Below, piece after piece: positions 1 to 64,000 of a stretch of 64,000 nt of DNA. Source of the stretch: Pseudomonas leptonychotis. Its GTDB lineage: Bacteria; Pseudomonadota; Gammaproteobacteria; Pseudomonadales; Pseudomonadaceae. The translations under genes were made by a program, and so were the position numbers. The stretch covers positions 1,798,001-1,862,000 of the forward strand of contig NZ_RFLV01000001.1 in the NCBI RefSeq assembly GCF_004920405.1, written 5' to 3'. A model generated the notes under the pieces. That model worked only from the letters and a program-made list of their open reading frames with translations, was not told the origin of the DNA and made no database searches. Numbering within the stretch: position 1 is the first letter of the stretch; every line of letters begins with the position of its first letter.

Positions 1-18
1 TAGCCCGCCTCTTAAGTC

Positions 19-969
19 TTAGAAAGCGAACGGCAGCGCCAGCTCGACCTGCTGGCGCTGTGCCAGGCGACGTTGGAACTCACTGGGATCATGGATCAAC
101 ACTTCTTGCCCGGCGAAGGACTCGGCGGCAATCAGGCGTGATAGCCAAAAGCGCACACAGGCGATACGCAGCATCGCCGGCCACAGCTCGGCTTCCGTCG
201 CCGTAAAGGGCCGCAACGCCGCATAAGCACCGAGAAAGGCTTGGGCGCGCTTGGGGTCGAGGCTGCCATCAGCATTCGAGCACCAGTCGTTCAGGGCAAT
301 CGCCAGGTCGTAGAGCATCGGCCCGGAGCAGGCGTTGTAGAAGTCGATCACCCCGGCCAGATGGTTGCCGTCGAACAGCACGTTGTCGCGGAACAGGTCG
401 GCGTGCAGGTTGGCCTGCGGCAAAGCAAGAATGCGTGGCTTGAGGTCGTGAATTTCCGCCAATGCATCACGCAGCAAGGGCAACTGCTCATCGGGCAATT
501 GCAAGGCCAGGCTTGGCCCCTCACTCAGCATCCAGTCCAGGCCTCGATCACTTTTGCGTGGCAGCGGTTGCGCGCGCGTGGCCAGGTGAATACGCGCGAG
601 CAGCGCGCCGACTTCCTGGCAGTGATGCGGGTTAGCCTCGTGCACATGCTTGCCGGCCAGGCGCGGCTGCAACAACGCCGGCTTTTCCGCCAGGCTGCGT
701 AGCGCCTCGCCGTTTTCGGTACGCAAGGCATAGGGCACGGGCAGGCCGGCAGCGTGTAGCACGTCGAGCAGTTCGATAAAGAACGGCAGGTCGGCGCTTG
801 GGCCACGTTCGATTAGAGTCAGGACGAACTCGCCCCGCTCCAGACTGACGAAGAAATTGCTGTTCTCGCTGCCCGCAGCAATGCCCTGGAAGTCGCGCAA
901 GCGACCTAGGCCATAGGGGGCGAGAAAGTCCTCGAGCTCGTGGCGCTCAAGCGGGGTAAACACCGACAT
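19..969 (-). CDS. thrB: Homoserine kinase (APH-type ThrB)
   Basis: Phosphorylates L-homoserine to O-phospho-L-homoserine in threonine synthesis, in the cytoplasm. The 316-residue protein is the aminoglycoside-phosphotransferase-fold kind of ThrB used by pseudomonads, not the GHMP kind. The Brenner-type catalytic motif HADLFRDN is visible near residue 185, followed by the metal-binding stretch GVIDFYN. The length is normal for the family. It lies 16 nt downstream of the DUF2782 gene on the same strand, so the two are probably one transcript. An AAGGCAG ribosome-binding site precedes the ATG at 969. The neighbourhood DUF2782–polA is the usual pseudomonad arrangement, which supports the name. 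Confidence 0.95.
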   Translation of the reverse strand: MSVFTPLERHELEDFLAPYGLGRLRDFQGIAAGSENSNFFVSLERGEFVLTLIERGPSADLPFFIELLDVLHAAGLPVPYALRTENGEALRSLAEKPALLQPRLAGKHVHEANPHHCQEVGALLARIHLATRAQPLPRKSDRGLDWMLSEGPSLALQLPDEQLPLLRDALAEIHDLKPRILALPQANLHADLFRDNVLFDGNHLAGVIDFYNACSGPMLYDLAIALNDWCSNADGSLDPKRAQAFLGAYAALRPFTATEAELWPAMLRIACVRFWLSRLIAAESFAGQEVLIHDPSEFQRRLAQRQQVELALPFAF

Positions 970-985
970 GACAGAACTGCCTTAA

Positions 986-1270
986 TTACCAGCTGAAAAT
1001 TTCCCAGGCCGGAATCAACATATCCGGGCTGTCTGAACGGACGAAGTTGCCATCGCTGCCATCGGCGCGGACCAGAAAGTACGGTTTACCGCCTTTTGGG
1101 ATGACTTTCACCGCGTAGAGAAAACCGTTAACCCGGTATTCGTGGATAGTGCGATCACCCTCTTGGCGAATGGTGACATCCGGGTCGGCCGAGACAGGAT
1201 CTTCGGCTTGAACGGCCAGGGTGGTGAATGCCAGCAGGCTGGCCAGCAACAGGCGATTGAGTACACGCAT
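986..1270 (-). CDS. DUF2782 family small periplasmic protein
   Basis: A 94-residue protein with a cleavable signal peptide (about residues 1-22, ending VQA) and a short mature domain. It contains the conserved stretch IREYRVNG-like (here IHEYRVNGFLYAVKV) and PYFLV, typical of DUF2782. The family has no established function. In Pseudomonas it is regularly found between thrB and polA, as here, divergent from polA and co-directional with thrB. The predicted location is periplasmic. Confidence 0.88.
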   Translation of the reverse strand: MRVLNRLLLASLLAFTTLAVQAEDPVSADPDVTIRQEGDRTIHEYRVNGFLYAVKVIPKGGKPYFLVRADGSDGNFVRSDSPDMLIPAWEIFSW

Positions 1271-1344
1271 GATAACCTTGTCCCTTTGATTCCAATGGTG
1301 CGGTCATTCTAACGCCGCCCCCGCCGAAAAGGTTGATCCTGCTC

Positions 1345-4194
1345 ATGAGCCAAGCTCCTCTCGTACTGGTTGACGGTTCTTCTTACCTTTACCGGGCTTT
1401 CCATGCCTTGCCGCCGCTGACCACCTCCAAGGGCTTGCCGACGGGGGCAGTGAAAGGCGTGCTGAACATGCTTAAGAGTCTGCGTAAGCAGTACCCGAAA
1501 AGCCCGTTTGCCGTGGTGTTCGATGCCAAGGGCGGTACGTTTCGCGATGAAATGTATGCTGATTACAAGGCCAATCGCCCCTCGATGCCGGACGAGCTGC
1601 GGGTACAGGTTGAGCCGCTGCATGCCAGTGTCAGAGCCATGGGCTATCCGCTGCTGTGTGTTGAAGGTGTCGAAGCCGATGACGTGATCGGCACCCTGGC
1701 CCGTCAGTGCGCCGCCGAGGGGCGTGATGTGGTGATCTCCACTGGCGACAAGGACATGGCCCAACTGGTGTGCCCGCACGTTACGCTGGTCAACACCATG
1801 AGCGGAAGCGTCTATGACATAGAGGGCGTGAAAGCGAAATTCGGCGTCGGTCCTGAGTTGATCATCGACTACCTGGCGCTGATGGGCGACAAGGTTGACA
1901 ACATCCCTGGCGTGCCGGGCGTAGGTGAGAAGACTGCGCTGGGTCTGCTGGTCGGTGTCGGCGGCGGTCTGGACGTGCTCTACGCCAACCTCGAGAAGGT
2001 GCCGGAATTGCCGATTCGTGGCGCCAAGACCCTGCCGGCCAAGCTCACTGAGCATAAGGACATGGCCTACCTGTCCTATGCTCTGGCGACCATCAAACTC
2101 GATGTGCCGCTGAATATCGAAATCGAATCGCTGCACCCAGGCCAGATGGATGTGCCCGCTCTGGTCGAGCTGTACGCCGAGCTGGAGTTCAAAACCTGGC
2201 GCGATGAACTGCTACGCAGCAATCCTGCTCCGGTAGTTGCGCCGCAGGCCAAAGCGGCCGCCGATGATCTATTTGCCCTGGCACCGAGCGCCAATGTTGT
2301 GGCCGAGGAGGTTGCAGTTGCAGCGGTTGCCTCAGGCGCCGATGAAGCGCCTGCGCAGACTCCGGCAACCGAAGCGCTGGGCGATTACCAATGCATCCTC
2401 GACCAGGCGCAGTTTGATGTCTGGCTGGAGAAGCTGCGCAACGCCGAGCTGATTGCGTTCGACACCGAGACCACTGGCCTGGACGCACAGAAGGCCCAGT
2501 TGGTCGGTTTGTCGTTTGCGGTTAGAGCGGGAGAAGCGGCGTATATCCCGGTTGACCATAGTTATATGGGCGTGCCGACCCAGCTGGACCGCGATGCAGT
2601 ACTCAAGGCGCTACAGCCGATTCTTGAGGACCCAAACAAAGCCAAGGTCGGCCAGCACGCCAAGTACGACATCAATATTTTGGCCAATGCCTCGACGCCG
2701 ATCCGCGTGCAGGGCGTGGCGTTCGATACCATGCTCGAATCCTATGTGCTGGATTCCACCGCTACCCGCCATGACATGGACAGCCTCGCGCTCAAGTACC
2801 TGGACCACAGCAATATCCGCTTCGAGGATATTGCCGGTAAAGGCGCCAAGCAGCTGACCTTCGACCAGATCGACCTGGCCCAGGCCGCGCCCTATGCCGC
2901 CGAAGATGCCGACGTGACCCTGCGTCTGCACCAGCACTTATGGGCCAAGCTGGACGCCGAGCCGAGCCTGGCCAAGGTGTTGCGCGAAATTGAAATGCCG
3001 TTGGTGCCAGTGTTGGCGCGTATTGAGCGTCAAGGCGCATTGGTGGATGCCAACCTGTTGGGCCTGCAAAGCGTCGAGCTGGGTGAAAAACTGGTGGAGC
3101 TAGAGCGCCAGGCTTTTGAGATTGCCGGTGAGGAATTCAACCTGGCTTCACCCAAGCAACTTGGGGTGATTCTTTACGAAAAACTCGGCCTGCCGATTAT
3201 CAGCAAAACCGCCAAAGGACAGGCATCTACCGCCGAGGCGGTGTTGGCCGAACTGGCCGAGCAGGACTTCGAACTGCCCAAGGTGCTGATGCAGTACCGC
3301 TCTCTGAGCAAGCTTAAGAGCACCTACACTGACCGCTTGCCGGAGCAGATCAACCCGCGCACCGGGCGTATCCACACCAGCTATCACCAGGCTGTGGCCG
3401 CAACTGGGCGCTTGTCGTCCACCGATCCGAACCTGCAAAACATCCCGATCCGCACCGCCGAAGGCCGGCGCATTCGCCAGGCCTTTATCGCGCCCAAGGG
3501 TTACAAGCTGCTGGCGGCGGATTATTCGCAGATCGAGCTGCGCATCATGGCCCACCTGGCCAAGGACGAAAGCCTGCTGGATGCCTTCCGCCACGGTCGC
3601 GATGTGCATAAAGCCACGGCTGCCGAGGTGTTCGGTGTAGCGCTGGAGGATGTCAGCACCGATCAGCGCCGCAGTGCCAAGGCGATCAACTTCGGCCTGA
3701 TCTATGGCATGAGCGCCTTTGGTTTGGCCAAGCAGATCGGTTGCGATCGCAAGCAGGCCAAGGCCTATATCGATGTCTACTTCGCCCGCTACCCCGGCGT
3801 GCTGGCCTATATGGAGCGCACTCGCGCGCAGGCGGCTGAGCAGGGCTTTGTTGAAACCCTGTTCGGTCGCCGCTTATACCTGCCGGATATTCATGCGAAG
3901 AACCAGGCGCTGCGCAAAGGCGCCGAACGCACGGCGATCAACGCGCCGATGCAAGGCACCGCGGCGGACATCATCAAGCGCGCGATGGTGACGGTGGACA
4001 ACTGGCTGAGCGAGTCCGGTCTGGATGCCAAGGTCATTTTGCAGGTGCACGATGAGCTTGTGCTGGAAGTGCGCGAGGATCTGATCGAGCAGGTGCGTGA
4101 GCAGATCAAGCCGTTGATGGGCAATGCCGCTGCGTTAGATGTGCCGCTGCTGGTTGAGGTAGGAGTAGGTGCTAACTGGGACGAGGCTCATTGA
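1345..4194 (+). CDS. polA: DNA polymerase I
   Basis: Repair and Okazaki-fragment-processing polymerase of 949 residues. The N-terminal 5'-3' exonuclease domain spans about residues 1-290. The 3'-5' proofreading domain spans about 350-520 and keeps its acidic motif ([10 protein letters not shown] near residue 371), so proofreading looks intact. The polymerase domain follows with motif A (DYSQIELR, about residue 725), the O-helix motif ([14 protein letters not shown]) and motif C (VHDEL, about residue 902). A TTG lies 12 bases upstream in frame, but the ATG at 1345 gives the standard N-terminus [19 protein letters not shown] and has an AAAAGG site upstream. It is divergent from the DUF2782–thrB pair and is followed by the ersA small RNA. 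Confidence 0.98.
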
Positions 4195-4283
4195 TGGGCG
4201 GTGTAGAGCCTACTGGCGAGCGCTAAAGGCGTAGGCCTATCAAGGTGTCTGCGCTTTAAATAAATTAATTACAGCGAGCATCT

Positions 4284-4311
4284 GAACTTTGCTTTGGCTT
4301 GGCCACTCAGA
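4284..4311 (+). promoter_or_regulatory. AlgU (sigma22)-type promoter of ersA
   Basis: GAACTT at 4284-4289 and TCAGA at 4307-4311 are separated by 17 nt. This matches the envelope-stress sigma factor AlgU/AlgT consensus (GAACTT, 16-17 nt, TCTGA). It points at the small RNA that ends at the terminator near 4448, with transcription predicted to begin around 4317. Confidence 0.8.
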
Positions 4312-4316
4312 GCTTA

Positions 4317-4448
4317 TGAATGGCCTAGACAACCATTCGATGCTCCTTTGTTGTGTTAAGTGTTGGCAGATTCTGAACCCCGCCCTAGCGGTTCGGATGT
4401 TGAACCCCGAAACTTCCCTCCCCCATAGAAGTTTCGGGGTTTTTTTTG
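4317..4448 (+). ncRNA. ersA: ErsA small regulatory RNA
   Basis: The polA–engB intergenic space is where enterobacteria carry Spot 42 and where Pseudomonas carries ErsA, an AlgU-dependent small RNA that represses algC translation and affects biofilm and virulence genes. Here an AlgU-type promoter predicts a start near 4317 and a strong intrinsic terminator ends near 4448. The resulting transcript of about 130 nt is the size known for ErsA. The terminator loop is C-rich (CCCTCCCCC), a plausible seed for pairing with G-rich ribosome-binding sites. The 5' end is inferred from the promoter and not observed. Confidence 0.8.
4403..4448 (+). terminator. Intrinsic terminator of ersA
   Basis: A perfect 13-bp stem has arms at 4403-4415 and 4429-4441 around a 13-nt loop. 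It runs directly into a T-rich tract ending at 4447. Confidence 0.92.
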
Positions 4449-4496
4449 CCCGCACTCCTGGTCATCACGTTATGGCCAGGCCTCAAGCGTGCTGAA

Positions 4497-5150
4497 TCAG
4501 GCCTCAGTCTCTTCATCGTCCGGCACGGCAAATTCGCCGAGTTGCATCCATTCGGCCAACACCGCTTGTGCGTCTTCGATACCGATACGCTTGGGCGCTG
4601 AGAACAGTTGGATGCTAACGCGGTCGCCCCAGCGTGCCTGAATCTCCTTGCGCACCTCTAGTAGAACGGTTTTCGCGGCGCCAAAGGCCAGCTTGTCGGC
4701 TTTGGTTAGGAGGATGTGCATGGGCATTTCGCTTGCGGCTGTCCAATCGAGCATCAGTATGTCGAACTCGGTCAGCGGCTTGCGGATATCCATCATCAGC
4801 ATCAGTCCTCGCAGGCATTCGCGGCTGCCGAGGTAGGCTTCCAGGTGTTTCTGCCAATGCAATTTCAGCGGGATGGGTACCTTGGCGTAACCATAACCGG
4901 GCAAGTCGACCAGGCGACGCTCTTCATCCAGTTTGAAGAAGTTGAGCAGCTGGGTGCGCCCAGGCGTCTTTGAGGTGCGCGCCAGGCTGGCGTGGGTCAG
5001 GGTATTCAGGGCGCTGGATTTACCGGCGTTGGAGCGTCCGGCAAAGGCCACTTCATGACCGAAATCTTCCGGGCACTGGTCGACTTTGGCTGCGCTGATA
5101 AGAAAAGTGGCTTGCTGGCACAGGCCGATAATCGGGTTCTTGGGTTGCAT
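4497..5150 (-). CDS. engB: Ribosome biogenesis GTP-binding protein EngB (YihA/YsxC)
   Basis: A 217-residue GTPase of the TrmE–Era–EngA–YihA class, needed for late assembly of the large ribosomal subunit. All G motifs can be read: G1 GRSNAGKS, G2 region PGRTQ, G3 [10 protein letters not shown]4 TKADK and G5 SAP. The length is typical. It is convergent with ersA/polA. The start [17 protein letters not shown] is the conserved family N-terminus. An acidic C-terminal tail (DDEETEA) follows the G domain. Confidence 0.97.
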
Positions 5151-5277
5151 CTGGATATCCGTGAGGCGAGCGTAGGGTGGCGTTACAGGCGCGATGCCCT
5201 TGCGACATTTGCGCGCAGCCTGCCTGTTGGCGCATAGCGCGGCAAGCTGCGTCGTTTCCGTTTCAATGACGCCAGTA

Positions 5278-5283
5278 TATAAT
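5278..5283 (+). promoter_or_regulatory. Candidate -10 box for the cytochrome c5–c4 genes
   Basis: A perfect TATAAT lies about 115 nt before the cytochrome c5 start in the engB–cytochrome intergenic space. The -35 at the expected spacing (TTTCCG, 5255-5260) is weak, so this is a tentative sigma70 promoter. Confidence 0.4.
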
Positions 5284-5396
5284 GGCGCAGATTTTGTGTG
5301 CGCTTTCTCCCGCTGTTGGATAAGTGTTCACGGGAACGATTTAGATCATCTGCCCATAGAAAGCAGTACGTTCCCCTCCCTGATGAGGTTGATCTG

Positions 5397-5687
5397 ATGA
5401 AAAAACTACTGACTGTAGCCACTGCATTGATGTTTTCGTTGGGGGCTCACGCTGCACAGGACCCTGAAGCCGTATACGCTCGTGCGTGCGGCGTGTGCCA
5501 CAACGGGGCGATCCCGACCGCGCCGTTAAAAGGCGACAAGGCTGCCTGGGAGCCGCGTTTGGCGAAGGGTATGGATGCGCTGGTACTTAGCGTCACCAAC
5601 GGCCTGAATGCCATGCCACCAGGTGGGCTGTGCACCGACTGCTCGGCCGAGGATTACCAAGCGGTCATTAAGTTGATGACCGAGTAA
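5397..5687 (+). CDS. Cytochrome c5 family monoheme protein
   Basis: A 96-residue periplasmic c-type cytochrome. It has a signal peptide (about residues 1-18, ending AHA), one heme-binding motif CGVCH, and the second cysteine pair CTDC near the C-terminus characteristic of cytochrome c5. The ATG at 5397 is chosen because it starts directly before the basic signal-peptide head (MKKLL) and has a GAGG site upstream. In-frame upstream codons would place extra residues before the signal peptide. It sits 46 nt before the cytochrome c4 gene, as in P. aeruginosa, and likely moves electrons in the periplasm toward terminal oxidases. Confidence 0.92.
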   Translation: MKKLLTVATALMFSLGAHAAQDPEAVYARACGVCHNGAIPTAPLKGDKAAWEPRLAKGMDALVLSVTNGLNAMPPGGLCTDCSAEDYQAVIKLMTE

Positions 5688-5733
5688 GCCGGGCCTATAA
5701 ACTCTTTCTCTTAGTCGCAAATTGGATTAGCTG

Positions 5734-6339
5734 ATGAACAAAGTACTCGTGAGTCTGCTGTTGACCCTTGGCATTACCGGCCTGGCGCACGCCGCCGGCA
5801 ATGCCGAAGCGGGTCAGGGTAAAGTTGTTGTATGTGGTGCTTGCCATGGTGCCGACGGCAACAGTGCAGCCCCGAACTTCCCGAAACTGGCTGGGCAAGG
5901 CGAGCGTTACTTGCTCAAGCAGCTGAACGACATCAAATCCGGCGCGCGCCCTGTCGTGGAAATGACCGGTTTGCTGGACAACCTCAGCGACCAAGACCTG
6001 GAAGATATGTCCGCTTACTTCGCCAGCCAGAAGATGAGTGTTGGTGCGGCCGATCCGAAGCTGGTTGAGCGTGGCGGCGAATTGTTCCGTGGCGGCAAAC
6101 TGGCTGAAGGCATGCCTGCTTGCACCGGTTGCCATTCGCCGAATGGTGCTGGCCTGGATGCCGCCGGTTACCCGCAACTGGGTGGTCAGCACGCCACTTA
6201 CCTTGCCAAGCAGCTGACTGACTTCCGTGAAGGCAACCGTACCAACGATGGCGACAGCATGATCATGCGTTCGATCGCAGCCAAGCTGAGCAACAAAGAC
6301 ATCGAAGCAGTCTCCAGCTTTATTCAAGGCCTGCATTGA
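5734..6339 (+). CDS. Diheme cytochrome c4
   Basis: A 201-residue periplasmic electron carrier. Signal peptide residues 1-20 (ending HAA) are followed by two similar class I cytochrome domains, with heme motifs CGACH near residue 34 and CTGCH near residue 130. The two-domain layout and length are those of cytochrome c4, which feeds electrons to heme-copper oxidases, notably cbb3 types. It follows the c5-like gene closely and ends in an intrinsic terminator before dsbA. Confidence 0.96.
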   Translation: MNKVLVSLLLTLGITGLAHAAGNAEAGQGKVVVCGACHGADGNSAAPNFPKLAGQGERYLLKQLNDIKSGARPVVEMTGLLDNLSDQDLEDMSAYFASQKMSVGAADPKLVERGGELFRGGKLAEGMPACTGCHSPNGAGLDAAGYPQLGGQHATYLAKQLTDFREGNRTNDGDSMIMRSIAAKLSNKDIEAVSSFIQGLH

Positions 6340-6372
6340 TCTGTTAACACTGCGACATGCCGTAATGAAATA

Positions 6373-6395
6373 GGGTGGCTTAGGCCGCCCTTTTT
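6373..6395 (+). terminator. Terminator after cytochrome c4
   Basis: GGGTGGC and GCCGCCC form a 7-bp stem with one G-U pair and a 4-nt loop, followed by five T residues. Confidence 0.8.
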
Positions 6396-6492
6396 CATTG
6401 TGGGCATCGCTACAATGTACGGAACCCCAGTTTGCCTCGCGGGTCGAACTTCGATTCGCCATCGCGCACCGTCTATAGCCAAGGAGTAACGC

Positions 6493-7122
6493 ATGCGTAA
6501 CCTGATCCTCAGTGCCACTCTCGTCACCGCCAGCCTGTTTGGCTTGAGCGCTCACGCCGAGCCGATTGAAGCAGGCAAGCAATATGTTGAGTTGAACAAC
6601 CCGGTCGCGGTTGCCAAACCAGGCAAGATCGAAGTGGTGGAGCTGTTCTGGTACGGCTGTGGCCATTGCTACAAGTTTGAAGAAACCATCAACCCGTGGA
6701 TTGATAGCTTGCCGGACGATGTGAATTTCGTGCGTATCCCAGCCATGTTCGGCGGTATGTGGAATGTTCACGGCCAGCTGTTTATCACCCTTGAGGCGAT
6801 GAAGGCTGAGCACAAGGTGCATGCCGCTGTGTTCGATGCCATCCATGTACAGGGTAAAAAGCTCGCCACGCCGGAAGAAATGGCTGACTTTCTGGCGGCC
6901 GAAGGCATCGATAAAGACGCCTTTCTCAAGACCTATAACTCATTCGGCGTGAAGAGCCAGCTGGAGAAAGCCAAGAAACTGGCCATGGCCTACCAGATCA
7001 GCGGCGTGCCGGTGATGATCGTCAACGGCAAATACCGGTTTGACATCAGCAGCTCGGGTGGTCCGCAGCAAACCTTGCAAGTGGCTGACCACCTGATCGC
7101 CAAAGAACGCGCCGAGCAGTAA
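6493..7122 (+). CDS. dsbA: Thiol:disulfide interchange protein DsbA
   Basis: Periplasmic oxidase that puts disulfide bonds into secreted proteins. The 209-residue precursor has a signal peptide (about residues 1-22, ending AHA). The thioredoxin-fold active site is FWYGCGHC with cysteines at 56 and 59, and the cis-proline loop is SGVPVM. The GHC dipeptide is the Pseudomonas DsbA form. An AAGGAG site precedes the ATG and a TACAAT box lies at 6411. It is likely co-transcribed with the EEP-family gene 24 nt downstream. Confidence 0.96.
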   Translation: MRNLILSATLVTASLFGLSAHAEPIEAGKQYVELNNPVAVAKPGKIEVVELFWYGCGHCYKFEETINPWIDSLPDDVNFVRIPAMFGGMWNVHGQLFITLEAMKAEHKVHAAVFDAIHVQGKKLATPEEMADFLAAEGIDKDAFLKTYNSFGVKSQLEKAKKLAMAYQISGVPVMIVNGKYRFDISSSGGPQQTLQVADHLIAKERAEQ

Positions 7123-7146
7123 GTGGCAGACGCGGATAACGCGTAA

Positions 7147-8010
7147 ATGCTCAGGCGCTGGCCTGCCAAGCGAGCGGTTGACCTGTGCGACCCACAGGTC
7201 AACCCCGGTTGCGTGTCAGCCGAAGACTGGCCGCAGAATGGCAGTTTGCGGCTGCTGAGTTTCAATATCCAAGTGGGTATCAGTACCCAGCGTTATCACC
7301 ATTACCTCACGCGCAGTTGGCAGCATGTGCTGCCTACCGCCGGGCGTAGCGGCAATCTGCAACGGATTGGCGACTTGCTCAATGATTTCGACTTAGTCGC
7401 CTTGCAGGAGGTAGATGGCGGCAGCCTGCGTTCCGGCTACGTCAATCAGGTCGAACACCTGGCACATCTTGGCGCCTTTCCTTACTGGTACCAGCAACTC
7501 AACCGTAACCTCGGCCGCCTGGCGCAACACAGCAATGGCGTGCTCAGTCGTTTACGTCCCAGCTTGCTGGAAGATCACCCGCTGCCTGGTCCGCCGGGGC
7601 GCGGTGCCATGTTGTTGCGCCTGGGTGAGGGGCCGGACGCGATTGCGGTGGTGATGATGCACCTGTCACTTGGCGCGCGTACCCGCACCCGCCAGCTGGC
7701 CTACATTCGCGAACTGCTGAGTGACTATCGCCACCGGGTGCTGATGGGCGACATGAATACGCATGCCAATGATCTTCTGCTGCATTCGCCGTTGCGCGAT
7801 CTTGAGTTATTCGCGCCGCAAATCGAGGCGACTTTCCCTAGCTGGCGGCCGCAGCGTTGCCTTGACCACATCCTCCTCAGCCCGACATTGTCACTGGAGC
7901 GCTGTGAGGTGTTGCCAATGTCAATTTCCGATCACTTGCCCGTGGCGGTGCAAATTCGCCTGCCTACTTCACTCTATGGGCCGGCAACGCCTATGCTGAT
8001 TGAGCCTTAA
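7147..8010 (+). CDS. Endonuclease/exonuclease/phosphatase (EEP) family protein
   Basis: A 287-residue member of the DNase I-like metal-dependent phosphodiesterase fold. The family motifs are present in order: SFNIQ (metal Asn), LQEVDGG (metal Glu), GDMNTH (Asp/Asn) and the C-terminal SDHLPV (catalytic Asp-His). The substrate cannot be read from sequence, because the family covers nucleic acids, phosphoinositides and sphingomyelin. There is no obvious signal peptide. It is 24 nt after dsbA, the same pair as in P. aeruginosa. Its stop codon abuts an interspersed repeat at 8011. Confidence 0.9.
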   Translation: MLRRWPAKRAVDLCDPQVNPGCVSAEDWPQNGSLRLLSFNIQVGISTQRYHHYLTRSWQHVLPTAGRSGNLQRIGDLLNDFDLVALQEVDGGSLRSGYVNQVEHLAHLGAFPYWYQQLNRNLGRLAQHSNGVLSRLRPSLLEDHPLPGPPGRGAMLLRLGEGPDAIAVVMMHLSLGARTRTRQLAYIRELLSDYRHRVLMGDMNTHANDLLLHSPLRDLELFAPQIEATFPSWRPQRCLDHILLSPTLSLERCEVLPMSISDHLPVAVQIRLPTSLYGPATPMLIEP

Positions 8011-8150
8011 GAACCTGTTTATGATCTGCTGCGCGTCGGCCCTGCTGCGTTAAAAACAGGCTCGGAATGCTCATTTACACCAGTAAACTCCGCTTCCTCG
8101 CCTGTTTTTTCCTTGCAGGACTCTAGCTCGCGAGATCGTAAAACAGCTTC
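8011..8150. repeat. MITE-like interspersed repeat, copy 1
   Basis: A 140-bp non-coding element that begins right after a stop codon. Its ends are imperfect inverted repeats (GAACCTGTTTATGATC at the left; GAAGCTGTTTTACGATC read inward from the right). The internal 52 nt at 8066-8117 match 23969-24020 on the other strand at 46 of 52 positions. No open reading frame is evident inside. Confidence 0.75.
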
Positions 8151-8168
8151 TACGTTTGGACTGCAACC

Positions 8169-10061
8169 ATGACCGATGATGCTCAACGCTGGAAAAGCAA
8201 GTACCTGGAAAGTCTGGAACAGCAAGAAAAGCTCGAACGCAGCTGGGATGCGCGACTCGACCTGCTAAGGCGTGGGCTGGTGCGCAGCTCGCTGGCAGCT
8301 GAGGGCAGTGATAAATCGGTCGACCAGTGCATGCAAGAGCTGCGCGACATTCTGCGCCGCGACGATATCGATGCCGGCCTGTCTGCGTTGATTCCGCGGT
8401 TGGAGAGGGCGGTACTGGACTCCGAGAAAAGCCGCCAGGATCGACTTGAGTTGAATGTGTCTGGGGTCACCAGCCTGACTGATCAGCTGCTCGCTCTGGA
8501 ACCGCCGCGCGAGGTGCGCAAGGCGCTCAAGCAGTTTGCCAAACGCATCGAAGAGCGTGCCAGTCAGCCGCGTGAGCTGCCTGCGTTGCTCTCAGAATTG
8601 AGCCGCCTGCAGCAACAAGTGCTGGCGGCATTTGATGGGGGTGAGCCCGGTACGCCGCGTCCTGGCTTGCTACAGCGGCTATTTGGTAACAAGGAGACAG
8701 CGTCCGGCAGCCCTACTGATGCTGAGCCGACGCCGGCTGATAAGGCGCAACCAGCAGCGCCCGCCCCGGCTGCTGCCGCGCAATCGGACCGCCCACCATT
8801 AGCGGTCGAATCGTTACCGGCCCCCAGCATGGCTGCACCTGCACCTGCATCTGTCGAGCCTGTTAGGGCACCCGTTGAGCACGAGCAACCGTCAGGGGCA
8901 GAGTTGCAGGTTGCCGTGGCAGTCTTACCCGATGCCGTGCTGGCGCCGACAGCGTCTGCGCCAGCTCAGAGTGCCGGCGACCCGGCCTACGCCCTACCGG
9001 AAATTCCCGAGCCGGGTTACAGCGCTGTTGCCGCACATATCGGCGACAGTTTGATGGGGCTGCTCGATGAACTGGAGCTTCCGGAGCGCCATCAGCCGCA
9101 GGGCGAGGCCTTACGCCAACGGGTACAGGGTGGCCTGAACTGGTACGAGTTGGTGTCGGTGCTGGATGATTTGGCGGTGTTGGTGCTGGCCGTCACCGAT
9201 AGCGGTCAGCGCGATTTTGCCAGCTACCTGAAGCAGTTGAATGAGCGCCTAGCCTCCTTTCTCAGTACCCTCAGCGAGGCCCACGAGGGTTACAGCGAGT
9301 CCGTGCAGAGCGCTCGCAGCTTTAACCTGGAATTGCGTGAGCAGGTCAGTGGCTTGCAGGCCAGCGTGCAGGATGCGATTGATCTGCCCACCCTCAAGCA
9401 ATCGTTGGAAGCCCGTCTGGATGGTCTGCTTAGCACCGTCAGCGAGCACCAGAAGCACCGTGATGGCCATGAGGAACAAGTCGCGCAGCGTCTGCAGAGT
9501 CTGACCCAGAAGGTTGCTGACATGGAGCATGAAGCGCAGGGCTTTCGCGATCACCTCGAAGAGCAGCGGCAAAAAGCGTTGATCGACCCGCTCACCGGCC
9601 TGCCCAATCGTGCCGGCTGGAGCGAGCGCCTGGAGTTGGAAATGGCGCGCTGGAAGCGTTATGGCGGCGAATTGCTGCTCGCGGTGCTGGATATCGACCA
9701 TTTCAAGCGGATCAACGACAACTACGGTCACCTGGCGGGTGACAAAGTGCTGAAGATCATTGCCGGTGAGTTGGCCAAGCGCCTGCGCAAAACTGATTTT
9801 ATTGCGCGGTTCGGCGGCGAGGAGTTTGTACTGTTGATCCCCTCAACGCCTCTGGAGGGCGGTCAGCAACTGTTGCAAACCCTGTTGGATGGCGTTGAAC
9901 AATGCCCGTTCCACTTTCGAGGTGAGCGCGTAACTATCACCCTGTCGGCTGGATTGACGGCCTTCAGCAATGACGAGGACAGCGACAAGGTGTTCGAGCG
10001 TGCCGACCAGGCGCTCTATCGCGCCAAGGGTGGCGGGCGTAACCGGGTCGAGCAAGGCTAG
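8169..10061 (+). CDS. Diguanylate cyclase, GGDEF domain (DgcH-like)
   Basis: Makes cyclic di-GMP from two GTP. The 630-residue protein has a long N-terminal region with coiled-coil character, and a low-complexity Ala/Pro-rich linker at about residues 175-285. A second helical region follows, and then a C-terminal GGDEF domain. The signature is GGEEF at residue 549, preceded at exactly five residues by RKTD, which fits the RxxD product-inhibition site. The enzyme should therefore be active and feedback-inhibited. No transmembrane segment or signal peptide is seen, so it looks cytoplasmic. Position next to dsbA–EEP matches P. aeruginosa PA5487 (dgcH). Confidence 0.92.
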
Positions 10062-10091
10062 GCCGGTATTACCTGCATGGCTGTCAGCGGC

Positions 10092-11510
10092 TCAGGCAAC
10101 ATTGTGTAAATAGGGTTTCCAGCTTTCCGGAATACGTTCCAGTTGTGGGTAGCCAAGGCTGCGCAAATGCCCGCCTGCGAGCAGGAAAGGCGTGTGGCGT
10201 AACGCTTGTGGCACGTCGCGCAACTCCGGTAGCCAGAGGCTGATGTACTGGGCGTCAGGGTCGTATTCGCGGGCCTGGCGCAGCGCATTGAACGCCCGGT
10301 TATGCCGGGGGTCGTTGCCCACACCGGCCAGGTAGGCCCAGTTGCCCCAGTTACTGGCCGGGTCATAGTCAATCAGATGCTCCTCGAACCAGGCCGCGCC
10401 GTGGCGCCAGTCTTGCTGCAGGTCATTGATCAGGTAGCTGGCAACCACCTGCCTGCCGCGGTTGGACATAAAACCGGTGGCGGCCAGTTCGCGCATATTG
10501 GCATCCACCAACGGCATGCCGGTGCGCCCGCGCGACCAGTCCTGAAGGCGTTGATCCAGTTGTTGCGGTGCGCGTTCAGTGGCTTTCAGGCCTCCTGATT
10601 TAAACAGCGCACTGCCGTGGCGTAATAGCGTCCAGCGGAAGAAATCGCGCCAGAGCATCTCGACCCACAACCAATGGGTCGAATCATTGCGTTTGTACTG
10701 CGCTTCATGGCGGCGCAGTTCGGCCACCACCCGGCGTGCAGACAGGCTGCCATTAGCCAGCCAGGGTGAAAACTTGGAAGAGTACTCACTGCCGATCATG
10801 CCGTTGCGGGTGTCTTTGTACTGCCTTACACCCTGGGTTTTCCACAGGTAATCACGCAGCCGACTAAGGGCTGCCGGCTCACCGCCGGCAAACGGGAAGG
10901 CGCTGGCCGGCACGCTAAGCGGCTCGCCCAAACCCAGTTGCGACAGCGTTGGCAGCGGCTGCATCAGGGCCAGCGCACCATCGGGCAGCCCAGGTAAACG
11001 ATCCGGGGCATGACGTGGCTGGAACACCTGTAAACGCTCTTCCACCAGGCTGCGAAAGCGGCTGAACACATGCGGCAACTGATCAAGGGTGAAGGGCAGC
11101 TCCTCTGCATGCAGCAGGTTGTTGGTCGGTGCTTGCTGCAATGCAACATCGCCAAGGCCCTGAGCCACGCGCGCCACTTGGGCGCGTTCATCGGGCGCCA
11201 CTTCTTCGAGAGTCAGCACCTGATCCAGCTTGAATTGAGCAACCAGCTGAGGGATGACCTGTTCTGCTGTGCCGATGATCACCAGCAGGTGCGAGCCGCG
11301 CTGCCGCAACTCGCTCTCCAATGCCACCAAGCTTTCCAGCAGGAAGCGCGCACGGTGCACACCCATGCGCCGCATACCAAAAGCGTTGAGTTGGAGCAGC
11401 TCAGGGTCCAGTACATACACCGGCAGTAAGCACTCGGCAGCCAGGCCTGCTTGCAGGGCGGGGTGGTCATCAAGGCGTAGATCCTGTTTGAACCACAGCA
11501 GGGCGCGCAT
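10092..11510 (-). CDS. CRY-DASH family cryptochrome/photolyase
   Basis: A flavoprotein of 472 residues from the ATG at 11510 (N-terminus MRALLWFKQDLRLDDHPAL). It has the antenna-binding alpha/beta domain followed by the FAD-binding helical domain. Readable signatures include GSEYSSKFSPWLANGSLSARR, MSNRGRQVVASYLINDL and DPASNWGNWAYLAGVGNDPR, typical of the DASH subgroup, which repairs pyrimidine dimers mainly in single-stranded DNA. An in-frame ATG 12 codons further up has no ribosome-binding site, whereas GGGAG lies 9 nt before the chosen start. A classical class I photolyase is possible but less likely from the motifs. Confidence 0.9.
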   Translation of the reverse strand: MRALLWFKQDLRLDDHPALQAGLAAECLLPVYVLDPELLQLNAFGMRRMGVHRARFLLESLVALESELRQRGSHLLVIIGTAEQVIPQLVAQFKLDQVLTLEEVAPDERAQVARVAQGLGDVALQQAPTNNLLHAEELPFTLDQLPHVFSRFRSLVEERLQVFQPRHAPDRLPGLPDGALALMQPLPTLSQLGLGEPLSVPASAFPFAGGEPAALSRLRDYLWKTQGVRQYKDTRNGMIGSEYSSKFSPWLANGSLSARRVVAELRRHEAQYKRNDSTHWLWVEMLWRDFFRWTLLRHGSALFKSGGLKATERAPQQLDQRLQDWSRGRTGMPLVDANMRELAATGFMSNRGRQVVASYLINDLQQDWRHGAAWFEEHLIDYDPASNWGNWAYLAGVGNDPRHNRAFNALRQAREYDPDAQYISLWLPELRDVPQALRHTPFLLAGGHLRSLGYPQLERIPESWKPYLHNVA

Positions 11511-11539
11511 CGGTTTAATCTCCCAGTCAGTACAAGACT

Positions 11540-11563
11540 TATACATATCAATATATCTGTACA
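11540..11563. promoter_or_regulatory. Candidate operator upstream of the photolyase gene
   Basis: An AT-rich segment 30-55 nt before the photolyase start carries TATACA (11540-11545) and TGTACA (11558-11563), an imperfect inverted pair separated by 12 nt. Light-responsive MerR-family (LitR/CarH) regulators control photolyase genes in pseudomonads and bind TGTACA-like dyads, so this is a plausible but unproven site. Confidence 0.3.
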
Positions 11564-11689
11564 GTTTTTAGTCTAGCAGCGTCAGCCTTACATTGCTTCG
11601 GCACTAGACCAGCGTGATGGTTCTGCCAGATCAAAGGCGTCTTCTACTGCGTAAGACACTAAACTCTGCTGATCGTCTGAGGAGTTGTT

Positions 11690-12283
11690 ATGGAAATTTT
11701 CGGCATTGCCGCGTTGATCTTTCTGGTTACGGATCCTTTCGGCAATATCGCCATTTTTATCGCGGCATTAAAGAACGTGCCGGCTAAGCGTCGACTGTGG
11801 GTGGCGGCGCGTGAGCTGTTGTTTGCCTTGGCACTGCTGATGCTCTTCCTCACCTTTGGTGACAAAGTGCTTAGCGCTTTGGGGCTGTCGCGGGAGGCAA
11901 CTTCGATTGCCGGCGGTATCATCCTGTTTGTGATCGCCATGCGCCTGATCTTCCCCGGTCCCCAGGGTGTGTTGGGTGATGTGCCGGATGGCGAACCGAT
12001 GCTGGTGCCGTTGGCTACCCCGGCGGTGGCGGGCCCATCGGCGCTGGCGGTGTTGATGACCCTGCGCAATACCCACGAAGGGGCGCTCTGGGAGCTTTAT
12101 GCCGCTGTGCTATTAGCGTGGGCGGCGACCGCATTTATTTTGTTGCAGGCCTCGTTGCTGCAGCGTTTTCTTGGACCTCGCGGGTTGACCGCAGTGGAGC
12201 GCTTGATGGGCATGCTGTTGATCATGCTCAGCGTCGATATGCTGCTGGATAACCTGCAAAGCGTGTTGCATATCAACCCATGA
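11690..12283 (+). CDS. MarC/UPF0056 family integral membrane protein
   Basis: A 197-residue inner-membrane protein with about six hydrophobic segments. It opens with IFGIAALIFLVTDPFGNIAIF, the conserved MarC-family N-terminus, and continues with TPAVAGPSALAVLM. The family is sometimes described as small neutral amino acid transporters (YhgN-like), but the substrate is not established. Its stop overlaps the start of the downstream amidase by 4 bp (ATGA), so the two genes are translationally coupled. Confidence 0.88.
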   Translation: MEIFGIAALIFLVTDPFGNIAIFIAALKNVPAKRRLWVAARELLFALALLMLFLTFGDKVLSALGLSREATSIAGGIILFVIAMRLIFPGPQGVLGDVPDGEPMLVPLATPAVAGPSALAVLMTLRNTHEGALWELYAAVLLAWAATAFILLQASLLQRFLGPRGLTAVERLMGMLLIMLSVDMLLDNLQSVLHINP

Positions 12284-13065
12284 GAGTTTTTTGTTTAAGT
12301 GTTCTGTTTGCGCTGCTGGCCGGTTGCAGCAACAGCCTGCAAATTGACGACAGCTACATCGCTAGCGGGCAAAACAGCCGCGTGCAGTACATCGTGCTGC
12401 ATTACACCTCCACCGATTTTGCGCGCTCGCTGCAACTGCTGACCCAAGGCGAGGTGAGCAGTCATTACCTGATCGGCGAGGCTCCTGCGACTGTCTACCG
12501 TCTAGTGGATGAAAACCGCCGTGCCTGGCACGCTGGTGTCAGCCAATGGCAGGGGCGTACCTGGCTCAATGGCACCACGATTGGCATCGAGCTGGTCAAT
12601 CAGGGTTTTTACGATGGTCCCAACGGTCGTTACTGGCAGCCCTTTGCGCCAGCGCAAATCGATGCATTGGTCGTGCTGCTCAAGGGCATCATGCAGCGCC
12701 ATCAACTGCCCCCTGGCAGCATCATTGCGCACAGCGATATCGCCCCGCAGCGCAAGGTTGATCCAGGCCCGCTATTTCCCTGGAAGCGCCTCGCCGATGA
12801 AGGCTTGCTGCCGTGGCCGGACGCCGATGCAGTTGCGCGGCAACACGCCTTGTTCAGTACCCGCTTGCCGAGCGTGCAGTGGTTCCAGGAGCAGCTTGCA
12901 CGCCAAGGCTACGCGGTGCCCATGCAGGGTGAGTTGGATCCGGCCACACGCAATGTAATCGTGGCTTTTCAAATGAAGTACCGGCCTGCGCGCTATGACG
13001 GCGAGCCGGATGCTGAGACAGCGGCGTTGCTACTGGTGCTGGCCGGTATGCAAGCCTCGCGCTGA
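12280..13065 (+). CDS. ampDh2: N-acetylmuramoyl-L-alanine amidase AmpDh2-like (lipoprotein)
   Basis: A zinc amidase that cuts the stem peptide from muramic acid in peptidoglycan. The 261-residue protein has a lipoprotein signal with lipobox LAGC (Cys16) and an Amidase_2 domain. Zinc ligands are readable as His41 in IVLHYTS and His and Asp in AHSDIAPQRKVDPGP. A C-terminal peptidoglycan-binding helical domain (about residues 195-250) follows. Lipidation suggests anchoring in the outer membrane, facing the periplasm. In P. aeruginosa the orthologue AmpDh2 sits next to kinB–algB, as is nearly the case here, and shares duty with AmpD in recycling and ampC control. Confidence 0.9.
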   Translation: MRVFCLSVLFALLAGCSNSLQIDDSYIASGQNSRVQYIVLHYTSTDFARSLQLLTQGEVSSHYLIGEAPATVYRLVDENRRAWHAGVSQWQGRTWLNGTTIGIELVNQGFYDGPNGRYWQPFAPAQIDALVVLLKGIMQRHQLPPGSIIAHSDIAPQRKVDPGPLFPWKRLADEGLLPWPDADAVARQHALFSTRLPSVQWFQEQLARQGYAVPMQGELDPATRNVIVAFQMKYRPARYDGEPDAETAALLLVLAGMQASR

Positions 13066-13131
13066 GCCTCGGCTGTACAGCGTCCTGCACGATTAATGGG
13101 CACGCTGGGCTGCTCTGACCTTGATATAAAC

Positions 13132-13165
13132 AACCGCCTTGGCAATGCCTGCCAAGGCGGTTTTT
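13132..13165 (+). terminator. Terminator after the MarC–amidase operon
   Basis: A perfect 13-bp stem (AACCGCCTTGGCA and its complement at 13150-13162) has a 5-nt loop and is followed by a T tract. Confidence 0.92.
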
Positions 13166-13233
13166 CTGTATGTGTTTGCCTGTTTTTAGACTGTCTGTTG
13201 GTGGATCGTTCTGGTGATGCTCTTTTGTCGAAA

Positions 13234-13279
13234 AATGTATACAAAGTTGTAGCCAAGAGCTTTTGACTTTGTCTACATT
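13234..13279. promoter_or_regulatory. Paired inverted operator sites before the nucleobase permease
   Basis: Two 14-bp arms, 13234-13247 and 13266-13279, are inverted repeats matching at 13 of 14 positions. Each contains a small palindrome, TGTATACA (13236-13243) and TGTCTACA (13270-13277), 34 bp apart. GntR regulators of the FadR subfamily use TNGTATACNA-like sites, so such a purine-responsive repressor is a reasonable guess. The sites end 32 nt before the start codon. Confidence 0.5.
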
Positions 13280-13311
13280 GGCTGCACAAGAACAACAGCG
13301 AGAACCTCAGC

Positions 13312-14793
13312 ATGTCGATTTCACCTGTTACGCCGTCCTCTGTGCCGCGCCCGGAAGACGAAAACCTCGGTATCGGTGCCAACCTCGCCTATGGCCTGCA
13401 ACATGTGTTGACCATGTACGGTGGCATTGTTGCCGTGCCGCTGATCGTCGGCCAGGCTGCAGGTCTGTCGCCAGCGGATATCGGCCTACTGATCGCCGCA
13501 TCACTGTTTGCCGGCGGGTTGGCGACCTTGCTGCAAACCCTGGGTTTACCGTTTTTCGGTTGTCAGCTGCCGCTGGTGCAGGGCGTGTCCTTTGCCGGCG
13601 TGGCCACCATGATTGCGATCATTGGCAGCGATGGCGCCGGGGGCCTGCCTGCGGTGCTGGGCGCGGTGATGGCGGCCTCGGCTATCGGGCTGTTGATAAC
13701 CCCGGTGTTTTCACGAATTACTAAATTCTTCCCACCGCTGGTGAATGGGATCGTGATTACCATCATCGGCTTGACCTTGATGCCGGTGGCGGCGCGTTGG
13801 GCAATGGGCGGTAACAGCCAGGCGGCTGATTTTGGCAGCATGGCCAATATCGGCCTGGCCGCACTGACCCTGGTTACGGTGCTGCTGCTGAGCAAATTAG
13901 GCAGTTCAAGCATCTCGCGCTTGTCGATTCTGCTGGCCATGGTCATTGGCACCCTGGTGGCGCTTGCACTGGGTATGGCGGACTTCTCCAAGATCACCGA
14001 AGGGCCGATGGTGGCATTCCCCAGCCCCTTCCATTTCGGTATGCCGACCTTTCACGTGGCCGCCATCATCTCCATGTTTATTGTGATTATTGTCACCTTG
14101 GTGGAAACCTCGGCAGACATCCTCGCCGTGGGTGACATCATTGAAACCAAGGTCGACTCCAAGCGGCTCGGCAATGGTCTGCGCGCCGACATGATCTCCA
14201 GCATGTTTGCGCCGATCTTCGGCTCCTTCACCCAAAGCGCCTTCGCCCAGAATGTGGGCCTGGTGGCTGTAACTGGGGTTAAGAGCCGCTATGTGGTGGC
14301 ATCGGCGGGGTTGATTCTGGTGACCTTGGGTCTGCTTCCGGTGATGGGGCGCCTAGTAGCTGCCGTACCCACGGCGGTATTGGGCGGGGCGGGTGTGGTG
14401 CTGTTCGGCACCGTGGCAGCCAGTGGCATTCGCACCCTGTCTAAGGTTGACTACCGCAACAATATGAACCTGATTATCGTCGCCACCTCGATTGGCTTCG
14501 GCATGATCCCGATTGCCGCGCCGGCTTTTTATCATCACTTCCCAGCCTGGTTCGAAACCATTTTCCATTCCGGCATCAGCTCGGCGGCGATCATGGCGAT
14601 TGTGCTGAATTTGGCGTTCAACCACTTCAAAACAGGCAACTCGGACCAGCAGTCAGTATTCGTCGCCGGCAGCGAACGCACCCTGCGCTACCAGGATATT
14701 GCGGCGCTCAACGATGGCGACTACTTCAAGGGTGGCAAGCTGTTCGATGCACAGGGTAAAGAGGTGCCGCTACTCAAAGAAGCGGCGCATTGA
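13312..14793 (+). CDS. Nucleobase:cation symporter-2 (NCS2) family permease, uric acid/xanthine type
   Basis: A 493-residue inner-membrane transporter with about 12-14 hydrophobic segments. Family features include GLQHVLTMYGGIVAVPLIVG near the N-terminus, LPLVQGVSFAGVATM, and the NCS2 signature region around QNVGLVAVTGVKSRYV in the second half. The sequence fits the xanthine/uric acid subgroup better than the uracil subgroup, but the substrate needs an assay. It is monocistronic, between a terminator and the convergent kinB gene. A paired operator lies in its leader. Confidence 0.88.
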   Translation: MSISPVTPSSVPRPEDENLGIGANLAYGLQHVLTMYGGIVAVPLIVGQAAGLSPADIGLLIAASLFAGGLATLLQTLGLPFFGCQLPLVQGVSFAGVATMIAIIGSDGAGGLPAVLGAVMAASAIGLLITPVFSRITKFFPPLVNGIVITIIGLTLMPVAARWAMGGNSQAADFGSMANIGLAALTLVTVLLLSKLGSSSISRLSILLAMVIGTLVALALGMADFSKITEGPMVAFPSPFHFGMPTFHVAAIISMFIVIIVTLVETSADILAVGDIIETKVDSKRLGNGLRADMISSMFAPIFGSFTQSAFAQNVGLVAVTGVKSRYVVASAGLILVTLGLLPVMGRLVAAVPTAVLGGAGVVLFGTVAASGIRTLSKVDYRNNMNLIIVATSIGFGMIPIAAPAFYHHFPAWFETIFHSGISSAAIMAIVLNLAFNHFKTGNSDQQSVFVAGSERTLRYQDIAALNDGDYFKGGKLFDAQGKEVPLLKEAAH

Positions 14794-14870
14794 GGTCGGC
14801 AGCGGCGGCGCGGATCAGCGCCGCCGGTTGGCATGGTTGAAGGTGGCGCTGGTTGCTAGGCGCCACTTAC

Positions 14871-16664
14871 TCAGGCCACGTTCGGGGGGCAGGTTGGCAG
14901 CAGTACATAGAACTGTGTGCCCTGGCCTATCCGTGATTTCACCCCGATATAACCGCCGTGCAATTGCACGATTTCCTTGCACAAGGCCAGGCCCAGGCCC
15001 GCGCCGCCTTTCTTGCGGCTGACCTGCACGAACGGCTCGAAAATCCGCGCTTGTTGGCGAAACGCAATACCCTCGCCGTTGTCGGTCACGCTTAGCTCAA
15101 CCCGCTCACCCTGTGAGCTGGCGCGTAAGTGCACGGTACCGCCGGGGTGACTGTGGCGCAGTGCGTTGCCAATCAGGTTGTCGAGTACCCGTTCGATTTG
15201 CCCTGGGTCGATCTGCAGGAGCGGTAGGTTCTCTTCTACATCGCAATACAACGTCACCTGCAGCTCATCGGCTTGAGCGCTGAATCGCTGCTGGGCTAGG
15301 CGCAGCAGCGGTTCAATGCTGCACTCGACACACTCAAGGGTTTGTAAGCCATTCTGGTAACGCGAGAAATTCAGCAGGTCGTTGATCAGGCGCAACAGGC
15401 GCTGCATTTCTTCATCGACCGTGCTCAGCAGATCTGCTTCACGGGTTTCGGCAGCAAAGCTCACCCGCTCCTGCAGCAGGGAGAAGGCCATCAGCATGCC
15501 GGTGACCGGGGTGCGCAGCTCATGTGAAGCGCGTAACACGAATTCGCTACGCACCCGTTCGAACGCGCGCTGTTCGGTGACATCGCGCAGCACCATCACC
15601 GCGCCCAGCGGGCGTTCGCCGTCGTGGCTGACTGCCGCGAGGCTATAAGCCAGTAATCGGGGCTCACCATCGATGTCGACTTGCAGGTCTTCCAGCGCCT
15701 CTTCCAGAGGCTCGCCGTGTATCACACGGTACAGCTGGGTTGGCAGGTCAGAGCGCTGCAGGCTCAATTCGGGTTGCTGTCCCAGGTGGCTTTCATTCCA
15801 GCCCAGCTGGCGTTGCGCGACTGGGTTGAAGTGCTCGACGTTGCCTTGGCGATCAAAAATCAGCAGGCCGTCGTCAATGCTGTCGAGTACCGCGTTTAAG
15901 CGTTGTTGCTCGATTTTCAGGGCCTGGATATCGCTGCTTCTGAAGCTGTGCAAGGCCTCGGCCATTAAGCCGAAACGCCGGCTCAATGAAGCGATTTCGT
16001 TCACCGGGGTAATGGGCAGGCTGACTTGAAAGTCGCCACGACCGATCTGGTCAGCAGCGGTGGCCAACTCTTCAATCGGCCGGCCAAAGCGCCGGGCGAT
16101 GCTGTGCGCGGTGACAAAGCTGATCAGCAGCACCGCCAGACCAATCATCCCAAGCAGTGCGGTAATCAGCCGGGTGCGTTCGCGAATGTCTTGCTGCCCC
16201 AGGTTAACTTGGTTGACGTAGTGCATTTGCATGGCATTGATGCTGTCGCGCAGGTCGCGCAAGGCCAGGTTGAAATTGTCGTCCTTGAGTAGGTGCCGGC
16301 GCACCTCGGCAGGGGAGCTTAGGAATTTTTGATAGTTGCTGTAGGCCTGCTTGATCGTGATAACCGATTGGTCATCGTTGGCATTCAGCGCCCCATCAGC
16401 GGCCTTGGCCAGCCACTCATCGAAGCGCGTATCCGACGCTTTCAATGCTTGGCGGTCGAGCTTGTCGGAAATGATCAGGATCACTTGGGTACCCATCTCT
16501 TGGCGCAAGCCGAGCGAGGCATCCAGGATGTCCATGTTACGGGTCATGGTCTCATCTTGGGTTTTGCTCAGCTGCCACACACTGAACATGCCCAGCAGCA
16601 AGCCGATCATGGAGGCAGTAACCAGTGCGCCACCGCTGATGAATAACTGGCTGCGCAGCCTCAT
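14871..16664 (-). CDS. kinB: Sensor histidine kinase/phosphatase KinB
   Basis: Membrane partner of AlgB, controlling alginate and virulence genes. The 597-residue protein has TM1 at about residues 8-30, a periplasmic sensor of roughly 135 residues and TM2 at about 165-186. A HAMP domain follows, then a PAS domain (about 250-365), HisKA with phospho-acceptor His381 in ASHELRTP, and a HATPase with an N box (LIGNALRHS) and G boxes. Pro386 in the H-box is the residue known to matter for phosphatase activity in P. aeruginosa KinB. The gene overlaps algB by 4 bp, so the two are coupled, with algB first. Confidence 0.96.
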   Translation of the reverse strand: MRLRSQLFISGGALVTASMIGLLLGMFSVWQLSKTQDETMTRNMDILDASLGLRQEMGTQVILIISDKLDRQALKASDTRFDEWLAKAADGALNANDDQSVITIKQAYSNYQKFLSSPAEVRRHLLKDDNFNLALRDLRDSINAMQMHYVNQVNLGQQDIRERTRLITALLGMIGLAVLLISFVTAHSIARRFGRPIEELATAADQIGRGDFQVSLPITPVNEIASLSRRFGLMAEALHSFRSSDIQALKIEQQRLNAVLDSIDDGLLIFDRQGNVEHFNPVAQRQLGWNESHLGQQPELSLQRSDLPTQLYRVIHGEPLEEALEDLQVDIDGEPRLLAYSLAAVSHDGERPLGAVMVLRDVTEQRAFERVRSEFVLRASHELRTPVTGMLMAFSLLQERVSFAAETREADLLSTVDEEMQRLLRLINDLLNFSRYQNGLQTLECVECSIEPLLRLAQQRFSAQADELQVTLYCDVEENLPLLQIDPGQIERVLDNLIGNALRHSHPGGTVHLRASSQGERVELSVTDNGEGIAFRQQARIFEPFVQVSRKKGGAGLGLALCKEIVQLHGGYIGVKSRIGQGTQFYVLLPTCPPNVA

Positions 16665-18007
16665 AAGCCGAGCTGCTTACGTTTGCGATAGAGCGTGGAG
16701 GCATCAATGCCCAGCGTTTTAGCAGCCTGGTCGAGGGTGCTGCTGTTGGCCAGTACCGCGCTGATGTGGGCTTTTTCCAGGTCTTCTAGGCTCATTTCGC
16801 CGCCGACATACGGGCTGTTCAGCTCTTCATTGAGGTTAAGGCCCAAATGGCTGACCTGTACCTGTTGTTCCGGGCACAGAATGCTTGCGCGCTCGATCAC
16901 GTTGCGCAACTCACGAATGTTGCCCGGCCAGGGGTAGTTGAGCAGGGCCTCGCGGGCTTCATCACTAAAGGCGCGGGCGGGGCGGGCGTAGTCGCTGACA
17001 AAGCGGGCAAGAAAGCGCTCGGCCAGTACCAGAATGTCTTCGCGGCGCTCACGCAGGGCCGGCAGGGTGAGGGTGATGACATTGAGGCGGTACTTTAAAT
17101 CTTCACGGAACTGGCCGTTCTTGGCCATTTCATCGAGGTCGAGGTTGGTGGCCGCGAGGATGCGTACATCGGCCTGGCGGGTTTGCGGATCGCCAATGCG
17201 TTCGTAAACCTTGTCTTGAATAAAGCGCAGCAGCTTGGGCTGCAGAGCCAGCGGGAAATCGCCAATTTCATCGAGAAACAAGGTGCCGCCATCTGCCTGG
17301 CTGACGCGGCCCTGGGTGCTTTCAGTGGCCCCAGTGAATGAGCCGCGGTTGTGGCCGAACAGTTCGCTTTCCATCAGCTCGGCGCTCAGCGACGGGCAGT
17401 TGATGGTGACGCAGGCTTTTTTCGCGCGCTTGCTCCAGCCATGGATGGCCTGGGCCAGTTCGCCCTTACCCGTACCAGACTCGCCGAGAATGAGGATGTT
17501 GGCGTCAGTGTCGGCGACCTGTTTAGCGGTTTGCAGCACCGCCATCATGGCCGGGTTATTTGAGTCCAGGCCTTCACCCGGTTTACGCACGCTGCCTTCG
17601 AGGTGCTCCAGGCGCTCAGCCAAACGGCGAATTTCCAGTTGTTTGGCAGCGGCCAGGCGTAATTGGTCAGGGCTGCAGGGCTTCACCACATAATCAGCCG
17701 CACCCGCCTGGATCGCATCCACCGCGGTGTCCACCGCCGAGTGGGCGGTAATCATCACTACGCGCATCCATGGCGCCTGCACGCGCATGTGCGCGAGCAC
17801 CTCAAGGCCATCATCGTCACCCAGGCGCAGGTCGAGAAAACATAAGTCGAACACCTGACGCAGCAGCAGCGCATCGGCCTGAGCCGCGCTGGTGGCTGTG
17901 CTGACTTGATAGCCCTCATCTTCCAGGCAATAGCGGAAGGTTCGCAGGATGGCCGGCTCATCATCGACCAGCAGAATGCGTCCGAGTGGCTGGGCTGGGG
18001 TGTCCAT
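16661..18007 (-). CDS. algB: NtrC-family response regulator AlgB
   Basis: A 448-residue DNA-binding regulator of alginate synthesis. The receiver domain (about residues 9-125) has the phospho-acceptor Asp59 in LCFLDLRLG. The AAA+ domain carries Walker A GESGTGKGE and DGGTLFLDEIGDFPL. A Fis-type helix-turn-helix ends the protein (LDQAAKTLGIDASTLYRKRKQL). The sigma54-contact loop reads GSFTGA in place of the usual GAFTGA. The ATG at 18007 is chosen for its AGGAG site and its match to the AlgB N-terminus MDTPAQPLGRILLVDDE. Its promoter region is shared with a sigma54-type promoter facing the other way, making AlgB a candidate activator there. Confidence 0.96.
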   Translation of the reverse strand: MDTPAQPLGRILLVDDEPAILRTFRYCLEDEGYQVSTATSAAQADALLLRQVFDLCFLDLRLGDDDGLEVLAHMRVQAPWMRVVMITAHSAVDTAVDAIQAGAADYVVKPCSPDQLRLAAAKQLEIRRLAERLEHLEGSVRKPGEGLDSNNPAMMAVLQTAKQVADTDANILILGESGTGKGELAQAIHGWSKRAKKACVTINCPSLSAELMESELFGHNRGSFTGATESTQGRVSQADGGTLFLDEIGDFPLALQPKLLRFIQDKVYERIGDPQTRQADVRILAATNLDLDEMAKNGQFREDLKYRLNVITLTLPALRERREDILVLAERFLARFVSDYARPARAFSDEAREALLNYPWPGNIRELRNVIERASILCPEQQVQVSHLGLNLNEELNSPYVGGEMSLEDLEKAHISAVLANSSTLDQAAKTLGIDASTLYRKRKQLGL

Positions 18008-18052
18008 ATTGCTCTCCTTGGCTGTTGTGCTGAGGCTTAGTCCGTTATCTGT

Positions 18053-18100
18053 CGTGCAAGTTGCACGGCATCTAAAAGGCAATCATGCAGCCTGCATGCA
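18053..18100. promoter_or_regulatory. Upstream activator sites, module 1 (paired TGCA-N3-TGCA)
   Basis: TGCA-AGT-TGCA lies at 18055-18065, within a 7-bp-arm palindrome at 18053-18067. TGCA-GCC-TGCA lies at 18086-18096, within a 6-bp-arm palindrome at 18085-18097. The two elements are exactly 31 bp apart. An overlapping third TGCA completes at 18100. They sit between algB and the BON gene, 74 bp (centre of the second element) before the -24 GG of a sigma54-type promoter. The same arrangement recurs at 20594-20638. Confidence 0.7.
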
Positions 18101-18163
18101 GGGGATGCCTAGGCGTTATGGTTAAGTTGCTGATTTATATAGATATTTTGTTTTACAAAAGTA

Positions 18164-18179
18164 TGGCATGGGCCTTGCG
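18164..18179 (+). promoter_or_regulatory. Sigma54-type promoter, module 1 (BON gene)
   Basis: TGGCAT, 5 nt, TTGCG. The -24 GG (18165-18166) and -12 GC (18177-18178) are separated by the required 10 nt. Transcription would start near 18190, about 50 nt before the BON gene. Confidence 0.8.
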
Positions 18180-18239
18180 ATAGTGGAGTACGAGTCGCCA
18201 AAAGCGACTGAGTGACTGCAACCCATAGGAGAAATAGCC

Positions 18240-19076
18240 ATGCATAAGTTGAAGACATTGGCCCTGGCCACCGCGACCGCCGGCCTGATCGGCCTGGCCC
18301 CTTTCAGCGCCTTTGCCGCTGATGGTGAGATGACCCGTGAGCTTAGTGAGGCGCGCCAGGAAGGCTCGATCTGGACCGCATTTGCGCTCAACCGCCACCT
18401 CAACCCCTTCACCATTGATGTGGATGTAGAGAACGGCAGCGCCAAGTTGACCGGCAAGGTGGAGACCGAGGTTGATCGCGATCTCGCCGAGCAGATTGCC
18501 CTGGGTATTGAAGGGGTGAAAAAGGTTGATAACCAGCTCACCCTCGACCCGGCCTTTGAGGCCAAAGCCAGCAGCGAGCCGAACCTGTCGCAGCGCTTTG
18601 AGGATGCCACCTTGGTGGCCACCGTGAAGTCCAAGTTGTTGTGGAACAGCAACACCGAAGGTCTCGACATTAATGTTAACGCCGCCAACGGTACGGTCAG
18701 CCTGACCGGTAATGCGCAGAGTGCCGAGGCAAAGGAATTGGCCGGTCGTCTGGCTGCCAACACCGATGGCGTGCGTGAGGTGAATAACCTGCTGAGCGTC
18801 AGCGGCACCGACAGCAGCGCCGCCAAGGCACAGAACGCCGCCGATGACGTCGGTGTAGCGGTCAGCGATGCCTGGATCACCAGCAAGGTGAAATCCAGCT
18901 TCATATACAGCCGCAACCTCGACGGCCTGAATATTTCGGTCGACACCCAAAAGGGCATGGTCAGCCTCAGCGGCAGCGTGCTGAGCAACGCCGAGAAGCA
19001 GTTGGCTGTTGAAACCGCCCGCAACATCCGTGGTGTTCGCGGTGTAGATGCCGACGCCCTGCGTATCGATAGCTAA
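18240..19076 (+). CDS. Triple BON-domain periplasmic protein
   Basis: A 278-residue protein with a signal peptide (about residues 1-26, ending AFAA) and three BON (OsmY-like) domains at about 42-110, 118-195 and 210-276. Each domain has the hallmark pattern 'DV..G.V.LTG.V....E...A..IA...GV..V.N.L'. BON proteins bind phospholipid surfaces or protect the envelope during osmotic stress. The exact role here is unknown. It is preceded by AGGAG and by a sigma54-type promoter, and ends in an intrinsic terminator. It is divergent from algB. Confidence 0.9.
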   Translation: MHKLKTLALATATAGLIGLAPFSAFAADGEMTRELSEARQEGSIWTAFALNRHLNPFTIDVDVENGSAKLTGKVETEVDRDLAEQIALGIEGVKKVDNQLTLDPAFEAKASSEPNLSQRFEDATLVATVKSKLLWNSNTEGLDINVNAANGTVSLTGNAQSAEAKELAGRLAANTDGVREVNNLLSVSGTDSSAAKAQNAADDVGVAVSDAWITSKVKSSFIYSRNLDGLNISVDTQKGMVSLSGSVLSNAEKQLAVETARNIRGVRGVDADALRIDS

Positions 19077-19083
19077 TCCCGCT

Positions 19084-19114
19084 GGCTGCCTCCAGCTGGA
19101 GGCAGCCTATTTTT
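19084..19114 (+). terminator. Terminator after the BON gene
   Basis: A perfect 11-bp stem (arms 19084-19094 and 19097-19107) has a 2-nt centre and is followed by TATTTTTG. Partial read-through into the next gene is possible. Confidence 0.8.
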
Positions 19115-19155
19115 GAGGCGGTTATCGCCGCCGTTACAGCCAGAGGAGAGTCACC

Positions 19156-19590
19156 ATGACTGACAAAATCCAGCAACTGAACGACCTGATTGAGATTACC
19201 CGTGACGGTCAGCGCTTTTATCAGCACGCCCACGATGAAGTGAAAGATGTGCGCCTGCAGGCTCTGTTCCGCGACATGTCGCAGAGCAAGACCGAGCTGA
19301 TCCGTGCGCTGGCCGTGAAGGTGAGTGCTAATCAGGAGAAGCCAGCCGCTGGCGGCACCATGGTCGGCAAGTTGCGCCAGATGTATGCCGACACTAAAGC
19401 CGCGCTGGTAAGCGACGAAGAGGCCACTTATGTGGCGCAGCTTGAGGAAGCGGAAGACCGCATCCTGCACGCCTTCGAAGATGCGCTGAAAGATGCTGAT
19501 CCAGACGTGCATGCACTGCTCGCGACGCAAATGCCGACCGTGCGTGCTAACCACGACCGTATGCGCAACATCAAACAGTCCATGCAGTAA
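19156..19590 (+). CDS. DUF2383/PA2169-type four-helix-bundle protein
   Basis: A 144-residue, mostly helical, soluble protein without a signal peptide. The first half (IQQLNDLIEITRDGQRFYQHAHDEVKD) resembles the ferritin-like DUF2383 family called PA2169-type in Pseudomonas, where it sits in stress-gene clusters. Function is unknown. A GAGGAG site precedes the ATG. It lies between the BON gene and the first DUF1328 gene, all in the same direction, so it probably belongs to the same stress operon. Confidence 0.8.
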   Translation: MTDKIQQLNDLIEITRDGQRFYQHAHDEVKDVRLQALFRDMSQSKTELIRALAVKVSANQEKPAAGGTMVGKLRQMYADTKAALVSDEEATYVAQLEEAEDRILHAFEDALKDADPDVHALLATQMPTVRANHDRMRNIKQSMQ

Positions 19591-19597
19591 GGCACTT

Positions 19598-19622
19598 AGG
19601 GGCGCGGCCTGGCCGCGCCCCT
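19598..19622. other. GC-rich palindrome between the DUF2383-like and DUF1328 genes
   Basis: Arms of 12 bp (19598-19609 and 19611-19622) surround one base, with no T tract after them. It may act as an mRNA-stabilising or attenuating hairpin within the operon. Confidence 0.5.
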
Positions 19623-19668
19623 TAATGGCTGCGCTTAGGGCGCGGTTCGCTAAATAAGGAGAGTCATC

Positions 19669-19833
19669 ATGTTGAGTTGGGCCATTACCTTTCTGATCAT
19701 TGCCATCATCGCTGCAGTACTGGGCTTCGGTGGTATCGCGGGCACTGCAACCGGGATCGCCAAGATTCTGTTCCTGGTCTTTCTGGTGCTGTTCATTGTC
19801 TCGTTCATCATGGGCCGTCGCCCACGGGTGTAG
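19669..19833 (+). CDS. DUF1328 small membrane protein, copy 1
   Basis: A 54-residue protein with two hydrophobic segments (about residues 3-22 and 30-48) and a basic tail (GRRPRV). The central glycine-rich turn ([14 protein letters not shown]) is the DUF1328/YtjA signature. An AAGGAGAG site precedes the ATG. The nucleotide sequence is almost the same as the copy at 20835, with mostly synonymous third-position changes. It is followed 12 nt later by a degenerate Ivy-like gene, mirroring the DUF1328–Ivy pair downstream. The family is stress-induced in several bacteria but has no defined function. Confidence 0.88.
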
Positions 19834-19845
19834 GAGCATATAACC

Positions 19846-20253
19846 ATGCAACCCTTCAAGGCGCTGCTTGTCGCCCTGGTATTGGGCGGCAGTGCGGCGG
19901 CTTCGGCCGCCGGCAACAACTCACAGTCGTTGACTGTTGAACCTACGCTTGAGCAGGCACCTGTTCATGCTCAAGCCTGGCCTGCTATTCGCGCGGTCGA
20001 GCATGCTTGGCCCCAATGGATGCACAACCTCACAGGTACGGTGCTGGTCTTACAGGGCGCGCGCCACGATCTAAGCGGCTGCCATGCGCCGCAATGTACT
20101 CAAGTTTCTGGGCTGCCCCAGCCTATGTCAGCGACTTTCGGCACCTATCAGCAGGCGGCACAACAGCCATCCGCTGCGCCGCAAGCCCGCCACGCTAGTT
20201 TGCCTTGGCAAGCACAGCCTGATGCGCGGATGCCGCAACGTCTGAGCTTCTGA
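19846..20253 (+). CDS. Degenerate Ivy-like periplasmic protein
   Basis: A 135-residue secreted protein that aligns with the Ivy lysozyme inhibitor encoded at 21010. The signal peptides are nearly the same (KALLVALVLGGSAAA versus KTLLAALMLGGSAAA). The PVxxQxW start and the WMHNLTG/WVMNLSG motif are shared, and the ARHASLPW/SQHASLRW motif follows. The C-x4-C loop is kept (CHAPQC here, CEEQNC there). Much of the middle is replaced by low-complexity Ala/Gln-rich sequence. The loop position matches the inhibitory CKPHDC loop of E. coli Ivy. It may be a diverged inhibitor or a decaying duplicate. Confidence 0.7.
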   Translation: MQPFKALLVALVLGGSAAASAAGNNSQSLTVEPTLEQAPVHAQAWPAIRAVEHAWPQWMHNLTGTVLVLQGARHDLSGCHAPQCTQVSGLPQPMSATFGTYQQAAQQPSAAPQARHASLPWQAQPDARMPQRLSF

Positions 20254-20593
20254 GCCTCAGCGCCATGTTCCATTCCTTCCCTTTAGCCGATGGGCAGAGC
20301 GCGTAGCGTTTGCCTAGCGCTTATCCGGCCTATTAACGGCAACCTTGCATAGCACGTGTCTGCTGTTGGCCAGTCGGCTGCAGCGCTTCACGCTCACTCC
20401 ATGTGTTTTTACCTACCGTTGTCCTCGTGCATTGAATTGCATGGGTAGCCGAGCCTGTGCCTGATTGAGGAGCAACGTCAGTGGGGCGATGTGCCCGTGC
20501 AAAGGTGGCTGTTGCAAGGTGCATGACGTGTTGTGCAGGCATATGGATAGGCCGGCAGACTTCGGTTGCGGTGGGTACGCCGCTGTAAGGATT
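20254..20593. other. Gene-free region with clustered TGCA motifs
   Basis: About 340 bases without a convincing gene. It contains TGCA tetramers at 20428, 20438, 20498, 20513, 20520 and 20534. The pair at 20513-20523 has the TGCA-N3-TGCA form of the activator sites downstream. A 66-codon frame in this region lacks family features and is not called. Confidence 0.6.
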
Positions 20594-20638
20594 CATGCAA
20601 GTTGCATGATGAAATGGTCTCGATCATGCAGCTTGCAA
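20594..20638. promoter_or_regulatory. Upstream activator sites, module 2 (paired TGCA-N3-TGCA)
   Basis: TGCA-AGT-TGCA lies at 20596-20606, within a perfect 7-bp-arm palindrome at 20594-20608. TGCA-GCT-TGCA lies at 20627-20637. The spacing is exactly 31 bp, as in module 1, and the N3 sequences (AGT, then GCC or GCT) are the same in order. The second element is 72 bp before the -24 GG of the promoter at 20703. Confidence 0.7.
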
Positions 20639-20702
20639 GTGACTCGCTTTGTGGGTGATTCGTAAGTCATTGAAATATAAGTATTTTATATCTAATAAAA
20701 GC

Positions 20703-20718
20703 TGGCACGGTGCCTGCA
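20703..20718 (+). promoter_or_regulatory. Sigma54-type promoter, module 2 (DUF1328–Ivy operon)
   Basis: TGGCAC at 20703-20708 and CTGCA at 20714-20718. The -24 GG (20704-20705) and -12 GC (20716-20717) are 10 nt apart. An AT-rich stretch (20664-20700) separates it from the activator sites and could help DNA bending. The predicted start near 20729 leaves a leader of about 105 nt. Confidence 0.8.
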
Positions 20719-20834
20719 ATAATCCTATTACGGTTGCTCCGGTAACCCTGCTACAAACCAGCGAGGGCGTCTGTAAGCCCTTTCGTTCTGCCACAGCGCA
20801 TTTGCTGGGGTGTGTTCTACATAGGAGTATCACC

Positions 20835-20999
20835 ATGTTGAGTTGGGCCATTACCTTTCTGATCATCGCCATCATCGCTGCAGTATTGGGCTTCGGTGGT
20901 ATCGCCGGCACCGCAACCGGGATCGCGAAAATTCTGTTCCTGGTCTTTCTGGTGCTGTTCATCGTGTCGTTCATCATGGGCCGCCGCCCACGTGGATAG
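20835..20999 (+). CDS. DUF1328 small membrane protein, copy 2
   Basis: A 54-residue protein with two transmembrane segments, identical to copy 1 at 19669 except for the last residue (Gly for Val). An AGGAG site at 20823-20827 sets the start at 20835. A longer frame running upstream to 20649 crosses the promoter and is rejected. It is the first gene of the sigma54-driven pair and is followed 10 nt later by the Ivy gene. The arrangement corresponds to P. aeruginosa PA5482–PA5481. Confidence 0.9.
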
Positions 21000-21009
21000 A
21001 GGAGCTCCC

Positions 21010-21468
21010 ATGACCATTAAGACGCTGCTTGCCGCCCTGATGCTGGGTGGCAGTGCGGCGGCTTTGGCCGCAGACACCGATGGCCAATTCCGCCTCAATG
21101 AATTGCTTTCCAGTGACCCGGTTTACCAGCAGAGCTGGCAGGAGCTGGTGGAAGACGAAAGCCGTTTGCCGGAATGGGTGATGAACCTAAGCGGCCTCGC
21201 CACCCCGATGCTGGGCCTGGAGGACGACGGTGACAAGTACCTGGTTGGTCAGTTGTGCGAGGAGCAAAACTGTTTCAATCAGCGCCTCTACGTGGCCTTT
21301 AGCTGGGACAAGGAAGACGCCTATGCGCTCTACGTGCAGCTGCCAGACGGGCTGCCGACAGACAAAGCGCCTAGCCAACATGCCAGCTTGCGCTGGCTGG
21401 GCGACCCGGACGAGGCCACTCAGAAGCTGCTGCTCGAACAGCTGAAAAGCGACCCGAACTGGTACTAA
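21010..21468 (+). CDS. Ivy-family C-type lysozyme inhibitor
   Basis: A periplasmic inhibitor of vertebrate (C-type) lysozyme, 152 residues. The signal peptide is about residues 1-21 (ending ALAA). The mature part carries the loop LCEEQNCF, equivalent to the CKPHDC inhibitory loop of E. coli Ivy, and the conserved RLYVAF and LRWLG segments. The loop lacks the histidine of the E. coli protein, as expected for more distant family members, so inhibition strength cannot be assumed. The ATG at 21010 with GAGGAG upstream fits the signal peptide. It is the second gene of the sigma54-driven pair. Confidence 0.88.
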   Translation: MTIKTLLAALMLGGSAAALAADTDGQFRLNELLSSDPVYQQSWQELVEDESRLPEWVMNLSGLATPMLGLEDDGDKYLVGQLCEEQNCFNQRLYVAFSWDKEDAYALYVQLPDGLPTDKAPSQHASLRWLGDPDEATQKLLLEQLKSDPNWY

Positions 21469-21642
21469 GCATCAGCGTGCTTGGCGCGTACCCAGCCATG
21501 GCTTGAGTACGAGCGAACTGCACACATGCCCCAACGGGCATTGCTCACTGCTGTAACGCTCCCCGAGTAGCCTTGCGCTGCTCCTTTGCACCCCAGTATC
21601 ACCAGCCGCGCTATTATCCAGCCCACTGACAGGGGGATAAGT

Positions 21643-22872
21643 ATGCTGAACGGCTTGTGGCTGGGGTTTTTTTTGGTGGCGGCTATTGCCGGCTTGTCGC
21701 GCTGGTTGCTCGGCGATGATCCAGGGGTATTCGCCGCCATGGTCGAGAGCCTGTTTGCCATGGCCAAGCTCTCAGTCGAGGTCATGGTGCTGTTGTTCGG
21801 CACATTGACTCTATGGCTGGGCTTGTTACGCATTGCCGAAAAAGCCGGTCTGGTCGATGCCTTGGCGCGGTTGCTCGGCCCGCTGTTTGCTCGGCTGATG
21901 CCTGAGGTTCCGCGCGGCCACCCAGCCCTTGGTTTGATTACCATGAACTTCGCCGCCAACGGCCTGGGGCTGGACAATGCCGCCACGCCAATTGGCCTGA
22001 AAGCCATGCGCGCCCTGCAAACCCTTAACCCCAGCAGCACCACGGCAAGCAATGCACAGATCCTGTTTCTGGTGCTCAATGCCTCATCGCTGACCCTGCT
22101 GCCCGTGACCATCTTTATGTACCGCGCCCAGCAAGGTGCGCCTGATCCAACCCTGGTATTTTTGCCGATTTTGCTGGCCACCAGCGCCTCGACGCTGGTC
22201 GGCTTGCTGTCGGTGGCAGTGATGCAGCGGCTGCGGTTGTGGGACCCGGTGGTGCTGGCTTACCTGGTGCCCGGCGCGCTGGCGCTGGGGGCTTTTATGG
22301 CGCTGCTGGCCGGCATGTCAGCCACGGCGCTGGCGGCGCTGTCGTCACTGGCGGGCAACCTCACCTTGTTCGGCATCATTCTGCTGTTTCTGCTGATGGG
22401 TGCGTTGAGAAAGGTGGCGGTGTATGAGGAATTTATCGAAGGCGCTAAGGAAGGCTTCGATGTAGCCAAGAGCCTGTTGCCCTATTTGGTGGCGATGCTC
22501 TGCGCAATCGGTGTGCTGCGCGCATCTGGTGCGCTGGCCTTCGGCCTGGATGGGATTCGCTGGCTGGTTGAGGTGATTGGGTGGGACACACGCTTTGTCG
22601 AAGCCTTGCCTACGGCCATGGTCAAACCCTTCAGCGGTAGTGCGGCGCGCGCCATGCTGATCGAAACCATGCAGACCCAGGGTGTCGACAGCTTTCCGGC
22701 ACTGGTTGCCGCCACGGTGCAGGGCAGCACGGAAACCACCTTTTATGTGCTGGCGGTGTACTTCGGTGCGGTCGGCATCCAGCGTGTGCGCCATGCTGTG
22801 GGCTGCGCGCTGCTGGCCGAGTTTGCCGGAGTCGTGGCAGCGATTTCAGTGTGTTATTGGTTCTTCGGCTAG
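21643..22872 (+). CDS. Nucleoside-recognition (Gate) domain membrane protein, SpmA–SpmB-like
   Basis: A 409-residue polytopic inner-membrane protein with two Gate-type halves, equivalent to spore maturation proteins SpmA and SpmB joined in one chain. The first half contains the conserved MNFAANGLGLDNAATPIGLKAM and TASNAQILFLVLNASSLTLLP. The second half contains KPFSGSAARAML and AATVQGSTETTFYVLAVYFGAVG. The family is widespread outside spore-formers and the transported substrate is unknown. The ATG at 21643 has an AGGGGGAT site. An in-frame upstream start would add a non-membrane leader and is not preferred. Confidence 0.88.
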   Translation: MLNGLWLGFFLVAAIAGLSRWLLGDDPGVFAAMVESLFAMAKLSVEVMVLLFGTLTLWLGLLRIAEKAGLVDALARLLGPLFARLMPEVPRGHPALGLITMNFAANGLGLDNAATPIGLKAMRALQTLNPSSTTASNAQILFLVLNASSLTLLPVTIFMYRAQQGAPDPTLVFLPILLATSASTLVGLLSVAVMQRLRLWDPVVLAYLVPGALALGAFMALLAGMSATALAALSSLAGNLTLFGIILLFLLMGALRKVAVYEEFIEGAKEGFDVAKSLLPYLVAMLCAIGVLRASGALAFGLDGIRWLVEVIGWDTRFVEALPTAMVKPFSGSAARAMLIETMQTQGVDSFPALVAATVQGSTETTFYVLAVYFGAVGIQRVRHAVGCALLAEFAGVVAAISVCYWFFG

Positions 22873-22874
22873 GC

Positions 22875-22900
22875 CGCTAAACCGGGCGCGCGGTTTAGCG
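22875..22900. terminator. Hairpin between convergent genes
   Basis: CGCTAAACC and its complement form a 9-bp stem with an 8-nt loop, between two convergent genes. There is no clear T tract, so termination is only probable. Confidence 0.5.
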
Positions 22901-22907
22901 CGTCGGC

Positions 22908-23921
22908 TTACTCGGTGACCTGAAAGCGCAGCACGCCAATCATCTGTCCCGCTTCAGTCAGCACCTGCACCTGCCAGCGGCCCACGGCGTCGGCGGGGAA
23001 GTTTTGTTTGTGGGTCCAGGCGCGGTAGCCCTTTTTGCGCCCGCCGTGAATATCCAGCGCGATGCGTTCAATCTCGTGGCCGTTGTGGCGCCACACATGG
23101 TAGATGCGCTCGTTGAGCCCGCGTGGTGCATTGATGGCGGTGTAGGCATACAAGCCCTGTTGGTGCAGCTGCTCATCGCTGATGGTTTTGAGTGGGTCAA
23201 CCGGAGCGCGTTCTGCGTTGTTCATTTCGGTGCTGACGGCCACCTCGGTCATCCAGAGCGTGGCTGGCGGCACCCAGATGCGCGCCAGCCAACCGCCGCC
23301 GCCCAGCACGGTCATCAGGCCGACCAGTATCAGCCAGCGCCACCAACGCTGCGCGGTAATCACGGTGTGCAGCGACGGGAATGACAGTACCACTGCTGCT
23401 GCCAGCGCAAGCTGGTAGCTCTGCGGCGTAGTCAGTTTGAAGATGATCGGCAGCGCCGTGAGCAGCAGCGCAAACAGTGTGAGGGTGTGATAGGCGAGAA
23501 ATAGCCAGCGTCGGTTGGCCAGCCATTTGTAGTAAAGCGGGTCAATGATCGCGACCAGCGCGGCCAGCGCCAGCAGGCCGCTGAACATTACCTGGCCGCT
23601 GTTCCAGGTGGTGGTGATAAAGAAGAACGGCAGCACAAAGAATAGGCTTTCCTGGTGAATCATCTGCGTGGCGTAGCGCAGCAGCGGCGGTGGCAACTCG
23701 AAGCCAAACCACTTGGAGATGCGCTCGCGCAGGATGTTTTCCAAAATCAGCCACAGCCAGCTCACCAACATCACCAATGCCAGCACTTGGGCCAGTTCGG
23801 CCTGACGTTTGACCAGCAGAAAACTTGCTAAGCCCGAGAAAAATCCGAAGATCGCAACGACACCGGGGTAGCGTTGCGCCAGGGCGATAAGCTTGGAAAT
23901 TGACTGTTTCCAGGTGGACAT
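22908..23921 (-). CDS. DUF5924/DUF2914-type membrane protein
   Basis: A 337-residue protein with about eight hydrophobic segments in the first 230 residues. A soluble C-terminal domain of about 110 residues (from AVSTEMNNAERAP) follows, ending VGRWQVQVLTEAGQMIGVLRFQV. That ending resembles the DUF2914 beta-sandwich seen with DUF5924 proteins in Pseudomonas. Function is unknown. The C-terminal domain probably faces the periplasm. It is monocistronic and convergent with the nucleoside-recognition gene. A MITE-like repeat lies upstream. Confidence 0.7.
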   Translation of the reverse strand: MSTWKQSISKLIALAQRYPGVVAIFGFFSGLASFLLVKRQAELAQVLALVMLVSWLWLILENILRERISKWFGFELPPPLLRYATQMIHQESLFFVLPFFFITTTWNSGQVMFSGLLALAALVAIIDPLYYKWLANRRWLFLAYHTLTLFALLLTALPIIFKLTTPQSYQLALAAAVVLSFPSLHTVITAQRWWRWLILVGLMTVLGGGGWLARIWVPPATLWMTEVAVSTEMNNAERAPVDPLKTISDEQLHQQGLYAYTAINAPRGLNERIYHVWRHNGHEIERIALDIHGGRKKGYRAWTHKQNFPADAVGRWQVQVLTEAGQMIGVLRFQVTE

Positions 23922-23936
23922 AGATTGACTCGGTTA

Positions 23937-24118
23937 GAACCTATTCAAAGCCTCGCGAGAGGGCGTGGTGCAAGGTAAGAACAGGCGAGAAGGCGGAGTT
24001 TACTGGTGTAAGTAAGCATTACTGCGTCACTCGCCTTTCGGGCCACGCTGAAGCACGTTAGCCGCAAGCGGTTTGCTGCGCCTGGCTTTAATCCAACAGG
24101 GCCAACGCACGGCAGGCA
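23937..24118. repeat. MITE-like interspersed repeat, copy 2
   Basis: It starts with GAACCTATTC, matching the end sequence of copy 1 (8011). It shares a 52-nt core (23969-24020, inverted relative to copy 1) at 46 of 52 positions. The far end (ACAGGGCCAACGCACGGCAG) resembles the opposite end of copy 1 but is separated from the core by about 40 extra bases, so this copy carries an insertion or has diverged there. Confidence 0.65.
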
Positions 24119-24131
24119 CTGGATGTGCCTC

Positions 24132-24479
24132 TTACTCCGACCACACGGCCAGGCGATTGTTACTGGGATCGAGGAACTCGAAGCGGCGGCCACCCGGAAA
24201 ACTGAAAATCGCCTGAGTGATCTGCCCGCCAGCGGCGGTTACCTGACCGCAAACCGCCTCAAGATCGCTGGCATAAATCACCACTAACGGGCCATTGCCC
24301 GCTGTCACCTCGGTGCTAAAGCCACCACTCATGCGGCCATCGCTGAAACTGCTGTAGTGCGGGCCGTAATCGGTGAAGGCCCAGGCGAATACCTGCTGAT
24401 AGAACTGCTTGAGAGCGGGCAGGTCGATGGCTGCGAACTCGATGTAGTCGATACGCAAGTTCTGCTCAGCTTGGTTCAT
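24132..24479 (-). CDS. VOC (glyoxalase/bleomycin-resistance fold) family protein
   Basis: A 115-residue single VOC-domain protein with two beta-alpha-beta-beta-beta halves. The start IDYIEFAAIDLPALKQFYQQVF and the end GGRRFEFLDPSNNRLAVWSE are typical. Possible metal ligands are the Glu near residue 14 and the Glu in FEFLDPSNN. The substrate is unknown, because the fold covers isomerases, dioxygenases and resistance proteins. It is divergent from the epimerase gene with about 210 bp between the starts. Confidence 0.82.
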   Translation of the reverse strand: MNQAEQNLRIDYIEFAAIDLPALKQFYQQVFAWAFTDYGPHYSSFSDGRMSGGFSTEVTAGNGPLVVIYASDLEAVCGQVTAAGGQITQAIFSFPGGRRFEFLDPSNNRLAVWSE

Positions 24480-24690
24480 GGTTGAGGTGCTCCGAGAGCG
24501 GTCTGGTTGCAGAGCATAGCGCGGCCGGCAGGTAAGAGCGCAAGGCGTTGGCGCCTTTGGTCATCTCGGTTGGCCTGCGCTGCCACTTCGGCGGCGCACC
24601 GTGCGCAGTAGCCTGCAGTGCGGAATACAGTCGAGAAAACCGCAGCCGTCGCCCCGTGGCACAACGGGCAGGCCGCGTGTGGAGAAACTT

Positions 24691-25641
24691 ATGCGTGTAT
24701 TGATCACCGGCGCTGCCGGTTATATCGGCCAGCAACTGCTCAATCAATTAGCCGTGCAGCAGCCGCAGTGGATGCTGATTGCCGCCGATATTCGCCCGCA
24801 AAATCGTGCAGGCATGAAGCTCAATGTCGAGCCGGTGCAGCTCGATATCAGCCAGCCGGCGGCGGTAGAAAACTGCATAGCCACCTGGCAACCGCAGGCG
24901 ATTGTGCATCTGGCTTCGGTGGTCACGCCGCCGCCGGGCATGAGCGAAGCGCAGTTGCATGCCATTGATGTGGGCGGTACTCAGGCGCTTATTCAGGCAG
25001 CGCTGGCGCATGGGGTTGAGCAGTTGATCGTCACCAGCTCGGGCGCCGCTTACGGCTATCACCCGCAGAATGCCGCGTGGCTGGATGAAGACCAACCGTT
25101 ACGTGGTCATGCGCATTTCGCCTATGCCAAGCACAAGCGTGAAGTGGAACTGCTGTTGGCGGAGGCGCGGGCGAGTCACCCGTCACTCAAGCAGCTGATC
25201 CTGCGTCCCGGCACCATTCTCGGCAAACAGGTGAACAACCAGATCAGCGAACTGTTCAAGAAGCGCGCGGTGCTGGGTATTCGCGGCAGTGACAGCCGCT
25301 TCGTGTTTATCTGGGATCAGGACGTGGTGGACATCATTTGCTGCGGCCTGCGCGATGGACGCGAAGGGATCTTCAACCTGGCCGGTGATGGCGCGCTGTC
25401 GCTCAAGGAGATCGCCGAACTGCTCGGCAAGCCTTACCACGCGCTACCGGCCGGGTTGATTCGCGCTGCGCTGAGCGTACTCAAACCCCTAGGCCTGAGC
25501 CCTTATGGTCCGGAGCAAGTGGACTTTCTGCGTTATCGCCCGGTGCTCAACAACCGCCGACTTAAACAGGAGTTCGGCTTCAGTCCGCGTTACAGCTCGC
25601 GCGAGGCATTTCTGGCGTTCTTGCGGGCGCAGGGTATTTAA
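24691..25641 (+). CDS. NAD-dependent epimerase/dehydratase (extended SDR)
   Basis: A 316-residue Rossmann-fold enzyme. The nucleotide-binding motif GAAGYIGQ is at residues 7-14. The catalytic pair is Ser (VTSSGAAYGY) with YxxxK (YAKHK), as expected for extended SDRs. The N-terminus MRVLITGAAGYIG and a GTGTGGAG site fix the start at 24691. The sugar or other substrate is not evident. The family includes UDP-sugar epimerases and uncharacterised dehydrogenases. It is convergent with the AraC regulator with 6 bp between them. Confidence 0.85.
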   Translation: MRVLITGAAGYIGQQLLNQLAVQQPQWMLIAADIRPQNRAGMKLNVEPVQLDISQPAAVENCIATWQPQAIVHLASVVTPPPGMSEAQLHAIDVGGTQALIQAALAHGVEQLIVTSSGAAYGYHPQNAAWLDEDQPLRGHAHFAYAKHKREVELLLAEARASHPSLKQLILRPGTILGKQVNNQISELFKKRAVLGIRGSDSRFVFIWDQDVVDIICCGLRDGREGIFNLAGDGALSLKEIAELLGKPYHALPAGLIRAALSVLKPLGLSPYGPEQVDFLRYRPVLNNRRLKQEFGFSPRYSSREAFLAFLRAQGI

Positions 25642-25647
25642 CCGCCG

Positions 25648-26673
25648 TTAACCCGCTTTCTGCTGGGCGCGATACTCACCTGGCGTCAGCCCGGTCCATT
25701 GGCGAAACGCGCGGAAAAACACACTGGGTTCTGAGTAGCCCAAGAGCAGCGCGATTTCGGCCGCTGGTAAGGTGCCGCTGCTCAGGTGTTGCTCGGCCAG
25801 TTGCTGGCGGGTGTCATTGAGCAGCTGTTGATAGTTGCAGCCCTCTTCGGCCAGGCGCCGTTGCAGGGTGCGTTCACTCAGGTGCAGATGGCGCGCCAGT
25901 TCGCTGCGGTCCGGCTCCCCCCGCGCCAGCTGCTCGCCCAGCAACGCCACTACCCGCGCACTCAGGCTTTCGCTGGGCAGGCGTGCGAGCAGCGCTTCAG
26001 CATGCTGGCGCAATAGGTTTTGCAAGGGCAGGTTGCCCTGGGTCAGCGCGGCACCGGCCAGGTGTTTGGGCAACACAATGGCGTAGTCGCTGGCGCCGAA
26101 TTGCAGCGGGCAGGCAAAAACGTGGGTGTAACTATCGAGGCTCGGCGGTTGCGCATGGACGAACTGCGCACGCAGCAGGTGCCAGTTATCCAGCAGCGGG
26201 TGAAACATCTTCACCCAGCCGGCCATCAGTGCCAGCACGCGGGTGCGTGTGACCGGCAACTCGGGATGCAAGGGTTGGTAGAGCAGGTGCAACTCATCGC
26301 CGTGTTCATGCAGCTGAATTTCACCGCCTTCACCAGCTAGGCGTTGGTAGCGCACCCCAGCAAGCAGGGCATCACCCAGTGTTGGGCTGCTTTGCAGCAG
26401 ATAACCGAGCACGCTGAAGGTGGCGGGAGCGAGGTGTTCACCCAGCGCCAGTCCGGGTTCGGCATGCTCGATACGACTCAGGCATTGCCACAACTGTTCC
26501 TGTGCGGCGAAGGGAATACGCGCATCGGGATCATTGAGCAGCTCTTCACTCAGCCCGCATGCACGGATCAGCTCATTACGTTCCAAGCCTAATTGGCTGG
26601 CTGCACGCAACACCGCGAGGGTGACGCTGGCACTGACGGAGGTGTGCGGTGAGTCGAACGGGTGTTTGGCCAT
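25648..26673 (-). CDS. AraC-family transcriptional regulator
   Basis: A 341-residue regulator with an N-terminal Arabinose_bd-type ligand domain (about residues 20-205) and a C-terminal HTH_18 domain. The first helix-turn-helix is around residues 255-280 (ELARHLHLSERTLQRRLAEEG), and the family motif AEIALLLGYSEPSVFFRAFRQWTGLTPGEYR is near the end. This architecture resembles OruR/ArgR-like Pseudomonas regulators of catabolic genes. The target is unknown; the adjacent epimerase and the TRAP transporter are both candidates. Confidence 0.88.
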   Translation of the reverse strand: MAKHPFDSPHTSVSASVTLAVLRAASQLGLERNELIRACGLSEELLNDPDARIPFAAQEQLWQCLSRIEHAEPGLALGEHLAPATFSVLGYLLQSSPTLGDALLAGVRYQRLAGEGGEIQLHEHGDELHLLYQPLHPELPVTRTRVLALMAGWVKMFHPLLDNWHLLRAQFVHAQPPSLDSYTHVFACPLQFGASDYAIVLPKHLAGAALTQGNLPLQNLLRQHAEALLARLPSESLSARVVALLGEQLARGEPDRSELARHLHLSERTLQRRLAEEGCNYQQLLNDTRQQLAEQHLSSGTLPAAEIALLLGYSEPSVFFRAFRQWTGLTPGEYRAQQKAG

Positions 26674-26866
26674 TCAGTAAGTTTGCCCAAAGCTGTGGCT
26701 CAGCGGTAGCGCTAAAGCGTCTAGGCTGAGTGTGTGGATAAATACTTGGTTACTCGCTGGCTAAGCATTACTCCGTGCAACTTATTTCTGAGCCGTTAGA
26801 CTCTCGCCTCCGGACGCACTCAAAAGGTGCGCTCGGCTCAACAATAAACAGAAAAGGAGAACTCCC

Positions 26867-27838
26867 ATGAAAGGTAAATCCCTGGCATGGGCCCTGTCGG
26901 CTGCACTTGCAGGTATCACCCTGAGCAGCGCCGTACAGGCCGAAGAGCAATTCGTCACCATCGGCACCGGTGGCCAAACCGGCGTTTATTATGTAGCCGG
27001 TCAATCGATCTGCCGTTTCCTCAATCGCGGTGCTACTGAGCACGGCATCAAGTGCAACGCACCCGCCAGTGGCGGCGGCGTGGCCAACGTCAACGGTATC
27101 CGCAGTGGCGAATTCAATTTCGGCATCATGCAATCGGATCACCAATACAAGGCCATGAAAGGTGTCACACCGTTCGAGAAAGAAGGTGCGATGGATGACA
27201 TCCGCGCCGTGTTCTCGTTGCAGAGTGAAGTGTTCACTATCCTTGCGCGTCGCGACGCCAACATCACCACCTTCGATGACCTCAAAGGTAAGCGCGTCAA
27301 CATCGGCAACCCAGGTTCCGGCCAGCGCGACACCCTTGATGAAATCATGCAGGTCAAAGGTTGGGAGCGTTCCGTGTTCTCCCTGGCCGCTGAGCTGAAG
27401 CCGGCAGAGCAGGCTTCTGCCTTGGGCGATAACAACATCGATGCGATGACCTACTTCGTTGGCCATCCAAACGGCGCGATCCAGGAAGCCACCACCACCA
27501 CCGACGCGGTACTGGTGCCGGTGACCGGTGCGGAAATCGACAAGCTATTGGCTGAGAAGAGCTACTACACCAAGGCTGATATCCCAGGCGGTGTGTACAA
27601 GGGCAACGACAAGCCGACACCATCGATTGGCGGCAAAGCGGTGCTATCCACCTCGGCTAAGGCCAGCCCGGAAGTGGTTTACCAGCTGGTTAAGTCGGTG
27701 TTCGACAACATTGATCGTTTCAAGCGTCTGCACCCTGCATTTGCTGACCTGAAAGAAACCGACATGATCAAAGTTGGCCTGAGTGCGCCGTTGCACGAAG
27801 GTGCTGTGCGTTACTACAAAGAGCGTGGCTGGTTGTAA
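26867..27838 (+). CDS. TAXI-family TRAP transporter solute-binding protein
   Basis: A 323-residue periplasmic binding protein of the TRAP-associated extracytoplasmic immunogenic (TAXI) type. The signal peptide ends near residue 25 (VQAEE). Family features are FVTIGTGGQTGVYYVAGQSIC, the NFGIMQSD segment and KGKRVNIGNPGSGQRD. It captures a solute, in related systems glutamate or other carboxylates, and passes it to the fused permease downstream. A hairpin with a short T run separates the two genes and could favour excess binding protein. An AAGGAG site precedes the ATG. Confidence 0.92.
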   Translation: MKGKSLAWALSAALAGITLSSAVQAEEQFVTIGTGGQTGVYYVAGQSICRFLNRGATEHGIKCNAPASGGGVANVNGIRSGEFNFGIMQSDHQYKAMKGVTPFEKEGAMDDIRAVFSLQSEVFTILARRDANITTFDDLKGKRVNIGNPGSGQRDTLDEIMQVKGWERSVFSLAAELKPAEQASALGDNNIDAMTYFVGHPNGAIQEATTTTDAVLVPVTGAEIDKLLAEKSYYTKADIPGGVYKGNDKPTPSIGGKAVLSTSAKASPEVVYQLVKSVFDNIDRFKRLHPAFADLKETDMIKVGLSAPLHEGAVRYYKERGWL

Positions 27839-27875
27839 TCAGCCGGCTCTGCTGAGCTAGCATCTTTAGATAAGC

Positions 27876-27904
27876 AAACCCGCAGTCGTGAGGCTGCGGG
27901 TTTT
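27876..27904 (+). terminator. Hairpin between TAXI binding protein and permease
   Basis: A perfect 10-bp stem (27876-27885 and 27894-27903) has an 8-nt loop and continues into TTTT. It probably reduces, and does not abolish, transcription of the permease. Confidence 0.75.
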
Positions 27905-27938
27905 GCCGTTTCCGTACCCTCGAATGCAGGTTCGACCC

Positions 27939-30494
<2,556 letters not shown>

Positions 30495-30500
30495 GCCATA

Positions 30501-30534
30501 CAGAGCGCTGCGCAGTATATTGCGCAGCGCTCTG
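30501..30534. terminator. Palindromic hairpin after the TRAP permease
   Basis: A perfect 14-bp stem (arms 30501-30514 and 30521-30534) has a 6-nt loop and begins 7 bases after the permease stop. There is no T tract, but the strength and position suggest 3'-end formation or protection. Confidence 0.65.
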
Positions 30535-30594
30535 TGGGTAAGTGTGTGGATAAGCTGTTAATCACCTTTGTCTGCGGGCTTGTAAGCACTCAGG

Positions 30595-30631
30595 CAACTT
30601 ATTGCGCAAGGTTGCGCAATAAGTTGCGCAG
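30595..30631. promoter_or_regulatory. TTGCGCA palindrome array upstream of hcp
   Basis: A perfect 15-bp inverted repeat with a 2-nt centre (30595-30626) contains TTGCGCAA twice (30602 and 30612). A third TTGCGCA lies at 30624. The centre is about 105 bp before the -24 element of a sigma54-like promoter, which is a typical enhancer distance. A fourth TTGCGCA lies at 30520 within the preceding hairpin. Confidence 0.6.
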
Positions 30632-30674
30632 ATTTAAGTGATCTGCCGCACAGTCGCTTTCTAGCTTGATGGCT

Positions 30675-30713
30675 AACCCTTATAAATCGTTGTTTTATAA
30701 GGGTTTTATTTTA
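30675..30713 (+). terminator. AT-rich terminator-like hairpin before hcp
   Basis: A perfect 12-bp stem (30675-30686 and 30694-30705) has a 7-nt loop, followed by TTATTTTA. It lies immediately before the -24 element and would shield hcp from read-through. Confidence 0.6.
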
Positions 30714-30714
30714 A

Positions 30715-30730
30715 TGGCACGCTTATCGCT
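30715..30730 (+). promoter_or_regulatory. Sigma54-like promoter of hcp
   Basis: TGGCAC at 30715-30720 and TCGCT at 30726-30730. GG (30716-30717) and GC (30728-30729) are exactly 10 nt apart. The -12 element has one mismatch to TTGC. Sigma54 control of hcp and vgrG genes is established in several bacteria. Confidence 0.65.
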
Positions 30731-30786
30731 CTAGGGAGGGTTCCCGGATCACTGCAGATCCATGACCCAAGGCAAGGAAAGCACTC

Positions 30787-31305
30787 ATGCCAACTCCCGC
30801 GTATCTGTCCCTCGAAGGCACCAAGCAAGGCCTGATCACCGCCGGCACCTTCACCGAAGATTCCGTCGGTAACATCTTCCAGGAAGGTCATGAAGACCAG
30901 ATTCTGGTTCAAGCCTTCAACCACCAGGTCATCATCCCGCGTGACCCACAGTCCGGTCAGCCGACTGGCCAGCGTGTACACAAGCCGCTGATGATCACCA
31001 AAGTCTTCGACAAATCCTCGCCGCTGATCTTCAACTCCCTGACCTCTGGCGAGCGTTTGAACAAGTGCCGTCTGGAGTGGTACCGCACTTCCTCCACTGG
31101 TACTCAAGAGCACTACTTCACCATCGAGCTGGAAGATGCCGTGATCGTTGACGTGCAGTCGCGTATGCCGAACTGCCAGGATCCGAACATGTCTCACTTC
31201 ACTCACCTGGAAGACGTGTACTTCACCTACCGCAAAATCGTCTGGACCCACGAAGTCTCCGGCACTTCCGGTTCTGACGACTGGCGTACCCCGATCTCCG
31301 CCTAA
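30787..31305 (+). CDS. hcp: Type VI secretion tube protein Hcp
   Basis: A 172-residue Hcp1-family protein that stacks as hexameric rings to form the secreted tube. The family pattern is clear: PAYLSLEGTKQGLITAG, the central HKPLMITKVFDKSSPLIFNSL and the final YRKIVWTHEVSGTSGSDDW. No structural T6SS genes (tssB/C, tssK, clpV) lie nearby, so this is an orphan hcp feeding a machine encoded elsewhere. An AAGGAAAG site precedes the ATG. It is the first gene of the island and is preceded by a sigma54-like promoter. A terminator follows it. Confidence 0.95.
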   Translation: MPTPAYLSLEGTKQGLITAGTFTEDSVGNIFQEGHEDQILVQAFNHQVIIPRDPQSGQPTGQRVHKPLMITKVFDKSSPLIFNSLTSGERLNKCRLEWYRTSSTGTQEHYFTIELEDAVIVDVQSRMPNCQDPNMSHFTHLEDVYFTYRKIVWTHEVSGTSGSDDWRTPISA

Positions 31306-31333
31306 ATACAGGCTGAGTTCGTACGCTCCGCAC

Positions 31334-31365
31334 CGGCCAGGCATCGTCCTGGCCGCTGCGTTTTT
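31334..31365 (+). terminator. Terminator after hcp
   Basis: CGGCCAGG and its complement form an 8-bp stem with a 6-nt loop. TTTTT follows five bases later. Confidence 0.7.
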
Positions 31366-31494
31366 AGTGAGACCTGTTTCGCCAAACGCTGACAGGCATC
31401 GCGAAAAAGCACGAGTACGCACGGCTACCTAGGCCAGGCCTGGGTTAAAACTGCGCAGTGGTTTGATTCATGGACGAAACAAGAGGAACAACGA

Positions 31495-33597
31495 ATGTTC
31501 GCCGCCGCCAACCAGACTCATTTCAGCCTGAGCATCGAAGGCGTTAGCCACGATCTGCAGGTGCTCGAATTCAGCGGCCGTGAGGCGATCAGCCAGCCCT
31601 TCGAGTTTGAACTGGAGTTGGTCAGCGAACGCCCTGATCTCGACCTGGAAAGCCTGCTGCACCAAGCTGCTTTTCTGGTCTTCAACCAAGCCGGCAACGG
31701 CATTCATGGGCAGATCTACCGCGTTGCCCAAGGCGAGTCCGGCAAACGCCTGACCCGCTACCATGTCACCTTGCGCCCGCAACTGGCCTATCTGGCGCAC
31801 CGCACCAACCAACGCATCTTCCAACACCTGACGGTGGAAAAGATCATCAGCCAAGTGCTCGAAGAGCATGGCATCCAGGCCAACGCCTACCAATTCCAAC
31901 TCGGCTCGATCTACCCCGAGCGCGAGTACTGCGTGCAGTACGACGAGACCGACCTGCACTTTGTGCAGCGTCTGTGCGAGGAAGAAGGTATCCACTACCA
32001 CTTCCAGCACAGTGAGCAAGGCCATGTATTGACGTTCGGCGACGATCAAACGCCGTTCCCCAAGCTGGCGCCAACCGCCTACCAGCAAGACAGCGGCCTG
32101 GTCGCCGATGACCCGGTGATCAAACGTTTTGGCGTGCGCGTGGAAACCCGTACCAGCCGGGTGACCCGCCGCGACTACGACTTTGAAAAACCCAAACTGC
32201 TGATGGAAGCGGACGCCAAAAGCGCGTTCAAACCCGACCTAGAGGATTACGATTACCCTGGCCGCTTTGTCGACCGTGAACGTGGCAAGCACCTCAGCCA
32301 GCGCGCGCTGGAACGCCATCGTCACGACTTCGAACAGGCTCAAGGCGATAGCGACCAACCGCTGCTGGTCAGTGGCCACTTCCTCGCCCTGACCGAGCAC
32401 CCACGCACCAGCTGGAACGACCTGTGGTTGCTCACTGAAGTCAGCCATGAAGGCAAGCAGCCGCAAGTGCTGGAAGAGTCAGTCACCAGCCATACCGAGG
32501 TCAGTGACGGCTTCCAGCAGGGCTACCGCAACCACTTCCGCGCTACCCCCTGGACGGTGCTCTACCGCCCAGCGCTCAACCACCCGAAACCGCGCATCCT
32601 CGGTAGCCAAAGCGCCGTGGTCACTGGCCCGCCGGGTGAAGAAATCCACTGCGACGAATACGGCCGGATCAAGGTGCAGTTCTTTTGGGACCGTGAAGGC
32701 CAAGCCGACGATAAAACCAGCTGCTGGCTGCGCGTCAGCTCCAGCTGGGCCGGCGACCGCTACGGCGGCATCGCCATCCCACGGGTCGGCATGGAAGTCG
32801 TGATCACCTTCCTTGAAGGCGACCCCGACCAACCGCTGGTCACCGGTTGTCTGTACCACGCCGAACACGTGGTGCCCTACGACCTGCCGGCGAACAAAAC
32901 CCGCAGCCTGTTCAAAACCCTCAGCAGCCCCGGCGGCGGCGGTTACAACGAACTGCGTATTGAAGACAAAAAAGGTGCCGAACAAATCTACCTGCACGCC
33001 GAGCGCGACTGGGACGAGAACATCGAGCACGACCAGAAAATCCGCATCGGCAACGAACGCCACGACACCGTTGAAGCCAACAGCTACAGCGAATTCAAAG
33101 CCGAAGAACACCGCACCACCCACGCCGACCGCAAAAGCGAAGTCAAAGCCAACGACCACCTTACCGTCGGCAACAACCAACACATCAAGATCGGCACTGG
33201 CCAGTTCATCAATGCCGGGCAGGAAATCCACCTTTCCAGCGGCCAGAAAGTCGTGCTCGAAGCCGGCAGCGAACTCACCCTCAAAGCCGCCGGCAGCTTT
33301 ATCAAGCTCGACGCCAGCGGCATCACGATGGTTGGCCCGATTATCAAAATCAACTCAGGTGGCGGCCCAGGCAGTGGGTCGGGGGCTGCGCCGGTATTGC
33401 CGGTAATTCCCAAACCCGCAGATACCGCACCAACCGGTGAGCGAACCGGCCAGGCGCAGGTTAACTCGCCTGTACCCATTGCGGTGTTACCTGCGAAGAG
33501 CCGCGAAAAGGGCCCTGAGCAGCTGATCGTTGACGTATGGGGCGATCCGGCCATGGGCGGGCAGGTAGAGCTACACGACCCGGAGGGTGACGTATGA
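31495..33597 (+). CDS. vgrG: Type VI secretion spike protein VgrG (TssI)
   Basis: A 700-residue spike trimer subunit that caps the Hcp tube and carries effectors. It has a gp27-like N-terminal part, then the gp5 OB-fold with the VgrG signature EIHCDEYGRIKVQFFWDREG and RVSSSWAGDRYGGIAIPRVGMEVVITFLEGDPDQP, then a repetitive gp5 C-terminal needle (about residues 500-620). A proline-rich tail of about 75 residues follows, ending in a short domain (EQLIVDVWGDPAMGGQVELHDPEGDV), probably a docking site for its cargo. The last codons overlap the effector gene by 4 bp (ATGA). A GAGGAAC site precedes the ATG. Confidence 0.95.
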   Translation: MFAAANQTHFSLSIEGVSHDLQVLEFSGREAISQPFEFELELVSERPDLDLESLLHQAAFLVFNQAGNGIHGQIYRVAQGESGKRLTRYHVTLRPQLAYLAHRTNQRIFQHLTVEKIISQVLEEHGIQANAYQFQLGSIYPEREYCVQYDETDLHFVQRLCEEEGIHYHFQHSEQGHVLTFGDDQTPFPKLAPTAYQQDSGLVADDPVIKRFGVRVETRTSRVTRRDYDFEKPKLLMEADAKSAFKPDLEDYDYPGRFVDRERGKHLSQRALERHRHDFEQAQGDSDQPLLVSGHFLALTEHPRTSWNDLWLLTEVSHEGKQPQVLEESVTSHTEVSDGFQQGYRNHFRATPWTVLYRPALNHPKPRILGSQSAVVTGPPGEEIHCDEYGRIKVQFFWDREGQADDKTSCWLRVSSSWAGDRYGGIAIPRVGMEVVITFLEGDPDQPLVTGCLYHAEHVVPYDLPANKTRSLFKTLSSPGGGGYNELRIEDKKGAEQIYLHAERDWDENIEHDQKIRIGNERHDTVEANSYSEFKAEEHRTTHADRKSEVKANDHLTVGNNQHIKIGTGQFINAGQEIHLSSGQKVVLEAGSELTLKAAGSFIKLDASGITMVGPIIKINSGGGPGSGSGAAPVLPVIPKPADTAPTGERTGQAQVNSPVPIAVLPAKSREKGPEQLIVDVWGDPAMGGQVELHDPEGDV

Positions 33598-36500
33598 GCG
33601 AGCTCAAGGACGAGAGTATCGAGCAGGGTACCCGCAAGCGGACTGAGTACGACAACGCACGGCGTGCCCAGCTGACTATCAATCTCACGCGTACAGATGG
33701 CGGGAAGCTGCGCATACCCATCGCGTACAACATGCGCAGCCATGAGGAAGAAAAGGACATCCAGCAGAATACATTTCTGGCAATTGTGCCCCTGGCCCGT
33801 TTACCTGGTAACGACCAATACGACAAAGCACCCAAAGGTGGCTTGCCTCGCCCTGGTCGTATATACGTTTTCCAGGATGGCAAGCTCTGGCGCGAGCTGC
33901 TCTGCGACGGTAAAGGCAACCTGAGTGACGTCGATGTCGGTTATTGGCGAAAACAGGCGGAGCAAGGCCAGTTTGCTGATGACCGTTCAGCAGCATGTAC
34001 GCCGTTGTCGCTGATCTTAGTGCCCATGCTGCTCCAGGGGCATTTCGTGGGTAATGACTACACGATGGCCTACAGCGAGTTGCCCTGGACCTGGGAGTAC
34101 ATCACCTGGCTTGAGGGCAATAGCAGCCGGGTGCAAAAGCGACTCCAGTCCTTCGGCCCTGCGTGGTCTGCGGCTGTAGCCGGGGGTGAGCAGTGGCGCA
34201 CGACGCAGGCCATGCCAATTGTTGTCATCGACAAGCATGCCGAAGGACTTCGCCCGCGCGACTTCAATGTTGAAAGCGCGTTGGCTGACCCGGCTACGTT
34301 CACGCCGTCACTGGCAGCCATTCCGCCCACTGAATGGGTCGCCAAGCTACAGAGCACACTTACTGAGTTGGCAGGCCATGATAAAAGCGCACCTCCCGCG
34401 CCACTTCCGGCGATCACCGCTGCTGTCGACGTGTTTGCTGAAAAAGCCATGCGCGGCTACCCCAAGCTGGTGGGGTTGATACTTCACGATCCGCTGTTTT
34501 CGTTGCGCCATGCAACTGCACAGGCGCGCCAGACGGAGTCTTACCTGCTTGCGCTTAACGCCCTGGTACCGCACCGCCCGAATGGCCGCTATGCACAGTT
34601 GGTTTACAGCACGGTTATGCAGAAGGCCGAGAATCCGCTGTCGAAATTCCAGGAATATCTGGATATCAACGAGTTGAACAAAGCGGTATTCGTGCGAGAG
34701 CGACACGAAGCCCGCGAGCACTTGGAACTGATGCTCAAACGCTTAGTGGGGATATTCAACAACGACTTGGCCGTGGTGCTTCAAGACTGGTTGTTCAGCC
34801 ACGATGAGCGGTTATTGGAGCCCTATGCCCTACTGGCAGAGGCACTGGACGCGTTGGGTAAGAGCCCGGTCCAGTCTGACGCGCTGTGTGTCGACGCCAT
34901 GGGCCGGGAGTTACAGCAGAGTATTGGCCGCTTAAGTCAAAGCTTGCTGCAGGGCAAGCACGCCGTTACCCGCTCCATTCTGGTGACGGATGAAAACAGC
35001 GTGCCTGAACCGGTCAAGCGTTTGCAGGCTCTAGCCGCCACGGGGCGCCAACCAAAGCCAGAACGCATGGGGCTAAGCAGCTTATTGCGGGTGGTGGATA
35101 TCGAACCAGAGGACACCGATCGCGGCCTCGTGTTTAAAAACGTGCACGCCCTGATCAGCGATCTAATGGATACCTTCTCTGTCAGCGTACTCACTCACCT
35201 TCAGCGATTGAACAGCAGTGGTGCGGTCATGCAAGTCACCTTCAACCGACTGTTCGCACCGTCGCTGGGTGCGCTGGACAAACTGTCATCGAAATGGAAG
35301 GGCTTACAGTTGATGACGGCCGCCGAGGCCGAGGCTAAGCACTTCAAGATTCTTGGCAGCAACAGCGGCGGCTTGCAGTCCGGCCTGACGCCCGCCGAGC
35401 GCACCACCCTGAGCCGGCAGAATTATCTGTACGGCAATATTCTTGACCACGAAGAACGTGTGATCGGCTCCAGCAGCCCTCGCCAGCTCGATAAGGTGCT
35501 GCAGAATCAAGGCAAGGTCACCTTGATCGTCGCCCCGGATGACCACCCCGAGGTGCGTAAGTACCGCGCCTGGAAGGAGTATGTCGCGCGTAAAGTCGAT
35601 ACATTGGCTAGAACGCCGAGTATGCCGGTTGTGGCTGTGGCCTGCGCGCTATACAACTTGCAGGCGCAACGCGATGGCATGAGAGGGTTGATTACTGAAG
35701 GGCTGGAAGGGAAGGGGCGCTATCAGGCTGGAATAGTCTCAGCGGTCACGGATTTAACTGTGGCGTTGGGCAACCTCACCAAGCCTATGCTTGGTGTGGA
35801 AAATAGTTTGGTGCAGGTGCTAGAGAAACAACTATTTGATACATCGAAGATTTCTAAGCGTTGGGCCGCAAAACTGATAGAACAGACTGATAACGCAAAA
35901 TTACCAGCGCTGCGCACGTTATCAGGTGTCGCCATGCTTTTCACTACGGCCTTGAGTGTGTGGGATGCTAAGCGTGCTTGGCAGCAGGGAGACATGGATG
36001 CAGCGTTGGCCTATGGCGTTGCCGCCAGCGGCGGGGCGGCCTGGACTGCTTATGCTTGGGGTATGGCAATCAACCCGTTCGTACTGGGCATCGGTGCTGT
36101 ACTTTTTATCGGCGGAAGTATTGTCGCCGGCTGGCTGGTTGACAGCGATGCAGAAGCGCTCCTAAAAAATGGCCCCTTTGGGCGTGAGCATGGCCAAGTG
36201 GGGCTGCTCGATGGCTTGCTGGGGGACGACAAGCGCTTCGCTCATTTAGCCGATTCGCAGGTTGCCTACACGCAGCTGTTGGGCATTCTCGGCAAACCGC
36301 GGATTCAGGTATCTCGCTTCGCCGAGTGGCTGCGTCAAGCACCGGCCCCTCAGCGGGCACGGTTGCTGCGCCTGAATGCCGAGCGTGAAACACGTTTCCC
36401 CTCATCGAGTGCGCAGTGCGTTCGTGCAAGCGCTCAACCCTTAGAGGGAGAAGACTGGGTGGTGACCGTGCACTCACCGCTGCTTGCCATGTTCCAGCGC

Positions 36501-36902
36501 GAGCAGGACTTTCAGCTGCATGCGGTTGAGCAATTGGCTGTACTGCCGCTTACGGGGGTGTTCAACGTGGAGCGAGTCGAGCCTCGCCCAATCGGTGAGG
36601 CCAAGGTGTCGGCCATGCCATTGGATGATGCCAGCGTGCTCTATGTACTGCCCAAGCAGTACCCAGTGTTGCAACTGACGCCGCTGCAACGCCGTGGCAG
36701 TCAGGTTACTCAGCGCCTCAAGGTGTTTGCCCAATTTCACCTGGGAACCCCCACAAACCTTAAGCAGTACGTGGTTCTGCCACAGTCTAGCCCGAAGCGC
36801 TGGCTGCCCTACAACGCGTCGTATCGCCAGTTGCCACAGCAGCAAGCCCAGCCGGGTGAGGTACCCTACTGGCAGATCGAAGTGGCGGAATTTAAAGCAT
36901 GA
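33594..36902 (+). CDS. Candidate VasX-like T6SS effector (pore-forming type)
   Basis: A 1102-residue protein translationally coupled to vgrG by a 4-bp overlap. The N-terminal part (about residues 45-190) contains IVPLARLP…RPGRIYVFQDGKLWREL and WTWEYITWLEG, a layout like the N-terminal region of VasX-type toxins. A long helical middle follows. Residues about 775-850 hold two to three hydrophobic helices (GVAMLFTTALSV, then WGMAINPFVLGIGAVLFIGGSIVAGWLV), the expected membrane-inserting part of a colicin-like pore former. The remaining 250 residues are soluble. No nuclease or lipase motif is seen. Linked membrane proteins downstream fit immunity to a membrane toxin. Function is inferred from context and layout. 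Confidence 0.72.
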   Translation: MSELKDESIEQGTRKRTEYDNARRAQLTINLTRTDGGKLRIPIAYNMRSHEEEKDIQQNTFLAIVPLARLPGNDQYDKAPKGGLPRPGRIYVFQDGKLWRELLCDGKGNLSDVDVGYWRKQAEQGQFADDRSAACTPLSLILVPMLLQGHFVGNDYTMAYSELPWTWEYITWLEGNSSRVQKRLQSFGPAWSAAVAGGEQWRTTQAMPIVVIDKHAEGLRPRDFNVESALADPATFTPSLAAIPPTEWVAKLQSTLTELAGHDKSAPPAPLPAITAAVDVFAEKAMRGYPKLVGLILHDPLFSLRHATAQARQTESYLLALNALVPHRPNGRYAQLVYSTVMQKAENPLSKFQEYLDINELNKAVFVRERHEAREHLELMLKRLVGIFNNDLAVVLQDWLFSHDERLLEPYALLAEALDALGKSPVQSDALCVDAMGRELQQSIGRLSQSLLQGKHAVTRSILVTDENSVPEPVKRLQALAATGRQPKPERMGLSSLLRVVDIEPEDTDRGLVFKNVHALISDLMDTFSVSVLTHLQRLNSSGAVMQVTFNRLFAPSLGALDKLSSKWKGLQLMTAAEAEAKHFKILGSNSGGLQSGLTPAERTTLSRQNYLYGNILDHEERVIGSSSPRQLDKVLQNQGKVTLIVAPDDHPEVRKYRAWKEYVARKVDTLARTPSMPVVAVACALYNLQAQRDGMRGLITEGLEGKGRYQAGIVSAVTDLTVALGNLTKPMLGVENSLVQVLEKQLFDTSKISKRWAAKLIEQTDNAKLPALRTLSGVAMLFTTALSVWDAKRAWQQGDMDAALAYGVAASGGAAWTAYAWGMAINPFVLGIGAVLFIGGSIVAGWLVDSDAEALLKNGPFGREHGQVGLLDGLLGDDKRFAHLADSQVAYTQLLGILGKPRIQVSRFAEWLRQAPAPQRARLLRLNAERETRFPSSSAQCVRASAQPLEGEDWVVTVHSPLLAMFQREQDFQLHAVEQLAVLPLTGVFNVERVEPRPIGEAKVSAMPLDDASVLYVLPKQYPVLQLTPLQRRGSQVTQRLKVFAQFHLGTPTNLKQYVVLPQSSPKRWLPYNASYRQLPQQQAQPGEVPYWQIEVAEFKA

Positions 36903-38056
36903 GCATGCAGGAACAAGCAATGGCATACGGCCCAGGTGCCTATCGCGCTCAGGGTCTCCCCAGCGTGCCGCCGCCGCTACGTGAGCAAGGCGGGATAGTC
37001 GATACGCCATTGAGCTGGGGGCACTATGCCGGGCTGGATTCGACTGTTGAGGTGGAATATCAGCTGAGCAGTGAATTGCATAAAGTATATGAGCGGCAAG
37101 AGCAGGAGGGGCGTGACAATAATATATTCTGCGACGCGCAACGTTGGCGTTTTGAGAATACCAGCAAAATTCCTTATTTGCTGTTTCTTGTGAAAATCGT
37201 AAGCGCTAGTTTTCCATTTTTAATTTGGACGACGATTATATCTATGCACCTAGATACCTCAATGATAGTGATTTTTATAGGTGTGGCTTTATGGTTTTGC
37301 ACGACCATTCTATTTGGTTCAAACAAGCAAATATATGCTTACCTATTACTAGGTGCTGGCGCGCTGGCTACATCCTTAACCATTGTATGGAGTCAGGGCG
37401 CTTTTTTGGGTTACTGGTCTGAGCAAACGGGGTTCTGGCTCGGCATGTTTTTATTTTTTATGGCGCTAATCGGCGCCGATGCCTTGCTTTGGTTGTATAG
37501 CCGTTTCTATGAACACGATGGCAGTGAGTTCAACCGCCGTGACGGTATGTTGAGAATCGCGCGGCGCCTGCGCAAGCCTTTTGTCGCGCCGTTCTACGAA
37601 TTCGATCCGGTCATGCAGCTGCAAGTCACCCCCCATGGCGGGCACGACTATGTGCTGTGGTTACACCATCGCTATAGCGCGACTAAAGTCTGCCTGGCCA
37701 ACAAGGTGCACAGCCTGGGCCTGGATCACGCCAACCTGCTGGCGTTCTGGGACACCCTGCAGCGCTATATGGACGTTGAGCAATCTCTGCCTGACCTGCC
37801 TATTCTCGAGCAGAGTCGCCACCTCGACCCGCTCACCGCCGCCCATGACGCCGCTCATGCACGGCCGCCGCGCCGTTGGCGCGATCTCAACGTCAACAGT
37901 TGGGTAACTAAAGACGCTAAGCAACTCAGGGCCAAGTTAGCGGACTACCCCTGGCAAAAACAGCCGTGCATCCTTAAGGCCAAAATCGACCCCGGCCTGA
38001 GTATCGAAGCCTACTACCGCAGCCAGGAAGATAAAGGCATTCATGTTTCGCTTTAG
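36899..38056 (+). CDS. DUF6708-like membrane protein, candidate immunity protein 1
   Basis: A 385-residue protein coupled to the effector by a 4-bp overlap (ATGA). A soluble N-terminus of about 90 residues is followed by four hydrophobic segments (about residues 95-202). A soluble C-terminal domain follows and shares a pattern with the two proteins downstream: VAPFYEFD, a LWLHHRY/LYLAHRY motif, FWDTLQRYMD versus LWDFLQNYMD, and LP.L…HLDPLTAAHD. It is the most distant of the three paralogues. Placement right after a pore-forming-type effector suggests immunity in the inner membrane. The DUF number is from memory. Confidence 0.65.
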   Translation: MSMQEQAMAYGPGAYRAQGLPSVPPPLREQGGIVDTPLSWGHYAGLDSTVEVEYQLSSELHKVYERQEQEGRDNNIFCDAQRWRFENTSKIPYLLFLVKIVSASFPFLIWTTIISMHLDTSMIVIFIGVALWFCTTILFGSNKQIYAYLLLGAGALATSLTIVWSQGAFLGYWSEQTGFWLGMFLFFMALIGADALLWLYSRFYEHDGSEFNRRDGMLRIARRLRKPFVAPFYEFDPVMQLQVTPHGGHDYVLWLHHRYSATKVCLANKVHSLGLDHANLLAFWDTLQRYMDVEQSLPDLPILEQSRHLDPLTAAHDAAHARPPRRWRDLNVNSWVTKDAKQLRAKLADYPWQKQPCILKAKIDPGLSIEAYYRSQEDKGIHVSL

Positions 38057-38134
38057 GCAATGGATTCAGGTGATTTCTGTCGGTCTAGTAGGGTAGTTGG
38101 GGCGTGCGTAATGACCCCTTAGGCCCAAAAACCA

Positions 38135-38419
38135 GTGGCCCAGCGCCCTTGGTCCAATGGTTTAGAGCTGTTCTTCAACAGCCCGGCCACGACCAGCGCC
38201 AGCCAAATGGGCGCGTTGCTCAGCACCACCTACAGTTGGGCGGTCAAAGCGCAGTTCCAGTTGGCCGAGTCAGGGGGCCAAAGCTGGTATTTTCCTGCCC
38301 CTGCGCCGAAAGCGCTCGTACCGATCAGCGAAGCTAAAAAAGCGCCTGACTTCAGCAGTGCTGAGCAGCCGTTCTGGGCCAGCGAGCAAACCCATAGCGC
38401 ACCGGATAATACAAAGTGA
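38135..38419 (+). CDS. Small unassigned ORF between immunity-like genes (possible gene remnant)
   Basis: A 94-codon frame from a GTG, ending with a 4-bp overlap (GTGA) with a possible start of the next gene. The product has no recognised domain. The segment NGLELFFNSPATTSASQMGALLSTTYSWAVKAQFQLAESGGQSWYF looks like a real protein piece, while no good ribosome-binding site precedes it and an in-frame TAG at 38120 closes the frame upstream. It may be the C-terminal end of a lost effector or adaptor gene. The 78 bp before it carry nothing recognisable. Confidence 0.35.
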   Translation: MAQRPWSNGLELFFNSPATTSASQMGALLSTTYSWAVKAQFQLAESGGQSWYFPAPAPKALVPISEAKKAPDFSSAEQPFWASEQTHSAPDNTK

Positions 38420-38421
38420 CC

Positions 38422-39483
38422 ATGGACAACACCTACTACGCCAACACCGCCTATAACCCGGTGCACATTCCCCAGCAGCCAGCCTCGGCCGAGCGTTCTT
38501 GGCTAGGTAAGTTCGCCAAAACGCGTTTGCCCTGGGGCCGTACCCAGGAAGTAGCACCGGATCACTTCTTGAGAGATGACACCCCAGAAAGCCTGCGCTT
38601 CTGGGAGCAGGTCGATAAAGAGCGTGATGAACAGAAAGCACTAGGCACCTATAAACCCAAACCCTTCGAAGGCGTTGATCTACATGGTGGGCTCGACCAC
38701 GAGCGCTTTCGTTATGCCCTCTTATCTAAGCGCTCGCATTTTTGGATGTATTTATGCGGGGGGGGGAGGTTTTTGTTCTTCCTAGGCACTGCTCTTTTAA
38801 TATTTGTTTATATAACTGAGCTGTGCATTGTTGCGGATGCCACATGGCTTGAAACAGCAGTTTCATTCCTTTCAATGTTTTATATTCTTTCCGTTTTTCC
38901 GCTTGCATGCTGGTTAATTGGTTCGTTGGTTATCAATAAATTCCCCCGCTTATGGTTTAAGCCTTCTCGCGGACCTATCTGGGAACTCAATCGCCGCACC
39001 GGCCTGGTCACAGTCTTCGACTACGACAATAACGGCGAATATAAAAAGAACGGCAGCATCGGTGAAATCACCGCGCCTTTCTATGAGTTCGATGCCTATA
39101 TCAGCACCGCGCCAGACCGTCAGGGCTTGCCGATGAACTTTCTCTATCTGGCCCATCGCTACCGCGACATCACCATCAATTTCAGTTCGCTGATCGCCCC
39201 CGACCGCACACCCGAGTTGCCCTGCGCGTTGTGGGATTTTTTGCAGAACTATATGGACAGCAGTCGTCCGTTGCCAGAGTTGCCCTGCTTCGAGAAGTAT
39301 CGCGCGCTCGACCCGATCACCGCGGCCCACGACCAGCAAACGGGGCGCAACCCGCGATATTGGATAGACATGGACGACGCGGCCTTTGCCGCACAACTTG
39401 ATGACATGTCCAGACGCATTAACGCCATCGACACCCTGAGTCGGCGCAACCTGATGGCCAAGCATGTTGCGTATGCAGACTAA
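38422..39483 (+). CDS. DUF6708-like membrane protein, candidate immunity protein 2
   Basis: A 353-residue protein with a soluble N-terminus (about residues 1-105), a hydrophobic region (about 106-173, two to three helices) and a soluble C-terminal domain with ITAPFYEFDAYIS, FLYLAHRYRD, ALWDFLQNYMDSSRPLPELPCFEKYR and LDPITAAHDQQ. It is nearly the same as the next gene except in part of the membrane region. A GTG two codons upstream is an alternative start. A run of nine G (38758-38766) sits in the codons just before the first hydrophobic segment. The stop codon overlaps the next start (TAATG). Immunity is inferred from the effector upstream. Confidence 0.65.
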   Translation: MDNTYYANTAYNPVHIPQQPASAERSWLGKFAKTRLPWGRTQEVAPDHFLRDDTPESLRFWEQVDKERDEQKALGTYKPKPFEGVDLHGGLDHERFRYALLSKRSHFWMYLCGGGRFLFFLGTALLIFVYITELCIVADATWLETAVSFLSMFYILSVFPLACWLIGSLVINKFPRLWFKPSRGPIWELNRRTGLVTVFDYDNNGEYKKNGSIGEITAPFYEFDAYISTAPDRQGLPMNFLYLAHRYRDITINFSSLIAPDRTPELPCALWDFLQNYMDSSRPLPELPCFEKYRALDPITAAHDQQTGRNPRYWIDMDDAAFAAQLDDMSRRINAIDTLSRRNLMAKHVAYAD

Positions 39484-40544
39484 TGACCGAGCTCTACTAC
39501 GCCAACACAGCCTATAACCCGGCGCAGATTCCCAAGCAGCCAGCCTCGGCCGAGCGTTCTTGGCTAGGTAAGTTCGCCAAAACGCGTTTGCCTTGGGGCC
39601 ACACCCAGGACGTCGCGCCGGAAAGCATCCTTCAAGACCCCACGCCTAAGAGCCTGCGTTTCTGGGAAGAGTTCGATAAGAAAAAGGAAGAGCAAAAAGC
39701 CCTCGGCACCTATAAACCAAGACCTTTTGAGGGAGTGGATACGCATGGGGTGCTCGATCATGAACGCTTTCGTCATGCCCTCTTATCCAAGCGCTCGCAC
39801 TTCTGGATGTTATTGTGCGGGGGGGGAAGGTTTATGTTTTTCTTCGGAACTATAATTCTAATTTCTGTATATATATCTGAATTGGGAATTGTGGCCGGTG
39901 CAACATGGTTTGAAACAGCAGTTTCATTCCTTTCAATGTTTTATATTCTTTCCGTTTTTCCGCTTGCATGCTGGTTAATTGGTTCGTTGGTTATCAATAA
40001 ATTCCCCCGTCTATGGTTTAAACCTTCTCGCGGACCTATCTGGGAACTCAATCGCCGCACCGGCCTGGTCACCGTGTTCGATTACGACAATAACGGCGAA
40101 TATAAAAAGAACGGCAGCATCGGTGAAATCACCGCGCCTTTCTATGAGTTCGATGCCTATATCAGCACCTCGCCAGACCGTCAGGGCTTGCCGATGAACT
40201 TTCTCTACCTGGCCCATCGCTATCGCGACATCACCCTCAATTTCAGTTCACTGCTCGCGCCCGACCGCACCCCAGAACTGCCTTGCGCGTTATGGGACTT
40301 TTTGCAGAACTATATGGACAGCAGTCGTCCGTTGCCGGAACTGCCCTGCTTCGAGAAGTACCGCCACCTCGACCCGATCACCGAAGAACACGACCAGCAA
40401 GAGGGGCGCAACCCGCGATATTGGATAGACATGGACAATGAGACCTTCGAGGCCCAGCTAAAAGAAATGTCCGGCCGCATCCACCTGATCGACACCATGC
40501 ACCGCCCCAATCTGATGGCGCAGCATGTTGAGTATGTCGATTGA
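39483..40544 (+). CDS. DUF6708-like membrane protein, candidate immunity protein 3
   Basis: A tandem near-copy of the preceding gene (353 residues), coupled to it through TAATG. The N-terminal 20-40 residues and the C-terminal domain align without gaps. The stretch encoding the first membrane helix (around 39840-39910) is much more different, while the following 99 nt (39911-40009) are identical to 38850-38948. Eight consecutive G (39819-39826) lie at the site matching the G9 run of the sister gene. It probably gives protection against a variant of the same effector, or raises dosage. Confidence 0.65.
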   Translation: MTELYYANTAYNPAQIPKQPASAERSWLGKFAKTRLPWGHTQDVAPESILQDPTPKSLRFWEEFDKKKEEQKALGTYKPRPFEGVDTHGVLDHERFRHALLSKRSHFWMLLCGGGRFMFFFGTIILISVYISELGIVAGATWFETAVSFLSMFYILSVFPLACWLIGSLVINKFPRLWFKPSRGPIWELNRRTGLVTVFDYDNNGEYKKNGSIGEITAPFYEFDAYISTSPDRQGLPMNFLYLAHRYRDITLNFSSLLAPDRTPELPCALWDFLQNYMDSSRPLPELPCFEKYRHLDPITEEHDQQEGRNPRYWIDMDNETFEAQLKEMSGRIHLIDTMHRPNLMAQHVEYVD

Positions 40545-40634
40545 TAGGCGACAGTAGGGTCAAAAGATAAAGCAGGAGTTTGCGGTCGAGTCGTGAAATC
40601 AGGTCGGTTGCACAAAGATGCTAAAGGAATGCCT

Positions 40635-41237
40635 ATGCAGCAGAAACGGATTCGGCTCTTCGTTAATAACGTCCAGTTCACCGATGATGAGTTCAACCGG
40701 TATGAGCCGCTGGTGCGTCAGCCGAGTACTCACCAGGGGAAGTCTTTTTTGCTATGCGTTGTAACCCTATTTGGGTTGTTCATATTTGGCGTACTAACTG
40801 AGCGCGACTGGTTGGCAGGTATCATGTTAATTGCGACAGCGACTGTGCCATTCGTTGTTCTTTATTGGCTTGGCCGCGGCATTCCGGAAGACAAGGTCGA
40901 GGTGTACGCGGAGCAGGATGGGCTGCTGCTTACATTTGAGTGCGGCCGGTTTCCTGAGCTCAGCACGGATATCCGGGTGCCATTTACCGAGATCAATTCG
41001 CTCACTCTGGAATCAAAAGTGGTGCACGAAGGACGCCTAGGTACTCACCGCTGGCGGCAATATCGGATCCGAACGTCCCGCTCTGGCGAAACACCGCATC
41101 TATTGATCAACACCTTTCGGCCGATGCATTTGGTCCTGCAAGATCTCCAGCGACTATCTGCGCTGCCAGGTATGGCGCGGATCGACAAGCAGCTTGTGGC
41201 GCCCCAAGAAGAGCTCGATGCTCTTATCATTGAGTAG
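40635..41237 (+). CDS. Small two-helix membrane protein at the end of the T6SS island
   Basis: A 200-residue protein with no recognised family. A soluble head (about 45 residues) is followed by two adjacent hydrophobic helices (FLLCVVTLFGLFIFGVL and AGIMLIATATVPFVVLYWLG), then a beta-rich cytoplasmic domain of about 120 residues. The ATG at 40635 with AAGGA upstream is preferred over in-frame starts at 40593 and 40629. Direction and position suggest it is the last gene of the effector–immunity operon. The 11-bp overlap with the convergent gene marks the island boundary. Confidence 0.55.
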   Translation: MQQKRIRLFVNNVQFTDDEFNRYEPLVRQPSTHQGKSFLLCVVTLFGLFIFGVLTERDWLAGIMLIATATVPFVVLYWLGRGIPEDKVEVYAEQDGLLLTFECGRFPELSTDIRVPFTEINSLTLESKVVHEGRLGTHRWRQYRIRTSRSGETPHLLINTFRPMHLVLQDLQRLSALPGMARIDKQLVAPQEELDALIIE

Positions 41238-41847
41238 GCAGGGCGCCCGCTTTTTCTATAGATAGCTCCTCGTTCCTCAACAACTCCGGCCTTTCCCTCT
41301 GCAGTTTGCTCTGCAGCATTTCCAGCTGCTCCAGCGCCGCGCGCGCTTCGTCGAGTTCGGCTTGGTTGCGTTCGCCGGACTGGGCGGCTTGTTCGATACG
41401 TTCGCGGATAGCGGGGATCTGCTGTACGCCGCTGGCGTAGGCCATAAGTTGGTCGCGGGTTTGTTGGTCTTCGAAGGCACTGTATTGGGCCGGGTCGGCC
41501 AGTTGTGCGGCGGAGGCACGTTCGCGGGGTTTGAGTTGGCCTAGGACTGGGCTGCGTGGGTCGCCTTGGTCAGCCATGAGTTGGATCAGCATTTGCGCTT
41601 CCTGGGCATTTAATTGCGGCTCGTTGGTTGCGGCTTCTACCGGTTCTGCGGCTGGCGTTGGTGTGGCTACGGGCTGCTGCTGGGGCAGGCGAGTCGCGGG
41701 TATATCCGGCAGGCGGATAGGCGGGTTAAGCGGCGCTATAGCCTGCTGCGCAAGCGCTGGTGCAGTGTCGGCCTGAGGCATGCGCACAATCACGACAGTC
41801 ACCGCCGTCACCACGCTGAGTAGGGCTATACCCAGCCAGCCTTTCAT
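41227..41847 (-). CDS. Membrane-anchored coiled-coil protein of the plcB operon
   Basis: A 206-residue protein with one N-terminal membrane anchor (about residues 4-22). A proline/glutamine-rich linker (40-75) follows, then a helical, coiled-coil-prone region rich in Glu, Gln and Arg (about 80-205). No enzymatic motif is seen. It overlaps the PPIase gene by 4 bp and is the third gene of the plcB operon, matching P. aeruginosa PA0028. The layout (anchor, linker, helical periplasmic part) recalls steric chaperones for secreted lipases, but that role is a guess. Confidence 0.6.
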   Translation of the reverse strand: MKGWLGIALLSVVTAVTVVIVRMPQADTAPALAQQAIAPLNPPIRLPDIPATRLPQQQPVATPTPAAEPVEAATNEPQLNAQEAQMLIQLMADQGDPRSPVLGQLKPRERASAAQLADPAQYSAFEDQQTRDQLMAYASGVQQIPAIRERIEQAAQSGERNQAELDEARAALEQLEMLQSKLQRERPELLRNEELSIEKAGALPTQ

Positions 41848-43094
41848 AGCCCTTGTACCTCGGCATTGCTCAGCAAGCTTTGCAGGCGGGCCTGGAACTC
41901 GCGGGCCAGTTGTTCCTTGGCCACGGCCTGGTTGACCTCGTAGCGCACGCTGGGGTCGCTGAGTGGCAATTGCTTGTCTTCACGCTGGCGCACTTGAACG
42001 ATCTCGAACGCGCCGTCGATCAGCATCGGTTGGGAAATGCTGCCGGCTTTCTGCAGCAGGGCGGTTTTGCGCAGGAAATCCAGCTGTGCATCTTGCGGGC
42101 GAATCAGCCCCAGGTCGCCGGCCGGTGTACGGTTTTTATCCTCAGCGATTGAGTAGCTTTTCACCGCTTCATCGAAGCCAAGGCCCTTTTCTAGCTCGGC
42201 ATAGACGCGATCAGCGCTGGCCTGATCAGCCAGGCGTATATGCGCGGCCTGCACCTGGGCGACGTTCAGGTATTGCTGCAAGTTGCGTTGGTAGTAGGCG
42301 TCGGCATCCACGTCGCTGATCTGGCGTGCGCGTTGGCGCAGGCTTTCGGTTTCGTGGTGGAAGTCGTTGTGCAAACCTTGCTGGTGCAGATACTTGTGGC
42401 GGATAAGCTTGTCGCGCACCAGTTGGCGCACACCGGCGAGTTCATCGGCACTAAAGCCTTTCTGGCCCAGTTGGTACCAGAGGTAGTCGCGCAGCGCTTG
42501 CTGGCGGACCTGCTCTGCCAGGTAGGCCAAATTGCCCTGTTGCAACTCAACCTGGCCTTGCACGTTATCGCCTTGGTAAAGCTGCAGCAGGTTGAGGCGT
42601 TGCTCGGGCTGCCCGGGGAACTGCCAGCTGATGAGCTGCACCTGAGCGGCATCGGCTTGTTGCTGGGCGCTCAGCTGCAAACTATCGAGTACCACGCCCT
42701 GTTGCGGCGCACTGAGTACCTGGTGCAAGCGCTCACTGCTGAGTGGCTGCGGTTGACGCAGAAACGGCCGCACGTCGTGGTCGAATTGCTTGCCGTAGAC
42801 CTGTTCGATCAGGTTGGCGGATTCGCGCTCGACCAGCACATCGAGATCACTGCGGTATGTGCTGTTCAGTTCACCCTCAACCTCGCGTGCCAGCAGGTGG
42901 TTTTCCACCAGACCGGTGCGCAGTTGGCGTGGGTCGGTATTGAATTTGACCCGGCTCATGGCCTGCTCCAGCAGGCCGATGCTCTTGCCGGGCAGGCGTT
43001 CACCATCGATGCGCAAGTCCTGGCTGCCCAGGGCTGACAGGCAGATGCCGGTCAGCCCCAGTACCAGCAAACTGCGCTGGATTATCGCGCGCAC
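41844..43094 (-). CDS. Periplasmic parvulin-type peptidyl-prolyl isomerase
   Basis: About 416 residues from a GTG at 43094, which comes right after the plcB stop codon and gives a typical signal peptide (RAIIQRSLLVLGLTGICLSALG). A start at 43130 would overlap plcB by 35 bp. A helical SurA/PrsA-like N-terminal part is followed by a rotamase domain at about residues 280-395 (VAQVQAAHIRLADQASADRVYAELEKGLGFDEAVKSYS, then PAGDLGLIRPQD and FEIVQVRQRED). It probably assists folding of the phospholipase encoded just upstream. It corresponds to P. aeruginosa PA0027. Confidence 0.8.
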   Translation of the reverse strand: MRAIIQRSLLVLGLTGICLSALGSQDLRIDGERLPGKSIGLLEQAMSRVKFNTDPRQLRTGLVENHLLAREVEGELNSTYRSDLDVLVERESANLIEQVYGKQFDHDVRPFLRQPQPLSSERLHQVLSAPQQGVVLDSLQLSAQQQADAAQVQLISWQFPGQPEQRLNLLQLYQGDNVQGQVELQQGNLAYLAEQVRQQALRDYLWYQLGQKGFSADELAGVRQLVRDKLIRHKYLHQQGLHNDFHHETESLRQRARQISDVDADAYYQRNLQQYLNVAQVQAAHIRLADQASADRVYAELEKGLGFDEAVKSYSIAEDKNRTPAGDLGLIRPQDAQLDFLRKTALLQKAGSISQPMLIDGAFEIVQVRQREDKQLPLSDPSVRYEVNQAVAKEQLAREFQARLQSLLSNAEVQGL

Positions 43095-43095
43095 C

Positions 43096-44085
43096 TTACA
43101 GGCCACCCTGGCCGTAGAAGGTATTGGCACCCTTGGTCAGCACGCTGACGGTCAGGGCGATGGACTCGGGAATCAGCTCCTTGGCAACCCGCAGGCGAGT
43201 GGCGTAGCTGGTGTCGTACAACGGCTCGGGGCGTTGATAGGCGACTTGCGCGGTTTGGGTGAGCAGATCTCGGATCGGTTTCTGTGGGTCATAACTGCCG
43301 ACGCGGTTGGCCACGGCGGCCATATTGTTCAGGCCTTCGCTGGCGTAGTGGTCGTCCACCCAGCCTTCCCAGCCGGAGTGACCATTGCCCGAGGTGACCC
43401 AGGCGTGGTGCGGCTGCGCGACATCACCGGTGGTGTGCAGCGAGTAACCGATGGTCTGCAACGAAGGGGCGTTCTTGAACTGATCGAACCAGTACTTGGC
43501 CAGGTTATCGATGGGCTGGAAGGCCGCCGTCTGGAAGTCGCCGTAGTGGGTCTGCCAGTTGGAATTAGTGCCCTGGCGGTAGTGTGCCTCGGTGGTGTCG
43601 AAGTCGCTCTTTTTCAGCTCGCGGTTGTACAGGTAAACCATCGCGTACCAGTCGACGTCACCGCTCCAGCTGCCATCGACCTTGCGATAGCGGTAGTCGT
43701 AACCGCCGTGGTCATTGCCATGGGCGTCGCCCTGGCGGGCCATGTTGATGAAGTGCCAGTAGGAGGTGTAATTGACCAGCGACGCGGCGGCGCCGTATAC
43801 CGGGGCGTGCTCGTAACCGACCCACCAGCCACCTAAGCGTGTGTCCTGAAAGTCGTCTACGTCATAGGCTGCCTGGCCGAGAATTTCGCCCGCGCGGGCT
43901 TCGCTGCCGGCGGCACCGACGTAGAACTGATAGGCGCGCTTCATCTCCGGGGTGGCGTAGGCCGAGTTGAGGAAGGCTAGGGCGTCTTTGACGATATTTT
44001 TATGGGTGGGCTGCGACCAGGCGCTGGCTTGGCCAGCGCTGCAGGCTAGGCCTAGACCAAGGGCCAGGGTGGTGAGGGTTTTCAT
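43096..44085 (-). CDS. plcB: Zinc-dependent phospholipase C PlcB-like
   Basis: A secreted enzyme of 329 residues, of the zinc phospholipase C / P1 nuclease fold. The signal peptide ends QASA, leaving an N-terminal tryptophan (WSQPTHKN). This is essential in the family because Trp1 coordinates zinc. Further ligands are readable: the His in PTHKN, Asp in YDVDDFQD, His in YEHAP, the HTTGDVAQPHHAW segment and H..SEG (HYASEGLN). The ATG at 44085 is chosen to fit the signal peptide. Upstream in-frame residues are not signal-like. It is first in a three-gene operon with a PPIase and a coiled-coil protein, as plcB is in P. aeruginosa. Confidence 0.88.
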   Translation of the reverse strand: MKTLTTLALGLGLACSAGQASAWSQPTHKNIVKDALAFLNSAYATPEMKRAYQFYVGAAGSEARAGEILGQAAYDVDDFQDTRLGGWWVGYEHAPVYGAAASLVNYTSYWHFINMARQGDAHGNDHGGYDYRYRKVDGSWSGDVDWYAMVYLYNRELKKSDFDTTEAHYRQGTNSNWQTHYGDFQTAAFQPIDNLAKYWFDQFKNAPSLQTIGYSLHTTGDVAQPHHAWVTSGNGHSGWEGWVDDHYASEGLNNMAAVANRVGSYDPQKPIRDLLTQTAQVAYQRPEPLYDTSYATRLRVAKELIPESIALTVSVLTKGANTFYGQGGL

Positions 44086-44490
44086 AGGCAGGGCGCTCTT
44101 TTGTTGTTGGAGTTGAGCAGTTCTAGCGGGTATTTGTGGCAAAACTGTTGCAATCCCGCACGTCAACTTAAAACTCAAGTGTGGTGGAGGTTCAACCCAA
44201 CCAAGGTTGGGTGGTATAGACCAATTGTGTTGGGCGTTTTGCTTTCGTGCCGCTGTTCAGCCAGGCAGTGCGGCTTACACCGTGCGGATGGGGCGGTCGG
44301 GTTCGATCCAGATGCGCTCAGCGGGTGGCAGTTAATGAAGTCGCAACCGTTGTTCATCTACCGCCGTTAAGCCTTAGAGCGTGATCGGCGGCACACTTTT
44401 CTGCGCGGTATATCACCGACAATGCCGCGCCGGCCGGGGCGCTGCAGCCTCTCGGTCACTCCATTGCCTCACTCCTCAAGGACGATGACC
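44086..44490. other. Divergent promoter region, plcB / M48 protease
   Basis: About 400 bases with no convincing gene. It contains a perfect 8-bp-arm palindrome, ACCCAACC-AA-GGTTGGGT (44195-44212), that could be an operator for one of the divergent genes. A short frame running to 44370 has no family features. Confidence 0.5.
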
Positions 44491-45243
44491 ATGAAATTGC
44501 AGTTCTCTCTTTCTGCCCTCGCACTCGCCACCCTGCTGTCCGGCTGCCAGAACATGAGCCCTGACGCCATGCTCAATACCGGCTTGCAAGCCATGCAGGC
44601 AGCCACCCTCAGCGATGCTGAAGTGAAGAGCATGGCTGACGATGCCTGCGTGCAGATGGATGCTCAGTCGCCGATCGCGCCGGCCGACAGCACCTACAGC
44701 AAGCGCTTGGCGACGATTGCCAGCAACCTCGGCAGCCAGGTCAATGGCACGCCGGTGACCTATAAGGTCTATCTGGTCGACGAGGTCAACGCGTGGGCCA
44801 TGGCCAACGGGTGCGTGCGCGTGTACAGCGGCCTGATGGACCTGATGACCGACAACGAAGTGGAAGGTGTACTCGGTCACGAGATGGGTCACGTTGCCCT
44901 CGGCCACACCAAGAAGGCCATGCAAGCGGCTTATGCCACCTCGGTAGCGCGTGGCGCGATTGCCTCTTCCGGCAACAGTGCGGCCATGGCGCTGTCCAGC
45001 TCGCAGCTAGGGGATTTGGGTGAGGCGCTGATCAATGCGCAGTTCTCCCAGTCCCAGGAAAGCGCTGCTGACGACTTTTCCTTTGACCTGCTGAAGAAGC
45101 GCAATATTCCGCTTCAAGGCTTGGCCAGTGCATTCGACAAGCTGGCCCAGCAGGGCGGCGGTGACAGCAGCATGTTCGACTCCCACCCTGGCTCGGCCGA
45201 CCGTGCTGAGCATATTCGTCAGCGTATTGCTGCCGAGAAGTGA
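44491..45243 (+). CDS. M48-family metallopeptidase, lipoprotein (LoiP/YggG-like)
   Basis: A 250-residue zinc protease with a lipoprotein signal (lipobox LSGC, Cys near residue 18). The catalytic HEMGH motif is in LGHEMGHVALGH, and the third ligand Glu is in SQESAADDFSFDLL. The conserved tail SMFDSHPGSADRAEHIRQRI is present. The family degrades misfolded envelope proteins. The ATG at 44491 is favoured because AAGGA lies 8 nt upstream; the ATG at 44485 is too close to it. A bidirectional terminator follows. Confidence 0.9.
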   Translation: MKLQFSLSALALATLLSGCQNMSPDAMLNTGLQAMQAATLSDAEVKSMADDACVQMDAQSPIAPADSTYSKRLATIASNLGSQVNGTPVTYKVYLVDEVNAWAMANGCVRVYSGLMDLMTDNEVEGVLGHEMGHVALGHTKKAMQAAYATSVARGAIASSGNSAAMALSSSQLGDLGEALINAQFSQSQESAADDFSFDLLKKRNIPLQGLASAFDKLAQQGGGDSSMFDSHPGSADRAEHIRQRIAAEK

Positions 45244-45249
45244 TCAACG

Positions 45250-45280
45250 ATGGGGCCGCAACAGCGGCCCCATTTGTTTT
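45250..45280. terminator. Terminator between convergent M48 and Na/Pi genes
   Basis: A perfect 10-bp stem (45250-45259 and 45264-45273) has a 4-nt loop, followed by TTGTTTT. Confidence 0.85.
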
Positions 45281-45285
45281 AGGTG

Positions 45286-46932
45286 TTACTCATCTGCCGT
45301 GTCCTGGTTATGCAGCGCGCCGGTTTCGTTACTTTCCAGCACCGCATAAGCGCTTGAACAGAACAGCGAGTTGAGGCGTTTCATGTCGGCGATCAACTCC
45401 ATGTGCAGGCCGCTGGTTTCAATGCTTTGCACCACCTGATGATGCAGGCGTCCGACATGGGCGTGGGCCAAACGGCGCTCTTGAGCGCGGAAGCGGCGTT
45501 TTTCGCGCAGCAGTTGGCGGGCACTTTCCTTGTCGCCTGACAGAAAAACCGAAAGACCTAGGCGCAGATTGGCTGTGAGCTGTTGATGCAGGCTGGTCAA
45601 TTCTTCCAGGCCATTATCGGAAAAAGCGTGGCGCTGAGCGGTTCGCTGATCCTGCACCTTGCCGAGCATGCGCTCGATGATGTCGCCGGCCTGTTGCAGG
45701 TTGACCGCCAACTCGATGATCTCTGCCCAGCGGTGGTTGTCCTGCTCGCTCAAGGCTTCCCGCTGCACCTGGGCCAGGTAGAGTTTCACCGCGCTGTAGA
45801 GTGCATCAACATCGTCATCGAGACGGCGCAGCTCCTTGCTCAGCGCGGTTTGTCCGCCTTGCAGCACTTCCAGCAGGTGGCTGAGCATGGTTTCGACAAT
45901 GTCGCCGATGCGCAGGGTTTCGCGCACCGCATTAGCCAGTGCCAGGCTCGGGGTGGACAGTGCGGTGGGATCGAGATGACGTGGGCGGGCAACGCCGTTC
46001 TCTTCGGCGCGATCCGGCAGCAGCCAGTTGCAGAAGCGCGCCATCAGCCCGACGCTGGGCAGCATCAGCACGCAGCGCAGGCTGTTGTAGAGCACGTGAA
46101 AGCCGATCACCAGCTCTTCGGGTCGCCAGTTCAGGCTGTCCAGCCAGTTAGCCAGGGGATCTAGGAACGGCATCACCAGCAGTAGGCCGATCAGCTTGTA
46201 AAGCAGGCTGCCCAGCGCCACACGTCGTCCGGCTGGGCTTTGCAGGCTGCTGGTGAGGAAGGCCAATAAGCCGCTGCCAATATTCGCGCCGATCACCAGA
46301 CCGATGGCCACCGGCAGGCTGATCAGGCCCGCTCCGGTGAGCATGGCGGTGAGCAGCACAGCGGCCAGGCTGGAATAGGAAATCAACGCAAACAGCGCAC
46401 CGACCAGGGCGTCCAGCAGCAGGTCGCCGGTCAGTGAGGCGAACAGCACCCGGATGCCTTGCTCCTGAGTGATGGGCGTGGCGGCCGCAACGATCAGCTC
46501 CAATGCCAGCAGCATCAAACCCAGGCCAATGCCAACTCGGCCGAGTTGGCCGGCGCGGGTTTGCTTGCGTGAGAGGAAGAAAATCACCCCGAGGAAGATC
46601 AGCAGCGGGCTTAGCCAGCTCAGGTCGAGGGTCAGCACCCGCGCCATCAACGCGGTGCCGACATCGGCACCGAGCATGATCGCCAGTGCCGGGGTCAGGG
46701 TCATCAAGCCCTGGGCGACGAAGGAGGTCACCAGCAGCGCGGTGGCGTTACTGCTCTGCACCAGCGCGGTAACGCCAATCCCGGCAGCAAAGGCCATGGG
46801 CCGTTTGCTGACGTTGTGGCTAAGCACCTTACGCAGCTGCGAGCCATACACGCGCAAGATGCCGGTGCGGACGATGTGGGTGCCCCAGATCAGCAGGGCA
46901 ATGGCAGAAAGCAGATTGAGCAGGGTTAGCAT
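45286..46932 (-). CDS. Na/Pi cotransporter family protein (PhoU-like C-terminus)
   Basis: A 548-residue inner-membrane protein. It has duplicated Na/Pi-cotransporter repeats with the QSS signature (TALVQSSNATALLVTSF, then ALISYSSLAAVLLTAMLTGAGLI) in the first 300 residues. A cytoplasmic helical PhoU-like region (about 340-530) follows. The group resembles YjbB/NptA and is thought to export or balance phosphate. The ATG at 46932 with GGGAG upstream starts at the first membrane helix (MLTLLNLLSAIALLIWG). A longer frame upstream lacks a site. Confidence 0.85.
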   Translation of the reverse strand: MLTLLNLLSAIALLIWGTHIVRTGILRVYGSQLRKVLSHNVSKRPMAFAAGIGVTALVQSSNATALLVTSFVAQGLMTLTPALAIMLGADVGTALMARVLTLDLSWLSPLLIFLGVIFFLSRKQTRAGQLGRVGIGLGLMLLALELIVAAATPITQEQGIRVLFASLTGDLLLDALVGALFALISYSSLAAVLLTAMLTGAGLISLPVAIGLVIGANIGSGLLAFLTSSLQSPAGRRVALGSLLYKLIGLLLVMPFLDPLANWLDSLNWRPEELVIGFHVLYNSLRCVLMLPSVGLMARFCNWLLPDRAEENGVARPRHLDPTALSTPSLALANAVRETLRIGDIVETMLSHLLEVLQGGQTALSKELRRLDDDVDALYSAVKLYLAQVQREALSEQDNHRWAEIIELAVNLQQAGDIIERMLGKVQDQRTAQRHAFSDNGLEELTSLHQQLTANLRLGLSVFLSGDKESARQLLREKRRFRAQERRLAHAHVGRLHHQVVQSIETSGLHMELIADMKRLNSLFCSSAYAVLESNETGALHNQDTADE

Positions 46933-47251
46933 CGCGCATCTCCCTGACGCGGGTCGCCCCAAAGAGGGCAACAACAGGAGGCGACGCCTAGGCTTTGGCA
47001 GTGAATCCGCAGAGTTAGGTGTCGCGGGTAAGTGAATGGCCTGATTAGATATTTTTTTACCAAGCCTAGCTTTAGCTTTAGTCGCCAAATGGCATTGGCG
47101 CCAGTCGCGTGAGCACAGTTAAGTGCTCTGGCGGGTGTTAAACGCAGCGCTATTCGGCCAATTCCAGCGTGCTGCGACCCAGGCTGTCGCGGCATGCCGT
47201 CAGGCGGGTGAGCTGTTAACCTAGGCCGATTGAACGGATGCGACCCTGCCC
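46933..47251. other. Divergent promoter region, Na/Pi transporter / recC
   Basis: About 320 bases without a gene. It holds a T-rich stretch near 47050 and a small inverted repeat (GAGCAC at 47111, GTGCTC at 47123). No clear promoter boxes were assigned. Confidence 0.5.
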
Positions 47252-50200
47252 ATGCTCACCCTCTACCACGCACCAGATCTAGAAACCCTTGGCGAGCTGG
47301 CCACGACTTTATTGGCCACGCCGATGCGCGATGCGTTCGCCCCCGCGTTGGTGGTGGTGCCGAGCCAGGGCATGGGCCGCTGGCTGACCCTAGAGTTGGC
47401 GCGCAAGCAGGGTATTGCCATGCAGCTGGAGGTGCAGCTGCCGGCCAAGTTTGTTTGGGATTTGTCGCGCCTGGCCTTGGGTCAGTTGCCGGAACAATCA
47501 GCCTTTAGCCCTAGCAGCCTGAGCTGGCGCCTGTATGACTGGCTGTGTGAGCCCGAGCAACTGGCGCAGGCAGCGCGCTTGGCGCATTACCTGGACGGTG
47601 GCGATGAGCGTCGTCGGCTGTCGCTGGCGGTGAAGATCGCCGACGTTTTCGACCAATACCTGCTTTATCGCGACGACTGGCTCGCCGCTTGGGAGCGCAA
47701 TGAGCTGCTCGACCTCGGCCCGGATGAAGCTTGGCAGGCGCTGCTGTGGCGCGAGCTGACCAAAGAGGGCCACCCGCACCGCGCGCGCCTGCTCGAAGAC
47801 TTGCTGGCGCGGCTGTACGACGCCGCGCCGATCAACGCTCTGCCCGAGCGCGTGCTGATCTTCGGCATCAGCTCCCTGCCGCCGCATCATATGCGTGTGC
47901 TGGAAGGCCTGGCGCGGCACACCGAAGTGGTGATCTTCGCCCTCAATCCCTGCCGCGAAGCCTGGGGTGAAATTCGCGATATCCGTGAGCTGGCCAGGCA
48001 GCCGCAAAGCGCAGCGGCTAATCAAGAGCTGAATCCGGATGATTGGTACCTGGACGTCGGTCATCCACTGCTGGCGAGTCTGGGTAAACAAGGCCGCGAT
48101 TTCTTCGACAGCCTGTTCAGCCTGGCCTCCAGCGAAGGCAGCCAGGAAGTCGGCTTGTATTCCGAGGATGCCGACCTGCACGATGGCAGCCTGCTGCAAG
48201 CGCTGCAGAACGACATTCTGCGTCTGCGCACTCGCACTGCGGATGAGCGCTTGCAGCTGCGCGACGACGACCGTTCGCTGGAACTGCACATCGCCCACTC
48301 GCCGCTGCGCGAAGTGGAAATTCTGCATGACCAACTGCTCGCCCGCTTTGCCGCCGAGCCGGAACTGACCCCGGACCAAGTGGTGGTGCTAACCCCGGAC
48401 ATCGAGCGTTATGCGCCCTATATCGAGGCCGTATTCGCCCCGCGTGAAGGCGTACCGCGCGTGCCATTCAGCCTGGCCGACCGCAGCCTGCGTGCAGAAA
48501 TCCCGCTGATCGAAGCCTTCCTCAGCTTGCTGGCGCTGCCGGACAGCCGCTTTACCGCCGAAGAAGTGCTCGCCCTACTGGAGCAGCCAGCCGTCGCTCG
48601 CCGCGCCGGGATCGAAGCCGAAGACCTGAGCCTGCTGCGCGATTGGTTGCGCGAGGCCGGCATCCGCTGGGGCCGTGATGACGCGCACCGCGAACAGCTT
48701 GGCTTGCCAGCCGATGCCGCATTCACCTGGCGGCAAGGGCTGGATCGTCTGCTGCTGGGCTTTGCCGCGCCGCCGCAGTTAGCCGGGTTGGCTGCGCCTT
48801 TGCTCGGCAGCAGCTGGCCGCTGGACGCGCTGGAAGGTGGCCGTGCGCAATTGCTCGGTCGCCTGTCCGGTTTTGTCGAGCGCTTGGCCGCGCTGGCGCA
48901 GAGCCTGCAACGACCCCGGCCTTTGGCTGAGTGGGCCGAATCGCTGCAAGTGCTGATCGATCAAGTGTTTGATGAACGCGAAGCTGGCGATACCTTATTG
49001 CTGCTGTCCAAGGCCAGCGCTGCTTTGCAGGAGCAGGCCACGGCCTCCGGGGTCGAACGGCCGATTGAGCTGGCGCTGATTCGTCAGCAACTGACCGCAG
49101 CCTTGGAGCAAGGCAGTGCGGCGTCGGGCTTTCTCACCGGCGCGGTGACCTTCTGCACCATGGTGCCGATGCGCAGCCTGCCGTTCCGGCTGGTTTGCCT
49201 GCTCGGCCTGGATGACGGCGCGCTGCCACGGCGTACCCCGGCCGCCGGTTTCGACCTGATCGGGCAGAAGCCCCGCCGTGGCGACCGCGCGCGGCGTTTG
49301 GATGACCGTTATCTTTTGCTGGAAACCCTGCTCTCGGCCCGTGGCGGTCTGTACCTCAGTTATGTCGGCCGCGACCCGCGCAGCAATAAGGAACTACCGC
49401 CCTCGGTGCTGGTTAGCGAGCTGCTCGATGTGGTCGACCTCACGGCTGTTTGTACAAGCGATAGTGGCAGGGGCTTTAGCCGCGGCGCCTCTGAGGTCAA
49501 CGCTAAAGTCAGCGCCCGCATCACCCATCAGCATCCGTTACAGCCCTTCGCTCCCGGCAACTTCGCCGGCGCGCGGCATGCCGGTTTCGCCGCGCCCTGG
49601 TTTCACGCGGCGCAGCGTTTGAGCCAAGCGGTGGAAGCCACGCCACCATTCGCCAGCCTGTTGGCAGAACCCGACAAAGACTGGCTGAGCATTGAGCCGA
49701 GCCAATTGCTGCATTGCTTCAAACACCCGGCGCGTTACCTGCTGGAGCAGCGCCTCGGTCTGCGTCTGGCCCAGAGTGACGAAGCCTTGGCCGGCGATGA
49801 GCCGTTCAGCGTTGAGTGGACCAGCCAGCATGGTTTGCGCCAGTTAGCGTTACAGGCCATTGAGCGCGGCTGGAGTGAGCGCGAGGAACGCGCCGTGGCC
49901 GCAGCATCTGGCTGGTTGCCGGTGGGCGAGTTGGGTCAGGCGCATTGGGGGCAGATTCGCGGGCCGATCCGCGCCTTCGCCCCAACCCTGTTCGATGAAC
50001 GCCCGGAGGATGCGCCGCAACCGCTGCTGGTGGATATCGAGTTGGCCGGCGTACGCATTCACGGTTGGCTGGATGGCGTCAGCGCCAGCGGCCTGTTCGA
50101 TTACCGCCTGCGCGATCTCGGCGCCTGGGAGCTGGCGCCGTTCTGGTTGCGCCACTTGCTGCTTAACTACGCGGCGACGCCAGGCACCAGCCGGGATAGC

Positions 50201-50569
50201 CGCCTGTTGTCGCCAAAAAGCGAATGGCGTTTAGGCCCGCTGGCCGATGCTCGGGGGCTGCTAGAACCTTGGCTGGACGCTTACAAAAGTGCCCTGCGTG
50301 AACCATTGCCGCTGTTCGCCAAATGCAGCCATGGCTTCGCCCGCAAGTGGCGTAAGCCCGGGCGTAAAGAGCCAATTGACGCCGCCCGCAGCGAAGCGCG
50401 GCTGATGTGGCAGGGTAACGACTACATGACCGGCGAAGGCCAAGACCCCTGGAATGCCCTGGCCTTCCGCGACCGTGAGCCGCTGGACGAGCGTTTCGAG
50501 GCGCTCGCCGAACAGCTCTACGGCCCGGCGCTGGACGCCCTGCAAGGCAGTGAAGAGGACGAGGCATGA
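47252..50569 (+). CDS. recC: Exodeoxyribonuclease V subunit RecC
   Basis: A 1105-residue Chi-recognition subunit of the RecBCD helicase–nuclease, acting in double-strand break repair. The N-terminal LYHAPDLETLGELATTLL…VVVPSQGMGRWLTLELA is the RecC opening. The rest has the degenerate helicase and nuclease folds expected of RecC (for example HSPLREVEILHDQLL, LLGLDDGALPRR and EPFSVEWTSQHGLRQL). The length is usual. It overlaps recB by 4 bp (ATGA), in the gene order recC–recB–recD usual for Pseudomonas. Confidence 0.95.
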   Translation: MLTLYHAPDLETLGELATTLLATPMRDAFAPALVVVPSQGMGRWLTLELARKQGIAMQLEVQLPAKFVWDLSRLALGQLPEQSAFSPSSLSWRLYDWLCEPEQLAQAARLAHYLDGGDERRRLSLAVKIADVFDQYLLYRDDWLAAWERNELLDLGPDEAWQALLWRELTKEGHPHRARLLEDLLARLYDAAPINALPERVLIFGISSLPPHHMRVLEGLARHTEVVIFALNPCREAWGEIRDIRELARQPQSAAANQELNPDDWYLDVGHPLLASLGKQGRDFFDSLFSLASSEGSQEVGLYSEDADLHDGSLLQALQNDILRLRTRTADERLQLRDDDRSLELHIAHSPLREVEILHDQLLARFAAEPELTPDQVVVLTPDIERYAPYIEAVFAPREGVPRVPFSLADRSLRAEIPLIEAFLSLLALPDSRFTAEEVLALLEQPAVARRAGIEAEDLSLLRDWLREAGIRWGRDDAHREQLGLPADAAFTWRQGLDRLLLGFAAPPQLAGLAAPLLGSSWPLDALEGGRAQLLGRLSGFVERLAALAQSLQRPRPLAEWAESLQVLIDQVFDEREAGDTLLLLSKASAALQEQATASGVERPIELALIRQQLTAALEQGSAASGFLTGAVTFCTMVPMRSLPFRLVCLLGLDDGALPRRTPAAGFDLIGQKPRRGDRARRLDDRYLLLETLLSARGGLYLSYVGRDPRSNKELPPSVLVSELLDVVDLTAVCTSDSGRGFSRGASEVNAKVSARITHQHPLQPFAPGNFAGARHAGFAAPWFHAAQRLSQAVEATPPFASLLAEPDKDWLSIEPSQLLHCFKHPARYLLEQRLGLRLAQSDEALAGDEPFSVEWTSQHGLRQLALQAIERGWSEREERAVAAASGWLPVGELGQAHWGQIRGPIRAFAPTLFDERPEDAPQPLLVDIELAGVRIHGWLDGVSASGLFDYRLRDLGAWELAPFWLRHLLLNYAATPGTSRDSRLLSPKSEWRLGPLADARGLLEPWLDAYKSALREPLPLFAKCSHGFARKWRKPGRKEPIDAARSEARLMWQGNDYMTGEGQDPWNALAFRDREPLDERFEALAEQLYGPALDALQGSEEDEA

Positions 50570-53500
50570 GTGGCGCTGTGTTAAACCTATTGCAGGACAG
50601 CTTTAGCGGCCGCTCGCTGATCGAAGCCAGCGCCGGCACCGGCAAAACCTGGACCCTGACCTCGCTCTACGCCCGTCTGTTGCTGGAGAAAAAGCTCAGC
50701 GTCAGCCAGATTCTGGTGGTGACCTTTACCACCGCCGCCACCGCCGAGCTGCGCGAGCGCATCCGTAAGCGTTTGGCCGAACTGCTGGCGGTGTACGACA
50801 ACGGCCCGAGCGACGACAAGCTGCTCAATGATCTGCATGCGCAGTACCCGGACGCCGCTAGCCACCGCCGTTTGTTGCTGGCAGTACATGGTTTTGACGA
50901 GGCGGCGATCTTCACTATTCACGGTTTCTGTCAGCGCGCCTTGCAGGATGCCGCATTCGAGGCCGGTGGTGATTTCGACAACGAGTTGACCCATGACGAC
51001 CGCGAGATTATCGACGCGCTGTTGGCTGACTTGTGGCGACACGAACTGGCGGCCGCCGAGCCGGAGTGGGCGGCGTTTCTGGTGCAGCAAAAGATCACCC
51101 CGCAAAGCCTGCGCAAACGCCTGCGTAATCACTTGGGCAAACCCTATCTGCGCATCGAGCCGCAACCGGGTACACACAGCGACATGGCGGCACTACGCGC
51201 CGCCTGGCAACAGGCGCAGCGCCTCTGGCAAGGCGAGAGCGCCGCTTGGCTGGAGCAGCTGAAAGCCTTCGACGGCTTCAAGAGCAATATGTGCAACGCG
51301 GCCAAACTGGGTGTTTGGCAGGCGGAGTTGGACGGCTATTTCAGTGATGCTGCCGCGCTGTTCAGCAAGACCGAAGCGCACCGTCGTCTGGCTCGCGAAG
51401 GGCTGAACAAGGCCAGTAAAAAGGGCTGCGAAGCGCCGGCTAATCCGCTGGCGGCAGCCTTGCAGGAACTCTGCGACGCCCTCGATGCGGCGCAGCCAGA
51501 AGCCGAGCAACGGCTGATCGACCTGCAAGTACGTCTGATTGGTCAGCTCAACGAGCAGCTGCCACAACGCAAGGCGGCGCAGCGTTTGTTGGCCTTCGAC
51601 GACCTGCTCAACAAGCTGCAACAGGCGCTACAGGGCGAGGGCGGCGAGCACTTGGCGACGACCCTGCGCACGCAATACCCGGTGGCGCTGATCGATGAAT
51701 TTCAGGACACCGACCCGGTGCAGTACCGGGTGTTTCACCGGATCTACGAAGACAATGGGGACCTGTGCTTTGTCGGGGATCCGAAGCAGGCTATTTACGC
51801 TTTCCGCGGCGCCGACTTGGCGACCTACCTGCAAGCCCGCAGCGAAGCGGCGCGGCAATACAGCCTGACCACCAACCACCGCTCCACGCCTGAGCTGATC
51901 GCCTCGCTCAATCAGCTGTTCGACCGGCCCATGCCGTTTGCCGAGCCGGGTCTGGCCTACCAGCAGGTCGGCGCCAGCGATAAAGCGCGCCCGCAGTTGG
52001 TGTTGCCGCCGGTTGAGGGTGAGCAGGACGCGCCGCTGGCGCTGGTTTGGCTGGATAACGACTACCTCGGCAAGGGCGAAGCCGGCGCGTTAGTCGCTCG
52101 CGACACAGCACGGCGAATTGCCTCTGTGCTGGCAGCCAGTAGTCGTGGCGAGGCGTATTTTAATAATGAAGGCGGCGAACAGTCGGCAACCCGTACGCCG
52201 ATCAAGGGCGGCGATATTGCCGTGCTGGTTGCCAGTCATCGGCAGGCCAGTGAAGTAGCCGCAGAGCTGGCTGCGCGTGGCGTGCCCAGTGTGCGCCGCG
52301 GCAAGGAGAATGTTTGGCACAGCGAGGAGGCGGATGAGCTGAGCGCGGTGCTGGCCGCCTACGCTGAGCCCGGCCGTGAGGGTGCGTTGCGTTACGCCCT
52401 GGCCAGTCGTTTGCTGGGCCGCAGCGCCGCCGATCTGGCGGCCTGCTCGGAAGATGCTCACGCTTGGGACGCCGAACGCGAAGCGGCCGAACGCTATCAC
52501 CAACTGTGGCAGCAACAGGGCTTTATGCGCGCCTTCCGCGCCTGGCTGGATGAGCAGAAAGTCGCCCAGCGTCTGCTGGCCTTGGTCGATGGCGAACGCC
52601 GTTTGACCAACCTGCTGCACCTGGCTGAATTGCTGCAAACCGAAAGCTTGCAACGCCCCGGCCTGGAGCAGCTGCTGAGCTGGTTCAACGCCCAACGCAG
52701 CGCCGAAGCCCACGGTGAAGAGGCCCTGCTGCGCCTGGAAAGCGATGCCGAGCGGGTGCAGATCGTCACCATCCACACCTCCAAGGGCTTGGAGTATCCG
52801 TTGGTGTTCTGCCCCTACCTGTGGGACGGCGCGCTGCTCTATCAGCACGAAGACATCAGCTGCCACGCCGACGACGGCACGCCGTTGCTCGACCTCGGCA
52901 GCGAACAGCTCGACGTGCACCGCGAGCGCGCCCGCCACGAGCGCTTCGCCGAGAAGCTACGCCTGACCTACGTCGCCCTGACCCGCGCTGGTGAACGGTT
53001 GTGGTTGCACTGGGGGCCGGTGGACTGCAAACCGAAGAAGGACGGTACGCTGAGTGACTCCGGCCTGCACAGCAGCGCCCTGGCCTGGCTGCTGCACGGT
53101 CGCGAGTTGCCGGGTGAGGATGCTTTGGCCGAGCTTGCCGGACATATGCAGAGTTTGAGCCCGCAGGGCGTGCACGCAGAAATCCAACAGTTGGTGGCGA
53201 GCAGCTCCGGCCATATGAGCATTCAGCCGTTGCGTGACAGCGAAGCCAGCGCCGCTGGCGAGCAACGGGCTCCGGCGCCGCAGCAGTTATCAACATTGCA
53301 ACGCAGCCTGCACAGCGCCTGGCGCGTCGGCAGCTTCTCCGGCCTGGCCGCCGGTATGCACATGGAAGCGCCGGACCGCGATGGCCTGGTGATCCCCGAT
53401 GCCAGTGAGCCGGGCACGGGCTTTTTCGCCTTCCCCCGTGGCGCGCGAGCCGGTACCTGCCTGCACGCCATTCTCGAAGACTGGGCGCGGGATAAGGCGT

Positions 53501-54126
53501 CGTTGGCAGATTTGATTGAGCCGGGCCTGAGCGGCCACGGCATCAGTAATGACTGGAACGCGGTGGCGCTTGAGCAACTGCAACAGGTGATCGACTGCGA
53601 TCTCGATGGACAGGGCCTGACCCTGAGCGGGCTAAACCCTTTGCGTCGCCTGCCCGAGCTGGGCTTTACCTTCCCGGTCGCCGGGCTGGATATGCAGCGC
53701 CTGCGGGCGATTCTCAGTGATCCGGCCCACGGCCTGCCTGCGCCGATGCGTGATGCGGCGGCGCGGTTGGAATTCGACAGCCTCAAGGGCTTCCTCAAAG
53801 GCTTTATCGACCTAACCTTCGAGCATGACGGGCGCTGGTACATCGCCGACTACAAATCCAACTGGCTCGGCCCGGATGCCAGTTACTACGGCGGCGACCG
53901 TCTGCTGCAAGCCCTGGCGGCGGAGCATTACTACCTGCAATACCTGATCTATCTGGTGGCGCTGCGGCGCTTCCTGCGTCAGCGTCTGGACGATTTCCAG
54001 AGTGATCAACTGGGCGGCGCTTACTACCTGTTTCTGCGTGGCATGCCGAGCGTCGGGGTGTATTTCTCACGCCCGGCGGATGGCTTGCTAGATGCGCTGG
54101 ATACCTTGTTTGCGGAGGGTAAGTGA
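50566..54126 (+). CDS. recB: Exodeoxyribonuclease V subunit RecB
   Basis: A 1186-residue 3'-5' helicase and nuclease. Walker A is EASAGTGKTWTLTSLY near residue 20, followed by motif Ia VTFTTAATAELRERIRKRL. Walker B is LIDEFQDTDPVQYR, then GDPKQAIYAFRGAD, and motif V/VI includes IVTIHTSKGLEYP and TYVALTRAGERL. The C-terminal nuclease domain carries the catalytic DYKSNWLG (Asp and Lys) preceded by FIDLTFEHDGRWYIA. All motifs are intact. A repeat-rich 181-bp gap separates it from recD, whereas these genes usually touch. Confidence 0.96.
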   Translation: MSGAVLNLLQDSFSGRSLIEASAGTGKTWTLTSLYARLLLEKKLSVSQILVVTFTTAATAELRERIRKRLAELLAVYDNGPSDDKLLNDLHAQYPDAASHRRLLLAVHGFDEAAIFTIHGFCQRALQDAAFEAGGDFDNELTHDDREIIDALLADLWRHELAAAEPEWAAFLVQQKITPQSLRKRLRNHLGKPYLRIEPQPGTHSDMAALRAAWQQAQRLWQGESAAWLEQLKAFDGFKSNMCNAAKLGVWQAELDGYFSDAAALFSKTEAHRRLAREGLNKASKKGCEAPANPLAAALQELCDALDAAQPEAEQRLIDLQVRLIGQLNEQLPQRKAAQRLLAFDDLLNKLQQALQGEGGEHLATTLRTQYPVALIDEFQDTDPVQYRVFHRIYEDNGDLCFVGDPKQAIYAFRGADLATYLQARSEAARQYSLTTNHRSTPELIASLNQLFDRPMPFAEPGLAYQQVGASDKARPQLVLPPVEGEQDAPLALVWLDNDYLGKGEAGALVARDTARRIASVLAASSRGEAYFNNEGGEQSATRTPIKGGDIAVLVASHRQASEVAAELAARGVPSVRRGKENVWHSEEADELSAVLAAYAEPGREGALRYALASRLLGRSAADLAACSEDAHAWDAEREAAERYHQLWQQQGFMRAFRAWLDEQKVAQRLLALVDGERRLTNLLHLAELLQTESLQRPGLEQLLSWFNAQRSAEAHGEEALLRLESDAERVQIVTIHTSKGLEYPLVFCPYLWDGALLYQHEDISCHADDGTPLLDLGSEQLDVHRERARHERFAEKLRLTYVALTRAGERLWLHWGPVDCKPKKDGTLSDSGLHSSALAWLLHGRELPGEDALAELAGHMQSLSPQGVHAEIQQLVASSSGHMSIQPLRDSEASAAGEQRAPAPQQLSTLQRSLHSAWRVGSFSGLAAGMHMEAPDRDGLVIPDASEPGTGFFAFPRGARAGTCLHAILEDWARDKASLADLIEPGLSGHGISNDWNAVALEQLQQVIDCDLDGQGLTLSGLNPLRRLPELGFTFPVAGLDMQRLRAILSDPAHGLPAPMRDAAARLEFDSLKGFLKGFIDLTFEHDGRWYIADYKSNWLGPDASYYGGDRLLQALAAEHYYLQYLIYLVALRRFLRQRLDDFQSDQLGGAYYLFLRGMPSVGVYFSRPADGLLDALDTLFAEGK

Positions 54127-54135
54127 TGCTTCCAG

Positions 54136-54205
54136 GTAGCCCGGATGTAATCCGGGAAAGGTTTTCGTGCCGTTTAACTCATGCCCCGGATTTCATCCGG
54201 GCTAC
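54136..54205. repeat. Inverted pair of CCCGGAT-ATCCGGG hairpins between recB and recD
   Basis: Two REP-like hairpins face each other: CCCGGAT-GTA-ATCCGGG at 54140-54156 and CCCGGAT-TTC-ATCCGGG at 54185-54201. They are enclosed by GTAGC at 54136 and GCTAC at 54205, which gives a larger 11-bp-arm inverted repeat. Confidence 0.8.
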
Positions 54206-54227
54206 GGGATCGACAGGGATTGGCTGG

Positions 54228-54296
54228 GTAGGGTGGATGACGCTCTTTTCATCCACCACTGTTGGCGGTGGATGGGTGAAGCGTCATCCACCCTAC
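54228..54296. repeat. Nested palindromic repeat just before recD
   Basis: A perfect outer inverted repeat of 17 bp (54228-54244 and 54280-54296, GTAGGGTGGATGACGCT type) contains an inner 8-bp repeat (CATCCACC / GGTGGATG). It ends 12 bases before the recD start and could fold into a long hairpin in the recB–recD message. Confidence 0.8.
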
Positions 54297-54307
54297 GGGA
54301 GGAGAGT

Positions 54308-56137
54308 ATGACGCTTGCCGACTTGCCCCTTGGCCCGCTCGAACGCGCGCTGGTCGATAGCCTGCAGCGTCTCGATCCGCAGGCGTCGCCGGTGGTGTTG
54401 GCTTCGGCGGCGCTACTTTGCATGGCCTTGGACAAAGGCGATGTGTGCCTGCCCCTAGCTCGTTATGCCGGACAGCGGCCTTGGCCCGAGCATGCCTTTA
54501 ACCTACCGAATCTGGCGGACTGGCAGGCGCAGTTGGAAGCCTCAGCACTGGTCGGTGCTGATGGCGATTTCACTCCGCTGATTCTCGAACATGGCCGGCT
54601 CTATCTGGCGCGCTATCAGGCCTATGAGCGGCATCTGGCCACGCAACTGCTGCAACGCGCCGCTGATCTGCCGGAGATCGACGAAACCCAGCTGAGTGAA
54701 AGTCTCAGCCGCTTATTTGCCTTCAACCAGCAACAACCGGACTGGCAGCGTTTGGCCGCCGCGCAAGCGGTACGGCGCAAGCTGGCGGTAATCTCCGGCG
54801 GCCCCGGCACTGGCAAAACCACCACCGTGGTGCGCCTGCTTGCTGCCCTTCTTGAGCAGCCCGGTTGTGAGCATTTGGCTATCGGCCTGGCCGCGCCCAC
54901 TGGCAAGGCCGCCGCCCGCATGGCCGAAGCAATTCGCAATGCCAAGGCCGCACTGCCGGTCAGCGAGGCGATCAAAGCCGCGCTGCCGGATGAAGCGCGC
55001 ACCTTGCATCGCTTGCTCGGCAGCCGTGGCGACAGCCCGCAGGTGCGGCATCACGCGGCCAACCCGCTGGCGTTGGATGTGCTGGTGGTGGACGAAGCCT
55101 CGATGGTCGACCTGGCGCTGATGGCCAAATTGCTCGACGCCCTGCCGCCGACGGCGCGGCTGATTCTGCTCGGTGACAAAGACCAGCTCTGCGCCGTGGA
55201 AGCCGGCGCGGTATTCGCCGAGCTGTGCGAAGGGCGTGGCTTTGATGCCCAGGCTGCCGCCGACTTGCAACGTATCACCGGTCAGCCGGTTCCGGTGTCT
55301 GAGCCCAGCTCGCAACTGGGCGATGCCGTGGTGCTGCTGATCCATAGCCATCGCTTTGCCGGCGACAGCGGCATCGGTGAGCTGGCGCGGCGCATCAACG
55401 GCGGCGATGTCAGCGCTACGCTCAACCTGCTCAAAGAAGATCGCAGCGATCTGGCCTGGAACGCCGAGCCCACGCCGGCAGACTTACTTGATCGGCTCGA
55501 CCAGGGCTACGTCCCTTACATGGCAGCGGCGAAAAACGCGGATGCCGCTGCTGCGTTCGCCGCCTTCAACAGCTTTCGCACCCTGACGGCCCAGCGCGAA
55601 GGCGTTTGGGGCGTAGCCGGGATCAACGAAGCGCTGGAGGCGCGGATCAAGCGCCGCAGTCAGGTGCCGAGCCGCGAGCGCTGGTATGTCGGGCGGCCGG
55701 TGATGGTGCGGCAAAACGATTACGCCCTCGGCCTGTTCAACGGTGATATCGGCATCTGCCTGCATACCGAGTACGGCCTGCGCGTGTTCTTTGAAGGCGA
55801 GGACGGCTTTCGTCCCTTCGCCCCCGCGCGTCTACCCAGCCACGATAGTGCCTTCGCCATGACGGTGCATAAGAGCCAGGGTTCTGAGTTCGCCGAAGTG
55901 CTGCTGGTGCTGCCCGAGCAACCCAGCCCGTTGCTTAGCCGCAGCCTGTTCTACACCGGCATCACCCGAGCCAAGCAGAAGGTGGAAATCTGGGGCTTGC
56001 CACCACGCTTGGCTGAAGCTGTGGCAACGCGTGCCGAGCGATCCGCAGGGTTGGCTCAGCGGCTGGCGCTGAGTCCCGCGCAGGTACACCAAGCAGTGCC
56101 GCAACAGGTCAGCACGCAGCGTGATCTTTTTGAATAG
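54308..56137 (+). CDS. recD: Exodeoxyribonuclease V subunit RecD
   Basis: A 609-residue 5'-3' helicase of the RecBCD complex. Walker A is ISGGPGTGKTTTVVRLLAALL near residue 163. Walker B is VVDEASMVDLALM, then LGDKDQLCAVEAGAVFAEL, and the SF1 C-terminal motif is FAMTVHKSQGSEF. The ATG at 54308 follows GGGAGGAGAG, an excellent site, and gives MTLADLPLGPLERALVDSLQ. A longer frame starting at 54167 reads through palindromic repeats and is rejected. Confidence 0.95.
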   Translation: MTLADLPLGPLERALVDSLQRLDPQASPVVLASAALLCMALDKGDVCLPLARYAGQRPWPEHAFNLPNLADWQAQLEASALVGADGDFTPLILEHGRLYLARYQAYERHLATQLLQRAADLPEIDETQLSESLSRLFAFNQQQPDWQRLAAAQAVRRKLAVISGGPGTGKTTTVVRLLAALLEQPGCEHLAIGLAAPTGKAAARMAEAIRNAKAALPVSEAIKAALPDEARTLHRLLGSRGDSPQVRHHAANPLALDVLVVDEASMVDLALMAKLLDALPPTARLILLGDKDQLCAVEAGAVFAELCEGRGFDAQAAADLQRITGQPVPVSEPSSQLGDAVVLLIHSHRFAGDSGIGELARRINGGDVSATLNLLKEDRSDLAWNAEPTPADLLDRLDQGYVPYMAAAKNADAAAAFAAFNSFRTLTAQREGVWGVAGINEALEARIKRRSQVPSRERWYVGRPVMVRQNDYALGLFNGDIGICLHTEYGLRVFFEGEDGFRPFAPARLPSHDSAFAMTVHKSQGSEFAEVLLVLPEQPSPLLSRSLFYTGITRAKQKVEIWGLPPRLAEAVATRAERSAGLAQRLALSPAQVHQAVPQQVSTQRDLFE

Positions 56138-56212
56138 ACAGCCACCACACCGGCGCTTATGCCTACACTTGGTTAAGGAGAGCGGCTGGCTAATGACTAA
56201 GGTTGAGGGCTG

Positions 56213-56971
56213 ATGCAGGGACGAGTATTTGCCTGTCTGCTACTTAGCGTGGCGCTCGTGAGCAGTGCTGTAGCTGACAGTTGGCGCTTAGTAACCGGCG
56301 ACGATTACGCCCCCTTTACCGGTGAGTCACTCCCGGCCGGAGGCATGCTGACCCAGGTGGTGCAATCAGCCTTGGCCGCTGCTGGGATCAGTAATACGTT
56401 GGATTGGCGGCCCTGGAATCGCGGCTATCTGCAAACCCTGCGCGGTGACTACGACGCCACCTTCCCCTATGTACGCAGCGTGCAACGCGAGCAGGAGTAC
56501 TTTTACTCCGAGCCCTTGTTTACCCCTCAGCAGCATATTTTCAGCCGCGCTGGCGAGGTCATTGAAGTTACAGATATAGCTAGCATGCTCGGCAAGCGTT
56601 TGTGCTTTCCTCTTGGTTGGCAGTCGCCGCCTGTGCTCCAGCAAATGCTCGATCGCGGCCAGTTGGTACGCCATTCGCCAGCTGGCCTGAAGGAGTGCGC
56701 AAAGTTGTTGCTGCTGGGCCGTGATGATTTCTTTATTTCGGATCACCGCCTTGGTTTGACCGCCTTGCAAGCGTCTGGAGCACCCATGAGTGCCTTTCGC
56801 CGCTCTACCGAGACGCTGAGTAGTAGCGCCTTGCACTTGATCGTGCCGCGTAGCCATCCGCGTGCGGCGGCAATTATCGAGCAGTTCAATGAGGCCTTGG
56901 CCGCCTTGCATGCCAGTGGCGAATATCAGCGTTTGATTGAGGACTACCTACAACAGCTGGATAAACATTAG
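56213..56971 (+). CDS. Periplasmic solute-binding protein (family 3 type), copy 1
   Basis: A 252-residue protein with a signal peptide (about residues 1-21, ending AVA) and one SBP_bac_3-like fold. The pattern WRLVTGDDYAPFTGESLPAGGMLTQVV and WRPWNRGYLQTLRGDYDATFPYVRSVQREQEYFYSEPL is typical of the polar-amino-acid binding group found alone in Pseudomonas. No permease or ATPase is adjacent. It may serve a distant ABC system or act as a sensor-domain-like protein. The GAGGG site overlaps the end of a six-codon frame (56193-56213) whose TGA overlaps this ATG. Confidence 0.82.
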   Translation: MQGRVFACLLLSVALVSSAVADSWRLVTGDDYAPFTGESLPAGGMLTQVVQSALAAAGISNTLDWRPWNRGYLQTLRGDYDATFPYVRSVQREQEYFYSEPLFTPQQHIFSRAGEVIEVTDIASMLGKRLCFPLGWQSPPVLQQMLDRGQLVRHSPAGLKECAKLLLLGRDDFFISDHRLGLTALQASGAPMSAFRRSTETLSSSALHLIVPRSHPRAAAIIEQFNEALAALHASGEYQRLIEDYLQQLDKH

Positions 56972-57258
56972 GGCAGGCGCCTCTGTTATTCGACATGGCG
57001 GTGTCTATCCAGCTTGATCAGCCCGGCGATGGCCAGTCCACGGCGCGCAGTTCAACCCCGTGGCGACGCGTGTGGAGCAGGCTCCTGGGTTGGTGCAGCA
57101 GCTGGTCATAACGCCGCTGTCAGTGGCTGCCTAACGCCCTGTTACAACGCCGTTGAGCTTATTTGATTAGCCAGGGCAAGTGAGCGGCCTACACTGCAGA
57201 GGTAACTCACTGCAGTTTTAATGTGCGCCGAGGTATTTAGCGCTAAGGCTTAGAACGG

Positions 57259-58029
57259 ATGTTTACACGACGACTTGGCTGCTTGCTACTGGGCTTTTTT
57301 TGCTGCCACAGCGCGTTTGGCGAGCACTTGCGTTTGGTCACCGCTGACGACTACGCACCGTTTACCGGGAGAGCATTACCGGCTGGCGGCATGCTCACCC
57401 AGGTTGTGCATGCCGCTCTAGCCCAGGTAAATCTCGATAGCACGCTGGACTGGCAACCCTGGAACCGAGGCTATCTAAAAACGCTACGTGGCGAGTACGA
57501 CGCCACTTTCCCCTATGTGCACACGCTCCAGCGAGAGCAGGAGTACTTCTATTCGGCTCCGCTGTTGGTCGTTGAACAACATATTTTCAGTCGCGCCGAT
57601 GACCCCATAGAGCGTGTTGACGCGCAGATCATGCAGGGTCGCAGTGTCTGTAGCCCGTTGGGCTGGCAGCCGCCATCGGTTATCCAGGACTTGCTGGATC
57701 AAGGGGTGCTGAGACGCCATTCACCGATTGGTATCAAAGAGTGCGCGCGGTTGGTGTTGATCGGGCGGGATGACTTTTTTGTCGCTGATCGGCGGCTGGG
57801 GGACGCTGCGCTACAGCTGGTGGGAGCTACACCGGCTCAGATGCGCAGCTCCAACAGCATGATCAGTACCAGCTCTTTGCACCTGATCGTGCCGCTTAAT
57901 CACCCACGTGGCGCATCGATTATCGATAGCTTCGACGCAGGGTTGGCGAGCCTTAGAGCCAGCGGTGAGTACCAGCAGGTGCTTGCGGGATATATAGAGT
58001 CCCGGGCGCAGATGACGAGCGGTAACTAG
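57259..58029 (+). CDS. Periplasmic solute-binding protein (family 3 type), copy 2
   Basis: A 256-residue tandem paralogue of the gene at 56213. It shares LRLVTADDYAPFTGRALPAGGMLTQVVHAAL, DWQPWNRGYLKTLRGEYDATFPYV, REQEYFYSAPL, QHIFSR, CSPLGWQ/CFPLGWQ, IKECARLVLIGRDDFFVADRRLG and the LHLIVPLNHPRGASII region. The signal peptide ends near residue 21 (AFG). The two are separated by 287 bases holding no gene, so each may have its own promoter. Differences in the predicted ligand pocket suggest related but not identical substrates. Confidence 0.82.
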   Translation: MFTRRLGCLLLGFFCCHSAFGEHLRLVTADDYAPFTGRALPAGGMLTQVVHAALAQVNLDSTLDWQPWNRGYLKTLRGEYDATFPYVHTLQREQEYFYSAPLLVVEQHIFSRADDPIERVDAQIMQGRSVCSPLGWQPPSVIQDLLDQGVLRRHSPIGIKECARLVLIGRDDFFVADRRLGDAALQLVGATPAQMRSSNSMISTSSLHLIVPLNHPRGASIIDSFDAGLASLRASGEYQQVLAGYIESRAQMTSGN

Positions 58030-58070
58030 CCTGTCGCGCTTGCGCGCGCAGGCCTTCTTTGACTGCTGGC

Positions 58071-58355
58071 TTATTCAGTCGGTTTCTTCAGCTTTGGATT
58101 TGGAAAGAACTGCACCGTTTGCACCTTAGGGTTGCTGGCCTTGGGTTTTAGCGCACTGATATTGACCCGCGTCGGCAGTTCTTTTGGCACCGAATTGCCG
58201 CGCTCATCCAAGGTGTCCGCGTAACCGCAGGCCACGCACTCGCGGTTCGGCACGCCGTCGACATTCCACATCTGGATCTTGTCCATTTCGCTGCACGCCG
58301 GGCACACCGCCCCGGCTATAAAGCGTTTAGCGCTGATCACCGGTGCGTCGCTCAT
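58071..58355 (-). CDS. yheV: YheV-family zinc-ribbon protein
   Basis: A 94-residue protein with one zinc ribbon: CPACSEMDKIQMW… and ECVACGYAD (two CxxC pairs). Function is not established. It is regularly found immediately downstream of prlC, as here, with a 4-bp overlap. Confidence 0.88.
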   Translation of the reverse strand: MSDAPVISAKRFIAGAVCPACSEMDKIQMWNVDGVPNRECVACGYADTLDERGNSVPKELPTRVNISALKPKASNPKVQTVQFFPNPKLKKPTE

Positions 58356-60400
58356 GCGGCCTCCTGGCTCAAGCCGAGATGGCGTAGCAGGGCGTCAATG
58401 CTCGGCTCGCGACCACGGAAGTCGACAAACAACACCATCGGCGCTTGCGATCCGCCGCGCGCTAGAATCGCATCGCGAAATGCGTTACCGGTGGCGCGGT
58501 TGAACACCCCATCTTCCTCAAATTTAGAGAAGGCATCGGCGCTCAACACTTCCGCCCACTTGTAGCTGTAATAACCGGCCGCGTAACCGCCGGCGAAGAT
58601 ATGCGCGAAGCTGTTGGGGAAGCGGTTGTAGGCGGGCGGACGCAGCACCGAAACTTCCTGGCGAATGCCTTCGAGTACGTCGAGGACGCTGCGACCGTCG
58701 CCGTGGGTGGCGTGCAGTTCGAAGTCGAACAGGCTGAACTCGATTTGCCGCACCATCATCAAGCCGGACTGGAAATTCTTCGCCGCCAGCATCTTGTCCA
58801 GCAGGTCCTGCGGTAGCGGTTCGCCGCTTTCATAATGACCAGATATCAGCGCCAGGCCTTCCGGCTCCCAGCACCAGTTCTCCATAAACTGGCTTGGCAA
58901 CTCGACAGCGTCCCACGCCACACCGTTGATGCCCGACGCGCCAGCATGCTCGACGCGGGTCAGCAGGTGGTGCAGGCCGTGGCCGAATTCGTGGAACAGG
59001 GTGGTGACTTCATCGTGGGTCAGCAGCGCCGGCTTACCGCCGACCGCTGGGGTGAAGTTGCACACCAGATTGGCCACTGGACTGATCAGCGTGCCATCGG
59101 CCGTGCGGCGCTTGTCGCGGGCACCATCCATCCACGCGCCGCCGCGCTTGTTGGCGCGGGCGTAGAGGTCGAAGAAGAAGCGCCCGACGTGCTGGCCGTT
59201 TTCTTCAATTTCGAACAGGCGTACATCCGGGTGCCAGGCGTCGAAACCGGACAGCTCTTTGATCTGGATGCCGTAGAGCTTCTCGACGATGGCGAACAGG
59301 CCGCTGAGCACTTTGTCGATGGGGAAATAGGCGCGCAGGATTTCCTGGGAAATGCTGTAGCGCTGCTCGCGCAGTTTTTCGCTGTAGTAGCCGACATCCC
59401 AACTCTGCAGATCATTGCAGCCCTGCTCACTGGCGAAAGCTTGCAACTCGCTCAGGTCCTGGGCCGCGAATGGCTTGCTGCGCGCCGCCAGGTCACGCAG
59501 GAAACTGAGTACCTGTTCGGTGGAGTCGGCCATCTTGCTGGCCAATGACAGTTCGCTGTAATTGCCGAAGCCAAGCAGCTTGGCCAACTCCTGGCGCAGG
59601 GCGAGAATTTCGGCCATGACCGGGGTGTTATCGTTCTGCCCGGCATTCGGGCCCTGGTCGGAGGCGCGGGTGCAGTAGGCGGCGTACACCTCTTCACGCA
59701 GGGCGCGATCGTCGGCGTAGGTCATCACCGCGAAGTAGCTGGGGAACTCCAGGGTGATCAACCAGCCATCCAGTTCTTTTGCCGCCGCGGCTTGTTGCAT
59801 TTGTACCTTGGCCGAGTCGGTCAGGCCCGCCAGCGCCGCTTCGTCAGTAACGTGCTTGCTCCAGGCTTGGGTGGCATCGAGCAGCTGGTTGGAGAACGTG
59901 CTGCCCAGCTCGGAGAGCTTCATCTGGATTTCGCCGTAACGCTGCTGTTCGGCGGGTGGCAGGTCGATACCGCTCAGGCGGAAATCGCGCAGGGCATGTT
60001 CGAGAATGGTCTTCTGCGCCACGTCGAAGCCGGCGGCCTCGGGGCTGTGGGCCAGACTTTCATAGGCTTGGAACAGCGGGCGGTTCTGGCCGATCTCGGT
60101 CCAGTATTCGGACAGCTTGGGCAGGCAGGCCTCATAGGCGGCGCGCAGTTCGGCGTTGTTGCACACGGCGTTCAGGTGGCTCACCGGGCTCCAGGCCTGG
60201 CCCAGGCGCGCACCCAACTCATCGAGCGCCAACACCAGGCCATCCCAGCAGGGTGTGCCAGACTGTTGTTCAAGCAGACGCGCCATGGCAGCGCGGCTAT
60301 CGGCCAGAATGCTGTCCACCGCCGGCTCGACATGCTCGGGGCGAATGGCGGAGTAGGGCGGGAGGTCGAAGGCTTGCAGCAGTGGGTTGTTGGCAGTCAC
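58352..60400 (-). CDS. prlC: Oligopeptidase A (M3 family)
   Basis: A 682-residue cytoplasmic zinc peptidase that degrades peptides, including cleaved signal peptides. The catalytic motif LFHEFGHGLHHLL is near residue 465, with the third ligand Glu about 25 residues later (WDAVELPSQFMENW). The family end ALLRHLGLSQEA is present. Length and motifs are normal. It is the first gene of a two-gene operon with yheV. It is divergent from the gamma-carbonic anhydrase gene, with about 170 bases between the starts. Confidence 0.96.
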   Translation of the reverse strand: MTANNPLLQAFDLPPYSAIRPEHVEPAVDSILADSRAAMARLLEQQSGTPCWDGLVLALDELGARLGQAWSPVSHLNAVCNNAELRAAYEACLPKLSEYWTEIGQNRPLFQAYESLAHSPEAAGFDVAQKTILEHALRDFRLSGIDLPPAEQQRYGEIQMKLSELGSTFSNQLLDATQAWSKHVTDEAALAGLTDSAKVQMQQAAAAKELDGWLITLEFPSYFAVMTYADDRALREEVYAAYCTRASDQGPNAGQNDNTPVMAEILALRQELAKLLGFGNYSELSLASKMADSTEQVLSFLRDLAARSKPFAAQDLSELQAFASEQGCNDLQSWDVGYYSEKLREQRYSISQEILRAYFPIDKVLSGLFAIVEKLYGIQIKELSGFDAWHPDVRLFEIEENGQHVGRFFFDLYARANKRGGAWMDGARDKRRTADGTLISPVANLVCNFTPAVGGKPALLTHDEVTTLFHEFGHGLHHLLTRVEHAGASGINGVAWDAVELPSQFMENWCWEPEGLALISGHYESGEPLPQDLLDKMLAAKNFQSGLMMVRQIEFSLFDFELHATHGDGRSVLDVLEGIRQEVSVLRPPAYNRFPNSFAHIFAGGYAAGYYSYKWAEVLSADAFSKFEEDGVFNRATGNAFRDAILARGGSQAPMVLFVDFRGREPSIDALLRHLGLSQEAA

Positions 60401-60573
60401 GTCGGGTCACCTGTAACGAAATGGGTGTGTAGCTGTGACCCCAGGTGGATGCGAAAACTCCCAGGGGCAGGCTTGAGTGGGTACCGGCCGTTGTTAAAAC
60501 AGCGCGCATACCCTGAACATGGGTGCCATCTTAATTACAATCAAGGCCTGACGCAGCTTAAGAGGTTTCTATC

Positions 60574-61116
60574 GTGGCTATTCGTACCTACCAACAATTC
60601 ACTCCATTGCTCGGTTCACGGGCGTTTGTTGATGCCTCGGCGGTGGTTCTGGGCGATGTGGAAATCGGCGCGGACAGTTCGGTCTGGCCGTTGGTGGTGA
60701 TTCGCGGTGACATGCACAGCATCCGCATCGGCGAGCGAACCAGCATCCAGGACGGCAGCGTGTTGCACATTACCCACGCCGGGCCGTTCAACCCGCGTGG
60801 TTACCCGCTGAATATCGGCGACGATGTCACCATCGCCCATAACGTCACCCTGCATGGCTGCAACATCGGCAATCGGGTGCTGATCGGCATGGGCAGCATC
60901 GTCATGGACGGTGCGGTGATTGATGAAGAGGTGATGCTCGGAGCCGGGAGTTTGGTACCGCCCGGCAGTCACCTAGAGAGCGGCTTTCTCTACCTCGGCA
61001 GCCCGGCGAAAAAAGCCCGCGAGCTGAGCGACAAAGAGCGCAGCTACTTCCGCTACAGCGCCGATAACTACGTGCGGCTCAAAGACCAGCACCTGATGGA
61101 AGGCTATGCCAGCTGA
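60574..61116 (+). CDS. Gamma-carbonic anhydrase family protein (YrdA-like)
   Basis: A 180-residue left-handed beta-helix protein with hexapeptide repeats. The metal-binding histidines are visible in VLHITHAGP, IAHNVTLHGC and the surrounding repeats. It forms trimers in known members, though carbonic anhydrase activity is often absent in the YrdA subgroup. It starts with GTG at 60574, with AGAGG upstream. Its stop overlaps the start of the HAD gene (TGATG). Confidence 0.9.
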   Translation: MAIRTYQQFTPLLGSRAFVDASAVVLGDVEIGADSSVWPLVVIRGDMHSIRIGERTSIQDGSVLHITHAGPFNPRGYPLNIGDDVTIAHNVTLHGCNIGNRVLIGMGSIVMDGAVIDEEVMLGAGSLVPPGSHLESGFLYLGSPAKKARELSDKERSYFRYSADNYVRLKDQHLMEGYAS

Positions 61117-61766
61117 TGTTGGACTACTCGAATGTTCTGTTCGACCTCGATGGCACCCTCACCGACCCGCGTGAGGGCATCACTCGTTCGGTGCAGCATG
61201 CGCTGGCCAAACTGGGTATTGATGAGCCCGACCTACCAGCGCTGGAGCACTTTATTGGCCCGCCGTTGCTGCAATGCTTTATGCACAGCTATGGCTTCGA
61301 TGAAGCCACCGCCTGGCAGGCGGTGAATCATTACCGTGAGCGCTTCAGAGAGGTCGGGCTGTATGAGAACCAGCTGTTCGAGGGCGTACCTGAGTTGCTG
61401 AAGTTGTTGGGCGAGCAGCAACGCACCCTGTATATCGCCACCAGTAAACCGACGGTGTTTGCCGAGCAGATAGCCCGCCACTTTGGTTTCGCTCAGCACT
61501 TTAAAGTGATTTACGGCAGCGAACTGGATGGCACACGCACCAATAAGGTCGAGCTGATCGCCCATCTGTTGGAGCAAGAGCAATTGCCGCGCGAAGCAAC
61601 GCTGATGATTGGTGACCGCGAACACGACCTAATCGGTGCGCGCAGTAACGGTCTGGATGCCGCTGCGGTGGGCTATGGGTTTGGCAGCTTTGCTGAATTG
61701 CAGGCGCAGGCGCCGACCTATCACTTCCACAGCCTGGCCGAGCTGCACCAGGCGTTTGTGGGGTGA
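61116..61766 (+). CDS. HAD-superfamily hydrolase, phosphoglycolate phosphatase-like
   Basis: A 216-residue phosphatase. Motif I is FDLDGTLTDPREG (nucleophile Asp), motif II is YIATSKPTVF, and motifs III/IV include NKVELIAHLLEQEQ and MIGDREHDLIGA. A helical cap is inserted between motifs I and II. It resembles the Gph/YqaB subclass. The substrate is unknown. It overlaps the gamma-carbonic anhydrase gene by one base and is likely co-translated. Confidence 0.88.
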   Translation: MLDYSNVLFDLDGTLTDPREGITRSVQHALAKLGIDEPDLPALEHFIGPPLLQCFMHSYGFDEATAWQAVNHYRERFREVGLYENQLFEGVPELLKLLGEQQRTLYIATSKPTVFAEQIARHFGFAQHFKVIYGSELDGTRTNKVELIAHLLEQEQLPREATLMIGDREHDLIGARSNGLDAAAVGYGFGSFAELQAQAPTYHFHSLAELHQAFVG

Positions 61767-61769
61767 AGC

Positions 61770-61866
61770 GTAGGATGGGTCGGGCCGCGCGGTTAGACGC
61801 GTTGCGGCGCAACCCATCGCATAGGCTGCATGGATATCGCTGCGCTTAACCCAGCCTATGACCTAC
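61770..61866. repeat. Nested palindromic repeat after the HAD gene
   Basis: The outer arms are GTAGG/CCTAC (61770 and 61862). Inside are GATGGGT/ACCCATC (61774 and 61812) and CATAGGCTG/CAGCCTATG (61820 and 61852). The opening GTAGGATGG resembles the GTAGGGTGG element before recD, so it belongs to the same loose hairpin family. Confidence 0.65.
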
Positions 61867-61868
61867 GG

Positions 61869-62099
61869 TTAGCCATTTTTCTGGTAGATGATCTTCTTGG
61901 TGCCGCCGTCGCAGCTGCCGACCACCATGTTGGGGTCTTGAGCGTCTTCATTGGGCACGATTTCCAGGGTATAGCTGGCAACGCCTGCGGCCTGGATTTT
62001 CACTTCGATCTCGGCGCGCAGCTCTTCGCAGGGCTTTGGCGCGGCTAATACGCTGCTGCTGAGCAGGCCAAGCAGTACGGCAAGGGCGAATTTGTTCAT
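61869..62099 (-). CDS. DUF1161 family small periplasmic protein
   Basis: A 76-residue protein with a signal peptide (about residues 1-19, ending LAA) and two cysteines in the mature part (KPCEELR and VGSCDGG), the DUF1161 pattern. Function is unknown. Confidence 0.88.
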   Translation of the reverse strand: MNKFALAVLLGLLSSSVLAAPKPCEELRAEIEVKIQAAGVASYTLEIVPNEDAQDPNMVVGSCDGGTKKIIYQKNG

Positions 62100-62163
62100 G
62101 GCATAGGTCCTTTTGCGTGAACAGAAATGACAGTCGTTGGAGTGCGTTTTAGCTACCTAAGTT

Positions 62164-63210
62164 CTAAGTACCTGGCGATAACGACGCCAGGATCTGCTGT
62201 CGCTCGGCGGCGGGGCGTTTTCCTAACGCCGCGACGCGCTGATAAAAGTGTGGCCAGTTACGCCCGGTCTGCTCGAACAATGCAGCAAAGGCCGGCACCC
62301 ATCGATCATAGAGGCCAAATGGCAGCAGCTTGGCGTTGTTGATCGGCGCATTGATCCAGTCATCGTAACGCCCGTTACCGCCCCACTCGCGCTTGCTTAG
62401 CGCATGGTATTCGGCGCGCAGGCGGGTGAACTCCACCTGTTTTTCGCTGCGCATCTGCGCAGGCGGCAGTTCACTGGCATACAGCTGCTGCAGTCGTGTT
62501 CGGCTGCTCAGTACCAGTGCAATAAACTGCTCGCGCTGCTGTTCGCCCTGCGGGTCGCTGGGTGGGAGGCCCTGTTTGGTGCGCCACTGGCGCAGGCCTT
62601 CGTGTTCAACAAAACTGGCGAAGGATTCGTTGAAGGCGGTGTCGTCCGCGACATACAGCTGTTGGTGCGCCAGTTCGTGAAAAATCACCGCCACCAGGCG
62701 CTCATCACTCCAGCGCAACATGGTGTTGAGGAGCGGGTCATCGAACCAGCCGAGGGTCGAGTACGCCTCAATACCGGCTTGATAGGTGTCCAGGCCCTGT
62801 TGCTTGAGCAGCGCGGCGGCACCGCGCGCCCGAGCTTGGCTGTAAAAGCCGCGATAGGCCACACAACCGGCGATAGGGAAGCAGTGCAGCTCGGGCGACA
62901 GAGAGAACTCTGGGGTGGCAAACACATTCCACACCACGAAAGGCCGCTGAATATCTGCGTACAGACGATAGCTATCGTTGTTTGGCAGGCTCAACTGAGC
63001 GCTGGCAAAAGTCCGCGCCTGCTGAGCCAGGGCCAGGCGCTGTTTGAGGCTGGGGTCGGTAGCCGGATTTTCTAACAGCCCGGCAATCGGTTCGCGTGCC
63101 TGCAGCAGCTGCAACTGTCCCTTGGCCAGGTGGCTGTAATAATCGAGGGTGCTGCACCCGCTCAGTAGCACCGTGGCGGTCAGCGCAAGCCAGCGTAGGG
63201 CGTCAGGCAT
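62164..63210 (-). CDS. Putative zinc aminopeptidase, lipoprotein (PF10023 type)
   Basis: A 348-residue lipoprotein (lipobox LSGC, Cys near residue 19) with a gluzincin motif, VIFHELAHQQLY, and a downstream glutamate in NESFASFVEHEG. The pattern TLGWFDDPLLNTMLRW just before the zinc motif is characteristic of the family annotated as putative aminopeptidase. It is predicted to sit at the outer membrane, facing the periplasm. It is co-directional with the DUF1161 gene but separated from it by 64 bp. Confidence 0.85.
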   Translation of the reverse strand: MPDALRWLALTATVLLSGCSTLDYYSHLAKGQLQLLQAREPIAGLLENPATDPSLKQRLALAQQARTFASAQLSLPNNDSYRLYADIQRPFVVWNVFATPEFSLSPELHCFPIAGCVAYRGFYSQARARGAAALLKQQGLDTYQAGIEAYSTLGWFDDPLLNTMLRWSDERLVAVIFHELAHQQLYVADDTAFNESFASFVEHEGLRQWRTKQGLPPSDPQGEQQREQFIALVLSSRTRLQQLYASELPPAQMRSEKQVEFTRLRAEYHALSKREWGGNGRYDDWINAPINNAKLLPFGLYDRWVPAFAALFEQTGRNWPHFYQRVAALGKRPAAERQQILASLSPGT

Positions 63211-63318
63211 GAGGGTTACCCGTGATTGGTCAGGCAGCCACGCTAGCGCATCGGCTCGGCTGTCTCCAGCGCGAGATCGGCGTAGGCTATGGGTTGTGGC
63301 AATTTGTGGAGGTGTTTT

Positions 63319-63738
63319 ATGCGGTATTTGGCTTTGTTTGGCGCTGTGCTGGTGCTCAGTGCTTGCGCCTCACCCGTACCCTCACCTGATCCGAGTCAGG
63401 CCTGGGTTCAGCTGCGCAGTAATGCCGGCAGTTTGTTGATGGCAGACCGGCTCGATGGTCAGCGCTTGAATGATGGCCGCTACTTCCAGGTGCCCGTGGG
63501 GGCTCATGAGTTACAAGCGCGCTTTCAGTTTGAGGTGACCAATGGCGGTGGCCTGGATGGCGCAGACGAACCTCGGCAGGTGACCTGCGAGATTCGTCTG
63601 CGTTATGACAGCTTTGTGGCCGGTCAACGCTATCAGTTGGAGGCCAGGCCTTTGCAAATGAAAGCCCAGGCCTGGCTCTACGATGCCCAGCGCAATGTGC
63701 TGGCGCGCGGCAAGGTGCTACGTTGCGGCACCTTCTAA
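63319..63738 (+). CDS. Conserved lipoprotein of unknown function
   Basis: A 139-residue protein with a lipoprotein signal (lipobox LSAC) and a single beta-rich domain (WVQLRSNAGSLLMADRLDGQRLNDGRYFQVPVGAHELQARFQFEV). The layout resembles P. aeruginosa PA0062. A GGAGG site precedes the ATG at 63319. Function is unknown. Confidence 0.8.
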   Translation: MRYLALFGAVLVLSACASPVPSPDPSQAWVQLRSNAGSLLMADRLDGQRLNDGRYFQVPVGAHELQARFQFEVTNGGGLDGADEPRQVTCEIRLRYDSFVAGQRYQLEARPLQMKAQAWLYDAQRNVLARGKVLRCGTF

Positions 63739-63765
63739 TCGCGCGCACCTAAAGCGCGACGCGAA

Positions 63766-64000
63766 TCAGTTATCCAGCACGGCTTCCAGGGTGATTTCGG
63801 CGTTCAATACCTTGGAGACCGGGCAACCAGTCTTGGCCGTTTCCACGGCTTTTTCAAAAGCAGTGCGGTCCGCGCCGGGGATTTTCGCCCGCAAGGACAG
63901 GTGCACGGCGGTGATGGCAAAGCCACCGTCCTGTTTGTCGAGGGTCACTTCGGCGCGGGTTTCGATGCTTTCAGCGGTCATCCCGGCGTCGCCGAGCTCC
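63766..64000 (-). CDS. OsmC/Ohr-family protein, C-terminal part (cut by window edge)
   Basis: The frame stays open to the window end and reads GELGDAGMTAESIETRAEVTLDK, then TGCPVSKVLNAEITLEAVLD. This is the C-terminal half of an OsmC-family thiol peroxidase, with the resolving cysteine in GCPVSK. The internal Met at 63981 is not the start. The N-terminal half, with the peroxidatic cysteine, lies outside the window. The function expected is detoxification of organic hydroperoxides. Confidence 0.88.
   Translation of the reverse strand, partial: ELGDAGMTAESIETRAEVTLDKQDGGFAITAVHLSLRAKIPGADRTAFEKAVETAKTGCPVSKVLNAEITLEAVLDN

Follow-up and report, generated by a model that had tools for sequence, protein, structure and literature searches.

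Paired TGCA palindromes beside algB mark a family-wide set of predicted sigma54 promoters for which AlgB is the best candidate activator

The window, a 64,000-nucleotide stretch of Pseudomonas leptonychotis DNA, carries the kinB-algB gene pair next to genes for BON, DUF2383, DUF1328 and Ivy-type proteins (assigned by Pfam scan except where stated):

14871..16664, minus strand: kinB, sensor kinase (KinB_sensor, HAMP, PAS, HisKA, HATPase_c)
16661..18007, minus strand: algB, response regulator and sigma54 activator with Fis-type HTH and GSFTGA loop
18240..19076, plus strand: BON-domain protein, three BON stretches
19156..19590, plus strand: DUF2383 protein
19669..19833, plus strand: DUF1328 small protein, copy 1
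19846..20253, plus strand: Ivy-like diverged paralogue (no Pfam match; assigned via its L043 counterpart, which aligns at 57% with this protein and at 36% with Ivy)
20835..20999, plus strand: DUF1328 small protein, copy 2
21010..21468, plus strand: Ivy, inhibitor of vertebrate lysozyme family

The window AlgB is an orthologue with receiver, AAA+ and HTH domains (Pfam). Its gene starts with the ATG at 18007 on the minus strand, the BON gene starts at 18240 on the plus strand, and between both lies the first of two promoter modules, in which a pair of 15-bp palindromes of the form CNTGCA-N3-TGCANG is followed by an IHF-like site and then by a -24/-12 sigma54 element:

18053..18067, no strand: module 1 distal palindrome CGTGCAAGTTGCACG (sequence match)
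18084..18098, no strand: module 1 proximal palindrome CATGCAGCCTGCATG (sequence match)
18123..18135, plus strand: module 1 IHF-like site, 8/9 consensus positions, 26 bp past the pair (found by script; offset conserved among modules)
18164..18179, plus strand: module 1 -24/-12 sigma54 element TGGCATGGGCCTTGCG (element scoring)
20594..20608, no strand: module 2 distal palindrome CATGCAAGTTGCATG (sequence match)
20625..20639, no strand: module 2 proximal palindrome CATGCAGCTTGCAAG (sequence match)
20663..20675, plus strand: module 2 IHF-like site TAAGTCATTGAAA, 8/9, 25 bp past the pair (counted by eye)
20703..20718, plus strand: module 2 sigma54 element TGGCACGGTGCCTGCA (element scoring)

That two such layouts stand beside algB was the claim of an earlier note on this DNA, and both are real: the palindrome pair precedes the sigma54 element in each, the palindromes are 31 bp apart from start to start, and the GG of the -24 element follows the centre of the second palindrome by 74 bp in the first set and by 72 bp in the second, in agreement with that note. 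The cores are TGCAAGTTGCA (18055-18065) and TGCAGCCTGCA (18086-18096) in set 1 and TGCAAGTTGCA (20596-20606) and TGCAGCTTGCA (20627-20637) in set 2; a wider consensus, CNTGCANNNTGCANG, fits all four palindromes, and the two sigma54 elements score 0.90 and 0.95. The IHF-like site is a feature absent from the earlier note; in module 2, the script picked an alternative IHF-like site at 20678, also with 8/9 positions.

Single TGCA-N3-TGCA sites are about as frequent in the window as expected (6 versus 3.7, with at least as many in 18 of 100 shuffles), but the 31-bp pair is rare: it occurs twice, whereas 400 dinucleotide-shuffled versions of the window contain none. Besides the two window modules, the whole genome holds a third exact pair, which precedes genes for a small BON protein and a CsbD protein; the reversed pattern is absent. 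Recent duplication of one promoter was considered and rejected, because modules 1 and 2 agree at only 6 of the 20 spacer positions and at 17 of the 64 positions past the pair. None of the four weaker sites in this genome (1-2 mismatches) has a sigma54 element of at least 0.8 at 55-67 bp (one scores 0.76 at 67 and, in the other direction, 0.81 at 92), and we therefore claim no further targets there; no module precedes L285, the DUF3509 gene of this genome.

Absence of the layout from relatives had been set beforehand as a reason to abandon the proposal. Among 119 Pseudomonadaceae genomes, the layout proved both conserved and specific: the exact pair (N20 spacer) occurs 90 times in 55 genomes, versus no occurrence of an N25 pair or of the reversed pattern in the same 119. 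The N21 pair, with 13 occurrences in 12 genomes, failed as a spacing control because all 10 of the sites read are themselves modules, with a sigma54 element at 56 bp (one) or 65-67 bp (nine) and the same target families downstream; N25 was used instead. When 82 distinct pairs were picked by the pair alone, regardless of sigma54, every one had a sigma54 element scoring at or above the threshold of 0.8 within 200 bp, at 65-67 bp in 70 cases and at 55-56 bp in 7, the latter position being about one helical turn nearer. An IHF-like site matching 8-9 of 9 positions is present in 155 of 172 modules, compared with 13% in mononucleotide shuffles, and its offset is 25-26 in 136 of the 172. The modules combine GG and GC 10 bp apart, upstream sites at conserved spacing and an intervening IHF-like site; IHF sites between activator sites and sigma54 promoters are common, but not universal. 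Six of 120 stretches (from Acidobacteria, Duganella, Anaerolineae, Phycisphaerales, Oscillochloris and Terrimonas), with no sigma54 element of 0.8, were taken as chance.

Across a larger collection, in which 120 loci were preselected for the promoter, 183 of 190 distinct pairs have a sigma54 element, and 167 of these 183 precede a recurring gene family or algB (16 precede something else). Small BON, DUF1652 and DUF3509 genes recur as targets, as do a pair of unnamed small proteins and, linked to algB, the BON, DUF2383 and DUF1328 genes. The gene set originally proposed (BON, DUF2383, DUF1328, Ivy) was correct but incomplete; at other loci, most modules precede small BON, DUF1652, DUF3509 and the small-protein pair. 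With BON proteins, small hydrophobic proteins and a lysozyme inhibitor among them, the targets suggest a role in cell-envelope or osmotic stress; the earlier note's term for the regulon, envelope protection, is likewise tentative.

As to what activates these promoters, the earlier note had named AlgB or another enhancer-binding protein, and adjacency and co-occurrence favour AlgB, which on the sequence data is the best candidate. An AlgB orthologue is found within 4 kb of 47 of the 183 modules (both strands). The strongest alternative, which we consider unlikely, is that the sigma54 promoters are genuine and served by some other enhancer-binding protein of similar family distribution, with algB a mere neighbour or target. 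The 136 modules without an AlgB orthologue in the flanks searched are what such an activator would predict, and they also fit an AlgB regulon; against it, a search of both strands around the 183 modules (106 of them with at least 2 kb of flank on each side) gave no further match to the AAA+ domain of AlgB within 4 kb.

Co-occurrence speaks in the same direction. KinB_sensor was checked in all 119 genomes and AlgB itself in 20. The exact pair is present in 55 of 79 KinB-positive genomes versus none of 40 KinB-negative ones (Fisher p = 5e-15, a value that overstates independence because the co-occurrence partly follows phylogeny); within-genus contrasts are few: five genera are mixed, and the six KinB-negative genomes among them all lack the pair. 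Eleven of 12 KinB-negative genomes tested have no AlgB orthologue, their matches showing 38-45% identity versus 74-83% for orthologues. These eleven still keep other AlgB-like regulators at that level of identity, yet lack the exact pair, which argues against a different activator. The KinB-negative genomes with N21 pairs are G054 and G081, both of genus g30; in G054, the one member tested, AlgB is kept at 74%, and the N21 pair and its sigma54 element stand before a DUF1328 gene ~9 kb from algB. Persistence of the modules in a genus with AlgB in its tested member but no KinB_sensor likewise counts against another activator. Judged by KinB_sensor in all 119 genomes and by AlgB in 20, modules are confined to genomes that bear AlgB.

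The converse is looser, with the exact N20 pair absent from 24 of the 79 KinB-positive genomes. Six of these 24 AlgB/KinB-bearing genomes were viewed at algB: four have a pair matching at 15/16 positions, and two (G041 and G076, at 12/16 and 11/16) have none near algB. Three of the four near-exact pairs have a sigma54 element at 66-68 bp; the pair at algB in G139 has none of 0.8, nor has a BON pair in G042 (14/16 positions). Because AlgB-lacking genomes are often without the target genes too, a matched test of AlgB dependence with BON orthologues gave a single informative AlgB-negative case, G069, whose small BON gene has neither a pair nor a sigma54 element reaching 0.8 (the best is just under). 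DUF3509 is present in 3 of 36 AlgB-lacking genomes (g30 left out) versus 21 of 24 others; these genes were tried in the same test and set aside as not useful, with a module before just 4 of 30 in AlgB/KinB-positive or g30 genomes versus 0 of 6 in others.

The loop for sigma54 contact reads GAFTGA in 35, GSFTGA in 11 and was unread in 12 of 58 AlgB orthologue matches, some from overlapping loci; the window AlgB has GSFTGA in place of GAFTGA. AlgB is described as an NtrC-type protein with GAFTGA (PMC6932827), and Ser at that loop position is listed for LevR, a working activator (PMC3162934).

It is also conceivable, though very improbable, that AlgB binds these sites to repress, or to activate without sigma54, and that another activator serves the -24/-12 elements. 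Two publications report AlgB as necessary at the AlgT/AlgU-dependent algD promoter (PMC3325190, PMC10418997), and because of this requirement in P. aeruginosa (PMC3325190) AlgB may not always act via sigma54. Nevertheless, all 82 pairs picked by the pair alone are accompanied by a sigma54 element, for the most part at one set distance and with an intervening IHF-like site, which is the layout of an activator. Chance or locally TGCA-rich sequence, with which the near-chance number of lone sites would agree, is dismissed by the shuffle, N25 and reversed-pattern controls.

We consider it highly likely, from the sequence comparisons, that the window modules belong to a set of AlgB-activated sigma54 promoters found across the family. 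AlgB dimers would occupy both palindromes, whose 31-bp offset is about three helical turns, and assemble into an active AAA+ ring; IHF would fold the DNA between palindromes and promoter, and AlgB would remodel RpoN polymerase at -24/-12, yielding BON-DUF2383-DUF1328-Ivy-like and DUF1328-Ivy transcripts. AlgB may also regulate itself, since module 1 places its first palindrome 46-60 bp before the algB start codon.

These promoters point to an AlgB regulon extending beyond the textbook role in alginate production. AlgB is named and studied for alginate, yet has the build of a sigma54 activator, and 19 of the 55 exact-pair genomes carry modules but no clear AlgF. We lean towards the view that the ancestral, core role of AlgB in Pseudomonadaceae is not alginate but dedicated sigma54 activation of a family-wide stress regulon (small BON, DUF1652, DUF3509, DUF1328, DUF2383, Ivy-type), kept without alginate genes and, in one genus, without KinB, and that sigma54-free control of algD is a later recruitment. 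Such a regulon, if true, would fit a report on Azotobacter vinelandii, a species with no KinB homologue, in which alginate amounts were normal in an algB mutant (PMC6979010). Several DUF families would thereby be tied to one regulatory circuit, and the sigma54 function of AlgB can be tested directly, given a predicted site defined by its sequence, a promoter layout of fixed geometry and a list of targets.

The closest known counterparts of the targets in P. aeruginosa are PA5482-PA5481 and PA4739-PA4738; PA4739 presumably encodes the BON protein and PA4738 the CsbD protein. One source lists PA5482-PA5481 as an operon together with a gene for an Ivy precursor (PMC4981712); PA5482, PA5481, PA4739 and PA4738 are jointly down in one array table (PMC3557286), and three of the four show changes of 15- to 21-fold, taken here without their sign, in another table (PMC10413270). 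The portions of these three papers covered here say nothing of sigma54 or AlgB acting on the four genes. A paired TGCA-N3-TGCA motif for AlgB was not found in the literature searched, nor any AlgB motif in the portion covered of the main text of an HT-SELEX atlas (PMC8041468); one may already be in print, since the search covered portions of main texts.

The window shares with the P. aeruginosa KinB-AlgB system the same gene pair and domains; that system is known for algD and alginate, whereas the modules precede non-alginate genes and sigma54 elements. At algD, unphosphorylated AlgB binds three sites, according to a review (PMC10418997). The modules resemble promoters of the NtrC, NifA and XylR type in having two tandem activator sites, an IHF-like site and a -24/-12 element, and differ from them in the TGCA-N3-TGCA palindromes, the fixed 31/32-bp pair and the small stress-type protein targets. 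Paired upstream activator sites with IHF are typical of those promoters, and the NtrC site is TGCA-N9-TGCA. TGCA half-sites are thus common to NtrC sites and the modules, but the inner spacing is 9 in the former and 3 in the latter, including all four window palindromes, which are therefore not NtrC sites.

Both sets of paired palindromes with a sigma54 promoter that the earlier note had claimed next to algB are present at the positions it gave, and we treat each as one module:

18053–18179: module 1, between algB and the BON gene
20594–20718: module 2, upstream of the second DUF1328 gene and the Ivy gene

Each consists of two CNTGCA-N3-TGCANG palindromes with a start-to-start distance of 31 bp (an N20 spacer; the exact pair), an IHF-like site 25–26 bp after the pair, and a -24/-12 sigma54 element 67 or 65 bp past it. 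Immediately upstream of module 2, the stretch 20340–20560 contains several extra TGCA motifs, among them TGCAAGGTGCA at 20513. According to Pfam, KinB carries a KinB_sensor domain and AlgB a receiver, Sigma54_activat and HTH_8, and the families matched beside them are BON, DUF2383, DUF1328 (twice) and Ivy; a Pfam search with the 135-aa protein behind the first DUF1328 gave no match. The two DUF1328 proteins (19669–19833 and 20835–20999; 54 aa each) differ at the last residue only, and an Ivy or Ivy-like gene comes after each of their genes; of the two products, the first, Ivy-like one is strongly diverged.

The 31-bp pair occurs twice in the window and never in 400 dinucleotide shuffles. Genome-wide, the organism itself carries three exact pairs, and the reversed pattern is absent; in a set of 38 genomes, own included, the exact pair is found in 20 of 25 members of the genus and is absent from all 13 genomes of the order's other families. 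That the layout is kept across genomes, a check named in the earlier note, is borne out in an even sample of 119 mutually related genomes of the family, where 90 exact pairs are spread over 55 genomes; counts here and below are limited to exact and near-exact sites and thus miss weaker members. A spacer one base longer (N21, 32 bp) gives 13 pairs in 12 of the 119 genomes, and one five bases longer, which shifts the phase by roughly half a helical turn, gives none. Ten of the 13 N21 sites were inspected; in each, a sigma54 element follows, 56 bp away in one case and 65–67 bp in nine, with a BON, DUF3509, DUF1328 or small-pair protein downstream; the module therefore tolerates 31 or 32 bp. A scan for the pair plus GG-N10-GC over part of genome_contigs, a collection with one genome per species, gave at least 120 stretches; among the 120 matches listed, 111 are from Pseudomonadaceae, three more (one labelled "Pantoea" and two gammaproteobacterial MAGs) have target genes of the Pseudomonas type, and in six distant ones a sigma54 element scoring 0.8 was not found.

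The geometry of the promoter is narrowly defined. We took 82 distinct pairs that had been selected on the pair only and had 300 bp or more of sequence to either side, covering part of the sites in the 119-genome scan. Every one has, within 200 bp to one side or the other, a sigma54 element with a score of 0.8 or more, at a distance of 65–67 bp in 70, 55–56 bp in seven, and 51, 54, 63, 64 and 74 bp in one each. Of 172 modules with a spacing of 63–69 bp (part of them preselected for 64–68 bp), 155 have an IHF-like site that matches at 8 or 9 of 9 positions (13% in mononucleotide shuffles), and in 136 it lies on the promoter strand at offset 25–26. Variants were also seen. In five DUF3509 promoters (L028, L033, L038, L045, L054), the interval between the paired palindromes holds a third TGCA-N3-TGCA, at 14 or 17 bp from the ends of the pair; single sites of this kind concentrate 80–89 bp from sigma54 elements. 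DUF1652 promoters (e.g., L031, L046, L049) have an atypical sigma54 element (AGGCACG...TATGCG or CGGCATG...TATGCT) at the usual distance from the pair. The DUF3509 promoters L288 and L289 (genomes G051 and G139), in which a good sigma54 element goes with a single palindrome, are possibly a single-site form of the module.

A sigma54 element accompanies 183 of 190 distinct pairs at the loci examined; sorted by the first match found downstream, these divide into small BON (42), a pair of adjacent small proteins (40), DUF3509 (26), a three-BON protein (20), DUF1652 (19), DUF2383 (11), DUF1328 (8), algB itself (1) and none of these (16). In the single algB case, a weaker algB-facing element may have scored best, as in L042. 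Pfam bears out the small BON, DUF1652, DUF3509 and CsbD assignments for a single representative of each; another DUF3509-like protein falls below the Pfam cut-off, and for the small-protein pair, among the commonest targets, a Pfam family was not found. The members of this pair (e.g., L030, L040, L218) are ∼75 and ∼59 aa long, the second ending in FDPVLR. At L302 (6717) and L303 (5308), in genomes G153 and G079, an N21 module ∼2 kb beyond kinB precedes a gene for a 100–103-aa protein and then one resembling the pair's second member. The own genome's third module lies ahead of genes for small BON and CsbD. Module 2 is old as well: genome G014 has both modules exact and G001 has a 13/16 pair with a sigma54 element upstream of its DUF1328-Ivy genes.

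AlgB is the candidate activator that we favor, judging from adjacency, co-occurrence with KinB and with AlgB itself, and near-exact sites. An AlgB orthologue lies within 4 kb of 47 of the 183 modules, and no other protein matching its AAA+ domain (E < 1e-8, both strands) lies within 4 kb of any; for 106 of the modules, 2 kb or more of flanking sequence was available in both directions. As for AlgB's partner KinB, KinB_sensor is present in 79 of the 119 genomes, and the exact pair is found in 55 of these versus none of the 40 others (Fisher p = 5e-15, uncorrected for relatedness). In five genera of mixed KinB status, exact or N21 pairs occur in 11/12, 10/11, 5/11, 1/2 and 1/1 KinB-positive genomes and in 0/6 KinB-negative ones. 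AlgB itself was searched for in 20 of the 119 genomes; 11 of the 12 KinB-negative ones searched have only paralogues of 38–45% identity, versus 74–83% in AlgB-bearing genomes.

Exact N21 pairs among KinB-negative genomes are confined to G054 and G081, both of genus g30, and G054, the exception among the 12, has AlgB at 74% identity and no KinB_sensor match. This fits Azotobacter vinelandii: the accessible text of PMC6979010 gives its AlgB 75% identity to the PAO1 protein and states that it has no KinB; we infer that g30 is Azotobacter. Upstream of DUF3509 genes, G054 and G093 have near-exact N21 modules and G081 an exact one; in all three, which belong to g30 and lack KinB_sensor, N21 replaces N20, with a DUF3509 sigma54 distance of 54–56 bp. 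Of 24 AlgB-bearing genomes without an exact N20 pair, six were inspected: at algB, four (G139, G105, G042, G053) retain a 15/16 pair, followed, except in G139, by a sigma54 element of 0.8, and in G041 and G076 a pair was not found there. Upstream of small BON, the pair scores 15/16 in G105 and G139, both with a sigma54 element, and 14/16 in G042. AlgB-lacking G069 retains a small BON (46–48% identity), at which neither the pair nor a sigma54 element of 0.8 was found.

DUF3509 is present in 3 of 36 genomes lacking AlgB/KinB versus 21 of 24 that are KinB-positive or of g30; these targets therefore disappear with AlgB and are unusable as matched controls, and the module upstream of DUF3509 genes (4/30 in the KinB-positive or g30 genomes, 0/6 in those lacking AlgB/KinB) does not discriminate. 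Among the weak or contrary points we also count that the sigma54-contact loop of the window AlgB (17327–17344) reads GSFTGA, not GAFTGA, a form common to 11 of 58 AlgB orthologue matches at the loci examined. AlgF matches at E < 1e-60 in 42 of the 119 genomes and at any level in 57; 18 of the 55 exact-pair genomes have no AlgF match and one a weak match. The module thus goes with AlgB rather than with the alginate operon.

AlgB is already known as a sigma54-type regulator and, in the portion of PMC3325190 available, is required at algD, a gene under AlgT/AlgU, which we likewise place among the weak or contrary points. An AlgB motif, this layout and the target list were not found in the part of the literature covered. 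In P. aeruginosa, PA4739 and PA4738 are presumably the BON and CsbD genes. In the excerpts available, PA5482-PA5481 is listed as an operon with an Ivy precursor gene (PMC4981712); PA4738, PA4739, PA5481 and PA5482 are jointly down in one array table (PMC3557286); PA4738, PA4739 and PA5482 show 15- to 21-fold changes in another array table, the direction not being visible there (PMC10413270); and PA4738 and PA5482 are termed osmotic-stress genes (PMC10734507).
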